From the NCBI GenBank assembly GCA_020912385.1, contig CP087209.1, positions 2,418,001 through 2,482,000 of the forward strand: a stretch of DNA of 64,000 nucleotides. Reading direction: 5' to 3'. The notes under the pieces were generated by a model. The model saw only the letters and a program-made list of their open reading frames with translations, searched no databases and was not told the DNA's origin. Position numbers and translations under genes: made by a program. This document shows positions 1-64,000 of this stretch, piece after piece; within the stretch, counting starts at the first letter, position 1, and each line of letters starts with the position of its first letter. Source of the DNA: Neofusicoccum parvum. Taxonomy: Eukaryota > Ascomycota > Dothideomycetes > Botryosphaeriales > Botryosphaeriaceae.

Positions 1-430
1 GGGCTCGGCAGCCGACAGCTTGACCAGATGCCAGCGCCCAGCTGGCGCCGCCAGGCCCGGACGGCGGCAGCGGACGGCGAGCAGCAGCAACCGCGGGCGG
101 GCTCTCGGGGCCTGCTCGATGCGGCGCGCAGAGGCACAGAGGCAGCGGCGGCGGCGGACCAGGCCGCCTAGCCGTCCCGGCCACGGCGAGCAAGAGGGCG
201 GCCGCTTTGGGATGGACGGGGGACAGGCGGATCGGCCTGGTCGCACAACATATGCCTCTGCAGCTGGCAAATTGCACTGGCGGCCGCGACAAGCGACGCG
301 AACCACTGCCCACGCCGGCCGGGCGAGCATCGGCAGCTTCGGCAGTCGCGGTGTTTGGGGTGTTTCGCGCTGGGCGCACAGCCGGGAAGAATGCATGATC
401 TGACGCTGGCTGCGCGAGACACGCGGCGGC

Positions 431-486
431 GGGCAGGCGGGCAGCGGGCAGCGGGCAGCGGGCAGCGGGCAGCGGGCAGGCGGCGG
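431..486. repeat. GC-rich minisatellite, unit GGCAGCG
   Basis: About five tandem copies of the 7-mer GGCAGCG, flanked by GGCGGGCAGG variants. It is a simple sequence repeat in non-coding DNA. Confidence 0.85.
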
Positions 487-3400
487 CGAGCGGGCTGCCA
501 CAGCTGGCGCACGGCGGGGCCCGGCGGGGAGCTCGCGGCTGCGGACGGTGGGCGCGGGCCTGGCGCGGCGGACAGGCGATGGGCGACGAGCGACGAGCGT
601 ATGGCGGGCTGCGAGATGGAGCCAGAGCGCCTTTGCTGCCTCGCCCCGGCCCCTGCATGCGGCGCCCAGCTAGCCCGGGTTGCCGACGGGAAGCCGCAGC
701 TGTCAACGCTCCTCCGCACTTCGCCGAAAGCTAAAACATACGCGCTTTGCGCCATTGCGCGCCGCCGCTGTGGCTTGTGCAGCGAGCATCCTCCAGGGCT
801 CCCGCGCTCGAGTACGTCCCGCGCCTCCCTCCGCGTCCGCTCCAGTCCCTCGCGCCGCCGCCGCCCAAGCCGCCGCCTCTGGGGCCAAGGGCCGCCGCGA
901 TCGCCGGGCCCGCGATGGCGCGCCCCAGAGTCACGCGTCTGGCCCCAATCGCCCGTACCACCCGCCGCGTTCGCTGCGGAGGCTGGCAACGCGCAAGGCC
1001 CTGCCAAGCCGCGCCTGGATGTCTCCCGTCGTGGTGGTGTCGGCTGATCGACTGCGCTGTGGGGGCCCTGAGTCGCTGCGCAGCTGCCAGTGCTCCCCGC
1101 CGCCCACCATGAAACGCCCTGGCAGTCGCACACGCCGAGCGACTGAGCTTGATAAGGCCTGGGTCCCACTCGCCGGCTATCACTGCTCCAATGCCCCGGG
1201 ACGCGCCATGGGCTCCGTGAGCAGCGTCTGACGCTGGCAGGCAGTCAGCTCAACCGCCGGTTCATGCATCGCGAGCCCGCAATCGCACCAATCGCACGCC
1301 CGCTGCGTCCGCGGCCAACACCAGCTGCCCAGGCGTTGCCCCTTTGGGCCGCCTGTCGCCGTCACCGCAGCGTCAGTGGCCCGTCCGCGAGCCCAGCCCG
1401 CTGGCCCCTGCCTCAACCAGCAAGCACCTCAACGCCCATCGTCGCACCGCATTAGACGCGATTTCGCGCGGAGGTGACCAAGGATGCAATGTTGCCTCTG
1501 CTCTCTGACACCATCCGTCCGTTCATGCGGCCGTTGCGCTCAGTCGCCGCCAGATCGGGCGTGGCATTCCAGCATCATTTCCCCCTCCAGCTTGCACGCC
1601 CATCCTCAAACACCCTACCGTCTTGTTCGGGACGTTGGGGCTTTTCTCTGCTCGGCTCACATGATGCAGAAGCCTGCGTCAGTTCGGCTGATCGACCGAG
1701 CTGGCCACAGCGCCGTGTCTTGCAGCGAGCACAGCAGCGAGCTTTTTTCGGCGTGCAAAGCTTCGCCACTGCGCGCGTCTCCAGCTCCGCAAGGGGCCGG
1801 CCCAGCTGCTCGCTGGGAAATGGCCCGATCTGCTGAACGGCTCTTGATTGCGGCACGTCGAGCGTATCGAATGCCAGTGCGAAAACTTTTGCTTCTCGTA
1901 CTCAGCATGCAGCCTCTGCTCAATCTCGGCCCACCGGCCAGCGATTGAGCCGTGTTCGCCGCTGGCTGCATCGGCTCTTCTGTCCGGTGCAGCCTCAGGC
2001 AAGGTTGGCTGCAGCGCAGGGAAGCAAGATATGCCGCCGTCGCATGCGAGATTGATGCTTACTTGCAGCGGGCAGCGGGTAAGCACATCTGCCCAGATGC
2101 GACAGCCAGGCTCTGGGAGCCTCTCTGGCCCCCCCTTGGCCCCAGCTCCAGCTCAGCGCGGGTATCTGCAGACGCCGAGATGCGAATTCCCAGATCCGCA
2201 CCCCGGCAGCTTCTCCACATCGCATCGCCCAGGGCCGCGCTGTCCTGCCATCCTGGTCCTGCGACTCACCGCTCCCGTTGCCTGCTGCTGATCAGTCGTA
2301 TCCCAGGAAACACTGCTTGGCCGCATCATCCCATGTGCGAAAGATGAAACCGCAAACGGTTGCCTCCACTCGCGGCGGACCAGTCATCCACTCGTCCATC
2401 ACATTGCTCCATGCCCCGTCGTATGTCTCCACCCGCAATGATCATCCAGATGTACAGGATCTGCTGATTATGACGACTCTCGACCGCCTCCACAAATCAC
2501 GCTCACAGCTCTTGCTTCATCAAACCATCGTGACAGTCGCCGGCGGGCTCATGCCGTGGTTCTCTCCTGACACTGCAAACGGCATTCCTATCCTCCGTGG
2601 TACACCATCACCCTGGAGAAATCTCCGGCCACGCGTGGGTACGCAGTACCTCTAACCAAGCTTCCTTTGTTGGAATCCTAATGATGACAATGGGGCAGAG
2701 AGTGCTAACGTGCTCATTACGAAAACAGCCTCAGAACTTGCGCGCGGCCCAAGCCACCAGATCAACTGCACATTTCGCCAAGCTTTGCCTTATGTTCAAG
2801 GCTTAGCGGCAGACAATTGTTCCGTATGGTACGTCAAAGCCACCGCTATCGCGAACACGGAACGTCGAAGCGCTCTCCACCACGGCAAGAAGCGAATCTG
2901 CCAGAGCCCTTGAGCATGAGGCTGGAATGTGCCGTAGCAGCCGAGTAGTGTCGCTTGGCGATACTCTAGACGCGCCTTATCGCCATGGCCATGCGCTAAA
3001 CATCTCGGCGTCAGCCAACCGCGCGCTATGCTTCCTGCTCCCGTTGTTATGCTTGTGTATTGACGGTATTTGCCAGCCCACGTCAGCTTCGGACGAGCAC
3101 GTCGAGCACTAACGAACGCGAACAAGCCACCACGCAATAGCTCAACCGTTTGCCCGAACGCTACTTGATCGTCCCGCTGCGAACTCTACTTTGTTTTCCC
3201 GCCGCCAGTCAACCCCACATTGTAGCGCCCCGCACCAATCCTACCCCGTCCAAGTTCCACCATCCTTCAGCCATTGATCAGACGGAAAGAGCAACCATGT
3301 CCGCGCCCTAGCACTACCACACCATGGGACCGTACAGCAGCACTATCTCGGCGCTTCTATGGATCGCGGCCCGCTGCCTCGGGTCCTCCTTCGCGCGCTC

Positions 3401-5576
3401 TCACTCGGAGTGGCCGATCCTGATTCCTTCACCTCTGCTCGAGGCGAGGAGCCCGACGCCTGTGCCGGACAACGTGGGTCTCACACCCACAGCATACCCT
3501 GAAGGCCGATGCCAAGCTGTAAGGCGAGGTCAAAGAGTGGACAGCCTGAGGCACGCTAGAGGCTGAAGGATCGTCTGCACGACACGTAAGCTTAGCGCGT
3601 GGGAGCTCGTGGACGAGGATGAGTAGACTCCGGCGATGCCGCGCTAAGCGGGGGTTGACGATGATTTGAATTTCCCATCAGAAGGATCTTGTGTCCTTTT
3701 TCGAGCACCATCAAAGACGGTCACAGGTGGATCGCGGGGTGGGTACAGTATGGAGATCGTAGCCAATGAAGGGCATTGCTCTTGTGGCGGACAGCAAGGT
3801 AGGTGGAGAAGGGGCATCCGCGGTATTGGGTCTCCTAATCTTCCATGGCTGCGGCTTGGAGTGAGGTGATGAGTGTTGACGGCGGTTGCTCTGCGTGATT
3901 ATTTCTCACCTGCATCAGGAATCGTGCACGTGAAGTGCTATGACGTGCGCAACGCACGTGAAAACCAAGATCTATTCCTCCGGATTTAGGCCTTTCCCCC
4001 TCTTGACCATCTCAGCATGTCGGGCCTATTATCTCCGGGCTACGTTTTTCCCTTCTTTCCCACGTGCCCCCTTCCTCTACTGACAGGTAGGACCCCTGAA
4101 GATCATCGCTGCCCTCTTCTCTCAGCACGTTGGAGTACTCTCTCAAGGAGTAAAGGGGTCGGCAGTTTGTCTAGAGGGACGTTTGAGAAGGAGTCCCTGA
4201 GAGCCCTTGGAGTAGAAAATAGCAGGCTAGCCAGGGCGTAGCACGTGGAGTCGGAATGTTTTTAGTCTCTGACTTCCTGATTGGCTGAGAGGGCCATCAA
4301 TTCTACCTTGAATACGATATATTGCATTAGAGCCTCCGTTCAGCCTGGCTGCCATTAGTGCTTCCCGAAGAGACTACTGTCGAACTACAAGGATGCTTGC
4401 GCTATTCACACTACTGTACCGCTATAGCATCGACATCAGCGTCATTCGTACCATGTTCATCGAGCATCCACTGTATTGTATGTCAGTTTCAAAAAGTATT
4501 GGAAGTGTTAGCACTTCGTTTCCAATTTTGGGTCTGTGGTCTCCGACCACTACTGTTTATTGTGGGAAGAACAGGACCTACAGGTCGGTTTTTGTTGAAA
4601 AGGACGAATGCTGCCACAAAAGAGAAGGCAGGTCATCAGTTCCGTCTCACCCTGGACTTTACTTATAGCAAACGGTTACGAGACGCTTAAAATATAGGGT
4701 CCACGGTCCCGGCAGTACGCTTCCAGATGACATCTCGTTTACACATCGGCCAATAAAACCACAGTATCATTCAACAACCCTGTGGGTCATCCCGGTCTCT
4801 AAAGTTATCGTGACGGGAGTTTCCTTTGGCGTTAGCTGCAGGGTCCTCAATTCCCCACGCAGATTGTCGACGCTTTGCTTACTTTCCACTCCACACCTCC
4901 TAATTCTACCCACGCATTATACGCTCAAACAGAATTTTGGGCGTTGACTGCTAGTTTCACCAACAACGCAACATGCTCGCATACTCGTGTGAACGGCAAT
5001 CAACACTTACCACAGTCCTACCGTCAACAGGTGACTACCATGGGACGAAGAAGTTGGCTTTCGTCATTGTGGAGAGAGTGGGGTCATCTACTTCAGGTTG
5101 TCTATTTGAATTGTAGTTTTGGGGTCTGCTAAGCAGATACAGCGAATATGGGGGAGGCAGTGCCCGGAAGTGACGTGGACTTCTGGTCCCTGGAGTGGAA
5201 TCAGGGTCTTGCGGCTCTTGCCTGGCCACCTGCCCTCGCGCTCAGACGAACGAGATCTTTCTTCAGCTTGAGTGTTCACGTGCAGACAGTACCACAATCC
5301 AGACAAATCCAAGAATGCCGCTGTTCATCCACTGACCAACTCACAAATGACCTACATCCAATGTTCATGGGTCATGTACTTATATGCACCGTGCCTGTTC
5401 CAAGTCGGCAAAATTTCCGGAGTAATTCTGGACCATAGTGAGCTCTTCGATTTACCTAGTATGGTAGCGTGGTCCAGAGCCCTACTTTCCAACTTGCGCC
5501 GCCATGAAAAACAGTCTCCAGTAGGATGGGTTCCGGGGTAAACGTTCCATCCCCAACAGATCATTCGTGACTCTTT

Positions 5577-5615
5577 TTGTCTCTCTCTCTCTTTCTCTCC
5601 TATCTCTCTCTATTC
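5577..5615. repeat. CT-rich microsatellite
   Basis: Imperfect run of CT dinucleotides broken by TTT and TAT interruptions, in non-coding AT-richer sequence. Confidence 0.8.
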
Positions 5616-8600
5616 AGTGAGCGAGTTCAATTTCCTCAGGTCAGTATTACATTCACTCATTTATCTGGATAAACGCCGCCAATTTACATTTACATTACCC
5701 ACGGTCCATTTACGTTCAGATTTGGATAGAACGAAATGTCCGTAAATTCTTTTCTTTACAGCCGAAGAGACACATTTTCGCTAATCCTCTCTCTCTCCGG
5801 TCCGACAGCAGCTTGGCCTATCTCAACACGCCATAACATCATGGAGCAGCTGCACAACAGTTTCCCCGTGTGGTTGGGCTGCACTTTACCGTTTCAGCGA
5901 CTTCGTATGTCGCAACAGACTCAACCTCCGGGTGTAACTAAATTTCCGCGGCCCAACTTCATTGTCGGTTTTACGGAGCTATCGACATCGTTCGGCATCT
6001 TTCCTCAATCATCAACCAGTGCCAAAGTGCAATTCCTCGGACATGCCGTCAGCACCTCCGGAGCGGGTACTGATGCCGACGAAGCTCGGCGCAAGGTACA
6101 CGTAAATCTCATAGTAGCTGTGGAGAACAAAATACCGTGGTATATGTGGATACATGATACATGCAGTTCTGTGGAATGGAAGGAGGGTGGGGTATGGTCG
6201 ATGGATCGTTCTAAATTTCCGATCAAGAGTGATGATACTAAGAGAACCATGAAATGGGAACGTTGACGATGAAACAAATTGAGGAACATCGGTCATTTTT
6301 CGAGCTCTAGCCGTGCAGGAAATGTAGATGCTTGAGCCGTAGAGATACGTTGCATATGTAGTGGAGAGCTATCACCAGATAAATTTCAGGATAGCAAGTG
6401 GCAAGACAAAGAGATACAACACGTAGGTGCAACACTAAGGTTGAAAGAGGAAACGGTCAGTTGTAAGAGGCGTAGGAAAATGTGCTTTGGTTTCCGGTGT
6501 GTGGTTGGTGGGACGCTTTAAACGTTCTACAGGACACGAAGCGGCGTTCAGCCGCGCACGATGTCACGGTGTCACTTGACATCAACCATAGGTATAGAGC
6601 GGGTATACACTATCGTTTTGACGTGATTCTACCATGCTCATTCCCATACAGTACATACGTGTTCTTACATCATCCGGGTCGATTTTATGTATTTAAGACT
6701 CTGGGATCAGGACTTCGACAGCCTCATCCAAGCCTCTACTCCAGCTTACATGGCCGGACCTGAAGTTCAACGTCTACAGAATCTACACCCTAACGCTATA
6801 AAGAGCATCGATGCCACTAAGCTTCTAGAGAGGCATTAGTAAAGAAGAGGGTTTATTATTGCCATTCTCGATTGCCAACGAAATTTACCGCCCCGCCGAA
6901 TAAGCCGTCTTACCAAATAGATTTCTATTAGTAGGGGATCCGCACATAGTACTGAAAATAGACACACTAAAAAAGGGAAGTCTGTAGAACTATATACCGC
7001 GATTCCACGTGCGGAGACGACGAACGCGGAAGAGCTTAAGACGAGCCAGGTGCCGTTAAGTGCCGGAAAGGTAAGTTGCTTTGTCATATACCGTTACCAA
7101 CAACGAACACATTAAGTAGGAGCGTGGGGCAACAACAAATAGCTCTGGAAAATTAGAGATAATTACTAGCCGAATAAATCTCTGTGGCCAAGTAACGTTA
7201 CATCTTTGAACGGTAGGCTTCTACATCATGCGGCCAAAGCTGTCTGAAAGCCATGGTTTGAGGCTGATTATTTGACGTATGGAGCTGAGTGCGCTTCTCC
7301 AAGAAAACGTTGGCTAGTTTTCTCCGGTTCGGGGCGATGGTGGCAACTTACAGACGGGAGAGAACTTAGATATCAGACTTCCCGTAAATGGATTATTGGG
7401 ATTATCTACGCATTGGTACGTAATCAAATCATGTTTCCCGCTTCTAATTTTAAAGTCCGTATACAAATATCTTCCTTCCTCGTTCTTTAAATTTGCGTTC
7501 AATACGAGAATCTTCCATCATCTGTCTTGAGTCTTTCGATTTCTAGCTCTATACCTTGCCCTGGAGGCCAACTGTTCTCGGGTTATTCTTCCCTTACCTG
7601 AGGCTGAGTCTATTATATTTTCCTTCATACTCTCCATTCCCCCCCGCTCTTCTCGTACTTGATTTGCTACACGCATGCAAAATTCTCGCCGGGGAGCCAG
7701 TTGGCCAGTATCCCAAATCCAATAGCCCCGGTAAGTTTGCCGCTGCCCCCTCTCACTCCTTACAGAGATCGACTCACAGGTGGCCTGCCCGATCACAAAG
7801 TAAGGCAGCACAAAATGAGTATTATTGCATCACGGAGGGACTTCTCGGAGAATTTCGTCTCAATCTCACTGGCCTAGCACCTAACGCGTAGTTCTTCACT
7901 TCTGGGCATGCATGTCGGCGAAGCTCTGAACACTTCCCAAGTCGTCCGTTTTAAGTTTGTGGTACCGTTACCGGTGCCAGCCTCACCGCTCACATGTGAC
8001 CCCTCAATACCATCATCACTTTGCTCCACTACCGCCTCCAGAACCTCGTCTACAACCCACAGACCCTGAGCATGTCTGTCCCGCTTGGCTGCCAAACCTT
8101 CCCCCATCGACCCCTGATCCCCGTCCGCGGCGACCATCCCACCACCCACCACCGCGACGCCAACGCCGTCGTGTACGGCAGCGCATTAGCGCCACGCAAC
8201 ACCACGTCGCCGGGCCGGCCACCACCACAGAAGCGCGCATCCCCATCACCCGGGACCCCCCTAACCCCTTTAACTTTTTTTTTTCCGCCGGTACCCAATC
8301 AGCACCCATCCGCCGTCCTATCTCCTCCCGCCGACGCTCGCCCTTGGCCCGATCGGGCAAAGCGCCGCCGACAGGGCTGCCCTATAGACGTTTCTTTTGC
8401 ATCCTTCTACTGCACGTCAAACTTTTTCCGCCCGAACGCCTATTCTTTCCTTGCTCGCGCCCGCCTGGCTGCCGGCCTGCGGGTCGTGATTCGTCGCACG
8501 TCGGGCCGCTCGGGGGGGAGGGTGGGCTTGGCGAGGTTTATTCTTCTTCTCGGGCTCTGCCGACGGCCGAGACGGACGGATGGGCGGGCGGGCGGCGTCG

Positions 8601-9350
8601 GCGGCGGCGGCGCTTGTGTCAGGAGACGGGGGTGGAGGAAGGTGGCGGCCGCAGCACTCGCTCTGCACGCCCGGTTTTCAGCAGCCGAATGGGTCGAGTA
8701 AGGCCACCATTGCTGACGCGCGTAAGAGGGGAAGCGGCGAGGGAAGGCCGAGAGACGCGAGGGCACACAGGAGAGAAGCATTTCGAGGAATTGTTGTGTG
8801 GACGGCTCTGAAGGGTGCACACGTGAGTGATGCAGCCTTTCTATATTGATTTTTTCTTGTCTGGTCTAGTCTAATGGTTCTTTTCTTAGTAGACGGACGT
8901 GAGTGTGTTTGTGAGCTCTAACGTGACATGCAGACCAAGCCGATGATCTCTGACCGCCAACTCCGAATCTAACGAGACAGAAATGAAGCAAAAAGTTTAC
9001 AAGAAAAGACAATCCAACATGTTGGATAGAGAAGGATTCAAAACGAGATCCAATGATGGTGGTGTCCGGTTGACAATTGCCGATGCAGTCCCACCCAAAA
9101 ATAAATGCGCCTGATGTTCTTCCAGATGTGTTGTTAACTCCTGACCGAATATGTAATGCATGCTGCCGTTGAACGTATAGACATGTTCTGCGTGGGTCGG
9201 TGCAGTTAAATGATGTACGCAAGATGATGACGAGAACGCCAAAGTGAAGTGGTCCAAATATGTCCATGGAAAGAAAGAATATCCACAAGTGCGGAAACGG
9301 GAAGTCGTGGAGCTAAAAAGCCGGGTGCCGCTGGCAATCGATGGCACGTG

Positions 9351-9980
9351 CTATGAGGCCGAGGGGGGCACCTCGATGCGCGAGCGTCTCAGAGCGAGGT
9401 TGAGTTCCTGCTGGGTAAAAGAGTGGCCGAGAGTGCCGCTGCTGTTGGTCGTGGCCGTCTGGGGTCGCGAGCTGGTGGTTGGCTCGGAGCCGCGCTCAGA
9501 GCGGGATGCAACGGACTTCAAGCGCGTGCCTTCGCGGGTGTGCTGCGGGGACAGGCCAACTGAATGCGACGAATCTCAGCACCGGGGCCCGGTTGGAGGG
9601 AAGAGCGCTCATGTGCTCGCAAAGCTCGTGCGCGACGTACCATTGCCAACGTCTCCAGCATCGTTCAAATCCTCGATGACCTGCCTCCGCGGGGCCGTCA
9701 TGCTGTTCCTCCGGCTGGGGTACTTGCTGCCCATGGGCGAGTACTGGCTCTGCTCGCTCCGCCTGCGCCAGGCCTTCTGGAAATTGAAGGCCTCGAGCTT
9801 CTCCTTATGCTCCTTTGCGACGGGCCGGCGATACTTGGGCGGAGGCATCTTCTCTCCTGGCTGGTACCAGACGCTGCTGTCGCTTTTTGAGCCCTGCTTG
9901 GACAGCGAGGACGACGAAGAGGACGACTTGGACGACGAGTTGCGGCCGAGGGCGCGCTTGACGCGCTCGCGGAAGGCCAT
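9351..9980 (-). CDS. Small basic serine-rich protein, probably two exons
   Basis: Conserved-looking fungal protein of unknown function. The start is the ATG at 9980, giving MAFRERVKRALGR followed by a poly-serine tract (about residues 15-28). A hydrophilic block follows with YQPGEKMPPPKYRRPV, KEHKEKLEAF, KAWRRRSEQSQYSPMGSKYPSRR; this looks like the conserved part. Read without splicing, the frame stops at 9609. A second open stretch, 9351-9542 (HTREGTRLKSV to a stop at 9351), lies behind a good acceptor (CCCCGCAG) and is Ser/Thr-rich like the first part, so I favour a two-exon gene. The donor is not settled: the strong GTACGT near 9631 gives the wrong phase, while CAG|GTCATC further upstream is in phase but weak. 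RNA-seq would fix the junction. Confidence 0.7.
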
Positions 9981-11197
9981 GGGTGCGGGTCAGGGAGCGA
10001 GGGGAGGTTGAAGCGAAAGTGAGGCGGGCGCAGAGGTCGCGGATCGGGGCCGGCGACCGTCAGGTGAGGGCTGGGAGGCGTGGTCGGCGGGGAGAGCGGC
10101 GGCGGAGGAGCGCAGGCGGGCTCAGCGCGGGTGTCGCATGGAGCGGGGCGGGACTACGGTCTGGGAGGCGTGCGGCTGGGCTCGTCTGGGGAAGGAGGGG
10201 AGAGAGAAAGCGAGTCGCTGGGGCTGGCAGGTCGTTAGATGTCATCGGGAGTGACGGGTGCGCCGGGAGGCACGGCGCCCTGGGCGCGGCGAGCGAAAAT
10301 CCATCGGGTCTGGATGGCCAAGCCGCGCGGAGTGGCTGCGGCGACATCGCGGCTGCAAGTGCGCGGTGCTGTTCGCTGTCGCGCCGCTCCCGCCCGAAAA
10401 CAAGTTCACGGGCGCCGGGGGAGGTGGTGAGACTGGGCTGGTGGATTAGACGGCATTGGCATGCGAGTCACACACATGCACATGCACACGCCTGTGCCTC
10501 GCCCTGAAGCAGGCTGATCGTCACGCGAGGCCTGCCCACTCCTCGCCCGCACGCTGCGCCATCGTGCAGCGCGCGCGGCCGCACAGCAGCTGGCGCTCGC
10601 GCGCGGCCGGCGGCGCCAGTGCTGCGTAGCTCGCGACGGCGCTGCGCTGGCGGCGTCTGGCCCCAGACGGGCGGCGATCTGGATCTGCGCTGCGCGGGCT
10701 GCGCGGGCTGGGCGACAGCAAACCTGCCGGCCGGTGGCGGTGCGGCTGGCCTTTCAAGCCACACTGTGGGGAATGCGCGCACCGATGCTCGCTGCGCGCT
10801 CGACTGCGTCATGGGCGGCGGAGAGGATGCAAGAGAAGCCTGCACGCTGCTCCCTAGCGCCGCCCGCCGCCCGCCCGTGGCTGCATCTGGCGAAGCACGG
10901 CAGCCCGCGCGCGCTGGTGCTTCTCCAGCTGCGCTGCGCTGCTCAATGAGACGCGCACGCGCGGCGGGAGCGCTGCAGACGGCTGCGATGCCCCTTCCCG
11001 AAGCAGCCTGGCGTGCGCTCCAAAGCAGCAATGACGCAGGTGTTGCGCCGGCCACATGAGGTCACTTCCAGCGCAGTCGCTGCCCCTCTCCAGCTCATCG
11101 AGTGCTCATATACCGCCTGGCCACCCCTCATTTGCCCTGCATCTCCCATAAGCTCGTCAGTTACATCCTTGGTCGAACCCTAATCCAGCCGCCCAGC
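9981..11197. other. Divergent intergenic region
   Basis: GC-rich spacer between two divergently transcribed genes, so presumably carrying both promoters. An alternating CA-rich stretch lies near 10470-10495. No RNA gene or convincing small ORF is visible; long open frames on both strands are composition-driven. Confidence 0.5.
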
Positions 11198-14100
11198 ATG
11201 GACAAGCTCAAGGACATATTGTATGCCAAGCTCCCACTTGCGGATCTCCCGCCTCCCGCCTGCTAGGGTGGCCTGCATTGCTGACATGTCGCACAGCTCC
11301 CCCGGCCACAAGCAGGACGCCGATGTGCTCTATGGCTCCCAGCAGTCGGCCAGCCCTTCCACCACTGGCCAGCTGTCAGGCGAGGGCAGCCACTTCGACA
11401 AGGCGAAGAACACCACTCACTCCCACCCTCAAGCCGACACTGCCTCGGGCATTCCGAGGTATGCTTCTCTACCGACACTTCTCCAGCATGCATGACTGAC
11501 ACGCTATGCAGCACCGTCGACACTACCAAAAGTCACAACAGCCACGATACATTAGAGCCAGCTACCAACACCACGGCATCCAACCCTGTATCAGGGAAGG
11601 ATACCGGCCTGGCAAGAGAAGCGTTGAACCCTCATGGAGACAAACAGGACGAGACACGTTATGGCACAAAGGAACCAGCTGCTGGTACAACAACTACGCT
11701 GCCGGACCGTACTGCCGGTACCGTTGAGCCCACGCCTGCCCGTGCTTCGCAAGGTGGCGCATTGGAACCAGTCGGCGGTGTCTCCCACAGCTCTGACCGC
11801 GACCATGGCCTCGTAGGAGCCGGGTCCGGTACAGGTAATCTCAGACCCTCCGAATATGCCGACCAGGACGACGTCACCGTAGCTAGTGTCAGATCCGGCG
11901 TCATCGGCGACACGCCTCATGCTAAAAAGCTGACTGATTCCGATATTCCAGCCGGGCCTGACACTACCTCTCACTCAGGAATTGGTGCTGGCGCTGGCGC
12001 TGCCGCAGCTGGTGCCGGGACTGCGGCTGTCCTTGGCTCAAGCACCGATCGTTCATTCCCACTCTCCGGAGGCTCTCATTCAAACCCTACCGGAACAAGG
12101 GATGACCTCACCACTCGCAACGAGCCATCTACATTGGGAGGTACTACTAGTGCCGCTCGAAATGAACCCTCTGTCTCGGGAAGCACCACTGGCACCACCG
12201 GGACCACCACTGGCACAACTACAGGCAGCCATGGAGCCAGAGATGATCACAAGGGCCTTGCAACAGCTGCGGCTGCTACTGCTTTTGCCAGTCACGAACA
12301 CGGCGGACGTGGCCACAAATACGAAGGCCCTAATACCGACACCACAACTCCAGGCCCCGACTTTACTTCCGGTCCACACGCTACCGGGACGGCCAACCGC
12401 ATTGACCCCAATATTAGCAGTGGACAAACATCCTCCACCCATGGAACATCTACTCATGGATCATCCACCCTCGGATCATCGAATCTTGGACATTCCGAAC
12501 CTGAGACCTTGATTCCTTCTCCTCTCGGAGGTGCCGGTGCAACTCATGCACGGACGACTTACGACGACCAGAGAGCTACAGCGCCAGACACAGCGGGATC
12601 AAACATGCCTGGAGCGTATCCTGACTCGGCAGCAGCAACTCCTGCCCACGAAGAACCTGGACATCATTATGGACGCGATGCCGCTCTTGCCGGTGCAGGT
12701 GCTGCCGCCGCTGGAGGTGCCCATGAGACACGCCGCAAAGGCTCTACAGAGACCGACCCGGCAACCTTCACTCACGGACCTCACAAGAGTAACATAGCAA
12801 ATATTGTGGACCCGCGAGTTTTGCCCGACCCTAGCAAGATGAAGGGCCATCAGGCTCAATCCACGGCAACGGACCCAGCATCCAAGACTGCTAGCCCACA
12901 CTCAGGCGAGGTCGCAAATGTTGCTGACCAGAGGGTTCTGTCCCAGCCGGACCAGACGAAGCAGCACACTACAGCTGGTGCACATCAGCCAGATGCTCTC
13001 AGCCGTGCCGATCCGCGTGTTGATTCTGATCTCTCCAAGGACACGAGCCAGCATCACTACGGTCGCGACGCTGCTCTTGCTGGCAGTCTTGGTGCCGGTG
13101 CGGCTGGTGCTTATGCGGCATCCCAGCGTGAGGGTGAGAGCAACCCGTATACATCCCACGCTGTTGATCCAAGAGTGCATGGTAGCTCCACAGCCTCGAA
13201 CGCCCCGGCTAGGTCTGCCTCCACTAAAGGAGGATGGTTCGCAGGCCCCAGTGGCTCTGCGGTCGATTCAAGCAAGAATGCGCCCTCGCAGTCGGCCAGA
13301 AGTGCTGCCCCTACCGGCCTGAATGATGCTAACACCACTCAACCAACTCAGCAGCATCACTACGGTCGTGATGCTGCTGTCGCTGGCGGTGTTGGACTTG
13401 CTGGTTCGGGTGCCGCCCATGAGTACAAGCAACATCACGGAGACCAAACTGGTCGACAACATCCGTCGGATGCTAACGCCCCTGTGACTTCCTCTACTAC
13501 TCATCCCACCGCATCAAGCACATCAACTTCACAGCCGATAACCTCCTCCACTTCAACTGCTCAGCCGACCAGTCAGCATAACTATGGTCGTGATGCTACA
13601 CTCGCCGGTGGCGCTGGCCTCGCTGGCGCTGGCGCTGCTCACGAGTATAGGAAGCATGAGTCTGACAGGGCTGCGTATGAGCACCCGTCTTCAACAGCCA
13701 CCGGCCCTACCTCTTCAGTTTCCCAGCCCTTGTCCTCAGCCACACCGTCTTCTCAGCCAGCTACTTCGACTACTCAGCCAAGTGACAGTCATCACTATGG
13801 ACGTGACGCTGCCGTTACCGGAGGCGCTGGTCTGGCTGGCGCTGGTCTTGCTCATCAGCACAGACAGCACGAAGTGGACAGGGATGTGCAGAACTACCCA
13901 TCCGGAACGACTGCTGCCACCGGCCCCACTTCCTCGACTACTCATCCTATTTCCTCTACTACTGCTTCCCAGCCGTCTACTTCAACCGAGAGCCAAGACA
14001 ACAAGCACCACTATGGTCGTGATGCTGCCATTGCTGGAGGTGCAGGTCTAGCTGGTGCAGGTGTTGCTCATGAGTATAAAGACCATCAGGCTGACAAGGC

Positions 14101-15324
14101 CGCGAGAGATTATCCCTCCGGTACAGCCTCTTCTTCCGGACCAGCTACCTCATCCGCTTCCCAACCTACTTCTTCCACTACTTCCACTCATCCTACTAGT
14201 GAGCATCACTATGGACGAGACGCCGCAGTTGCGGGTGGTGCCGGCTTGGTTGGCACTGGAGCTGCCTATGAGTACCAGAAGAGAGAGGCTGAGAAGGCTG
14301 CAAGAGAGCATCCTTACGGCACGACTTCCTCTGCCACCGGACCTATCAGCAGCCATTCAAAGAGCACTGATGATCCCTCAAGGGGAACCTCCAGTGAGTA
14401 CTCTGACGATAAGCATCACTACGGCCGAGACGCTGCGGCTGCAGGTGCTGTCGGTGCTGCAGGTGCTGGTGCTATGCACGAGTACTCCAAGCATGCCGCT
14501 GAGAAAACTGAGAAGGAGGACCTGAAGGAAGAGAAGAAGCATCAGAAGGAGCTCGAGAAGGAGGAGAAGAAAGAGGAGAAGAAGCATCAGAAAGAGATCG
14601 AGAAGGAGGAGAAGAAGCAGCAAAAGGAACTTGAGAAGGAGCAGAAGAAGCACGAGAAAGAAATCGAGAAGGAGGAGAAAAAGCACGAGAAAGAAGTCGA
14701 GAAGGAAGAGAAGAAGAAACATGGCGGTGGTCTGCTCGGTTTCCTTCATCGTGACAAAGACAAAGATGAGGAGAAGACCACTGAGCCAGCTACCACCTCC
14801 GACAAGCATCACCGTAAAGAGGAGGCTGCTGGAGCTGCTGCAGTCGCTGGTGCTGGAGCTGCTGCTTATGAACATGAGCATGACAAGAGCGGGCGCAACA
14901 AACTCCACAAGGACCCACCTCCGGAGTATGTCAGGGCTCATGGTGGTGAGCACTACGGCACCGATGGTCGCATCGGAGAAGCTGGTGCTGTCTCCGGGCT
15001 TGAGTAAGTATCCCGCCTTCACGGTTTTCGCTTTCAATAACCCTAACGCACAACAGACAATCCGGTCATGGACAGTACGGCGCTGCCAATTCCGGCGACC
15101 AGGGTGGCATAGTCATCGAGCCGCATACCGGCCTACCCATGAATGTCGGCAAGTACGGTACTGGCGCCGGTGGCACTGATGGAAACGAGACTATACCGGG
15201 TATGCACAGTCACGGTGCTGAAACTGACGCCTCCGGCGCCAATGTTGCTTCTCAAGGTAATGTTCAGGGTAGCAACACTGGAACTGACTGGGAGGGTATC
15301 AAGAAGGCGAACACGCCGTATTAA
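11198..15324 (+). CDS. 1,314-aa repeat protein with HHYGRDA / Gly-Ala modules
   Basis: Four exons: 11198-11220, 11297-11458, 11512-15003, 15057-15324. All junctions are GT-AG and in phase, total 3,945 nt. The N-terminus is MDKLKDIFSPGHKQ. Residues roughly 60-400 are low-complexity Thr/Ser/Gly sequence. A set of about five 'DPRV'-type motifs follows (NRIDPNIS, NIVDPRVLPD, NVADQRVLSQ, RADPRVDSD, HAVDPRVHG). Eight copies of HHYGRDA (one HNYGRDA), each followed by an Ala/Gly-rich segment such as AGGAGLAGAGAAHEY, are separated by variable Ser/Thr/Pro linkers. The tail has a Lys/Glu heptad-like stretch (about 1010-1075, probable coiled coil), a GGGLLGFLHRDKDKD segment and a decayed ninth module. 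Gly-Ala segments with small-residue spacing can act as glycine-zipper membrane helices; this is inference. Similar fungal proteins are usually hypothetical or 'LEA-like'. The function is unknown. Confidence 0.9.
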
Positions 15325-16726
15325 GTATACGGCGCAAATTTGGTGAGGAGGGAGGCTAGATGAGTAACAGAGCTTGCTGGCAAATTATGAGTATATAACG
15401 AATGATGGTGGCTTTGATAAATTTACAACGCACCTGGCTTTAGCGGCTGAACTGAACTTTTGCTACTGTAGTTTGCGTACTTCAAGTAACGAAGTTGGTA
15501 AAATGATGACGTCAATGCTCGTAAGGACCTGTCAACAGTCGAATTTCTTGGGGGAAAGACGTAAAGACCATTGCTTGGCAGGTTCCAGTGTCCAGCATGC
15601 TCTGAACAGGGGTTGGATAAGGCAGCTAGTCCCTTGCAATCGCTTCCGCAGCCTGAGCCCTTTTCAAAGAACGCAACCAACTGACCTCACACGTCAGAAT
15701 ACGTGTAATCAGTCCGCATAGTTCTTTCGAGGGCAACATGCCGGTGTCCCAGAAAGCGGAGCTGAAATGCGCGCCAGAAAATGGCGTCTCGCGATGATAC
15801 GTCTGTGCCCTGTATTCGAAGGCCCCGAAAAAAAAAATTGAAGACTCTATGCACGTGATTGGGCTCATGTTTGTGAGATGGGTTGGTGTCCGGCCATGGA
15901 ATCAGTGTGAGAAGAACAAGAGGCCCTTGGCTTCCGTTTTCTGAGCTGTGTTTCTCAGGGGCGCAGCATGGTGCACGCAACATGTGTGAATTTTACATGC
16001 ATATGTTCACGTATGCGCCCTTTTCTCAGAGACCTCAAAAAGTTGAAGGCTCTCTCTCTCTCTCTCCCTCTCCCTCTCTCAGACGGGAAGCACCAATCCC
16101 ATCTCGCACGCGACCGGCACATGACCTCGTCCCATGGAAGCCTCAATCTCCGCTGATCAATTCCTTAAAAAGTCGACGAAGCGAGCAAGCTGCTGACCCC
16201 CTCGACGTGCTGCTCTCGCCGGATGAGGAATAGCATGCCCGTTCCCATCCGCCGACCATCCCTTCGGGGGAAGGATCAGGCGGGGAGAGAGAACCTAACT
16301 ATTTATCAAGAATATAAAAACGAGGGTATCGGTATACAGGGTCTTCTAAATACCAAAAGGGAACACACGCCAATCGAATCAAATCATTCTCCGTCCACCA
16401 GCTTTACACCCACACACACATGTTGCTTCCTCCACCTTCTTTTCCCCTCCAAGAAACAACAATTCAAGACAGCAAACCAGGTCGCTACGCTAGCTAAATA
16501 AAAACGCCCTCAATCTCCGAAAGGGGAGGAAAGAGAGCGAGGAGAAGAAGAGAAGAAGTGAACAAGAAAAAAGTCATGAACGTTATCCAGATCCCGCCCC
16601 AAAACATCTTTCCTCTTCATTCTTCCCATTTTGCTCCATTCCTTCTCTCTCTCTCCTCTCCTCTTTTCCAGAAGGTAGGTTGCACCACAAGAACGAGAAA
16701 AAAAAAACAAGATCCACCAGTTATGC
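15325..16726. other. Convergent intergenic region
   Basis: Lies between the 3' ends of two convergent genes. It holds probable 3' UTR sequence, a CT microsatellite (16048-16081) and purine-rich stretches near 16500-16560. No gene is supported. Confidence 0.5.
16048..16081. repeat. CT microsatellite
   Basis: CTCTCT run with CCCTCTCCC interruptions in non-coding sequence. Confidence 0.85.
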
Positions 16727-19660
16727 TCAAGCAGTCGGGAAGACCGTAGCCTTCCATAGCACGCCCTTCCCGTAGATCCTCACGCTCATGCCTGTCGCGA
16801 TGCGGACCCTCGGGGGGATCTCCTCCTTGGGCGGGCCCGACTGCAGACTGACCTGGCTGCCGCCGTTGTCGCCCGCTCTGCCGGTGCCCAGCTGCTGCTC
16901 GCGGAGCTCGCGCTGGCGCGTCTCGCTCTGCTGCAGCTTCTTGCCGCCGCCGCCCATGATGCTCGAGAACATGCCGCGACCGCCGGAGCGCTTTGGCTCC
17001 TGTTGTTGCTGCTGCTGCACGCCCTGCGGTGAGCTCTGCTGCGAGTCGACGTCACCGCCTGCGCCTGCCGAGGGGTCCTTGAGATCGCTTGCCGTGCTGG
17101 TCAGGCTGGCACGCTCGGCTGCGTCGCCGTCGTGGTGCTGGAGAACTCCCTCGGCGCAGGGGGTGGCAAGAGCCGGGATGCCGCTTTCCACGCTCATCAT
17201 CTCGCCCATGATGCTATGGCCAGGTGAATAATGCTCAACAGCGATTTCACGGCTTTCCATCGGCAGGTGCGACAGGATGTTGACCGCCAGCTCGATGATT
17301 GGAGGCACGTTGGCCTTCAGCTCCTTGAAGTCCTCATGATTTGGGTCAATCACATACATCTCCATCGTAGCAATGAGAGCCTCGTTAAGAGACTTGATCA
17401 AGTGTTCGCGGTTTGTCAGCGCCTGGGGCCCGCGGAGCTGATCAGCAAACCCTTCTGTGGTTGCGAGACGCCAGTTAATGAGCTTAGAGGTCAGAGCTTC
17501 CTCCTCCTCGGTGTTCGTAGCTAGTGGCGCATTCTTGCGGATATTGACGTGGCAGCTCTTAAGCTGCTTGGAGAGGTGCTGGTCCAAATCTGGGTGGAAA
17601 AATTTGTTGAAGATTTCGTCAAGGAGCCATTTGGTGATGACAGCACGTCCGACAGCAGTCATCTCACGCTGGCCAATCTTGACCGCATCATGATTCACAG
17701 CGGTTTGCAGCCAGAGCGGAATTTCCTTCCAGATCTTCCGGATGGCGAACGCAGCCTGCTTGACTAGACCATGAAGGCGCTCGAAACGAGCGTTATACTC
17801 GGTGTCATCGAGTGAGGTGCGCGATTGGGAAAGGCGCTGGTGGGCAAGAGTGTTCTGCAGCGAATGGACCTGAGACTGCTGCTCGAAGAAGTACCGCTTG
17901 ACCTTTTGGTACTTCTCTCCTGTAGAAAAGGTCAGATTCGCCAGTTGGCATTGCTTGAGGGAAGCTCTTACGTAAGACTTCGTGCTCTTTCATCAACTGT
18001 GCTACGTCCTCGTCGCTCATATCGCTGACTGCACGCTTCGGTGGCGGTGTACCACGTCCGGTTTCGCTGTCCCCACCGTTGCCGCCATTTTTGCTACCTC
18101 TAAAGCGCTGGTCTTGGGATCCAGAAGGAACAACATCAGCGCCAAAAGTCTGCCGGTTGGATTGTTGCGTAATACCGGTGTTTTCTCTCGATGGAGGACC
18201 CATACTTCCCTTGGGGACCTCGGAGGTACGTTTATTTTGCGCCGGCGGCGGCATCTGTTCGGAAGTTTGCTGCGAATGAGATTCCTGTACAGGGGTGATC
18301 ACAAACTCTTGCGTCGTCTGCGGGGCTAGATTTTGACTTTGGTGGCTTGGAGCAGGTGACGGGGGAATATACTGCTGCTGAGACGTTTGATGTCCCTGAG
18401 CAGGCCGCTGCGGCTGAGGCTGCACCGGAACACGGACAATTGGCGTCCTGTAGGCTTCCGATTGCTGCGGCTGATATTGCTGTTGCTGCTGCTGCGGGGT
18501 TGAGGGCTTCTCAGGCGGGATGAATTGTAAATCCTGCTCCTGTTGCTGCCTAGAACCGGGCCGACCTGGCTGCCCTTGGAGTTGTTGTTGCTGTTGCTGC
18601 TGCTGTTGTTGCTGCAGCTGCTGGAAGGCTTGAAAGTCGGACTGCTGTTTATCGTAATCGTGCTGGGTGGCCAACTCGTGCGGCTGCTGCTGAGACTGCG
18701 AGTGGGCGCTGTCAGCAGATTGCGGATTGAAGGCTTCGTATTGCCCCTGCTGATTCTGATAGGTCTGTACCTGCGGCGGTTGCGCGTACGACTGGTAGTG
18801 GGGTGGGGGCTGGGTGTGGGCGCTCAAGCCACCGTTGCCGTGAGGGTGGGGGCTGTAATGGTTCTCGCCCGAGTTCCGCGCACGCAGGCTCTGCTGGAAG
18901 CTCTGCTCGGTGTTGACACGCGCGAGCGACGGGCGGCGATACTCGTTCTGCTCGGGGCTCTGGCCAATGGGCTGGCTATTGTGGTCGTAGAAGGTGTCCT
19001 TCGCCGGTGGGGCAGGCGAGCGAGGCTCAGGCTGAACCTGCAGGAACGGATCAAGGTGGGTGTTGGTTTCTTCAGCCTCGTGAGAGGGCGCGAGATGCTT
19101 GCCCTGCCAGTAGCGCTGCTGGTCCTCGACAATGCTCTGCGGGCGCTGGGTGGGGACTTCCTTCTTCCTGACGGACACGCGTCTGCCGAGACCCTTGTCC
19201 CTGGGCTGCTGTTCGGCGCCGTCCTTGGACGAGTGGCCAAGGCCGAGTCTGCTGCGCAGCGACTTCTTCTCGTGTCCGTTGTTCACGCTCTTGTCGGGGT
19301 GCGGGCTGTAGGACGCATAGGACTGCGGGGCGGCACGGTCGATGGGCGTTGCGGGGAGCTCGGGCTGGTGGTGGACAGCGGCGGCGACATTAATCGGCGG
19401 GCGCTCGAGGGACAGATTCGAGCCCTGGTGGGCGGGCGGCGGCGGCGGCGAGTGATAGCTGCGCTGCGAGTCGTCGGGCTGTCTGTAGCGGTGTTCTTGC
19501 GGGAGCGTCAGCTGGAGGTGCGTCGTCGCGCGCGGGGCTTGGCGTGGGCAGCAGCAGCTCTGGCATTACCTGACGAGGCCGACGACGCGTAGTCGGTGGT
19601 ACTGCCGACAGAAGCCTGCGAGCGGTTCGACTTGGACCAGAACGAAGGTTTGGAGGGCAT
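16727..19660 (-). CDS. 935-aa Gln/Pro-rich protein with conserved helical C-terminal domain
   Basis: Three exons on the minus strand: 19570-19660, 17972-19495, 16727-17919, summing to 2,808 nt in phase. The start MPSKPSFWSKSNRS follows typical fungal usage. The last intron is clear (GTAAGAG...CTACAG). The first needs a CGCAAG acceptor, so its 3' edge is less sure. Residues about 30-530 are disordered and rich in Gln, Pro and Ser, with a polyglutamine run near 18580-18615. After LMKEHEVLREKYQKVKRYFFEQQSQVHSL (a likely coiled coil, given here in pieces of one run) comes an ordered, mostly helical region with KIWKEIPLWLQ, WLLDEIFNKFFHPDL, and MEMYVIDPNHEDF (about 560-740). A Gln/Gly tail ends in VRIYGKGVLWKATVF. 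The conserved C-terminal part suggests a real domain, but I cannot name it. It may be a cytoskeletal or signalling scaffold; this is only a guess from composition. Confidence 0.85.
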
Positions 19661-21006
19661 GACAGGCCTCGGCGAGCCACACGACTCTGCGCGCGGCGTG
19701 AGGGTTGCTGCGACGGCGCGGCTAGTGTGGGGCTGCGAGACGATCAGCAGAGTTGCTGTGCTAAAGATAGGCCGGGCGCGTGCTGCGCGCAGAGGCAGTG
19801 AGAGAACTCGCGGCTCTGCAGGGAGAGCGGTTCATGAGGTGTGTGCGAGGCTCAGAGGCTCGGTCAACAACACTGGCGGCAGGACGCTCCCGGCTGGGCA
19901 ATGCTGCGCGGCTGGCGGGCGGGAAGTGGGTAGCTCGACGAGCCATCTCGCGGCCGCCCGCCGTCAGCCGCACGTGTAGGGCTCCGGGACGCAGCAGAGG
20001 TGCTTCAGGCCGGGCGGAAGAGCCGCAGACCCACCGGGGCCCGAAAGGCTGAGAGTCGTATAATCCATGCGCCTGCGCTTGGTGGTGGCAGTGCCGCGAA
20101 TCTCTGCGCGCCGGCCGCGACCGCCAGCGCAGCGACGACAGCGCGCGCCCACGCCGGGCCCTGGCCGGCCGGACGCGTTCGCGCGCCGCGCCTGCGCGCT
20201 GCCTCTCGCCCGTCGCCGTGTGTCGCCCGCGCCGCGCAATATATCGGCCAGCGCTGCCCCGCGGCATCCGTGCCCAGCTGCGCAACATGACTCTCGCCGC
20301 GCGGGCCGCTATTTTTAGCCGCGGCGTGCGGAGCAAACACTGGCGCCCAGCGCTCCCGGCAACCTAAAACCCACGGCGCCGTCGGCCTCTGCTGCACAGC
20401 GCCCGATCCGGCCCTCATGCCCTGCTGCACCGGGCACAAGAGCCTCTGTTCGACCTGCTGCAAATGGCCGGCCGGCTCGCCCCCGCCGCTGTCCCCAGGC
20501 ACTGGTGTCTCTGCGCGAATTCCTGTCCCAGCCTCCCGGAGGATTGCCGCGCCGCCTGTGCCGCAACCAACCGCACCGACGAGCGCCCAACACAGGTCCC
20601 TTCGCTCACGGTGCTAACCTTCGAGCCAGAGTAACAGTCCACACCGTCTCTTCCCGCCGCCTGTCCTGCCCATACTTTCAGGCCACCGGCCATGCCGAGA
20701 ACCGCATTCCGCGCTGCTGCAACCGCATCCTCGCCGGTCCAAGGCCTGTGATACGCCAGCCGCGGCCAGGTAGCATTTGCTCCACGTAGATCTATAATTT
20801 TCTCTCCTTGGGGGACCGCGATTCTGTTTGTGTTGAATACCCGGTGCAACAAACGATCGTGCTCACCCGCGTGGTTCATCCCAGTCTTGCGCGGCGTCTT
20901 TTGTGTATATAAAGTCACTTTTGCTCGTCTTCTGGCGTCCCATCTACACAGTTCTCTCGCTCCGTTCAACAGAGTTATCAGTCTCCTCAATTCAACATCT
21001 TTCGCC
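19661..21006. other. Divergent intergenic / promoter region
   Basis: GC-rich sequence between two divergent genes. A TATATAAA-like element (GTATATAAAG near 20904-20913) lies about 100 bp upstream of the secreted-protein start and probably serves it. The 294-codon minus frame here lacks typical codon bias and is ignored. Confidence 0.5.
20904..20913 (+). promoter_or_regulatory. TATA-like element upstream of secreted-protein gene
   Basis: GTATATAAAG lies about 95-100 bp before the ATG at 21007. It is followed by a CT-rich leader (CTCTCGCTCC) and a short CA-rich stretch ending in CGCC before ATG. This arrangement is typical of highly inducible fungal genes. Confidence 0.55.
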
Positions 21007-21645
21007 ATGTACCTGCCTACCGTCCTCGCGGGCTTCTTTGCCCTCTCAGCCGTTGCCATGCCGCTGTCTTCCCTCGAACCGCGGGATCTCAAGTGCGCAA
21101 GACCCGGCGACTGTAACAGACTCCTGGATTTTACCATCAGCACACCCCGAGGCAACGACGGCCAGATCAAAGTCGACTTCACGATCTGGGACGATAACAA
21201 AGCCACCAACGCTACGACCACCTGCTCTGCATCATGGAAGGCGGGAACGGATGGCTGGCCCCAACAATATGTAAGACCCGAAATTCTAACGTCGCACAAC
21301 CGGAGCCGGCGGGGCGAATATTAACGCGGATTCGTGCAGACAACGTGTGACGATGACGAGTTCGAGTGGAGCTTCTCGAAGTTCAACAGTGCTACGGAAT
21401 GGCATATGGAAGCCGCTCATGGGTACCTGGATTCGCCGTGAGTAAAGCTTGCAGCCGAGGCTCCCAAGAATATTTGCATTAACGCAACTTCACCTCTCCC
21501 CAGCAACTTCTATGTCCGTTCTTTCTTCAACGGAACGGCAGTTGATGCCGACTTCAAGTGCGAGACGGATGCCACCGGCACCCGGGAGTGCAGCCTGAAG
21601 CCGGACCGTGTCATCAACCTGCGCTGGTATGCGAGCATTGCCTAG
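21007..21645 (+). CDS. Small secreted six-cysteine protein, AA1-like (Alt a 1-like) candidate
   Basis: Three exons: 21007-21270, 21340-21437, 21504-21645, giving 504 nt and 167 residues. The first 18 or so residues (MYLPTVLAGFFALSAVAM) form a signal peptide, with EPR a possible processing site. Six cysteines sit at 30, 36, 73, 91, 140 and 150, an even number suiting three disulfides. A possible N-glycosylation site is NGT at 130. The alternation of beta-type segments (DFTISTP, VDFTIWDD, FEWSFSKF, NFYVRSFF, VINLRWYA) and the Cys spacing resemble AA1-like proteins of Dothideomycetes, a beta-barrel family including the Alternaria allergen Alt a 1. It could be an apoplastic effector or another secreted beta protein. 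The family assignment is a pattern match only. Confidence 0.8.
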
Positions 21646-23201
21646 AGGCGGCGAAAGAGGGGCGTTGTCGCACGTTCTTTTTTATTTGGCAGGCCCGACA
21701 AGGCTGACGGGCCAAGACGTGCCACACAGCTTGGTGATCCATCCACCACCTGGTGCCTTGCATGGGACGCGCCACTAGTGTGGCTCGTGAGGCAGCTGCT
21801 CCTTAATGACTTGATGAGACGAGACATACGACTGTCAGATTCAGATCGCAACCTAATCTTTACTTTAATCGGCTTTAGGCTATTATTAATGTCATACTTA
21901 TATTCATAGCTCCCCCTGTGATGTGTTGCCTGTTGGTCAGCCTCGTCAGTATGCCCTGTCGAGTTGAGCATTCACCCGGACAGGCAACCGCGGACCATCG
22001 CATTTCCAGCTCATCCGGCTGAACACGCCAACACTGCCTCCAGTGGCGCGGAGCTTTGAGTAAATCCCAAAAAACAAAAAAGCCACGGGTTTCCTTGATT
22101 TGTCTTGCTGGCTTGTCTGCCTAGGCCTGGGCCGTGGTCACATGGACACGGACTCAATTCGGCAATTTCGCATTCGGCCTTGGAAAGGGGCAATGGACTG
22201 TGGCATCGTGTTCTCTTTGGAAGCCAGGAGTGCGTGCGAGGCCAGAAGCACCTTGTGATGTGTAGGATGATAAATAGTAACATCATGGGCTGTCCGCTTA
22301 GCGTGTCCAGCCCAGCTGATGAGAAGAACGGAATCTGAGACCTGATGATGGAAGTGGTACGTACCACGAGGTGGAGTGATATGAGTACATGATTGAAAAG
22401 CAGGGCAGGGGAATAGTACATTCGATGTTTGCGAGAGGATGGAGTTAAACAGTCGCGCTGGCCGGTGTCGTTCGTCCGTCCGTGTGAGGAGTGCGTTCGT
22501 ACGAGACACTTCGAGGCGCTTCTATTTCGCTTGGCGGTGCGCGTCCGGCTGTGCCCACAGCAGGAATTTGTAAGAGCGGCTTCGATCCCCATCACCGAAA
22601 CCGCGGAAGGCGAGGTCGCAGTCATGCAAGGTTGACGCCAGGGTGACGATGACTGTGCCTGAGGTGATGGGGTTGTTGAGAGGGCTGCCTCAGGCTGGAG
22701 TCAGGCGTTTCGTCGGGTGGCGACGGAAAGCCGATCACGCCTTCCGTTTGGCTCCGCTTCCAGTCATCGCTTGCAGCCCGAGAACACGTAGTTTTCGATC
22801 GACAGCCCACGTAGGAAATTCATGAAGGCCTGCTTCGAAGGTGTACGAGCTCGCCGTGTGATAGGAAGGTTGGCAATAGGCAACGAGCAATGCGAGCGCG
22901 TAATGCGAAAGCGAGTCGCTGGGTACATTTGTAAGGCTGGCTGCGCCACGACGCGACGCCACAATTGGTCAGCCACGGCGATATGACGACGATCATCCGC
23001 CGTGTGACTCAACGACTCGGCCTTGGGGGTGACTGTATCGCGTGTTCCGTTGTCGGAGCCCAACATGGACCCCGGACCCCGCGGTATAAATGTCCTTGTA
23101 GATCTCCACAATGCCTGCCCCTCTGCTTTCATCAGGAGCGATCTCGCCCTCTCTCTCACACACACTCGACATCTCAACTCCTTCCTCAACCACCGACAAA
23201 C
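21646..23201. other. Intergenic region
   Basis: Contains the 3' flank of the secreted-protein gene and the upstream region of the next + strand gene. The latter has GCGGTATAAATG near 23081-23092 and a CT/CA-rich leader just before the start. No further gene is supported. Confidence 0.5.
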
Positions 23202-23585
23202 ATGGGCCAAAGACATAACCGAAAGCGGACGAGGAGTCGCCCGCGCAACCGCCGCTCCAACAACCACGCGCGCGACTCCTCGGTCGACAGCAATTTTTCC
23301 GCCTTTTCGTCATTATCATCGGAGTCCTCTTTCACGGGCCAGCCGTCTTATCCGCAATTCCAGCGTTACTCGAACTATTCGAACCCTCCGGCAGCACACT
23401 GGCACCAGCAGTACACAGCCTGGCATGTCCGACAGGAGCTTCAGGAAAAACAGCAGCGTGAGGAGCTCGAGCAGCAGCGTCTGCGCATGTTCGGCGGAGA
23501 GTCTACGGACGGCGCGGATCTTTGTGGCCCCATGCTCAAGGTTGTGATGGACTTGTTCGACGACATCGACTACATCGACCCTTGA
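23202..23585 (+). CDS. 127-aa hydrophilic conserved-type orphan
   Basis: Single-exon gene. The ATG at 23202 is chosen because it follows a CT/CA-rich fungal leader (CCGACAAACATGG) and opens a coherent protein; the same frame is open upstream but lacks a credible start. The N-terminal third is basic (MGQRHNRKRTRSRPRNRRS). A Ser-rich stretch and Tyr/Pro/Gln segment follow (PQFQRYSNYSNPPAAHWHQQ). The C-terminal half is a Glu/Gln helix (RQELQEKQQREELEQQRLR) leading to a neat acidic end, GADLCGPMLKVVMDLFDDIDYIDP. The sharply bounded, ordered C-terminus argues for a real conserved protein. The basic N-terminus could bind nucleic acid, but no known domain is recognised. Confidence 0.75.
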   Translation: MGQRHNRKRTRSRPRNRRSNNHARDSSVDSNFSAFSSLSSESSFTGQPSYPQFQRYSNYSNPPAAHWHQQYTAWHVRQELQEKQQREELEQQRLRMFGGESTDGADLCGPMLKVVMDLFDDIDYIDP

Positions 23586-25093
23586 AAGTCTCCAACATCA
23601 CACCGTGCGCTCTCTTCCAGCAGCCCATCATAGCATGATGCCTTCAGCTTCCCGCTCTCTCGCCGGACTTGCTCATGGCCACGCTGCATGACCCGGATAA
23701 CGATCATGGCCCCGGCGTTTTGGGCGTTTCTACATACTGCCTTCCATCATTTCCCGGAGTTTCAAGGCGATTCAGCATATTTCAACAACTTTCTCTTCTC
23801 TTGTGTACGAATATTCAATATCGACACCACTCAACAATTTCATCATCGAAGAATTTCTCTCAAGACTCAACCGGAGGCGTGGGACGAAACCCGAGCCAGG
23901 ACTTGTAGCAGTGAAGGCAAGCAACTGCTACGTCCAGCGATGCTGGCTTGGCAGTTGTTGCCGGATCGGTTCGAAAGCGCTCGGGCCTTAGGACTCTGGA
24001 TATTCTCTGTATTGTGTACGAGATAGGGGGATTTTGGAAAGAAACTGGAACGAAGGGTTGTGGGATTGGACATCAGCTTGATGCGCGCATCGGGAAGCCA
24101 CTTTGGCTGGGGATGTTTGAGCGTCGCTGTTTTGGAGGGAGAACTGTGCATACATGTGGAGCGAGTTGAAGAAATCTCGTGATGAGACAGTGGTCGACTA
24201 TTCTGGGAAAAGGAACAGCATGGAAAGGAGTACTTAGGGGATACATGTTAAATTTCCTTATTTAACCGAGATACCCCCAGGCTAGCATTAGAAATGGTCT
24301 CATATTTTCACTTTCTCAATCCTGGTAGCCTGTAAAGACACGTTCGTCTGTTTGTTTGACATCTTAATACCCTCCCCGTGAGCGACTGGATGGGTTACAG
24401 CAGTATGGAGGAGCTCTTGATGGAGAGAATCTTGAAGCGCTACCTCTCCAAAGCGTCGAGCCACCCGGGAACTTTACTAGCCGGCCATGGGCGGGCAGGT
24501 CATGACAACGAGCCAGAATATCAGTTATATTCTCGCTTTTGGCCTGGTTCTTGGCTCTGGTGTGAATATTCCGTACGCTATGTGCACGCGCAACTTCGTG
24601 CAGATATTGTCCCTAGACCCGTTGTAAATTTCTTGATGAGTTTGGGGGGAAAAAATTGGTGGCTAAAATTGATAATTGTCATGCGTTGCTTGATCATGAG
24701 TCCTAGAAAGGGATTGCTTGACATGCACGTGGTCACATCGGTTCGGAGCCTTGAGTACATTACGTACACGTGAACGATACCGAATGATTCATTTCTAGCA
24801 TTGCTGTCTTGATATGACTTGTACGCAGATGGTAGTGGATGATTCACGAACAGTCATCCTAGCAATGCGGACGGCCTCCCAGCACGCAAATGAACAGTCA
24901 TACACCACGTCAGACACAGTAGTAGATGTCAAGGATTGATTCCATTCGTTCTTCTAAGCCCAAGGGTATGTCGCGTCATTGTCAAATTTTTCCCCAAACG
25001 CCCTCAGTTATTCCCAGCACTCCTTCGCAACACATGTATTCTCTCCATCGTCCGTTGTTCGGTGGTGGATATCGAGGTGATTAAGACGGGTGG
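23586..25093. other. Convergent intergenic region
   Basis: Non-coding by appearance, with lower GC after about 24.2 kb. Short frames here have no domain-like content. No RNA gene recognised. Confidence 0.5.
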
Positions 25094-25336
25094 CTAGAGC
25101 TCGCGGGCTGTATACGAAGAGCGGCTAGAGCTCCGTGTGGTGTTTGAAGAGCGGTCGTTGTCATTGTTGTCGAGCTCGGCGCCTCTGCGAGGGCCAGAAG
25201 TGAAGTTGTACTCGGTACCCCTGCGGGCGCCGGAGGTGAAGTTGTAGTCGTCATCAAGGTCGTCGCGGGCTGCCAGCAGGACGCGCCAGTCTTCCCAGCC
25301 GGAAGTGATTGTAGTGAAGAACGATTTGAAACCCAT
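25094..25336 (-). CDS. 80-aa small protein with YNFTSG(A/P)RRG repeat
   Basis: Single short frame starting MGFKSFFTTITSGWEDWRV and ending at a stop at 25094. The first half (GWEDWRVLLAARDDLDDDY) looks like an ordered amphipathic segment. The middle has two near-identical copies of YNFTSGxRRG(T/A)E, and the tail is Ser/Asn/Arg-rich. The purposeful repeat and clean start favour a real gene. There is no recognisable family, signal peptide or membrane segment. It could also be the last exon remnant of a larger gene, but I see no upstream exon. Confidence 0.5.
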   Translation of the reverse strand: MGFKSFFTTITSGWEDWRVLLAARDDLDDDYNFTSGARRGTEYNFTSGPRRGAELDNNDNDRSSNTTRSSSRSSYTAREL

Positions 25337-26351
25337 TGTAATGTAGTGTGGTCGTAGCAGTGTTGCTCAAGTGAAGAGAGTGAGTCGCAAGGGCAAGAAG
25401 TGAAGATTTTTGAAGACGGAGACTTGACAATGAGAGTGGGGAGGAAGACCCTGATTGTCAGATCAACGTGGATTGTAGATGATCATTCCAGGCGGAAAGG
25501 AGCTCGGGCAAAGGGGTTTTTATATTCTGCTGCAGCCGTTCGCATCAAACACAACTGCTCCGTCGACGGACGAAGGCCGAGCCAAGTCCGAGAAAATGAT
25601 CGCCGGGGGAAGGGTCGGGAGTGATTGTGATTGGCGGGCGCTCCCGTGCATGCCGATAGCGTGGAAAATATTGCTCAATTTGAGATACTGTTGGAACCAG
25701 TAGAACAAAGGTCAATCCGAAGAGCGCTGGCTGCTTCGAGCAGGTCAAAGCGACCGGGGGGCGAATATCCACCGGGCGATAAAGCACGGCTCCAATGGAG
25801 GCTGGTCTGTCAGTATGGCGCCAGTCTGCCTCGACCGGCAGGCTGGCATATTTCTGCGATCTTCGACTGCCAGGCACGCATTCTGATGGGGGAATTTGTC
25901 AGTTGACGTGAACGTGCATCCTCGTCCACGCGTGGGCGGCAGGTGGTGAAAACAGGCGGGGCTGCAGGCGGTGAGGGTGGGCGGAATCCAGCCTTTGTTG
26001 GCTGCAGGCGAGGCAGCGATGATGGCGCCAAGCGAGCGACACGCAGAGGCCTGCAGGACGGTTTGGCGCAAGGGTGCGAGTGCTGGAAGGGTGGCAGGGG
26101 GTGGTTTGGGCGGTGACGGCGACGGGGTCACTCTCCCGCGTGTCAGTGCGCGATCTAGCGCCGGATGTCGTCGTCGACTCAGACAAAGTCAGTCCAGCAG
26201 AGCGCGCCTGAGCTCGGCGACGCGACGGCTCTTCCCCCACCGCGCGCCATGTCCAGACCTCCACCCTCCACCGCAAGGCCAGCCATGAGATGACCCCGAG
26301 CCGATAGGCACATCGCGACCACCTCCAGAGACCCACCGCCCGCTGCCCGCA
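25337..26351. other. Divergent intergenic / promoter region
   Basis: Upstream of both the small minus-strand gene and ALO1. GGGTTTTTATATTCTGC near 25514-25530 includes a TATA-like TTTATA element; reverse-oriented, it could serve the minus gene about 190 bp away. No other gene is seen. Confidence 0.45.
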
Positions 26352-28091
26352 ATGTCCGCCAGCGCGCTTCCCGCCCGCGTCGATGACGAGCTGTCCAAGC
26401 TCGACCCCGCCGTGCCTTTCCGCGCCTCCAAGACGCACACCCACCACACCTGGGCCCGCACCTTCCACTCCTACCCGGAGCTCTACATCCGTCCCGAGTC
26501 GCTCCCAGAGATCCAGAAGGCTGTTGTGCTTGCGCGACGATGCCGCCGCCGCATCGTCCTCGTGGGCTGTGGTCACTCGCCCAGCGACCTCACCTGCACC
26601 TCGGCCTGGATGATGAACCTGGACAAGTACAACAGGGTGCTCCGTGTGGATAGTGAGAAGGGCTCAATGCTCGTGCAGGGTGGCATCCGCCTGTATCAGC
26701 TTAATGAGGCCGCAAAAGAGTATGGGCTCACGATGCCGAACCTGGGCAGCATCAACCAGCAGTCCATCGTGGGTGCCATGTCAACTGGAACCCATGGCAG
26801 CAGCACCAGACACGGCCTGCTTTCTGGAGCGGTACGCAGCCTGCGACTGGTCCTGGCCAATGGTTCCACGGTCCTGTGTTCGCCTGAGCAGAACGTCGAC
26901 CTCTTCCGTGCAGCCCTCGTGTCGCTCGGCGCACTGGGTATCATCGTTGAGGTTGAGTACCAGATGGTGCAGCACACCAACATCGAGTGGCAGCAGACTT
27001 TGAAGCCACTGAGCTATGTGCTGGCTAAGTGGGAGAAGGGCCTTTGGGAAGAGAAGGAGTTCACGCGCGTGTGGTGGCTGCCATATATGAAGCGCGCCAT
27101 CATTTGGTCGGCCGAGAAGACTGAAAAGCCATTGCGTCCACCCACAAACAGCTGGTATGGCGGTTCTGTAGGCTTCCACACCTACCACATTCTGCTGTGG
27201 CTGTCCAACTACATCCCTCCCATCCTCCCGGCCATTGAGTGGTTCGTCTTTGGCATGCAGTATGGCTTCAGCGACAACACCACCACCTCTGCCATCGAGC
27301 CCATGCGCACTGGACTCCTCATGAACTGCCTCTACTCGCAATTTGTGAACGAGTGGGCTCTTCCGCTCCACAAAGGGCCGGAGGCTATCACTCGCCTCTC
27401 AGCCTGGATCAACGGAGACGAAGAGACCGCCAAGATCCCCTTCTCTTCTCGTGGCGTCTGGGTGCATTGCCCTATCGAGGTCCGCGTCGCCGATACCTCG
27501 CGTAGCAGCCAACCGCGCCCCTTCTTGGACCCCAGCTCCCCCAACGGACCGACTCTCTACCTTAATGCCACCCTTTACCGTCCGTACCACAAGGACCCGC
27601 CCTGCCACGAGCGCTACTACGAAGCGTTTGAGTGGTTGATGAAGGATATGGGCGGCCGCCCGCACTGGGCCAAGAATTTCCGCACCATCGACCACGCCGT
27701 CCTGTCGGAGATGTACGGCGCCGAGCTGGACCAGTGGCTCACCGTCCGCAACGACGTCGACCCTGACGGCATGTTCACCGGTGCCTGGCACCGCCGCGTC
27801 CTGCTGCCGCCGGTGCAGCAGCTGCCCCGCATGGCTCTTGAGGAGAAGGAGATTGCCCGCCGCTCGAGACGCTCCGGCGGCGTCGACTGGATCGGCGAGC
27901 AGGCCGTCTGGCGCACCCCCCGCAGCAGTTCCAGCCAGGAGAGCTTCGATGTCTTGCACGGTGCCGAGGCCGAAGCGAGTCAGCTGCTTGATGCTGCCGG
28001 CACGGAATCGTTTGATGAGAAGATGGAGGAGGAGGTGCATGGGAGTGTGGTCAGGGGGTTCACGGGTACACAAGTCTTCAACAAAATGTAG
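26352..28091 (+). CDS. ALO1: D-arabinono-1,4-lactone oxidase
   Basis: Intronless 579-residue protein. ALO oxidises D-arabinono-1,4-lactone to dehydro-D-arabinono-1,4-lactone (D-erythroascorbate) with O2, making H2O2, the last step of erythroascorbate synthesis; the yeast enzyme sits in the mitochondrial outer membrane. Residues about 35-210 form the FAD-binding type 4 (VAO/PCMH) domain: VGCGHSPSD (71-79), where His75 is the expected site of covalent FAD linkage, and LGSINQQSIVGAMSTGTHGS (131-150). The remainder is the ALO domain, with the family hallmark GGRPHWAK (434-441) and a closing DPDGMFTGAWHRRVLLP. Hydrophobic stretch YHILLWLSNYIPPILPAIEWFVF (about 278-300) may contact membrane. After residue 490 the tail is long and divergent. 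Length is slightly above yeast Alo1 (526). Confidence 0.95.
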   Translation: MSASALPARVDDELSKLDPAVPFRASKTHTHHTWARTFHSYPELYIRPESLPEIQKAVVLARRCRRRIVLVGCGHSPSDLTCTSAWMMNLDKYNRVLRVDSEKGSMLVQGGIRLYQLNEAAKEYGLTMPNLGSINQQSIVGAMSTGTHGSSTRHGLLSGAVRSLRLVLANGSTVLCSPEQNVDLFRAALVSLGALGIIVEVEYQMVQHTNIEWQQTLKPLSYVLAKWEKGLWEEKEFTRVWWLPYMKRAIIWSAEKTEKPLRPPTNSWYGGSVGFHTYHILLWLSNYIPPILPAIEWFVFGMQYGFSDNTTTSAIEPMRTGLLMNCLYSQFVNEWALPLHKGPEAITRLSAWINGDEETAKIPFSSRGVWVHCPIEVRVADTSRSSQPRPFLDPSSPNGPTLYLNATLYRPYHKDPPCHERYYEAFEWLMKDMGGRPHWAKNFRTIDHAVLSEMYGAELDQWLTVRNDVDPDGMFTGAWHRRVLLPPVQQLPRMALEEKEIARRSRRSGGVDWIGEQAVWRTPRSSSSQESFDVLHGAEAEASQLLDAAGTESFDEKMEEEVHGSVVRGFTGTQVFNKM

Positions 28092-31000
28092 CAGACTGGA
28101 TGATGGATGACGGATGACTGGATGAATCAGTGTTCAAGTAAAATTCAGGCGACATGCGTTTTCAGCTTCACAAAGCCGTGTGAGAATGAAACTGATGGTA
28201 ACGGAAACCACGTTCAGCAATGATCCTAAATCACAAATGCGGGCATGATGGTGTGAAAGTGCTGCAATAAATGCGCCATTTATCCAGATGAATGCTTCTT
28301 CGAACTACGTGAGCTCCCTTCTAGTCCCTGCCAGTCTCCTCCTAAATCTCCTCCGTTCTCTATTATTTTCTTCCCACCTGCTTCTATTGTGTTCTCTTAA
28401 GCAGCCGTGTACTCGTTCCATTGCTTTCTGGTTATATACTTCTCAGGCATGTACTTATCTTGTTCTATCAATGCTAATTCCTCATCTCTCCGTTTACTCT
28501 CGGGTTGCTTGATGCTTAAAGCTCTCTTGCCCCACGCTTCTTCCTTTCTCACGCTGTAGTTTTTATTCACTTGCTAGACAATAATACACTTGCCATATTT
28601 TTTCTTCCTAAAATTCTCGGCTTATTGCGACAAATCTGCATGAGCCATGCGCGACCCCACTATATGCAAGGCGTGTTTTCACGCAGCGAAAACGTTTGGG
28701 CAGTTCGTGCACCATGGCGTTTGCATTTGACTCTGAGGACTGACTACTCCCAAGCACCGCACCGTATGTAGCTTACGCTACGGAGAGTTTACTTTCACCT
28801 GGTTACACTTCGCAAATTCCTCTACTACTCACAAGTTGAATTTATTTAGTGTTCACTGACTAAGGCAATGCCTTAAGTCCCCAAGTCTATGTCTAAGATC
28901 CACAATGACTTCATTGGAACATGGTTGTTCAAGTCACAATGCTCCGTTTCGTCACCGAACTCGAAACCAGTCCCAGTCAACCATTATGGCCCTCGTCACT
29001 TCACATATGCACCGTCAGTATTTTAGTGAATGAAGCCTTGTCAACCATAAGCGCGGATCCAGTTTTCCAGTTTGTCAAATGTACCGCTTTCACTCATCGA
29101 GGCTCACTTGACGTTCTTTACTTGGAGGAAACTCGCTGCAAGCAGCAGAGGGGACAGATTTCTCACTTTTCCACTCACGTTTCTTTACCAAAAACTTGAA
29201 CCCTCGAAGCACTCACAAAATTATTACATTGCGAGTTCCTTTAGATTGAAAAAATCCCGGCGAGCTCGGGCAAATACACGATGCCACCTTCACCTCTCTC
29301 CTACCGTCTCAACCACCCTCACACAGGGAGCCATCCGAGCCGCATCCCACCATCACCATCCCACCCGCCGCCCATTCCACCTCCCGCCCCATCCCCCCAG
29401 AACGAGCTGCCGCCACCTCTCACGTCCTGACATCCGCCTCACCAGCGTCCTCTCTCACGCATGCCCACCCCGAGGCGGGTGTGTTGGGTGGGGCTGGTGG
29501 GGGGCAGGAGGACGGGGTGATTGGCGGTGGGGACGAGGTGGTGTTGTGGGGCGCGTTGCGGTCGGCGGGGTCGGTGTCGTCTGGGTGACTGGATGGGGAG
29601 GAGGGGATGGCGTTCGCGCCGCGTGGGAAACTCGGGTGGATAGGTGCGGGGGCGGTTTTAGTGCCGCTGCGCGTCTCGCTGCTGGCGAAGAGTAGGAGAC
29701 TAGTGAGTGGGTGGGTGGCTGTGGTGGAGCTGTTTGAGTGAGGTTGGCGGTGAGGATGCGAAGTATCTATTCGAGAGGAAGGCGAGAGAGAGTGAGGAGA
29801 TAGCGAAAGTTCTGAGGGAAAAAGTGAAAAAGATCAGAAGGAGGACAGCAGTGCATGGGGTCGAAAGTGATGAGGGGGCACGCGTGGAGGAGGTGCAAGT
29901 GAGCCACTCTCGCCCATCACACCTTCGTCTTTCTTGTGGCGCTGAACGTTCACAAGTGGGAGAGTTAGTGTTGAGCGCAGCGCTGAAATCTGCATCACTT
30001 CAGTTGAGGAGGCGCGGGGGCTTGCCTTCCTATCTCACCATTGACGTGCCGCTTCAGCATTGCGGACCAGCGCGGCCAGATCCGCAGATGCACTTTCATC
30101 CAGCATTGCGGATCAGGAAGAGCCGATCTCGGGAAGAGCTTGATGAGGTGTACTACCACAAACTAAACTTTAGCAAAGACTTAGCTGAGGCTATGGCGGA
30201 CCATTATCGGGCATTACTGAGCCCTCCACGGTGAGTTGATATGGCGGGAAGGAGAAGATCAGGTGTCCATATGGCAAGAGAAGGCATCTTGATGGAGGAT
30301 TTCTTGCCGTCCGAGAGCCAACATGGCTTGCGATGATATCATCGTCATCACTGGTCACAGTTTCCCCATCACCCACACAACATCGGGTCGCTGTTGAGCG
30401 TTTCCAAGCACATAACCACGACGTCCACGAGGGAAGAGCATTCCCCCGCCCTCCAGCCTCGGATTTCAGGCACGTCACGGAATCCCACCGCAGTGGATTT
30501 GCCCTTCCACATGAAATCTCGCCTCCGGCCGCAGCAGCAGGGAACAGGAACGAAAAAACGGCAGCACCGCCACAACGAACGAGAAACCCGACACCGCGTC
30601 ACTCGCATCTCTTGGCTTCCGACTTTTCAGCTCTTGGCCGTCTGGCGCACCTGCCAAGGGCCAAGCCTGACGATGGTGGCAGAAACGCCACACCATCCAA
30701 CGGGAGCCACGACATCATCCCAAAACAGCGAAACTTGTCGCCACGACCTACCCTTTCCCCGCGACCCGTGCTTCACGCCGCCGACGATGCGGCTCCTCGC
30801 GTTACAGACCGTCGACCCCGAATGCTTTTTTCCTGCCGATCAGTCAGATGTTCATTTCGCCGCGTCCATGCCAAGCGATCCCGCCCGAAGCGATCGCGCC
30901 TCCTTCACGCGCTCCGCGTCTCAGAGAAGTGCCGAAGAAAGACAAAAGCCTCGACGGCTGAACAGCTGCTTTTTTTGCCGATCACCGGTCAGGGACCACA

Positions 31001-32382
31001 GCACACCGGCGCGCGCGCGCGCGCGGGATCGCCGGGTGGGCGAGTGGGTGATTTCTCTGAAGCGCTGAGATAGTCGGCCTAAGGTGGCGAAGCAGGGCGG
31101 CACCAACAGCACGACCTGGAGGACGGCGCGAGCGCGACGCGGATCCGCAGTCAGAATCGGCGGGGGGAACATGTTGGGAATTACGAGCAGCCGCGCGTGG
31201 CCAGCGGAAAATCGGCTTTCAGGCGTGAGCTGGGAGAAGAAGGGAACGAGACAGCTGAGAGCGAGGGAGAAGAAGGTTCGGCAGTTCGGCCGACGTTCGC
31301 GCGACGCTGTCAGGCACACCCCCGGTTGCATCGGAAAGACTTCCGACCCAGCTGGGAAAGTAGTGGTGGTGGCTGGGATGCTGGCGTTGCCTATTCCCAC
31401 CTCTGTTCTTGTGCTGCCTGGCGTTTTCCTTAACCTTCGCTACTTTCCTCTTCCCTCTGCTTTGCCTCGCATTCGTTCGTTCGTTTTTCCGAGCTTCGTA
31501 TTGCTGGAGAGCCCTTGCAACCGGAAGTTTAACTGCGAGTCATTGGGTGGAGTATAGAGCTGAACTGTGCCTTGCATATGCAGGTGTGGACTCGTGGAGC
31601 GGTGCAAGTTTTTTCTTCCTTCGCTTCTCGAACAAACAGCGTGGCATGCTCCAACTGGAAGTGTTTCTTGCTTGGAAATGCCTGCCGATGCGATAGGTGG
31701 AGGTGGTCGATGCTGCAAAGAACCCACCTGTCATGCAGGCCACCGTGTGGGGAACACGGTGGGCTGTGCTTCTTTGGTTTCATCTAGTGCCTGAGGCCCG
31801 ATGTGCTGTCTGGCATCCATTCGTCGAGACGGAGAAGTCGCAAGCGAACGGTGAAGGAAAAGACGCGTGGGTATGCCTTGCGCTCGGGCATCTCGGCCAT
31901 CCCGGAGCCATCAGAGTAAGAATTGTCGAGTCGTCGAACAAACTTGCGACGTATACAAACAAGAAGCCGGCTAGCGAGGGGATAATAGCGTTTTGTCCAG
32001 ATGAATGCCAGCTTCAAGTGGTTGCGGCTAAATGCACCCGCAGGGTGGAGTCGGGATAATCTTGACAGGGTTGCAATTTGATTCTTTACATGTTGTTGTT
32101 ACAGCGGCAGTGATATCCCAAGTGCCCAGAAGATAGTTTTCGTTAATCCGTAAGCGCCATATCCGACCTCTCTATTGCCCATTCACCAATGCGTGATCCA
32201 GCACTGCCTATCCGGGGATACCATGGCCCCCTAAACCAAGGAATGCACCATAAACGCCGCGCTCTAAATACATACAGTGTTGTCCGTAATGAAAAAGGAT
32301 AGCAGGAGCCGCGCTTCCTACGACGTGTTTCTGAGTGTTGCGGTAATAATGATCGGACCTCTCGAGTGCCTATCAACAGGGT
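28092..32382. other. 4.3-kb convergent gap
   Basis: Separates the 3' ends of ALO1 (+) and the transporter gene (-). 28.3-29.3 kb is AT-richer. 29.3-29.75 kb flips from C-rich to G-rich on the + strand near 29,480. A GC alternation of about 18 nt lies near 31009-31024. Open frames at 29707-30234 and 30333-31073 show no domain or codon signal I trust. No known ncRNA recognised. Confidence 0.5.
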
Positions 32383-34168
32383 TTATGGAGAAGCAGAGTA
32401 GGCGCTCGTAGACCACTCGACCGTCTCCAGCGCGAGCATGACAAGCATGAGGGTAGAAGGCAGGATCCAAACAACATAGCTCTGGAAGAGAAGCTTGCTC
32501 ATCGCGCCCATGTAGACATTGTTCAATTGGCAGATCTGAGCAAGTTGCAGAGCGCTAGGAGCACCGCTCAGCAAGAAGCAGACGATCATGAAGATAGGGT
32601 CGGCGATGATGCTGACAGGAGCGTAGCGGGCAAGCAGGGCCAGAATCGGAGCCATGATGATGGTGGGCAGGAGCATGCGGCTGATAAGCGATGCGTAAAG
32701 CAGCTTTTTCTCGTCTTTCTTATCCTCAATGTCCTGGGCACTCTCCTCGGGAAGAGTGTTTTTGGCAAGGTTGGCGCCAAGCACAACAAGAATGAGAGGG
32801 ACAGCCACACCACCGGATTGCTTCACCGCGCGGGTGACAGAGTTGTTGACAAAGCTGCCCGGGTCGAAGAAGAGGTGCTGGAGTGGCGGGACAGAGGCAA
32901 CAATGAGAGCGACAAGCATGGCCCAAAGCGGCGGGTTCATGAAATCCCAGACACCGTTCAAGAATCTCCTGATACCAGAAGCAATCTTGGAAAGGACCTT
33001 CTGCACCGAGGAGGGAAGGGCCTCGAATGCCTTCTTAGAAGTGGCCGAAATAGAGTTGCAGGTAGAGTTAAGCTTCTGCTTCATCCAGAGCTTCGAGCGC
33101 TTCGGCCAGCCCTTGTATCCCTTCGGAGTCTCCGGTTCAGGCTCAGACAAGCTGTCGTCCTCAGCCGCATGGCCGGCCAGGTTCCCAGGACCAGTGACAA
33201 CGACGTTGCCGTTCGTAGGGGTCGCGGTGGTCTTGCCGTTCGCTCCGTCGTTGGCGTATCTCTTGGTAAGGTTCGACGTAGACGAAGAACGAGAGACATC
33301 GGTGCTGGCGCGGAGGTTATCGTTGACCGGAGTGATGGCTCCGGAAGCGAATGAAGATTCGAGGACCGGGCTTGCAGAGCGGAGTTCGTCGTCGTGGTCG
33401 TCATCGTCGTCCTCAAGTAAGTTGCGGCGCTCAATGGAGCTAGCGTCGTCGAAGTCACCCTGCTCCAAGGCTGCGGTCCTTCCAGCGTCCTCATCGGGAT
33501 ATTCACTTGCAGGCTTCAGCAGAACCTGGTAGCCCCAACTCCAACGAACAAGCTGACCCAGCTGCTGGAAGATCAAGAGGTACAGAATACCGCGAGCACC
33601 AACCTCGTCGTCATTGTCCCCGGGCACCTCACTCCAGTGCAGGCCTTGTATGGTCTTGGAAAGCGACAGAACCAGAGAGATGGGAAGGGAGTTCGAGTTG
33701 CCGAAGACAGCCATGGCAGTAATGAAGTTCCTGGGCCTTTGTTTCTTGAAGCCGAACAGCCGGGCGACGATGATGGCGGAACCCCAGGATACGAAGGTCT
33801 GAACCACGAAGATAGCGGGAATAATGGCGAGGTCGACGAGCTTGTCGGCGGTAAGCTGCGAGGCGAGCTTAGTGAAGACTAGCACTTGTTAGCGGGACCG
33901 GTCGCGGTGGTGAGGCGCACACAAAGGGCGACCTACTCAGACACGGTGTGAAGAGCTGGACGTTGAGATTGGCGACGAATTTCTGAGCATTGGCGTCAAA
34001 CATGCCTTGGCGGGCGACGATGTAGCCCGGCAGGCTGACGCAGACGACCTCCATGACGGCCTCAAAGACGAGGAGGCACAGATGGCCGAAGTCCGGGTGC
34101 GAGGAGTGGTTGTTCATGACGTCGAGCAGGCCGGTGGCAAAGGAAGATGGATCGGAGGGGTTTGCCAT
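32383..34168 (-). CDS. PIN-like / auxin efflux carrier family transporter
   Basis: Two exons: 33937-34168 and 32383-33878, intron 33879-33936 (GTAGGT...GCTAG), 575 residues. The ATG at 34168 has a perfect ACCATGG context; an in-frame ATG at 34222 would add 18 residues. The N-terminal block has about five membrane segments (e.g. HLCLLVFEAVMEVVCVSLPGY, LAIIPAIFVVQTFVSWGSA) with LNVQLFTPCLIFTKLASQL, a hallmark of the family. The NSNSLPISL motif follows. A long hydrophilic loop (about residues 205-370) carries acidic and Ser-rich sequence, and a second set of about five segments (PPLWAMLVALIVASVPPL, GVAVPLILVVLGANLAK, IADPIFMIVCFLLSGAPSA) closes it. This is the bundle-loop-bundle plan of mem_trans proteins (Pfam auxin efflux carrier; yeast Ecm3 and YPR097-type relatives). 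Fungal members are often ER-located; the substrate is unknown. Confidence 0.93.
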
Positions 34169-34222
34169 GGTCGCAAAATCCGGGACTGCCTGCTGCAGCA
34201 GGCGATGGGACTTAAAGAGCAT

Positions 34223-35264
34223 TCTGAGGAACGCGCGCGCTGGCGCGGCTGGGGTTTGGGGGAGGGTTCTGCGGCGGACGGCGGCGGGAGGGTTGCCACG
34301 GGCGCGTGGGCTGTCACAGGTCTTGTCTGAGCGACCTGAATGGGGGCAGGCGCAGGCGGGCGGCTGTGGGAGGCGGTGGGGACGGCAGCGAGGCGGCGAC
34401 GGCGGGTTTATAGGGCGAGAGCAGCGCGATAAGCCGCGCGGCGGAGCTGGCAGGAATCAAGAATTACGGTGTCTTCATAGTTGAGCTGTGCAGCTTGGCG
34501 GCGCCCGTGCTATGGCGCTGCTATCGCGTCAAGCCGGGGGCCCAGGCGCTGACCTGCAGCCCCGGGCAGGGCCCGCCGCCTTGGCAGGCATCGTGCCCCG
34601 GCAGCGCCACCCTGCTCAGCGCGCCCGTCTCGTCCACCCTGTCGCGCACATGCTCGGCCGCGCGCACGGAGCCCAGCGCCCGCGCGTCACGTGCGCTGCG
34701 CTGCGCCCATCTCGATTGTCGCACGCTGCTGCGCGCCCGGCGATCACTCAGTGCAGTGCGCAGCGACTCTTTGACGCGCGATCCAAGGCACGCTGCGCCA
34801 GGCCCCGCGCCGTGAGCCGAGACAGCCAGCACCGCTGCGCTCGTCCTAACGCGCGCCCGCCACCAGCCAGCGCCCGCGGTGCGGCCAGCCCAGTGCCGCG
34901 CTGGCGCTGCCCAGTTCCCAGCGCCAGTGCCAGGCCAAAGTGCCGGTGCCCAGATCACTGCTCGCTTCGCAGCCGGTGTTGCGTCGTCGCTGCAAGTCCC
35001 CACGTCGCCGCTCTCCACTCTGTAACACCACCGCCCGCCGGCTACGTCACGCCTGGCTCACTTCTTCTCCCTTCGCACCGCCACACTCCAGCTCTCGCCT
35101 GCCGCTCCAGACTATCGCGACCCTCCTCCTCCCTCGCCTCCCCCTCTCCCCACGCGCAGCCCCGGTTCTTCTCTTGCCCGCACGGCGCGTCGCACTCGCA
35201 CTCGTAGCAGAAGACGCGAACCCCGTCTCCGCTGCCCCGCCAATTGCTGGCTGCGTCGTTCGCA
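34223..35264. other. Divergent promoter region
   Basis: GC-rich region feeding the transporter (-) and PBS2 (+). CT-rich tracts occur just upstream of PBS2 (35095-35160). Long open frames on both strands reflect GC content. Confidence 0.5.
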
Positions 35265-37350
35265 ATGGCTGCCACAACCCCCGACGAGGACCAGCTGTCC
35301 GACGCCTCCTCGCCGCTCGAGTCGCCCTCGAGCCCCGATCTCCCCTCGCCGTCGTCCCCGTCCGCGCCGCCGCTCGGCCGCGCTGTGTCAGCCGCGCCCA
35401 TCACGTCCAACATGACCTCCTCGTCCACTCCCTTGGGCAACCTCAACGCCGCTCGCCGCCCAGCCCCCAAGGCCCCGACCATCTCGAGCAGAGGCAGCGG
35501 TCTCAATGTGTCGCAAGATATTCTTGCCCGCATACAAGCCGTGCATCTGAGCCGCCCGCCCAACGCCATGCGTCAGACGCCAGGCCCTGCCACGCCCACC
35601 GGCGGCCAGAGCCCAATGCCTCAATCCCCCGGCGCCCCGTTTGTTGGAGGCGTACCGCCAAACCTCAAGCTGCCTGGTCAGCCTGGCAAGCCGAGCATCG
35701 GCCATTTTCCCTCCGCTCCTGCTGTCCCCACGACTCTCCGGTTAGGAGGCGCCAAAAAGCCCTCTTTGGCCGAGAAGCGTGGTATGGCTCTGCCCGGCGG
35801 TCTCCCAGGTCAGCCCAATGGGACGCCTAACCCAGCTCCCACCGGCAGGAAGAAGCCGGGCTTGAAGCTTTCCGACATCAACGGCCCGCCCGGGGGAGAC
35901 GCGGGTGGCCAGAACCCTGGGGCGCAGCCCAACGGCGGCTCGGCCTTGGACAAATATTCTGAATTCCTAGACAAGGAGACGGGAAGTCTGCGGTTTGCAG
36001 GCAAGGCCACCCTCACGAACTCGGGCGTCACGTTTGCCAGTGGATCAAGCTTCAGCATATCTCTTGACGAAGTGGACACTTTGGACGAGCTGGGCAAAGG
36101 CAACTACGGCACGGTGTATAAAGTCAGACACGCCCGGCCACAGATGAGACGGCCAGGGCTTGGTCTAGCTGGAAACAAAGCACATTCCATGCCTGTGGTC
36201 CCTGGCTCGCCGGCAAACAAAACCGCCGAGTCGACCGATGACTCGAGTCCGACATCTGCCAAGGCCCCCGGCGCCACGACGAACATGGTCATGGCAATGA
36301 AGGAGATTCGATTGGAGCTGGATGATGCCAAGTTCGCGGCCATTATCATGGAACTCGACATCCTACACCGTTGCATTTCACCTTACATAATCGACTTCTA
36401 CGGAGCCTTTTTCCAAGAGGGAGCAGTATACATCTGCATGGAGTTCATGGACGGCGGATCAATAGACAAGCTGTACGGGGACGGCATCCCTGAAAACGTG
36501 TTGCGGAAAATCACGCTTGCAACAACCATGGGCCTCAAGTCGCTTAAGGACGATCACAACATCATCCATCGCGATGTGAAGCCCACGAACATCCTGATCA
36601 ACACTAGGGGCCAGGTCAAGATCTGCGACTTTGGTGTCAGTGGCAACCTGGTCGCCAGTATTGCCAAGACAAACATCGGCTGCCAGAGCTACATGGCTCC
36701 CGAGAGAATATCGAGCGGAGGTGTTGCGCAGGCTGGTGCCAATCCTGGCGGTGGCACTTACAGTGTGCAGAGTGACATCTGGAGTTTGGGTTTGACCATC
36801 ATCGAGTGCGCAATGGGCCGGTACCCGTATCCTCCCGAGACGTACAACAACATCTTCAGCCAGCTCAGCGTAAGTCATCTACTCTTATCACATCCCCACT
36901 CCTCAGAACCAGACACTGATATTTGGCTAGGCAATCGTGGACGGCGAACCTCCAGACTTGCCCGCCGACGGCTTCTCCGAGGCAGCCCGGAATTTCGTAC
37001 GCGGTTGCCTGAACAAAATTCCCAACCTCCGACCCACTTACGCCATGCTACTTCAACACGCATGGCTTGCACCTCTCCTGAAACCTGCGACCATCTCTGA
37101 GGAGGAAGAGGAGAGCGAGGAAGACACGCCGGCAGCAGGCGCTGCGGTTGACTACACCGGCAAACATGCTCCCGAAGACCCTGAAGTCGCCCAATGGGTC
37201 ATTGATGCGGTGGAAAAGAAGCGAGCGGGCAAGCTGGCACAGAGTCAGAAGCCTGTGCTACACGCAGCCCCATTGGACGCAGTTTCAAGTCCTCAAGGCA
37301 CCCCAACAGCCACACCTGATGCTCCTCCTGTTCTAGCTGCTGAAGAGTAA
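35265..37350 (+). CDS. PBS2: MAP kinase kinase Pbs2 (HOG pathway)
   Basis: Two exons: 35265-36869 and 36931-37350, with a 60-nt-class intron (GTAAGT...GGCTAG), giving 674 residues. Pbs2 activates the Hog1/SakA MAPK by dual phosphorylation in osmotic and oxidative stress and scaffolds its upstream kinases. Residues 1-265 are disordered and Pro/Ser-rich. The kinase domain has GKGNYG (277-282), a long insert rich in Ser/Pro, catalytic Lys346 in MAMKEIRLELDD, HRDVKPTN with Asp437, DFGVSG (455-460), and an activation loop with Ser465 and Thr469 in the SIAKT arrangement of MAPKKs. IGCQSYMAPERI and the ELDILHRCISPYIIDFYGAFF segment match Pbs2 rather than Ste7 or Mkk1. An acidic tail (EEEEESEED) follows the kinase domain. 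The frame is also open from 35244, but only with a non-ATG start. Confidence 0.95.
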
Positions 37351-38755
37351 TCAGCTTGTACGATTTTTGTTTGTTGGGTTACGATGAGAAAAGCGAGGAG
37401 ACGATCGTTTTGATGCACCAGTTTCATTTTATCCACCTCTCCATTCGCCTGGGGCGACCCGGAGTTCTTTCTTATCATGGCAACAATGAGTTTCCTTGTC
37501 CTTTTCCCAATGGCATAAGAGAGTCGGGGTGTTTGACTTCTAAGGGCGAAATGCGTACAGACTATCCGAGTTGATGCAATGGATTGAGCATGAATGATTG
37601 GATCAGGAATGGATGGGTCGGGATGGTACGGGAGGGACGCAAGAAGGGGTGGGAGGGAGGTGTGTTGTAGGTCTTTCTCCACAATGGTTGTGTCTTCTAT
37701 CTCATAGCGGAACCGGACTACTTACTTTCTTTCCTCTGTCCCTCTATTCTCAGACTCCTGTCCCCATCTTGCACGGTTTCCTCGGTTTTATGTCTACGCG
37801 CGGAATGCCATGCATGAGCGCAAAGAAATCATTCGGTCATCCAGTCATGCATCCCCCCAATCCTACCTTTCTCTGTGTATGTGTTTTTAGGAAAGTTCGC
37901 CTGGGGTTCTTTCTTTTCTTTATACAAGCAACGATGGCACAAATGACGCATGAACGAGTTCGTTTTGAATACAGAGGGTGTTGAAGTCCAGCAGGTTGGA
38001 CAGTTGGTTGAAGGATTTATCAGAAAGAGAACAGGCCCGCACAAAAGAGCGTGTATGTAGGAGGCCCTTTGCTTTTTATCATGGCGCAATGGCCAATGAT
38101 GAGGAAATGTTTCCTTCACCATGTTGCCGATTCGCGTTCGCATTTCACGACACGTCCGGCGTTTTTTTCCCAGCAGCATCTTAGACAAATTCTTCCGAGA
38201 GGACACCCTCTTTTCTCCACAACCATCTCCATCTTCTTGCCTCCTTCCCTCCTCCCCTTCGGAGCCGCCCGACCGGACGCGTCAGAACGCGCGCGCTCCC
38301 CGCCGGCCTCTGCTGAGGGTCACACGCGCAGGGGAGGGCGCAACCCGGCGCATTGACCGGCCGGCCGGCCGTCTCACGCGCGATCATTCCGGCTTTCTCC
38401 TCGCCCAAATCTCCCCATCTCTCCACGCGCCGCCCTGCTCCCCTTCCCTCCCCTCCCCTCCCCTCCCCACTTTTTACGGTGTGCGGAACGGGAAGGACCG
38501 CCCGGCAGGCAGGCAGAGGCAGGCAGGCAGACAACGTGCGCGCGAAGCCGAGTCGAGCTCCGGGCGCGACCACAGCCGCGCGCACGATTCGCCCATGCCG
38601 CCAATTTCTCTCGAGACCCTGCTCTTTCACTTACGTACGAATCGCTTTCTCCCTCAGCACCTCGTTTCCCGCGCCTCTTCCCTGGCCCTCAAGCACACGC
38701 GCCGGCCGGCGCGAGCTCTCCCTAACCCGCGCGTGCGCGCGCGCCGCGGCGCGGG
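37351..38755. other. PBS2 3' flank, non-coding
   Basis: Probable 3' UTR, then CT- and G-rich sequence. A (GGCAG)n-like stretch lies near 38504-38530 and CCCCTCCCCTCC near 38448-38468. No gene recognised. The 420-codon open frame from 38121 is rejected because it is carried by low-complexity and homopolymer sequence. Confidence 0.5.
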
Positions 38756-38893
38756 AGAAGCCTTCAGACGATTGAAGTTGCTCGCGCGCGCGGGTGATTG
38801 CCGTGGCCGTGGCCGTCGCGGAGGATGCCTTTCCGAGCGTCCAGCCCGCTGCCGGAGGTTGCCTTGCTGTCGACGTTTGACGGTCGACGACGG

Positions 38894-38897
<4 letters not shown>

Positions 38898-38926
<29 letters not shown>
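38898..38926. repeat. 29-nt poly-G tract
   Basis: Uninterrupted run of G on the + strand at the left edge of the repeat array. It could form a quadruplex, and is also a place where the assembly length may be wrong. Confidence 0.9.
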
Positions 38927-39141
38927 AAGACGGAACTGCCCGATGGGGAATGACGGCGAGCGTTTGGGCGGTGGAGCGACGGAGGGTGCCGGCCAAGCTC
39001 GGCGTGGGCGTGGTGGGTGGTGGGTGGTGGTGGTGAGGACGCCGTTTGGACGGTTGGGGAGACGCGAGGTGCGCTGGATTGGTGGGCTGCGGATCGGTGT
39101 CGGCCTTCTCTTGCTGCTCTGGCCTGGGCCTGGTTCCGGTT

Positions 39142-39153
39142 GCTGTTGTTGTT

Positions 39154-39188
<35 letters not shown>

Positions 39189-39190
39189 TG
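39142..39190. repeat. GTT/GTC trinucleotide microsatellite
   Basis: Tandem GTT then GTC triplets (about 15 units) in non-coding sequence within the left part of the array. Confidence 0.85.
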
Positions 39191-39539
39191 CGCCCGCGGA
39201 AGCGGCCGAAGCCGTTTGCTGGGCGGCCTTCTAGAAGGCGGCGGGTCGTCCGCCGTCTGCTTTGGGGGCTCCCGCAGAGGCGTCTGGAACCGCCGGGGGA
39301 CCAGGTGGTCGGTAGCACCTTCGAAGGAGCGAGGCCTGGCGGGCTTCGGCGTCTCTTGGCCTGGGGGGGACGGGCGGCGATGAAGAGTACCGCCGAGAAA
39401 GGATTCCGACGTTCGAAGTTGCGTCTGGTGTTGTTCCTGCAGTGCCAGTCGAGCCTGGCACGGGAGACTTACCTCGGCGCGGGAAGGAGTCCTGACCCAT
39501 TACGCGGTAGGCTACCGCGCACCTCGCGTTGGCTTTTGG

Positions 39540-39600
39540 CTTGCTTGCCTTTCATTTTTCATTTTTTATTTTCCCTTGGCTCCCCTCACTTGTTTTCTGC
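39540..39600 (+). promoter_or_regulatory. T-rich tract, possible promoter of an array transcript
   Basis: Isolated pyrimidine/T-rich stretch (TTTCATTTTTCATTTTTTAT) in otherwise very GC-rich sequence, just downstream of the first clear repeat copy. Such tracts mark many fungal promoters. This is only a candidate; no transcript is known from sequence alone. Confidence 0.25.
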
Positions 39601-41452
39601 GCGATTCCTTTGGTCCGCTAAGGCGACGGAGCCGTTTCTTGCTCGACCTGGGCCTATGGGAGTTTCTTGCATCACCGTACCAGAGGCGCGGGCGTTGCTC
39701 CGGTGGGCAAGAGAAAAAGAGCGAAAGGCGCGCCAACGACTGCTGCAAAGCCTTTCTCCGTGGCCACGAAGCCGATCGCCAGCAACGCGTGCGCGGCGCC
39801 GTGGGGACGTGCAGGAGCAAGCTTTCCCTCTGCGACGCCCGTCCAGCCCACGACAACACTTACTTAGCTGCATTCCGTGATTTGCAATTGTCTCTCGTCC
39901 CCCGTCTTGGCCGCTGTTCCTGGGCGATCTGGGCCACACGGCGGCAGCGGTCCGCGTGTGCCGAGAGCCAGCAGCGTCATCGCGGTTGTTGTGTGGGGTT
40001 TGGCGCTGGGGAGGCGTTTTTTGCCGTGCTCCCCCTCCGCGTTCTGGGCCTTCCAGAACGCGCGGGACCTCGTCGCCGCTGAGGCGGGTGGCTGCCCGGA
40101 ATGACCCCGTCCGACGTTCGACGCTGCTCGCTGCTCGCGTGCGGCCGTGACGCCCAGCGCGCAGGATCGTGTGGTGTGGCTTTTTGGTGGTGGGGACAGC
40201 GGCCGGGTCTATTGAATGGTCGAGGCAAGACAGCTGGCGGCCTTCGGGATGCTCCATCAGACGCTCGAGCTTGGGCGTGGGGATTACGAGAGACGAATCC
40301 GTGAGGCCCACGCGCCTGTGCTGGGGCGCAGGTAGTCAGTAGAAGGCAGCCGTTTGGCTGAAGTGTGGTCGGCCAGCCTTGCTGCGGCAAACCTTGCCGT
40401 CGCTGGGATTAAGCACGAGCAAGGGTTGTGCAGACGTCCGAGGTTGGCAGGGATCGCGGCGAGCGCGCTGCCTGCATGTGCCTGGGTGGCCGGACGGGGG
40501 AGTCGTGGGCTGCTCGAGAAGGGCCTGGCAAGGCAGGCTGGGGCCCGCCGCAGCAGCGCAGGATTTCACCAGACGTTCGAGGTTGATGCTGCCGCTGCCA
40601 GGCGCGTGCTGGAATGGGGCACATTCCTCTCAGAGGATACTTGATGCGGCAAAGTAGAGCAATCCTGCGCACCGCCAGACGTTCGACGTTGCGTGCGGTG
40701 GCCCTGGGGAGGTCCGCCAGCCCCGGCGCATCTGAGCGCCCTGGCCCTGGGCCGGCTGGTCTCCACAGCAGTGGTCGCAGCCGATAAACTTGCCGGTCGA
40801 CCCCGGGCCTCGGTGCACGGAAGGATTTTGCCAGACGTTCGAGGTTGTGCGCAAGGAACACCCCAAATGCCTTCTAGAAGGTCGAGCGCGGGACCGCACA
40901 CCAGCACTCAACCGTGTCCCGCGCCTCCCCACGCAGTGCCCGAAGCGGCAATCCTGGCCGCCAGATGCGTAGGCTAAGCTCCGAAGGATTCTTGCGACGT
41001 TCAAGGTTGCTGCGTCCGCACCGACAGTCGCGCCGTCTATACGGACGTACCTGCACATCGCCCGCGCGGGCCCTGGATGGCATGCACGCACCGCGCTCCG
41101 CTGCTGAGCATTAGATCCACCGAAGGAATGCCCTCTACGTTGGAAGTTGCGCAGGCCGGGGCGGCGGCGGCAGAAGCAAAGACGCCCCCGTGCATATGCC
41201 ACGCTCACGGCGACGGGGAGATGCTGGGGCGCGGGTGCGCGATGGGGTGGACCACACCAGTTTCCCGAATAGGCAAATGCAAGGGTGTGTAGACGTTCGA
41301 AGTTGCGCCGCCAGCGGTGACCCGTGTGCGGTGCAGACTCCCGCCTGGTACGGCCGTGTGGTAGATGCTGGCGGCGAAATCGAGTATCCCCGGAGGATTT
41401 CCCCGAGCGCAGCGCCCTGGCGGGCTGGGGTTGTGGGAAGAAGCAAGTGCGG

Positions 41453-41497
41453 AGGCTGAGGCTGAGGCTGCGGCTGCGGCTGCGGCTGCGGCTGCGA
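41453..41497. repeat. GGCTGA/GGCTGC hexanucleotide repeat
   Basis: Three GGCTGA-type then about five GGCTGC units inside one spacer of the array. It sits close to a decayed core at 41390, and the local interval is longer than usual (233 bp to the next core). Confidence 0.85.
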
Positions 41498-44400
41498 AAA
41501 GGAGCACGACTGCAAGGCCAGAAGGCACGACGAGGCGCGGCAGGGGTTGGGCAAAGGTCGGTGTGCCGGTGGCTACCTGACGTGGCCGAGGACGCAGCCG
41601 GGGACCTGCGGACAGGCCCCCTGAAGGATGCAACGCGACGTTCGACGCTGCCGTTGTCTCTATCAGTTTTTGCTTTTTGCCTGCGCGGCGGGAGAAAGGT
41701 TAAAAGGGCCCCCGGGTATCACGATCCTGCAGATCCTGGAGCGCGCCGCGGCGAGCAGCCGCCTCTCTCAATCGCGCCCCGATGCGGCAACCCACGCGGC
41801 CCACTTAATCAATTAGGCTCGCAAGGATTTTTGCGACGTCCGAAGTTGCGCTGCGCGTGGTCCGTGGAGGGCGCATCGTGAGAGGGGAGGTCTGTGGGGA
41901 GAAGTATACCACCTATCTCAAACGGAGGCGCGGAGTACGACATCGGCCCGGCCAGCGGTGCCACACGTGCATGTCCATCCTGAGGGATCCGGCATCCTCC
42001 CACTGCACATGCGTGGAGCGCGCTGAGAGGCGCGACTGCGTGGTCAGTTCGCAGAGCACTGCACGGTTCGGGGCGAGCGGACTTAGCTGCACCACAGGCC
42101 CGGCCGTAGGCCCAGCCTGCCCAGCTGCCCCGGCGAGGCAGGATGGTTCACGATGGCACGCTGGCGCTGCTTTGGAGAGCTGATGCGAGCTTCGTAGCCT
42201 CAGCCTCGGCGCCATTGTGGAGCTCGCCAGCCGGAAGGACCCTTCAGACGTTCAAAGATGCTGCCAACCACGGACTTCCCCACATCGTGAGGGTCGAGAA
42301 CGCGGTGCGCTTGTCCAGGACGTCATGCCGGCTGCTTCAGACGTTCGACGGCCGTCTTGGACCCCACCGACAGCCTGGAAAAGACTTCAGCCGCATGCTC
42401 GATTGGGAAGTCGTCAAGCGCTTCGGGGCCTTCCATCAGCCACTGCGCAGTGCCAGCATGGAAAGGACTCCTTTCCGGCCCTCCAAGACGATCTTGGACT
42501 GCGCTTAAGATTCATGAAGAGTTAAGCCACGTCGCCCACAAGGGGGCCGCGTGTGCCAGCAACAGCCAGGTTCGGAATGGGAAGGCCATTAGCGTTCGAA
42601 CCATGATGGTTCCTGCAGCGATACTCACATGGAAGGATTTTTGCTACGTTCGAAGTTCCCAGTGCTTCCAAGGCTCCCGTGTGGGCGCGAGTGACGGCCC
42701 GGCCAGCAACGGAACGACGGTTGATGTCCAAGAGCCTCCGTCGGCCATGGCGCCGCACCAGCCCCATGGTCGCTCTTCCGGTCACAACGCTTTGTCCATC
42801 AGCTAAGTACCAAGAAAGCAAAGAAGATCCTCCCGCCTTTGCTGCGTTCAAAGTTCTTCTTTGAAGAAAGCTAAAGATAATTGAAGACGGGGGGCCCCAC
42901 CAGTAGGAAACCAATAGTGTTGAAGCCCGGGCCGGATTGGCAATTGCCGTCCCGGGATGCCGTGGTCCACAATCACTCGCCGAACAACAGTGACCGGGGA
43001 GGAGTTTTTGCTGCGTTCGAGGTTCCTCCTGTGGGCTGTGCCAGTACAGGCAATTCACCAAGCCGGGACCGTGACATCCCCACGTCGGGGTAAGTGAAGC
43101 CCGGATTTGGAATGAATTCCCCGAGAGAGCAGGCCCTTCAGCAGCCACCGAGCGGTCATGACACGGGAGGATTTTTGCTATGTTCGAAGTTCTTTCAACA
43201 GACTACTCCTACTGTAGATAGAGTGACAAGTTAATGCTCCAGGCATTCCCAACCTGGGATGGGAAACCGATACCGAGGGATCATCAAGGTCTCTGACCAG
43301 CCACCAGGCAGGAGTAACCGGGGAGGATTTTTACCTACGTCCAAAGTTATTGCAATAGGATATACTAAAGTAGATTCGTTTCAAGCCAGAACTCTCTTTA
43401 CCCTACGCCTGCAACAGAAGGCCGTGGCCGTCAGCAACTTCGTGATATCCGGCCAGCCACAATAGCAATAGTTGCACGGAAGGATCCTTCCTGCGTTCGA
43501 AGTTGTTCACGCAGACCATACCACCGAGTCCGCTAGAAGGGGATCCAAAGTGTCCGCGTCTCCAGAATTGAGATGTCAGTGCTCTCCATACCATCGGTGT
43601 CTCCCATAATCCACCGCGGCCCCGAGCACCCGGGCAGGATCCGTCCCTATGTTCGAAGTTGTCCCATAGACCTCAGGGCCAGGCCAGACACAGCATTGGT
43701 CCCGGAAATATGCGTACTTGGAGCCCACTCACGCCTGCAATCGGGACTAGAAGACTGATGGGCTCTCGAAGTCGGTCTTCCACAAGCCCACCAGGGTTCC
43801 AGGAACCTGGAAAGGATTCTTACCTACGTTCGAAGGTGCCATCTGGAGCACCGCTAGAAAGAAACTAAGAACGCAAAAGATTTCTCCACGGGGATTCAGG
43901 AAGGCCGGGGAAACCACCAGAGCGTAGCTCGCAGTCGGAGTGAAGCAGTGGTCAAGCCACGGGGGGCTGGACGGCAACAATTGCCTCGTGCGAAGTTGCT
44001 CTGGGTATAGGGCCAAGGATGGATCAGAACGGGGCAGCTCCATGTTGCGGAGAAAGGCCTATCAGGTTTGGGATGGAGCGACGATTGCCGTCCAGCCCAC
44101 AAGCAAAACGCGGCCATCCTGAGGCCTGAGCTTGGTATCCCACCGGCCGCGCAAGCAGTAGCAGAGCGGTAGTCAGATCCTTTCCTCTTTCCTACGTTGG
44201 AAGTTGACTCAGGCTTACGACGCCAAGGAGCGAGGTATGAGGGATAAAGTATCGTGAGCGCCAAAAGGTGCTCGACGACGTGGGCGTAGCTGCTTGGGCG
44301 GTAATAGTTGCTCAAGGACCCCGGACCCGTCGAGCCACCGGGGTCATGGCAAAGAATCCTTCCATCGCTCCTACGTCGAAAGTTGTTCCTCCAGACCACG

Positions 44401-44868
44401 CCAATCGGCACGGTGCAGCGGGCAAGTATCCGAGTGCAGTCAAGGCCACTCCGATATCGCGGGCGCAGCAGCATGGACGATGCGGTTTCCCTGGGACCCG
44501 CCGCATGAGCTCAGACGTGAGACCCTGGAAGGATTCTTGCTGCGTTCGAAGTTGGCGGACGGGAGCCGTCAAAGGGTTCGCTCGCAGAGGGCGGGAGCAC
44601 GTCAGATGTTCCGGAACGCGGAGCGCCTGCGGCAGCGTGCTTGCAAAGGCTCTCTAAGCCAGCCACCGCGCAAGAACGCGCTCGAAGGATCTTTGCTGTG
44701 TTCGAGCATGGCAGACCGAACCCCCGAGGCCAGACGACCACGACGTTCGAGCACGCACGGCCGCCGTTCGAGAACACGAGGTGCTGGGAACGGACGAGGG
44801 CCGACGAATCGACCGGCGCCACGGGCGCGCTGGGGAGAAGGAAGGATCCAGTGCTACGTTCGACGTTG

Positions 44869-45852
44869 AGCGCGGCGGCGGCAGGGAGGCTGCAACAGTG
44901 CAAATCAACACCGGCCCTCCGCCAGCCACGACGCCCGTCAGTGATGAGTAACCGCAGTTCCTTCGTCATCCCACGCGTCGCCAGGTCGCCTACCCGCCCG
45001 CTCGCCTGGTGGCGTCGGTGGGATCGCCAGGCGTTGGCAGGATTCCAGACCGAATCCTTCCCTCCCCCTTCCTTAGCGTTCCGCGCAACCAGCGTGCTCC
45101 CACCGCGCACCGCACGCACCGCACGCACCGAGCATCAGCGCTCCAGCGACGGCCTAAAAGGCGCCCCCGGGGAAACACCCGCACCACCCCAGCCAAACAC
45201 GTTAGCATGCCAGACGGGAAGCGTGCCAAAACGCCATATCGAACGACTATTTGATTCCGCGAGACGACGAAACCAGCCGCGGTTTAACGAAGTAGTGCCG
45301 CGAGCTTTTTATAGGCCGCGCCCTGGATACAGATACCCGATCGGGACGCAGGCCAGAGACAGCCAGCCTTAGGCCCCGAGAGAGGCGTGCCTGGGGCAGC
45401 GGGAATTCTTCTAGCCCGCAACCGCAACCCCACCGGAGGCTGCCAGACGACCGTCGGTGACGGCATGTAGCGCGTCACACAGACCTGTCTGGATCGTTCG
45501 ATCCGCATCGGCGTTGCGACACACACCTGGAGGCCGCCTCCAACATGATCGAGGCTTGCGCACGCACATCGCCGTGACGACTGCCCGGTCCGACTAGCAT
45601 GAATCCAAATCTGCATTAGAAAGCCCTGTGAGGAATATTCCGCTGCTACCTTTCTCTGCCCGCTTCTGTACAATGAATTTTGGATCGAAGATATCGAAGC
45701 CCCCACTAACGAAGAAATAAGGAGTCTCGAGGAACAAACGCGCAGCACAAAACGAAGAACCCAGCAGTGGCAGAGCAGCAGCCTTCTTTGCCTCGAAACG
45801 CCTAACCAATGCATACCAATCATACACTCAAAGGCCGCGGCGTCAACCCCCA
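44869..45852. other. Array right flank and SEC63 3' flank
   Basis: After the last clear core the motif fades; a faint GGCAGGATTCC / TAGCGTTCCGCG trace is seen near 45037-45085. The rest is probable SEC63 3' UTR and spacer. No gene is supported. Confidence 0.5.
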
Positions 45853-48157
45853 CTACTCCTCGTCCGTGTCGGTGTCGGTGTCCGTCTCGCTGGTGTCCGT
45901 CTCCTCATCTCCCTCCGTGTCACTGCCGCTCGACTCCTCGACGCGACGGACCTTGGGCTTCTTGACCTCGCCGCCCTTCATGGCAGCCATCTGTCCTGCT
46001 AGGGTATCTGCGTGTCTGTTAATATTGCTTCGAGAGACTGAGCAGGGCCGTTTGCGCTTACCTTCATCCGGTTCGCTGATCTCCTCTTCCTCCTCGATCT
46101 CCGCCGCCTTTGACGCGTCGTCGACAACCAGCATGACATCCATCTTGGTATCCATGCCAACGTAGCTGTCACACACAAGGTGCATGGTGAACTTGTATTG
46201 GCCAGGCTGGGGCGGGGCACCGAACTGCATCTTTAGAGTCTGGACGTTGTAGGTCGGGTTGCCCTGCTCATCGAACAGCGGCTTGTCGAACTTGGTGAAC
46301 GTGAACGGGGGAACTGCGATCTTGGCTTGTCTGCTGTCGGCTAGGAAAACATGCCATCTCGGAGAGTGGTCCCTGGCGAAGTACGGAGCGAATGCAAGCG
46401 GGGGCTGACCAGCCGATTCAGCCTTCTTGGCCTCCTCAGCCTCCACACCCTTCTTGCGGCCATGAAGAGCATCCAAGTCACCTTCCTTGGGGTCCACATC
46501 CTCGAGATCCTTCTCGCTGACAGCTGGAACGTTGGTGGAACCGGGAGGAATGATACGGGCCTTGACGACGAATTGAACCAAGCTGCTGGGAATGATGACC
46601 TTCTCGCCCAGAACCTTGAAAAATGCCTTTTCGACTTGCAAATGCGGAAGCTGGCTGGCAACCTTCTCGGCGGTGGCGTACTGGCTCTCCGACAGAAGAC
46701 CGGGGCCAATCGCGCGGCGACGTCTCTCATCAGCAGGCAGGTGCATGAAATCCTGCACACTCAAGTGTACCCTTGCGCTGTCGCCTTCAACTGCGCGAAC
46801 AACCGAGGGAGTGAAACCAGGAAGTTGAAGAAGCGGCGAGGAAGCGGGAGGAATAGCCTGGAGAATGTTTTGCGAGGTATGGTACGAAGACAGGATAGGC
46901 GGGGTGTTCCCGTAGGCGAGGCCAACAGCGAAGAAAGCGTCGTTGAGCTTGTGGGCGATGGGCGCAACCTCGAACTTTTCTGGAGTAAGTTAGCAGAGTT
47001 GCTTGAGAAGGCAAAAGGACAGGCGCAGGCCATACCGGCATTAAGTGTGGGATCCTCAAGCTCCACGCGTCCAAGATAAGCCCAGAGCAGAGCAAGAGCC
47101 TTCCTGCGCGCGCCTTCGTCCAGCTCCTCCAAAGTCCGACGATCCTTGACACTGAGACCTCCAGCGAGCGGCGAAAGCTCGCCCTCCTGGAAGAGCTTCG
47201 ACTCGACCTTTGACAATCCAGCCTCTGCCTTGTGGCCTCTGAGCGCCTCCTCAAATTCGGTTCCGGTGGCGAGAGCGGCAAGGACACCGCCCTCGTTCAG
47301 ATCAGGCTTGTATTCCTTGAAGATGTTGCCAGCACTGGAGACCAGGACCTTTTCCTTGGTGACGCGCTGGGTGCCGTACCACCACTTGCCAACCAGGTAG
47401 GGCAGTACAACGCCCAGGACAATTCCATAGCCAAGCAAGACATATCTGCCGTGACCCTCGGTGACGATCCACTTGGGAAGAGCGATACCAATGCTGAAGC
47501 TCTGCTTGCCGTCGGGATGACCGTATTGCAGATAGTTGTTGCGGACTTCCTCGTCGGTAAGCGCCTTGAAGGCCTTGGTGAATTCGACCCATTGGTCGTT
47601 GATGGCCTCTATGGTCAAGTTCTTTGCCGGATCGGGCTGCAGCTTGTCGGGATGGTGGGTGAGGGAGAGTTTGCGGTAGAACGACTTGATCTGCTTCTCT
47701 GTCGCAGACTGCAGGCCGTTAGTGGGAGTAGCTGCAGATTGCATGGAGCGCACTTACCCTTGAGACCCCCAGAACCTCATAAGGATCCCAAATCTTGGGC
47801 ACGGTCCGCGCAGTCACGACCATGAGGTAGACCATCCATGCCATGACCAGCCAGCCGCCGGAAGCGAGCAGGATCCTTCCCAGCTTGCGCTCCTGCCTGC
47901 GCAGCTTCTTGCGCTGACCATCGATGAGGTCAACATGCTCGGGGGCAAAGTCGGACTGTATTCTCGGAGCGGTATTCTCGAGGTCCTTGCTGCGGGTGAG
48001 GAGCGAGATGGTGGTCGGAATGGTTACCAGACCGGTGATGGTGATGACGAAGTAGGGGAAGAATTGTCCCTATGACTGGAGTCAGTGTGTGGGTTGGGTG
48101 CGGGAGCGGGGCGCAAACGGCGCGTACCTGTTCGTCATAGTTGTAGTCGGTAGACAT
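45853..48157 (-). CDS. SEC63: Sec63, ER protein-translocation subunit
   Basis: Five exons: 48128-48157, 47758-48069, 47036-47708, 46062-46979, 45853-46007, totalling 2,088 nt and 695 residues in phase. Sec63 joins the Sec61 channel with Sec62 and, through a lumenal J domain, recruits BiP/Kar2 for post-translational import. Visible parts: MSTDYNYDEQGQFFPYF; membrane segment 1 at about 14-35; segment 2 at about 72-95 (WLVMAWMVYLMVV); J domain DPYEVLGVSRSATEKQIK from 105 with HPD at 133-135; the Sec63 signature YGHPDGKQSF; segment 3 at 203-225; then the Brl/Sec63 domain to about 640, and an acidic tail (SDTEGDEETDTSETDTDTD) that in yeast binds Sec62. The 54-nt last intron is in frame without a stop, so retention would be translatable (see findings). 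Confidence 0.96.
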
Positions 48158-49078
48158 AATGAACGGCGGTGTCCCGGAGGGACGACGAGGCGGAAGCGAC
48201 GCTGCTCAGACAGGCAGAAATTGCGTGGAGGAGGCGACTGTACGCGTGCGGCTGTACAGGAAAATTCAGGCGTTGCTGGCCCGGAAATGTGGCATGTTCT
48301 GGGTGTCGTATCGAAGGGGACCGGGAAGTTCACCTTTCAACTGAACAGGTGTCTTGCGCTCGAGCTCCGGCTCTGCGAATGACAGCCGCACAGCGCCAAG
48401 GCCCCGCCACGTGATGGCGCGCTTCCACCCATCGCCGCGAGCCATCGCAGCAAGAAATGCCTGGAGGGCGCTGGTGAGCTGGAGCCCTGCAGGATACCAA
48501 TGCAGGTGCTTCTCTGCCCTCCAACGGCTGCTGACCTTCCCAAGCAATAATTTGCACTGCTCGAAGACGCCGTCTGGCAATGGTGTCTTCGGCGCTGTTG
48601 CAAGCGCGACACCTTGCAAGCACGGCCTCACAGCCGCAGATCCCTCCACAGGGCAATTCGGAGAGCAGTCTGAATTCTAAACTTGGTTGCGCATCAAAGC
48701 GCTGTTTCCTAATTCGCCACGGTCTCTCATGCTCTCGTGCCCTGGTGTTCGACAATACTTGGCGCCAAGGGCCGCCGAAAGCCCTGTTCAAAGGCAGCCG
48801 ATGGAGACTCGGGATGTGCAAGAGGGATGCGGGAGTGGAAGCAGAGGAGCTGGCCTACGAACACTCTTTTTTCCCGCCTTCTCGGGAGAAGGCGAGGTTG
48901 AAAGAAGCGCGCAGTGTTGCGCACCGCACGGCGGCACAGCCCGGAACGGGCAAGCGCAAGGGCGAACCTCGGAAAAACTAAGCGGCCGCCCACACTTCTC
49001 CAAAAAGCCCTTTGCATCGTCTCCGCCCTGCGACAACCACGACGACGACCGACAGCCGACGACGACAAGTTGCCCACC
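48158..49078. promoter_or_regulatory. Divergent SEC63 / RPS18 promoter region
   Basis: 920 bp between the divergent starts of SEC63 (48157, minus) and RPS18 (49079, plus). CT- and CGACGACGACC-rich leader sequence precedes RPS18. I cannot assign factor sites with confidence. Long open frames on both strands are composition-driven. Confidence 0.5.
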
Positions 49079-49664
49079 ATGTGTACGTGCCCGGTGCGCC
49101 TTGCTGCACGCTCATGAGCCCGACTTGCTAACACAGACACCAGCGCTCGTCTCTGGAGAGAAGAGCAACTTCCAGTACATTCTGCGTCTGCTCAACACCA
49201 ACGTTGATGGCAAGCAGAAGGTCATGTACGCCTTGACCAAGATCAAGGGTGTTGGCCGCCGCTACTCCAACTTGGTCTGCAAGAAGGCCGATGTCGACCT
49301 CAACAAGCGGTAAAGCGCCAGCCAAAGGAATGAAAGAATTGAGCAGGAGGCTGATATGCGGAACAGCGCCGGTGAACTCACCTCGGAAGAGCTCGAGCGC
49401 ATCGTCACCATCATCCAGAACCCGACCCAGTACAAGATCCCCACCTGGTTCTTGAACAGGCAACGCGACATTGTCGACGGCAAGGACTACCAGGTCCTCG
49501 CCAACGGTGTCGACTCCAAGCTCCGTGACGATCTCGAGCGCCTCAAGAAGATCCGCGCCCACCGTGGTCTCCGTCACTACTGGGGTCTCCGTGTCCGTGG
49601 CCAGCACACCAAGACCACCGGCCGCAGGGGCCGCACCGTCGGTGTCTCCAAGAAGAAGGGCTAA
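49079..49664 (+). CDS. RPS18: 40S ribosomal protein S18 (uS13)
   Basis: Three exons: 49079-49082 (just ATGT), 49144-49309, 49367-49664, giving 155 residues, the normal eukaryotic length. uS13 sits in the head of the small subunit near the P-site tRNA and the bridge to the large subunit. The protein reads [20 protein letters not shown] and onward through [20 protein letters not shown] (helix-turn-helix-like fold), [40 protein letters not shown] and the basic end [16 protein letters not shown], matching the S18 family throughout. The first intron splits the second codon, a common layout in fungal ribosomal genes, and explains why the naive frame lacks the true start. Confidence 0.97.
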
Positions 49665-50399
49665 GGGTTTGCGGTTTGGGAGTGGGATTATCGGCGTGGG
49701 CATTGGGTTCTGGTGGGAGTCTGCAATGGCTTTACGCACGGCAACAACTGCGATACTGGCGAGATTGCGTTGTTGCGGACAATGAGAGGCTGTCACCCGG
49801 CTGTCATAGCCGGGAATGCAATCCAACATACCTGCAGACATCCTCAAAAAAATATTACCATTTTTGCAAGTCACCATCTGTGCGGGTCCGCGCTTAATCC
49901 GTCCGCCAAGTTTTGCCCTTTCCTGGTGCTCCGAGCAGCGCACGGCGCTGCAGGGCGATTTAACGTTCAAATAGGACCAAGGCTTGGCTCCAGCGGTTGC
50001 AGAAACGGTCCACGTCACCCCCCGGTCCGGCGTCAATATACACTGCAGCGCTCCCCAGAATCCACCGAGGCGCGACGCCGCCTGCCAGTCCCGCGGTTTT
50101 CTATTTCTGCGCCAGCTGCCGTTCCCCGATGCCCCAGCCCGACTGATTGGCCTTTCGCCACCTCCCACAATGCACGCCTGCACCCGCTGGCCTCGCAGTG
50201 CATTGCTTCCTCTGATATGCCATGGCCTGAGACGCAGCATGCGTCGATGATAAGTAAGTGCTGGAGCCCCACGAGCCAGCCGCCCTGCAAACAAGTCGAC
50301 CGGTGAATCTTTTCTGTACTACTGCCCGGCATCTTTTCCCTTACACTCAATGTAATCGGTCATATTCGGTGTTCTTATTTCTACACTAAAGCCTACATC
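49665..50399. other. Intergenic region
   Basis: RPS18 3' flank followed by the upstream region of the next gene. A CAATATACAC element lies near 50034. No gene or RNA is supported. Confidence 0.5.
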
Positions 50400-50990
50400 A
50401 TGTCTTCGCGGGGACTTGTCCTCTCCAAGTCTCGCTCTCAAATCCTGAGGCCACTCTCGCCGGTGCTCGATGTCGTAAACCGGCTACTACGCCCCTCGTC
50501 GGCGCAGTCGACGTACTCGAAGACAGGCGCCACGGCGGCCTGGATCTCCAACGACTTCACCATCCCGCCTGCTGGCGATTCAGCACCCGTGCCAGTGGCG
50601 CCGCAGCCACCACGCACGCCAGACGACCACATCGTCCCCATCGGCTGCTCGTCGCCATCGACGTGCGGTTCGACGACCTCGTCCAACGTCACCAACGCTT
50701 GGACGCCCCAGAGGACCGACGCCGGCATCATCAAGCGCCGCCGTCTACGCCGCTACCACGGCATCCCCGACCAACCCCCTATCACATACGCCCCCGAGCC
50801 GCCATCGTTCCCTGAGCCGCGCAATGTGCTCGAGAAGATTGTGCTCGAGCTGTTCGACGTGCAGCACCTCGACTGGATGATGATCGCCGAGCCGCTTCAG
50901 CGGCTGTACGGCCTTGATGTCGACAGTGCGGCCGTGCTCGGCATACTTCAGGAGCATGGCCGTATCCAGAAGACGACGTGGTGGGACTAG
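50400..50990 (+). CDS. 196-aa orphan with ordered C-terminal segment
   Basis: Single-exon frame from ATG at 50400 (context CTACATCATGTC) with strong third-position GC typical of real genes here. The N-terminal 30 residues are basic and mildly amphipathic (MSSRGLVLSKSRSQILRP, LDVVNRLLRP), which could act as a mitochondrial presequence; this is inference only. The middle is Pro/Ser/Thr-rich and disordered, then a basic patch IIKRRRLRRYHGIPDQPP. The C-terminal 55 residues appear folded and helical: NVLEKIVLELFDVQHLDWM, IAEPLQRLYGLDVDSAAVLG, ending KTTWWD. I recognise no family. The mitochondrial and nuclear readings compete, since the RRRLRR patch could also be a nuclear localisation signal. Confidence 0.7.
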   Translation: MSSRGLVLSKSRSQILRPLSPVLDVVNRLLRPSSAQSTYSKTGATAAWISNDFTIPPAGDSAPVPVAPQPPRTPDDHIVPIGCSSPSTCGSTTSSNVTNAWTPQRTDAGIIKRRRLRRYHGIPDQPPITYAPEPPSFPEPRNVLEKIVLELFDVQHLDWMMIAEPLQRLYGLDVDSAAVLGILQEHGRIQKTTWWD

Positions 50991-53565
50991 ACGACAACTT
51001 GAAGGACCGTGACTGCTTGGTCTTCCCTCCAAAACGTATCGACTACCCGCAGTGCAAAGAAGCTCTGATTTATCATCAACCACTGAACCACGGCGAAGAA
51101 AGAGGCATTGGGTAACCGGATCGCTTGTGTTTCACGACTCTCCCCCTCTCCATCATTACGACTTGACAGAAACAGCCTGGATGGCGACACGAAAGCTCTG
51201 GAGCTAGGTTTTGGTATTATGTGTTTCTATTCCCTTCGTTTCTCAAACATTCTGGGGCGGCTTGACGTTGCGACACAGGGACTCACGATGATGAACAACC
51301 CTTGTTTGGGCGCTTTGTGATTTTGCGTTTCATTTTGCCCTTTTCCCCGCTGCGCATCTTTTTTTGGCTCGCTGCTACGACTGCTCATTTTTTGGCTCGC
51401 CTCGCACCCTGTCTTTCCCGCGCGCTGCTAGCTGGCCTGGCCGCGTTCTTCGCCTCCCACAAAGAAAGAAAAGGGACTGGCTGGCTGGGCTTGGTTGACA
51501 CGGCGCGCGCTTGCGCTGCAATGCACTTACGCATCTTACGAGTGGGACTCTCGCGTCTTTTCGGTACTCGTTGCCAACCACACGATTTGACGCCATTTTC
51601 CTCCTGTTCGCGAGAGGGTGGGGAAATGGCCGGTTGATCACGCTGCTGCTTTCCACGTGTTTGTATGTAAACGCTTGTACATAGCCAACCACAAGCAGAG
51701 ATCAACAGCTTTCCCTCAGATTCTTCCCTCCTCCCAACAACGGTGGCTGAGCGGTATGGAGTGCAGAGGGGCAGGCGGGCAGACGCTGCTGCAGCCGCGC
51801 ATGTCGGCCGTATGTGCAGGCGGACGGACCTTGCCTGACTGCGTCGCATGTACATGGCGCTGCTGCATCCCGTGTCATGGCCGTCCGAGGTGCCTGTGTC
51901 GTGGCAAATCCGCGGGGCCAGAGTGGACGAGATGTGGTGGTTGGAGGGGGTTGAGCGCAGACCCGGCCGGCCGGGTCGACAGCAGCAAAAGGGCAAGACG
52001 CAGGCAGGCAGGCAGGCAACCCATGAGACAGGTGAGGGGATCCGGTGGGGTGGCTCGATAGGCACACAAGGCGACAGGCTGTTCGGCGCCGCGCTGCTCG
52101 TACTATGGTGGTGTGTCGTGTGGGGGAAAAGCGGCATCACGGGGGCTCGTGGACGGCCGCAGTCAATCTAAAGGCTGCTGCACGGCGAGAATTTTGCGGC
52201 ACCGTGGCTGGAAGATCACGCAATTGCCGGCTGTCGCAAAGACAGAGTGCGCGGGAAAGTTTTTGCTTATTTGGCACTCGCGAGTGGAGCTGCTTGCTGC
52301 TGCTGGCTGAGAGTGTGCATGTCGTTCGGAGCTCCGTGTCGGCGTGCTAGTGGCTGGAGTCGGTGCCGGGAGGCGGGCTGGAGCCGCGCTGCCGACCTTG
52401 CATGCATGCTGCAGCTACGCAAAACGCGCTCTCGTCGGGGTTCAAGGGTTTGGTGCCACTGACTCGGCCGCCGGGAGGACGATCAGTGGGTGAGGTGCGA
52501 CTACGGAGGCTGGAGGCGGAGGAAGAGGCGCGAGAGCGGGGGCCGGGGGGAGGCGATCAGAGTGGCCGCTTGTGGTCGGTGGTGAAGACTGCTTCGGGAT
52601 TTCTTTTTGCGGATGCGTCGGACGTAAGGGCGCGGTTGCTGTTTGTGGCGCCTGCTGCTGGCTGCGTGCGTCCGCGCTGCGCAGTAGGCCCTCTGGCTGC
52701 TGTGTTCCTTCCGGCGCTGACTGCCTGCGGCGGCAGGGGTGCGGGAGGCGTTGAGCGGCAAGGACTTTCGTGGCGCCGGGGTGGCGCACCTCGCATGTAC
52801 ACAACTCTTGTGCAGAAGCAGCCTTCACGTGGTGCGGGCTGTGTCAAGGATACACAATCGCTACCCAGCCCGACGGGACGACAGACCCAAGCGGCGAATC
52901 ATTTGGCCGTGGGTACTTGCCAAAACAACATCTGCCTCGCGCGCCCCTGCGTCCTCCTCAACTGCTTCTCTTGGAAGGAGTGCCACATCTCGGCCTCACC
53001 AACATGCCATTCCCATCAGCAATCCATCAAAATCCAAGTCTCCAGACCTACCCGGCACTAGTCCCCGATGCATCCGCGATCACACTGCCATAAAACCACG
53101 GGCGTGCTTGCCGCCGTAAACCGCCGGAGCGACGCCAAACTTTGCCTTCATTAAAGATCCGCACGCCACCGTCCATCATGCACCTCAAAGACATTCGTCT
53201 CACCGCTCCGTCAGCAACCTCTCAAGTATAAACGCCGGAGCACGTCCGGCTCCTCGACTCCTTACTCGGCATGTTCGAGGTTCGACAGCTATTCGCGCTA
53301 AGCGTCCGCGGCCGGGAAGGATCAACCTTGAAAGAAAGAGCTTTGGAAGCCGCGCCTCGGCCCGCCGCTCGCGGGAAAAAGAATAGTCGGTTGCAGTGGA
53401 CGCAGGGTGGGACCAAGGGTCTTGCTGGCCGCTTTCGAGGCCGCCTTCTCACCTGCATTTCTTGGAGAAGCGCCGATTGAGTGCATTGTTCCCTGCGTGG
53501 GTGCCGTGGGCGGACGGTTAAGGTTACACACCCTGAGGTTCATGCTTTGGTAGCTTTTGCTCCGG

Positions 53566-53757
53566 TCAGCAACCGGTGAAGTCCCGCCCTGAGCGGAGGT
53601 CTGGACCTACGGAGACGAGAGTGGTGTACGGAATGCCTGGCGATCCGCTCCCGAAGACATAGGTCCCTATGGATTGGGGGCCATTTCGAAACCCGTCCGA
53701 GGCCATCGTGGAAATCGTTCCGCCGGACAAATTATTGTACATCCTGACCTGAACCAT
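53566..53757 (-). CDS. Possible 63-aa fragment of a beta-rich protein
   Basis: Short frame MVQVRMYNNLSGGTISTMAS... continuing with GFRNGPQSIGTYVFGSGSPG and ending RSGRDFTGC. The sequence looks protein-like (alternating small and beta-prone residues, a single terminal Cys) but has no complete domain, signal peptide or flanking exon that I can find. It may be a fragment of a secreted protein gene or chance. Low confidence. Confidence 0.25.
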   Translation of the reverse strand: MVQVRMYNNLSGGTISTMASDGFRNGPQSIGTYVFGSGSPGIPYTTLVSVGPDLRSGRDFTGC

Positions 53758-54615
53758 CTGGGCTGCACCTTGTGGAGGACGACAAGAGGAGAACGGACGT
53801 AATCACGCACTTAAAATCACGGGGAAAGAGCTTGGGTCATGGTCTCGTCTTGGAGCATCCACCGGAAAGCGTCTCCTATGGCGGACTTATTGCAATCCCT
53901 TCGTGCACACGGAGCTCAGACTTGTTGAAACAACTCGATCGTAGAGTTTGCCAGGCTAGATTGTTTACAACTTGCCAAAAGAAGAGCCAGGCGTTGAAGC
54001 TGATGCTGGACAGAACGATCTGGTAAATGAGGGGCAGTTCTGTTAGCATCTGGAAGACCCCTCGATGACTTTTCCAGCTCTGATGATAATCGGGGCGGAT
54101 CCCATTCACATTTAGTGAAGTCAGGGTGCTTTTGAACAATTCCCTAAAGCATAACTTATGGCTGGTACGGTTAAGCACAGAACGCTCTGGATGAAAGACG
54201 CCCGCATTCTCAGATCTTACCTCTAAGAGACCAGGTCGGAAAGTATTGCAACCCGTACAGACGTACATGGGCATACGAAGCACTCATCCAGACAGGCTTT
54301 TATTTTCCCTTCGTTACACGTTTGCCTCCGAATTAATGCTTTTACTGACCTTGTATGGCCTTCCTGCCTCGCGGTTTAATGGCAATATCGTTGACGGGAT
54401 ATGTGATAATCATGTAGATTTCTCGCAGGAAGACACCTCCCATTATTCGCCGGCACCAGAACACTATCGAGAAGTATGTCTGAAGGTCAACAAACGATGA
54501 AAGAGCTTGCGTGCGTCCGACAAAACCATCACAGCCTGGAGTGCTTGGACCATCTTTCAGTGATGATGACGGTATATCCTGAATGACGCATGGAATACAC
54601 TACTGCGTAAGTTCG

Positions 54616-55188
54616 ATCACGACGACAACGACGACGACAACGACGAGGATGATGAGCTGCAATCACCGTGGCGAACAGAGCGCACGCGTACGCTTGGTCG
54701 GAACTAGCGCTCCTCCCTTTTGGTACTCACTCCGAGGACAGGGCTTTAGATCGTAACACTTGGCGTCCACGGTTGAATATGCTAGGGAAGGGGGCTAAGA
54801 AGAAGTTTCCTGAAATTTTCCAGGACCTCAACGAGTATGAGCGTCGTAGTTTGAGGTATGGGATGAGAACGAGGCGTCTGAGAACGTAGAGGGCGAGGAG
54901 GATGAGCAGAACGATCTTCAAATCCAGAACAGTATTCAGGAGCAGGGTGATGATCAAATGCCGGATGATCCCCAGGGCCAGGCTGATCCTACCGAGTCTA
55001 CAGCTGGAAAAAACCTGCCACCGAACCTTCAAGAAAGCTCGAGAGGTCATCCAATAAGCAGCAGCGCAACAAGTCCAGCGGTAACAAAAGGCGCATGCCG
55101 ATGCAGACCGCGGTCACCTTTGAGCTCAGCGACTCCTCAAGTGGCAACACTCCTAAACGCAACAAGAGTGGCCACCGGTAGACTTCCG
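54616..55188 (+). pseudogene. Decayed acidic/basic low-complexity coding remnant
   Basis: Starts in a GACGACAAC repeat that would encode DDNDDDNDEDDELQ, then meets stops near 54704 and 54744. Coding character returns with EGEEDEQNDLQIQNSIQEQG and DDQMPDDPQGQADPTESTAG, then switches frame around the A6 run at about 55010 into RKLERSSNKQQRNKSSGNKR and FELSDSSSGNTPKRNKSGHR, ending at TAG (55186-55188). The composition shift across frames suggests a broken gene, perhaps once part of a mobile element or a nuclear protein. An unrecognised intron (TCTACAG acceptor before the A6 run) is the alternative to a frameshift. Confidence 0.4.
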
Positions 55189-55857
55189 AAGCTCACAGGC
55201 ATAGCGCTGTTTGTTAGCCTCCCACTCGGGAGTGCGGGTAGGAATCCGGTGGTTCCAGGATGACAAAGATTCTGGTATTCTTCTTCTTATGCGGTTGGCT
55301 TCGCACAACAGCATGCCTCGCCGTAATCACTTCTCCGGCATACGACCGCAGATTCTTTTCTTCACACTCAGCTCTACCCATACTTGATCATCGCCATAGT
55401 CCGTCATATAAAGAACTTTCTTTGCCTTTGCTTTGGCTTTTTAGTGAGCTGTCAGACTTTGGACAAGCAAGTGGTGCGTCAAACACGGCTCGGATTCAGC
55501 GCGCTCCAGTACAGCAAACAAGCAGCAGTTGACAAACTAATTTCGACCAACACTTTGTCTTTGGCGTTCAATCGTATCCGTCTAGTACAATAATTCAAGA
55601 ACAAGTGGCGTTTCAGCGTTTAAGACACTATTCCCATGACAAATGTGATGACGCATGAGCCAACGCGAACGTGCAGCAGAACAATGCAGGGTGCCTAAGC
55701 CAGCTGCATAATGCCTCTAATACTCTAAGTGGGCTGTATAGATTTCTTGAAGCATCATCCGATACTTATTTTTGTTTGCTGTAGGAAATAACTCTGCTGT
55801 AGTCCTTCTTCCGTTTCTCCACACCCCAACCCTCCGAAACTACACCCTACGCGCATC

Positions 55858-57700
55858 ATGGTTAACGAGGCCGACAACACTGAACGCAAATGCACCACGC
55901 GGCCTAGAAGAATTACTATCAGTAGTCTCAACTGCGAAGAAGTCGGCGAGAGGATGAAGAGATGGAAGGAGGAGGACGAACACTACAAGGAGGAGCTTGC
56001 AGAAATGGAGGAGCGCCATCAACAGAAGGTCTACCAGCTCATAGACGACCAAGATGCAGCTCAAATAGACATATGCGAGGCGGAAGAAGCGTTCTCCAAA
56101 GCGGTTCGAGGGACATGGCACGACGACAACAAAGAGCTCAAGGCGGCGGACGTGGAGCGCAGGAAGGTTCGCGACGAGCTCCACAAGCTCGTCTGGGAGA
56201 TGGAGGAAGAGTATCACGTTCATGGAAGAGCGGTCAGGGACCTCAAAGAAAAGTACGGTCGGCAGATCCGAGAGAGGAAGCCGGCAGGGGAGCAACAGAC
56301 GCAAGTAAGGCCAGAGGACTTTGCTGAAGATGAGGACATGGAAGAGGACGCTCCACAGGAGTTCCTGGGTGAACACCAGTCGGAGCTACGAGGCGGAGAG
56401 CACAGTGACTGCCCTGTCACAGCCATCTCTACCAACGGAGTATGCCCTGTGGACCTCATCCCTCAACCGAACCATGGCCTTGATCTTCCAGTCCGCCCCC
56501 ATCTCAACCAATTACCCTTCATGAATTATTTCGTCGGCACCTATTCTACGCCAGGGCCTACATCTACGCAAGGCCCTTCGTCTCCTCCAGCAGTCGCAGC
56601 CAACGCAGAATCCTATTCTTCGATCCCACCCGAATCCGCACCTCCTCCCGACCCTTCACCCGCCTCTCCGTACCCGCTCGTCCACGCACTCTCCCCTGGC
56701 CTATCCTCCAGCGCCACCTCACCCACCATCCCAGCCCTCCGCTCCAGCGTACCGGATGAAGACGACGATAGCCTCTTCATCCATCCTGCGCTGCCGCTCC
56801 GCCTCCGCCCCCGCCCCGTCGACACCACTCCCCTCCAGCCGCCGGCCGTGCCTCCCAGCTCCCCCACCATCCCCACCGACGACCTTGCCCAGCGCCGCGA
56901 TCCGGACGGCCTGTCGCAACTCGGTTGCGTGATGCGCGGCGCGAGCAGCATGGGAACACCGGGGCGTCTCTTGGCGCGATCGGAGAAGGTGGGAGCGTGG
57001 GATGAGGAAGAGAAGGAGGAGGAGGAAGAGGAGATGGTGGTGAGAGGAGACGCCGAGACTGACAACAATCCTGCCATCGTTTCTCCCCGCCGCCACGATG
57101 ACGATGACGCTTTGCCCTTCGTTCCGTGCCGTGGCCGCACCGCGACACCGTTCCGCTGCGGCACTGCCACTCCCGATTCTGCGGCATCGTCGTCGTCATT
57201 GTCGCATACCGTCTCGCCGGATCTGAGGAGCTCCCCGTTGGCTATGTTTGGCGGCCTCGATGGCGCGATGGACGACGAGATGATTGAGGAATGTGAGGGC
57301 TGCGAGGATGTCCAGGGCGGGAGGGCCGAGAAGAAAGGTGCTGAAGGTGCGGGCTGTTCGAAGGAGAAAGGGCCGGCTGGCACGCCGAAGCGTGCAGAGA
57401 GCTACCCGCGGAAGCAACAGCCCGTGAGTGAAGAAGGCCCGGCGTCTGATCGGTACGTATCTAAGCATATCACCATGTCAGGAACGATCATCGTGCTCAA
57501 AACCGGCAGGAAATCCGCAGAGAAGAGTCATGGGGACCGCTCTGGAAAGCAGGATTGATAAGTTGCAGGTTCGGCAGGTATGCAAAGGAGACTGCAAGTT
57601 TGGAGGGCACCAGGTTTGCGCAGAAGCTTTGTTGAGACTATTGGCACAGAGGAGGAAAAGTAGAAAATTGGCAAGAGACGAAAATCGGCTTTTGTTGTAA
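55858..57700 (+). CDS. Coiled-coil orphan protein, about 594 aa
   Basis: Best model has two exons: 55858-57423 and 57482-57700, with a 58-nt intron (GTGAGT...ATGTCAG, branch-like TATCTAAGC). Without splicing the frame stops at 57558 (566 residues). Spliced, it ends with PQRRVMGTALESRIDKLQVR and a Lys/Arg-rich tail. The N-terminal 150 residues are a charged coiled coil (GERMKRWKEEDEHYKEELAE, RRKVRDELHKLVWEMEEEYH). An acidic patch (EDEDMEEDAPQE), a long Pro/Ser-rich disordered part, a Glu run (EEEKEEEEEEM) and an acidic block (DDEMIEECEGCEDVQGG) follow. No enzyme domain is visible. It could be a scaffold or chromatin-associated protein, but this is guesswork. Confidence 0.7.
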
Positions 57701-57927
57701 TTTAGAAGAGGGCCACGTAGCTCATCAACCACTGTTAACGCCGCAACTCCCAGAGCCGAATGTACACCGCAAAATGAGAAAAGTGAAGCCCTCCAAGTAT
57801 CGAAAGAACATCAGCCCGGGCAGAGTGAATCGTGACCCCTCTTACACAGCCAGCCGCTCATGGAGATTGCACCCAATTAAGAACCCTCGAAATTCAAGAA
57901 CATTTTTGCTTTTTGAAATCACCAAGA
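57701..57927. other. Convergent 3' flanks
   Basis: 227 bp between the coiled-coil gene and NOP1 3' ends; probable overlapping 3' UTRs. Confidence 0.5.
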
Positions 57928-59255
57928 TCAATCGCTGCGCGCGTACACGGCGCAGACCATGGCGTGGTCTCTCTCGAAGGGCTCCAGGGTGAGCTGCTCC
58001 TTGGGCTTCAGCCTCTCCTCGCGCATCTTCTGGACCTCACGCGCGAAGACCGCCTCGGGCGCCGCCGTGCTGTCAATGCAGTTGGCCTTGATGGAGACAA
58101 CGACACCGCCACCGTTCTTCAGGAACAGGTGGGCGTTCAGCCCGACAATACGAGCTTGGTCGGGCTGCGCAACATCGGCGAAGATGCAGTCGACCATCGA
58201 GACAAGCATGCGGTACTTGAGCGGGTGACGGGCGTCCTCGACGATCGGGATGACGTTGGTGCGGTGGGTGGCCATGTTGACCAGATCACGGCCAGAACGG
58301 TGGGAGAACTCGACGGCGTAGACAGTACCTGAGTTGGTTAGTGTTGGTGCCAGAGCTGCAATCGAACATTAGAACTAACCGGTAGGTCCAACAATGTCAG
58401 CAACGTGGGAAACCGAAGTTCCGGAGGCAGCACCGAGGTAAAGAACCTTGCTGCCAGGCTTCATGTAGATGTCTGTATCTTGTCAGCCGCTGTCCAGTCA
58501 CGACTGCCGCCGAAAAGCTTACTCTCCATGCCACCAAGGATACCGGCAGCCAGCTTCGATCTGAAGGGGTTCCAGACGCGGTACTCGGTGGTGGTGGCCG
58601 GCGCGGCGTCGCCGTTCTCGTCGGTGGCATTCTCAGAGCCAGAGGTGGGGACCTGGATGCGCTTCTCGCCGTAGACGCTCTCGCCAGGCGTCAGGTTCTT
58701 GGTGACCAACAGATCTTCCTTGCCACGAGCAACGAAGACACCGGCGTGCCTGTGGGGCTCGATGATGACCTTAGCACCGCCTAGAATAACAATACATGTT
58801 AGCAAACCACCAAATCTTCAAGAATATGTGGACGGGAAAAAACTTACCCTTTGCACCAGCGGCGCCGCCGCGACCACCACGGGGAGCACCACGGCCGCGG
58901 GGAGCACCACGACCACCACGGGGACCGCCCCGGCCGCCACGGTCACCGAAACCGCCGCGTCCACCGCGGGCACCGCCTCTGCCGCCGCGGTCGCCAAAGC
59001 CACCTAGTGAGGACAGACGTTAGTAAAGTGCCTTGATGTCGAGTACTCAATTCCGCAACAAAATGCGCGCACGGCACAAGGCGCCGTCCAGAGCTCAAGG
59101 AGAGCGCAGCAGACGCCTCATGCGGCGCGCGCAACGGAAAGTGGAAGAGGAGGGCGTGAATTACCTCGTCCACCGCGGGCACCACCTCTGCCGCCGCGGT
59201 CACCGAAACCGCCGCGGGAGCCGCCACGGCTGCCGCCTCTGGGAGTGAAGGCCAT
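57928..59255 (-). CDS. NOP1: Fibrillarin, rRNA 2'-O-methyltransferase
   Basis: Five exons: 59165-59255, 58848-59003, 58523-58780, 58380-58472, 57928-58328, totalling 999 nt and 332 residues, every junction in phase. Nop1 is the catalytic subunit of box C/D snoRNPs in the nucleolus, methylating rRNA ribose and a histone H2A glutamine in yeast. Residues 1-83 form the Gly/Arg-rich (GAR) domain with repeated [11 protein letters not shown] and RGAPRG. The methyltransferase domain follows: [59 protein letters not shown] (SAM-binding motif I), [31 protein letters not shown] and [12 protein letters not shown]. It shares a promoter region with RPL17. Confidence 0.97.
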
Positions 59256-59578
59256 TGTAGTTGTTGGAGTGGAAAGAGCTCGTGCGGATTCGTGTCCTGT
59301 TCGCAACGGGCAGCGACGCTGGGGGTGTGGTGGAGCAGGACGTCGTCGTGCGGTGGGCGAGCTTCGGGTGGTAAAAAAGTTCGCCTGCAGAAGCTGCGCG
59401 CCCGTGGCTGCCAATGGTCGGCCGCGCGCTCGCTTACGGCCGGGTGGTGGCCCGTGCGTAGCCCACGCTCCGCGGGCGAAAATGCGATGCGAAGGTCGAA
59501 CCTCACTCCTCTTCCGCCCAGCGAGACGACACGACCACCCCGACAACACACCAGGACCCTCCGTCAATCTCCCTCACG
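59256..59578. promoter_or_regulatory. Divergent NOP1 / RPL17 promoter
   Basis: 323 bp between the two start codons, so both transcripts start within it. Leaders on both sides are CA/CT-rich (for RPL17, GACACGACCACCCCGACAAC). The pairing of a ribosome-biogenesis gene and a ribosomal protein gene suggests shared control. No specific factor site assigned. Confidence 0.65.
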
Positions 59579-60465
59579 ATGGTACGAGCATGCCGCCCGC
59601 CCCCGATGCCCTGCAATTGCAGGCGCTGTCCGCCCGCCGAATGAGCTGCAGCGCACCCCCCGGTGCTGCCAAAATTTCGCAGAACACAGCTGGCTGACGC
59701 ACGCCCGCTGCATCTCTAGGTCCGCTACGCTGCCACCGAAATCGAGTCCGCGAAGAGCGCTCGCGCCCGCGGCTCCTACCTCCGCGTCTCCTTCAAGAAC
59801 ACCCGGGAGACCGCCCAGGCCATCAACGGCTGGAAGCTCGACCGCGCCCTTCAGTACCTCTCGAATGTCCAGGAGAAGGTCGAGGTCGTCCCCATGAGGC
59901 GGTACGCCGGCTCCACCGGCCGCGCCGCTCAGGGTGAGTTTTCCCGCCGCCTTTCGAGATGACATGGGCTGGATGCGTGGGCTGTCGTCACTGCGAGATG
60001 GAGATGAACTGGCAGGGACTGGGATTTAGGAGTGGACATAGGCTGAGACGTGCAATTCAACAGGCAAGCAGTTCGGTGTCTCCAAGGCCCGCTGGCCCGT
60101 CAAGTCCGCCAAGTTCCTCGAGGACCTCCTCAAGAACGCCGAGGCCAACGCCGACACCAAGGGCCTTGACACCAGCAACCTCATCATCAAGCACATCCAG
60201 GTCAACCAGGCTCCCAAGCAGCGGAGACGCACTTACCGTGCGCACGGTCGCGTATGTCCCCACACCAGACGGCTCGACGCAAGAGACGTGCGCTGACAGG
60301 CATGACTAGATCAACCCCTACATGTCCAACCCCTGCCACATCGAGCTCATCCTCACCGAGGGCGAGGAGGTCGTCCAGAAGGGCCCCCACGTCGCCGACC
60401 GTGAGGTCGCCAGGCTGAACTCGAGGCAGCGTGGCCAGCGCGTCCGCCAGGCCATCACCGCCTAG
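59579..60465 (+). CDS. RPL17: 60S ribosomal protein L17 (uL22)
   Basis: Four exons: 59579-59581 (the ATG alone), 59720-59933, 60064-60251, 60310-60465, giving 561 nt and 186 residues. uL22 lines the peptide exit tunnel and contacts 5.8S/25S rRNA. The protein reads [20 protein letters not shown], then [80 protein letters not shown] and [20 protein letters not shown], the full L17 family pattern. The first intron lies directly after the start codon. Intron 2 (130 nt) contains GAGATGACA and a downstream CTGA, loosely like box C and D, but I do not call a snoRNA. Confidence 0.97.
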
Positions 60466-61176
60466 ATGGGATATTAGCGACCGGAGGGGAATTGGTTTCT
60501 GACGGAGAAAAAATGGGGGTTTCATGGGACCTTGCCGGTGTTTCGAAAGGCTGCTTTTGAGAGGTCGGATGGATGCATGGGCGACATTTGCTCAGTTTCT
60601 CACCCCCGAATCGGGTCTCTTACACACGATATCATGTTGTCTAAAAAATCGATTCGACCGATGAGGCTCCCGCCAGTTAAAAAGCATGCACCGCGCTGTG
60701 ACGTCACGCGGTGCGTGACATTATCAGTGAAATGGAAGTTCAGTTTTCTCTACAGCGCATGTGCATTACTCTCGTGTGCATCTTCAAAACTTATGTCATG
60801 CACATGGGCCTTCAAAGGCAATATCTCGTGAACATCTTTCTATGCTTTGTCCCAGTCATACCGGCATTCAAGAATAACTTTGACCTGCTTTTGGCCCATC
60901 TCGGGGCCTACAAGTTTGATATCTTCCAGGGGACCTTCTCTTACATGAAACAATATCATATCTCTGCATTTCAAAGTCCTCTAAAAAGGCACACAAGTCC
61001 ATGTTATCTCAAACAAGATTGGTATCTCGTCCCGTGTATCACAATCCAAGCAAAGACGCCCGATTTCTATGCATCTACCTTTGACCGTATCCTCCAGTCT
61101 CAAGACGCATCCTCCAAAAGCCGTTTACTACCATTACCAAAACTCGAGAAGACCATTCCAAGCATAAGTCGTTTTT
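60466..61176. other. Convergent intergenic region
   Basis: 711 bp between RPL17 and the phosphatase gene 3' ends, AT-richer than its flanks. The 178-codon + frame at 60711-61247 overlaps the phosphatase 3' exon antisense and has no domain character, so I leave it out. Confidence 0.5.
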
Positions 61177-62532
61177 CTACAGCTTCGAAGCGTCAGCGGC
61201 AGCACTCGTCGTCGGCACCGGCTCGCCCGTGTTCAGCTTGTCATTGAACGCATTCGGATCGGTCAAGAACGCCTCGTCGCCGGAGAATTTCCTAATCGAG
61301 CAAAGGAAGAATCAGCATCCTCAGAAGGGCACATGACGACAGATCAGGGCGAGAGAGAAGAAGAACTTACCACCCCCTCTCCTCCCCGCCGCTCAAGAAA
61401 CTGCAATCGCCGTTCAACTCGCACGTCCAGCCACCGCCCACACCCCTGCCCTCGCGCCACTGCACGCGCGGGATCTCGTGGGGCCGGTCCGCCACCCACT
61501 CGCCGCTCGCCATCTCCTCGGCGCGCAGCGCGTCGCCGTCGGCGCCCGTCCTCCTCCTGTCGAAGCGGGTCAGCGCGCACGTGAAGCATTTGAAGTCCTC
61601 CTCGCCCTCGTCGGGCGGCATGCGGCCGGTCAGCGCGCGGCCGATGGCGATCATGCTGGCGGCGTGCGTGCAGATGAGCAGGCTGCGCGGCTGGCGCGGG
61701 TCGGCGTCGAGCTGCGCGACGATGCGGGACAGCGTGTACGCGATGCGGTCGTGCAGGTCCGGGATGGACTCGCCGTTGGTGGACGGCACGAGGATGGGCG
61801 CGTAGGCGTCGTCGAGCGTGTCGGGGAAGTGCGTGTGCAGGACGGACAGAGGCGCGGGCGAGGGGTGGTCGAAGCGGGCGAGGCCGTAGAATTCGCTGGC
61901 GCGCGCAACGACGAGCCAATGTCAGCCGGGCTGGTGGTTGGAGGGAGGAGGGAGGGAGGGAGGGAGGGAGGGAGGCGCGCTGGCTGCTACTCACCCGAGT
62001 CCGTTCTCCACCCTGATCTTCTCGCCGGCCAGCCTGCCCGAGGGCGCGAACAGCCGCGCGGCGGCGGGCTTGAGCGTCTGCAGGCAGCGGTAGAACGGGC
62101 TGGAGTAGACGACGTCGACGGGCGGGTCGTCGAGCGCCAGCAGCCTGTCGGCTAGCTGCGCCGCCTGCTGCTCGCCGTAGCTGGCCAGCGCCGGGTCGGA
62201 CGCGATGCCCGTCGGCGACGACGCCATCGTCGAGCTCTTGTACTCGCCCGTGTTCGGGTCCACGACCCAATTCATGCGGAACTGCGCGCGCGCGAAGAGG
62301 GGCGGTGCGTTAGCATGGTGGCTTGCGTTTGCGGAGGAGGCATCGTTTGGGTGCGGTTGAGGGTTGTGTGGAGAGGAGTCACGATGAGGCTCCGGCTACT
62401 TGGGAATGCGCGCGGGGCAGGGTCCAGGTTCGAGGAGATGATGTATGCAGGGACTGAGATCAAGGCTTAAGCCTGAGGTTCTCGCGCTCGACTTACGCCA
62501 TGCCTGACCACGTATATAGTTTCCAGGACCAT
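61177..62532 (-). CDS. Histidine phosphatase (phosphoglycerate mutase-like) protein
   Basis: Four exons: 62497-62532, 61995-62281, 61371-61895, 61177-61291, giving 963 nt and 320 residues in phase. Exon 1 encodes MVLETIYVVRHG, whose RHG (10-12) holds the catalytic His that is phosphorylated in this superfamily. Exon 2 adds FRMNWVVDPNTGEY, SYGEQQAAQLADRLLAL and VVYSSPFYRCLQTLKPAAAR. Exon 3 has VENGLGEFYGLARFDHPSPA, PDLHDRIAYTLSRIVAQLDA and LICTHAASMIAIGRALTGRM, supplying the second conserved His. The spacing RMNWVVDP...SSPFYRCLQT fits the fungal branch of PGAM-like proteins whose relatives include transcription factor tau (TFIIIC) 55-kDa subunit type proteins. The substrate is not known. The naive minus frame missed the first exon. 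Confidence 0.9.
61945..61977. repeat. GGGA microsatellite inside an intron
   Basis: Tandem GGGA units (about seven) within the second intron of the histidine phosphatase gene. Confidence 0.85.
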
Positions 62533-62985
62533 CGTGTCGTGCGGGTTTGCTTGCTGTCCAGGGAGGGGTGTTCGCGATATGGCGAGAGCCGCAGCCGGTT
62601 GCCGGTAGAATGCGTGGCGCACAGGGCTGCTCCTGCCTCGGTTCAGGAACAGTCAAATGACTCTGGGGTTGAGAACGACTGCGAAGACAACACAAGGCTC
62701 TGCACGAATATAACTTGACAGGGCTTAGGCACCGCAAGTATTTTTGCCTTGATCTGAGCCTATCTCAAGCGCTGACGTCACTTGACAAAGAGTTCACGAA
62801 AATCATTTAAAGTGGGCCCGATGTTCGGCGAAAATGTTCATTGCGATTCTGCTACACCGTAATTGCAGAGTTTTGGCGCTCTGCAGGTGCAGGTGCAATT
62901 GAGCACGCCGTGTGGCATGAAACTTTTATATTTTCCTCCGCGGATATCTCCAAAGCCCGACGGTACCCTGACTGAATCCCGCTTT
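62533..62985. other. Phosphatase upstream region / RPS22 3' flank
   Basis: 453 bp between two same-strand genes. It must carry the phosphatase promoter and the RPS22 polyadenylation region. No further gene seen. Confidence 0.5.
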
Positions 62986-63636
62986 CTAGTAGAAGAAACC
63001 GAGAATCTTGCCAGCAACGTGCTTCCTCCTGGCCTCCTCGTCTGCAAGTTGGTTAGCGTCTGTGCAAAACGCAATATTGTGGAGCAACTTACGGTCCATG
63101 ATGCCGGCGGAGGTGGTGAGGACGATGCAGCCGAACTGACGAGAGGGAAGGAGCTTGACGACCCACTTCTCGAGGTCCTTGAGCTGGACGTTGTAGCGGG
63201 GGGAGATGACACCGGTCTTGTTGAGACGGCCGTTGAGCTGGACAACGATCTTGCCGTTGCGGTGGTCATCGACCTCCTCGAACTCGCCGATGTAGCCTGC
63301 ACAAAGAGTTCAGCATGTTGCAAAAGATTAAACGTTGGAAATCACAGAAAATCAGAAAACGTGTAAGATCTTTGCAGGGTTTGATCTCTCGGACACTTAA
63401 AGGCCAAAGGCTGTGGTGCATGTCGAACCATTGGCTAGTTATCAGCCCGAGGAGGGGCAGGGTGGGTTGGGCGGCGCAAAGTGTATAGATATAGTCCACG
63501 TACCGTGCTTCTGCATGACGTGCAGGAACTTGATGATGACCTTGGAGCTGGGCCTGATCAGGACCTGGCGCTTGCCGGCCTTCTCGGCGTTGTTGATGGC
63601 GTTGAGCGCATCGTTGAGCACGGAAGTCTTGACCAT
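62986..63636 (-). CDS. RPS22: 40S ribosomal protein S22 / S15a (uS8)
   Basis: Three exons: 63504-63636, 63093-63296, 62986-63041, giving 393 nt and exactly the 130 residues of the family. uS8 is an early-binding small-subunit protein in the central domain of 18S rRNA. The protein runs [100 protein letters not shown] and ends GKILGFFY, with no deviation from the family core that I can see. Intron 1 (207 nt) is longer than the others here; in yeast RPS22B the intron hosts a snoRNA, but I see no convincing one in this sequence. Confidence 0.97.
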
Positions 63637-64000
63637 TTTGTCGGTGGGACGAGATTCTCAAGTGGCTGCGGAGCGGACTGAGGTATCTGCAGCCGGGTAT
63701 CAAATTAGCCTCCAGAAGCCATAGAGCGCAAAGAGTGCCCCCAGGTAGCAAGACCAAGAGGGTTCTTCAGCTCGTGTCGCGGAGGAGGAAGCGTGTCACC
63801 GCGCGACCGGGGCGCATCGTGCTGTCCGATTCGAAGACGAATGCGCCGGCGGCCCGCGGTGAGTGCTTCCTCCCGGCTACCTGAAGGGCACTCCGGGGAA
63901 TTCCATCGTCATGACATACCTCGAGGAGGGTGGGGTGTCGGGTGTCGTGTCGTGCTGGTGGGCGGAGGACGCGCTGAGGTTGTCGCGAAAGCAATTTGTC
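63637..64000. other. RPS22 upstream region to window edge
   Basis: Promoter and leader of RPS22, plus the window edge. A 75-codon minus frame runs from 63994 to 63767 but has no recognisable content; it may belong to a neighbour outside the window. Confidence 0.4.

What the first reader, a model, noticed from the sequence alone, without database searches (positions are those of the whole stretch)
38756..44868. Long array of a 28-nt motif spaced at roughly nucleosome intervals between convergent genes
About 27 clear and 6 decayed copies, all in one orientation. Intervals from 42631 onward are 191, 176, 167, 156, 157, 156, 175, 162, 204, 178, 174, 157 and 156 bp. The spacers are nearly unique, so this is not a young satellite. 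The motif stays readable while everything else has drifted, which suggests selection on the motif (a protein-binding box like the CENP-B box of alpha satellite, or a small RNA unit). The 8.5-kb location between two gene 3' ends means neither neighbour's promoter explains it. I know of no described fungal element with this plan.
Basis: seen in the sequence. Interest (0 to 1): 0.93.

Follow-up and report, generated by a model that had tools for sequence, protein, structure and literature searches.

The report
Arrayed DNA tag between convergent genes
A fungal chromosome carries about 28 copies of a short DNA tag, many spaced roughly one nucleosome apart, between the tail ends of two genes, and the same tag forms other unrelated-looking arrays elsewhere in the genome, which suggests binding sites for an unknown chromosome protein.

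Summary
The array is real. A 28-nt motif occurs 27 times above background at 38753-44868, plus one doubtful copy, all on the + strand; shuffles give 0.47. Twelve of 25 intervals are 150-180 bp, against 1.6 by chance. The organism is Neofusicoccum parvum or a very close relative; the neighbours are PBS2-like and SEC63-like genes, tail to tail.

The motif is not confined to this window. Its 3' core, MKACGTTCGARGTTG, is over-represented genome-wide: exact 12-mer 54 hits against 12 for the reversed control, strongly clustered (24 close pairs against 0.65 expected). Further arrays lie on contigs 2, 3, 4, 5 and 6; between arrays little beyond the core is shared. The 5' half differs by locus. Of 11 strong single sites, 7 lie between convergent genes.

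Best reading: homotypic arrays of sites for an unidentified sequence-specific DNA-binding protein. Most likely function, inferred: an architectural or boundary element in convergent gaps. The CENP-B box is not met; the Pol III B box lacks its required C in 24 of 26 copies. Cross-species conservation could not be tested.

The parts
38753..44868 (+). whole array of 28-nt motif copies
   Evidence: 28 matches >=8 bits, all +, shuffle mean 0.47; 27 of them >=14 bits
38753..38780 (+). motif copy, 25.0 bits
39394..39421 (+). motif copy, 29.2 bits
40099..40126 (+). motif copy, 24.5 bits
40246..40273 (+). doubtful decayed copy, 11.8 bits, no better than the best background match (11.9)
40419..40446 (+). 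motif copy, 26.1 bits
40558..40585 (+). motif copy, 30.0 bits
40664..40691 (+). motif copy, 18.9 bits (core intact, 5' half weak)
40820..40847 (+). motif copy, 30.7 bits
40982..41009 (+). motif copy, 32.5 bits
41122..41149 (+). motif copy, 26.3 bits
41278..41305 (+). motif copy, 16.9 bits (core intact, 5' half weak)
41623..41650 (+). motif copy, 23.5 bits
41821..41848 (+). motif copy, 35.0 bits
42233..42260 (+). motif copy, 29.7 bits
42631..42658 (+). motif copy, 36.1 bits (best)
42829..42856 (+). motif copy, 17.7 bits; alignment puts its upstream module 7 nt further 5'
42998..43025 (+). motif copy, 30.3 bits
43165..43192 (+). motif copy, 30.4 bits
43322..43349 (+). motif copy, 28.3 bits
43478..43505 (+). 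motif copy, 35.7 bits; its 5' half is a perfect 14-bp palindrome GGAAGGATCCTTCC (43478-43491)
43634..43661 (+). motif copy, 30.6 bits
43811..43838 (+). motif copy, 28.6 bits
43971..43998 (+). decayed motif copy, 14.2 bits
44179..44206 (+). motif copy, 23.5 bits; alignment puts its upstream module 7 nt further 5'
44358..44385 (+). motif copy, 18.0 bits; alignment puts its upstream module 7 nt further 5'
44527..44554 (+). motif copy, 35.4 bits
44683..44710 (+). motif copy, 19.5 bits
44841..44868 (+). motif copy, 30.2 bits
35208..37097 (+). left neighbour: PBS2-like MAP kinase kinase exon, 3' end facing the array
   Evidence: Pfam Pkinase E=6e-46; gene name PBS2 from the finding and from reading the protein
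45856..47753 (-). right neighbour: SEC63-like gene (two overlapping exon ORFs), 3' end facing the array
   Evidence: Pfam Sec63 E=2e-4 (below the curated cut-off) and DnaJ E=4e-9

Best explanation
The array is a homotypic cluster of binding sites for an unidentified sequence-specific DNA-binding protein. The shared recognition sequence is a 15-18-nt core, strong part MKACGTTCGARGTTG with a weaker TTS just before it. A little 5' of it sits a second module that differs by locus: GGAAGGATT here, a GANTC-type module on contig 2 and part of contig 3, ACGGCCGTA on contig 6. Arrays grow by tandem duplication of a unit of about 140-165 bp; the spacers then decay and both modules are kept. The sequence supports these steps; growth by duplication is seen directly only on contig 2. 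Inferred: the protein and its partners sit in the linkers of a phased nucleosome row and make a boundary, insulating or loop-anchoring element that separates the two converging transcription units. Overall confidence is about 0.4; confidence that it is a protein-binding-site array of some kind is about 0.75.
For: Non-random, one-strand, near-periodic array. Genome-wide excess of the core: 54 exact against 12 reversed; MGACGTTYGAMSTTS 78 against 10; MGACGTYNGARGTTS 84 against 16; CTRYGTTSRAAGTTS 25 against 0; with one mismatch allowed the excess is smaller, 168 against 64. Clustering: 24 pairs within 10 kb, 18 of them outside the window, against 0.65 expected. Arrays of 6-26 copies at >=13 bits on contigs 2, 3 (two), 4 (two), 5 and 6; in 237,589 held bases outside the named stretches only 3 hits of >=16 bits, each at a spot fetched because of a hit. 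Between arrays no alignment exceeds 49 nt, and 168 of 192 alignments contain the core in both partners, so the core is not one dispersed satellite. The contig 2 array still shows homology beyond the motif (94 nt at 79%; steps of 138-166 bp), the young form of what the window shows old. On contig 6 GGCCGTA stands 6-9 nt from the core in 7 of 8 forward sites with differing letters between, so both parts seem to be kept separately. GANTC lies within 14 nt 5' of the core in 20 of 65 non-window sites against a mean of 2.2 and a maximum of 6 elsewhere. Strong single sites: 7 of 11 between convergent genes, 3 tandem, 1 undetermined (read by eye; binomial p=0.008 against 25%, 0.04 against one third). 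Arrays are GC-rich with CpG o/e 1.0-1.16. Convergent genes delineate loop boundaries in S. pombe, CTCF is restricted to animals, and fungal boundary elements are said to remain to be examined (PMC10246852, passages seen).
Against: No binding protein, chromatin map or expression data. No cross-species test was possible. The convergent bias rests on 11 sites with crude gene calls, some weak on one side (L008, L031; also the tandem calls L026, L027). Arrays C3a, C4b and C5 lie between tandem genes and the C9 pair seems to lie between divergent ones, so convergence is not a rule. Only a few arrays exist, too few for a general loop anchor. About 156 bp spacing may come from the duplicated unit length rather than nucleosomes. 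Helical phasing is not robust: p=0.0065 for 18 window intervals, 0.045 for all 25, 0.08 with 156/157 counted once, 0.63 for contig 2 and 0.12 for contig 6.
Confidence: 0.42

Rival explanations
1. Ordinary cis-regulatory sites of one transcription factor: dense enhancer clusters acting on nearby coding or non-coding genes, with single sites elsewhere as a small regulon.
For: Arrays on contigs 5 and 4 (572 kb) lie between tandem genes, where promoters are possible; the gene after the contig 5 array has a fungal transcription-factor domain. U2 snRNA lies 2 kb from the right contig 3 array and a 5S rRNA gene 1.5 kb from the contig 2 array, in the same gaps.
Against: At this locus both genes have their 3' ends towards the array. 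Most strong single sites lie between 3' ends, not at promoters. No core upstream of U2, 5S or snR44. Pfam of 20 flanking reading frames shows no common function, though 10 of the 20 had no family at all.
Confidence: 0.2
2. RNA-level function: a long non-coding RNA crosses the array and the motif is a repeated RNA-protein or small-RNA unit.
For: One orientation here (26 of 26 at >=13 bits), on contig 2 (13 of 13) and at C4:572 kb (6 of 6).
Against: Mixed strands in the contig 3 arrays (5-/3+ and 8-/4+), contig 5 (6+/2-) and contig 6 (7+/1-). Folding energies around 90 sites show no feature at the motif beyond what base composition suggests, and inverted repeats just upstream are only weakly raised. 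No Rfam match at gathering score in any array scanned. Tandem duplication alone explains single orientation.
Confidence: 0.13
3. Polar replication-fork or transcription barrier, like S. pombe RTS1 or rDNA terminator arrays (both recalled): repeated sites of one polarity stop forks or polymerases between converging genes.
For: Polarity of several arrays and position between convergent 3' ends.
Against: Too few sites to be a general terminator; mixed polarity in contig 3 and 5 arrays; no replication data.
Confidence: 0.1
4. TFIIIC-bound extra B boxes without Pol III, as in yeast boundary sites.
For: In register, 16 of 26 copies match 6 of the 7 specified B-box bases and 2 match all 7. In S. pombe, a deletion spanning five B boxes weakens boundary activity of the IR-L element (PMC4502379, passages seen).
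Against: The required 3' C is present in 2 of 26 copies, while an invariant G and T sit where the B box is free. No tRNA gene found in the arrays.
Confidence: 0.06
5. Decayed minisatellite without function.
For: Contig 2 shows clear unit duplication.
Against: Spacers here have lost similarity while the core stays; largely unrelated arrays share the same core; single sites show no common flanks.
Confidence: 0.06
6. Centromere or pericentromere marked by a CENP-B-like box.
For: The length resembles a short regional centromere; those of Zymoseptoria are about 10.3 kb (PMC4589918, passages seen).
Against: Two arrays 1.9 Mb apart on contig 4, and no group of five or more listed on contigs 1, 7-18 (the list was cut). 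GC- and CpG-rich. CENP-B box matched at no more than 7 of 9 essential bases. No shared motif in Zymoseptoria centromeres.
Confidence: 0.03

Closest known systems
CENP-B box of alpha satellite and mouse minor satellite
   Same: A 17-bp protein box preserved in otherwise unrelated satellite repeats (PMC5615363, passage seen).
   Different: Sequence fails the essential-base test; arrays are not one per chromosome, are GC-rich and lie in ordinary gene gaps.
C. elegans pairing centres (HIM-8 and ZIM proteins)
   Same: Clusters of a short motif read by a protein family, with versions by chromosome (PMC3820632, passage seen).
   Different: Here one core is common to all loci and only the 5' module differs; not one per chromosome; no meiotic data.
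S. pombe TFIIIC boundary elements (IR-L/IR-R with five B boxes)
   Same: Fungal boundary made of a small cluster of protein sites (PMC4502379, passages seen).
   Different: Core lacks the B box's 3' C in 24 of 26 copies; no heterochromatin data here.
Clustered CTCF sites, including macrosatellites with one site per unit (both recalled)
   Same: Oriented arrays of a composite site of similar length with an upstream module.
   Different: CTCF is restricted to animals (PMC10246852, passage seen); the binder here is unknown.

Membership tests
CENP-B box | nine essential bases NTTCGNNNNANNCGGGN (recalled consensus) | tested here: not met
   of 26 copies the best is 7 of 9 (2 copies); 14 have 5 of 9
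CENP-B box | bound by CENP-B and located at centromeres | not testable with these tools
   no ChIP data; two arrays on contig 4 and no large group listed on contigs 1, 7-18 argue against
TFIIIC B box / ETC-COC site | GWTCRANNC with 3' C (recalled consensus) | tested here: not met
   2 of 26 copies carry the C; 16 of 26 match 6 of 7
TFIIIC B box / ETC-COC site | TFIIIC occupancy without Pol III | not testable with these tools
   needs ChIP
Homotypic array of binding sites | same motif many times, more than chance | tested here: met
Homotypic array of binding sites | motif recurs in unrelated sequence contexts | tested here: met
   no alignment between arrays exceeds 49 nt and 168 of 192 contain the core; single sites share only the core
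Homotypic array of binding sites | a protein binds it | not testable with these tools
   no binding data
Boundary or insulator element | lies between transcription units, preferring convergent gaps | tested here: inconclusive
   7 of 11 strong single sites convergent; of the groups W, C2, C6 and C10 convergent, C3b convergent apart from U2 snRNA, C3a, C4b and C5 tandem, C9 pair apparently divergent, C14 not classified
Boundary or insulator element | blocks contacts or spreading | not testable with these tools
   needs Hi-C or reporter assay
Young satellite DNA | units alike along their whole length | tested here: not met
   window spacers near shuffle range; similarity beyond the motif clear only in the contig 2 left part
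Known RNA family or tRNA cluster | Rfam or tRNA match in the array | tested here: not met

The most novel reading that the evidence does not exclude
This is the first sequence-defined boundary or pairing code in a filamentous fungus: one protein reads a common core at a few tens of places, mostly between convergent genes, and partner proteins read a locus-specific, often palindromic module beside each core, so that each array has its own address on a row of phased nucleosomes.
Probability: 0.2. Interest if true: 0.93.

Novelty: new variant of a known kind. Interest (0 to 1): 0.76.

Why it matters
[quoted passage not shown] A compact core with arrays at known coordinates makes that question directly testable: fish the protein, map it, delete one array. 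It also suggests an evolutionary route: tandem duplication of a ~150-bp unit followed by decay of everything but the binding modules, with a young (contig 2) and an old (window) example in one genome.

Tried and rejected
RNA structure: mean folding energy in 60-nt windows around 90 sites tracks base composition by eye, with no feature at the motif; no formal test was made. Inverted repeats upstream of the core: the windows at -75 to -25 and -50 to 0 give the largest excess over shuffles of 14 windows, about 0.2 to 0.3 score units at 1.8 to 2.5 standard errors, too weak to claim. A second motif shared by the arrays: the 7-10-mer tables show further core copies and GC-rich words, no second strong motif; GATTCATG recurs in 7 loci but at no fixed distance. 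snRNA-type promoter element: core absent upstream of U2, 5S and snR44. Coding repeat: many intervals are not multiples of three, and the two ORFs tested have no homologues. Contig 6 spacer similarity is inflated because neighbouring windows overlap physically; I did not use it. RIP: the window array shows none (TA/AT 0.60, CA+TG index 1.22), but the contig 5 and 6 arrays are borderline (0.88 and 0.84; 0.93 and 0.92), so I make no RIP claim for those. Literature: the sequence words gave 74 papers, 25 listed; two were opened at the matching passage, a U12-intron paper and a Tilletia marker paper in which the 12-mer lies in a PCR primer; the rest were seen as titles and abstract starts only. Searches for fungal convergent-gene motifs (0 papers, 5 papers, 4 listed), insulators (71 papers, 15 listed) and Neofusicoccum or Botryosphaeria centromeres (1 paper) listed nothing that by title, abstract start or the passages seen describes this element. 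That covers only the held open-access library. Two of 13 single sites with flanks (L003, L006) were dropped before the 11-site count because their core scores (12.6, 16.9) were under 19; 18 further exact single sites on contigs 8-17 were never seen in context.

Full report
What is there. The window is contig 4, 2,418,001-2,482,000 of a 44-Mb genome in 18 contigs. A 600-aa reading frame at 26289-28088 is 100% identical to a Neofusicoccum parvum protein and 99% to one of N. ribis, so the organism is N. parvum or a very close relative. Between a PBS2-like kinase gene (+) and a SEC63-like gene (-), both with their 3' ends towards it (Pfam shows a protein kinase, the name PBS2 comes from the finding and from reading the protein), lies a stretch of about 8.5 kb without recognised genes. 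In it a 28-nt motif occurs 28 times at 38753-44868, all on the + strand. Shuffled sequence gives 0.47 on average and at most 3 in 200. The rest of the window has 6 matches, the best 11.9 bits, so 27 copies stand clear and the one at 40246 (11.8 bits) is doubtful. Of 25 core intervals 12 are 150-180 bp (1.6 expected if placed at random) and 5 are 156-157 bp (0.11 expected). The rest of each unit has drifted: spacer alignments are at or slightly above the shuffle range, and column information outside the motif is low.

It is one of several arrays. The exact 12-mer CGTTCGAAGTTG occurs 54 times in the genome against 12 for the same pattern read backwards. Wider forms give 78 against 10, 84 against 16 and 25 against 0; with one mismatch allowed it is 168 against 64. 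The 54 exact hits form 24 pairs within 10 kb, 18 of them outside the window, where 0.65 are expected. I fetched flanks of the clusters and found, at >=13 bits: window 26 copies (all +), contig 2 at 1206-1210 kb 13 (all -), contig 3 at 2620-2624 kb 8 and 2627-2630 kb 12 (both mixed), contig 4 at 572-574 kb 6 (all +), contig 5 at 615-616 kb 8 (6 +, 2 -), contig 6 at 1776 kb 8 (7 +, 1 -), and groups of 2-3 on contigs 10, 14, 1 and 4. In 237,589 bases of the large stretches outside these groups there are 3 hits of at least 16 bits, each at a place fetched because of a hit. Between arrays the longest alignment is 49 nt; of 192 short alignments at E<=0.1, 168 contain the core in both partners and 24 do not, the longest of those 35 nt. 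They are therefore largely independent arrays with one common core, not copies of one satellite.

Anatomy. The common part is MKACGTTCGARGTTG with a weaker TTS just before it. Other arrays have their own 5' module: GANTC-like on contig 2 and contig 3 (15 of 27 sites with GANTC within 14 nt, about 1 expected), GGCCGTA on contig 6 (7 of 8 forward sites), GGAGTC in 3 of 6 sites at contig 4 572 kb. On contig 6 the spacing between module and core varies from 6 to 9 nt and the letters between differ, while both ends stay. In three window copies the alignment puts the module 7 nt further upstream. Several modules are palindromic (GGAAGGATCCTTCC at 43478, ACGGCCGT on contig 6, GGAGTCGACTCC on contig 4; read), but a test over 90 sites gives only a weak excess of inverted repeats. 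The contig 2 array shows the process in a younger state: units step by 138-166 bp and two share 94 nt at 79%, and alignment scores of 46 and 38 stand against a shuffle maximum of 18. The window looks like the same process later on; that order is inference.

Setting. Predicted reading frames place the window, contig 2, contig 6 and contig 10 groups between convergent genes, the right contig 3 array likewise apart from a U2 snRNA gene in the gap, and the left contig 3 array, contig 4 572 kb and contig 5 between tandem genes; the contig 9 pair seems to lie between divergent ones and contig 14 was not classified. Gene calls are crude, and 10 of 20 flanking frames tested had no Pfam family. Of 13 single sites with flanks in hand, 11 score at least 19 bits; 7 lie between convergent genes, 3 between tandem genes, 1 is undetermined (read by eye; L008 and L031 of the seven have a weak gene call on one side; the seven include the sites on contigs 1 and 4 counted above as groups of 2-3). 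That is p=0.008 against one in four, 0.04 against one in three. Array DNA is GC-rich (0.62-0.66) with CpG o/e of 1.0 to 1.16, where the three coding stretches tested have 0.72-0.93; the window array shows no RIP signature, contig 5 and 6 are borderline. A 5S rRNA gene shares the contig 2 gap and U2 the right contig 3 gap, but neither has a core upstream.

Mechanism. Shown: an over-represented, clustered core, kept while its surroundings decay, with a second local module in several arrays. Inferred with good confidence: proteins contact these modules. Inferred with less confidence: the arrays organise chromatin between converging genes. The reasons are the position, the spacing near one nucleosome (which may also simply be the unit length), and the published view that convergent genes delineate loop boundaries in S. 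pombe, that CTCF is restricted to animals, and that fungal boundary regions remain to be examined (PMC10246852, passages seen). A transcription-factor enhancer cluster, an RNA-level role, and a polar fork or polymerase barrier remain possible. A centromere is unlikely: contig 4 has two arrays, no large group is listed on contigs 1, 7-18, the DNA is GC-rich, and Zymoseptoria, another Dothideomycete, has no centromere motif (PMC4589918, passages seen).

Known relatives. The CENP-B box works alike in being a preserved box inside unrelated repeats, but membership fails. The Pol III B box fails at its 3' C in 24 of 26 copies, although 16 of 26 match the other six bases. C. elegans pairing centres are the closest in logic (PMC3820632, passage seen). 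I file it as a new variant of a known kind: homotypic arrays of binding sites, here with a common core plus a locus-specific module.

Limits.

Noticed in passing
window 63313-63452 (-): H/ACA snoRNA snR44, apparently inside an intron of a gene that reads like ribosomal protein uS8/RPS22 (host identified by eye only).
   Followed up: partly
L035 8308-8500 (contig 3, 2632308-2632500, +): U2 snRNA gene in the same gap as a core array, about 2 kb away.
   Followed up: partly
L033 2550-2669 (contig 2, 1211550-1211669, -): 5S rRNA gene in the same long gap as the contig 2 array, about 1.5 kb away.
   Followed up: partly
L046 6190-6963 (contig 10): The gene ending just before the contig 10 core sites encodes a Csm1/Pcs1 monopolin protein (Pfam E=5.5e-31).
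   Followed up: no
window about 38898-38926: Uninterrupted run of about 29 G at the left end of the array; a (GTC)n tract follows at about 39145-39183.
   Followed up: no
contig 18, 469.8-470.3 kb and 745.4-745.6 kb; contig 11, 656 kb; contig 12, 1112-1116 kb; contig 10, 1878 kb: Further pairs of core matches that may be small arrays; their sequence could not be fetched.
   Followed up: no
contig 3, 2627.0 and 2628.3 kb; contig 4, 572.9 kb; contig 1, 3372.8 kb: Hairpin-like inverted repeats lie shortly 5' of some cores, each with its own sequence (read by eye); the average over 90 sites is only weakly raised.
   Followed up: partly
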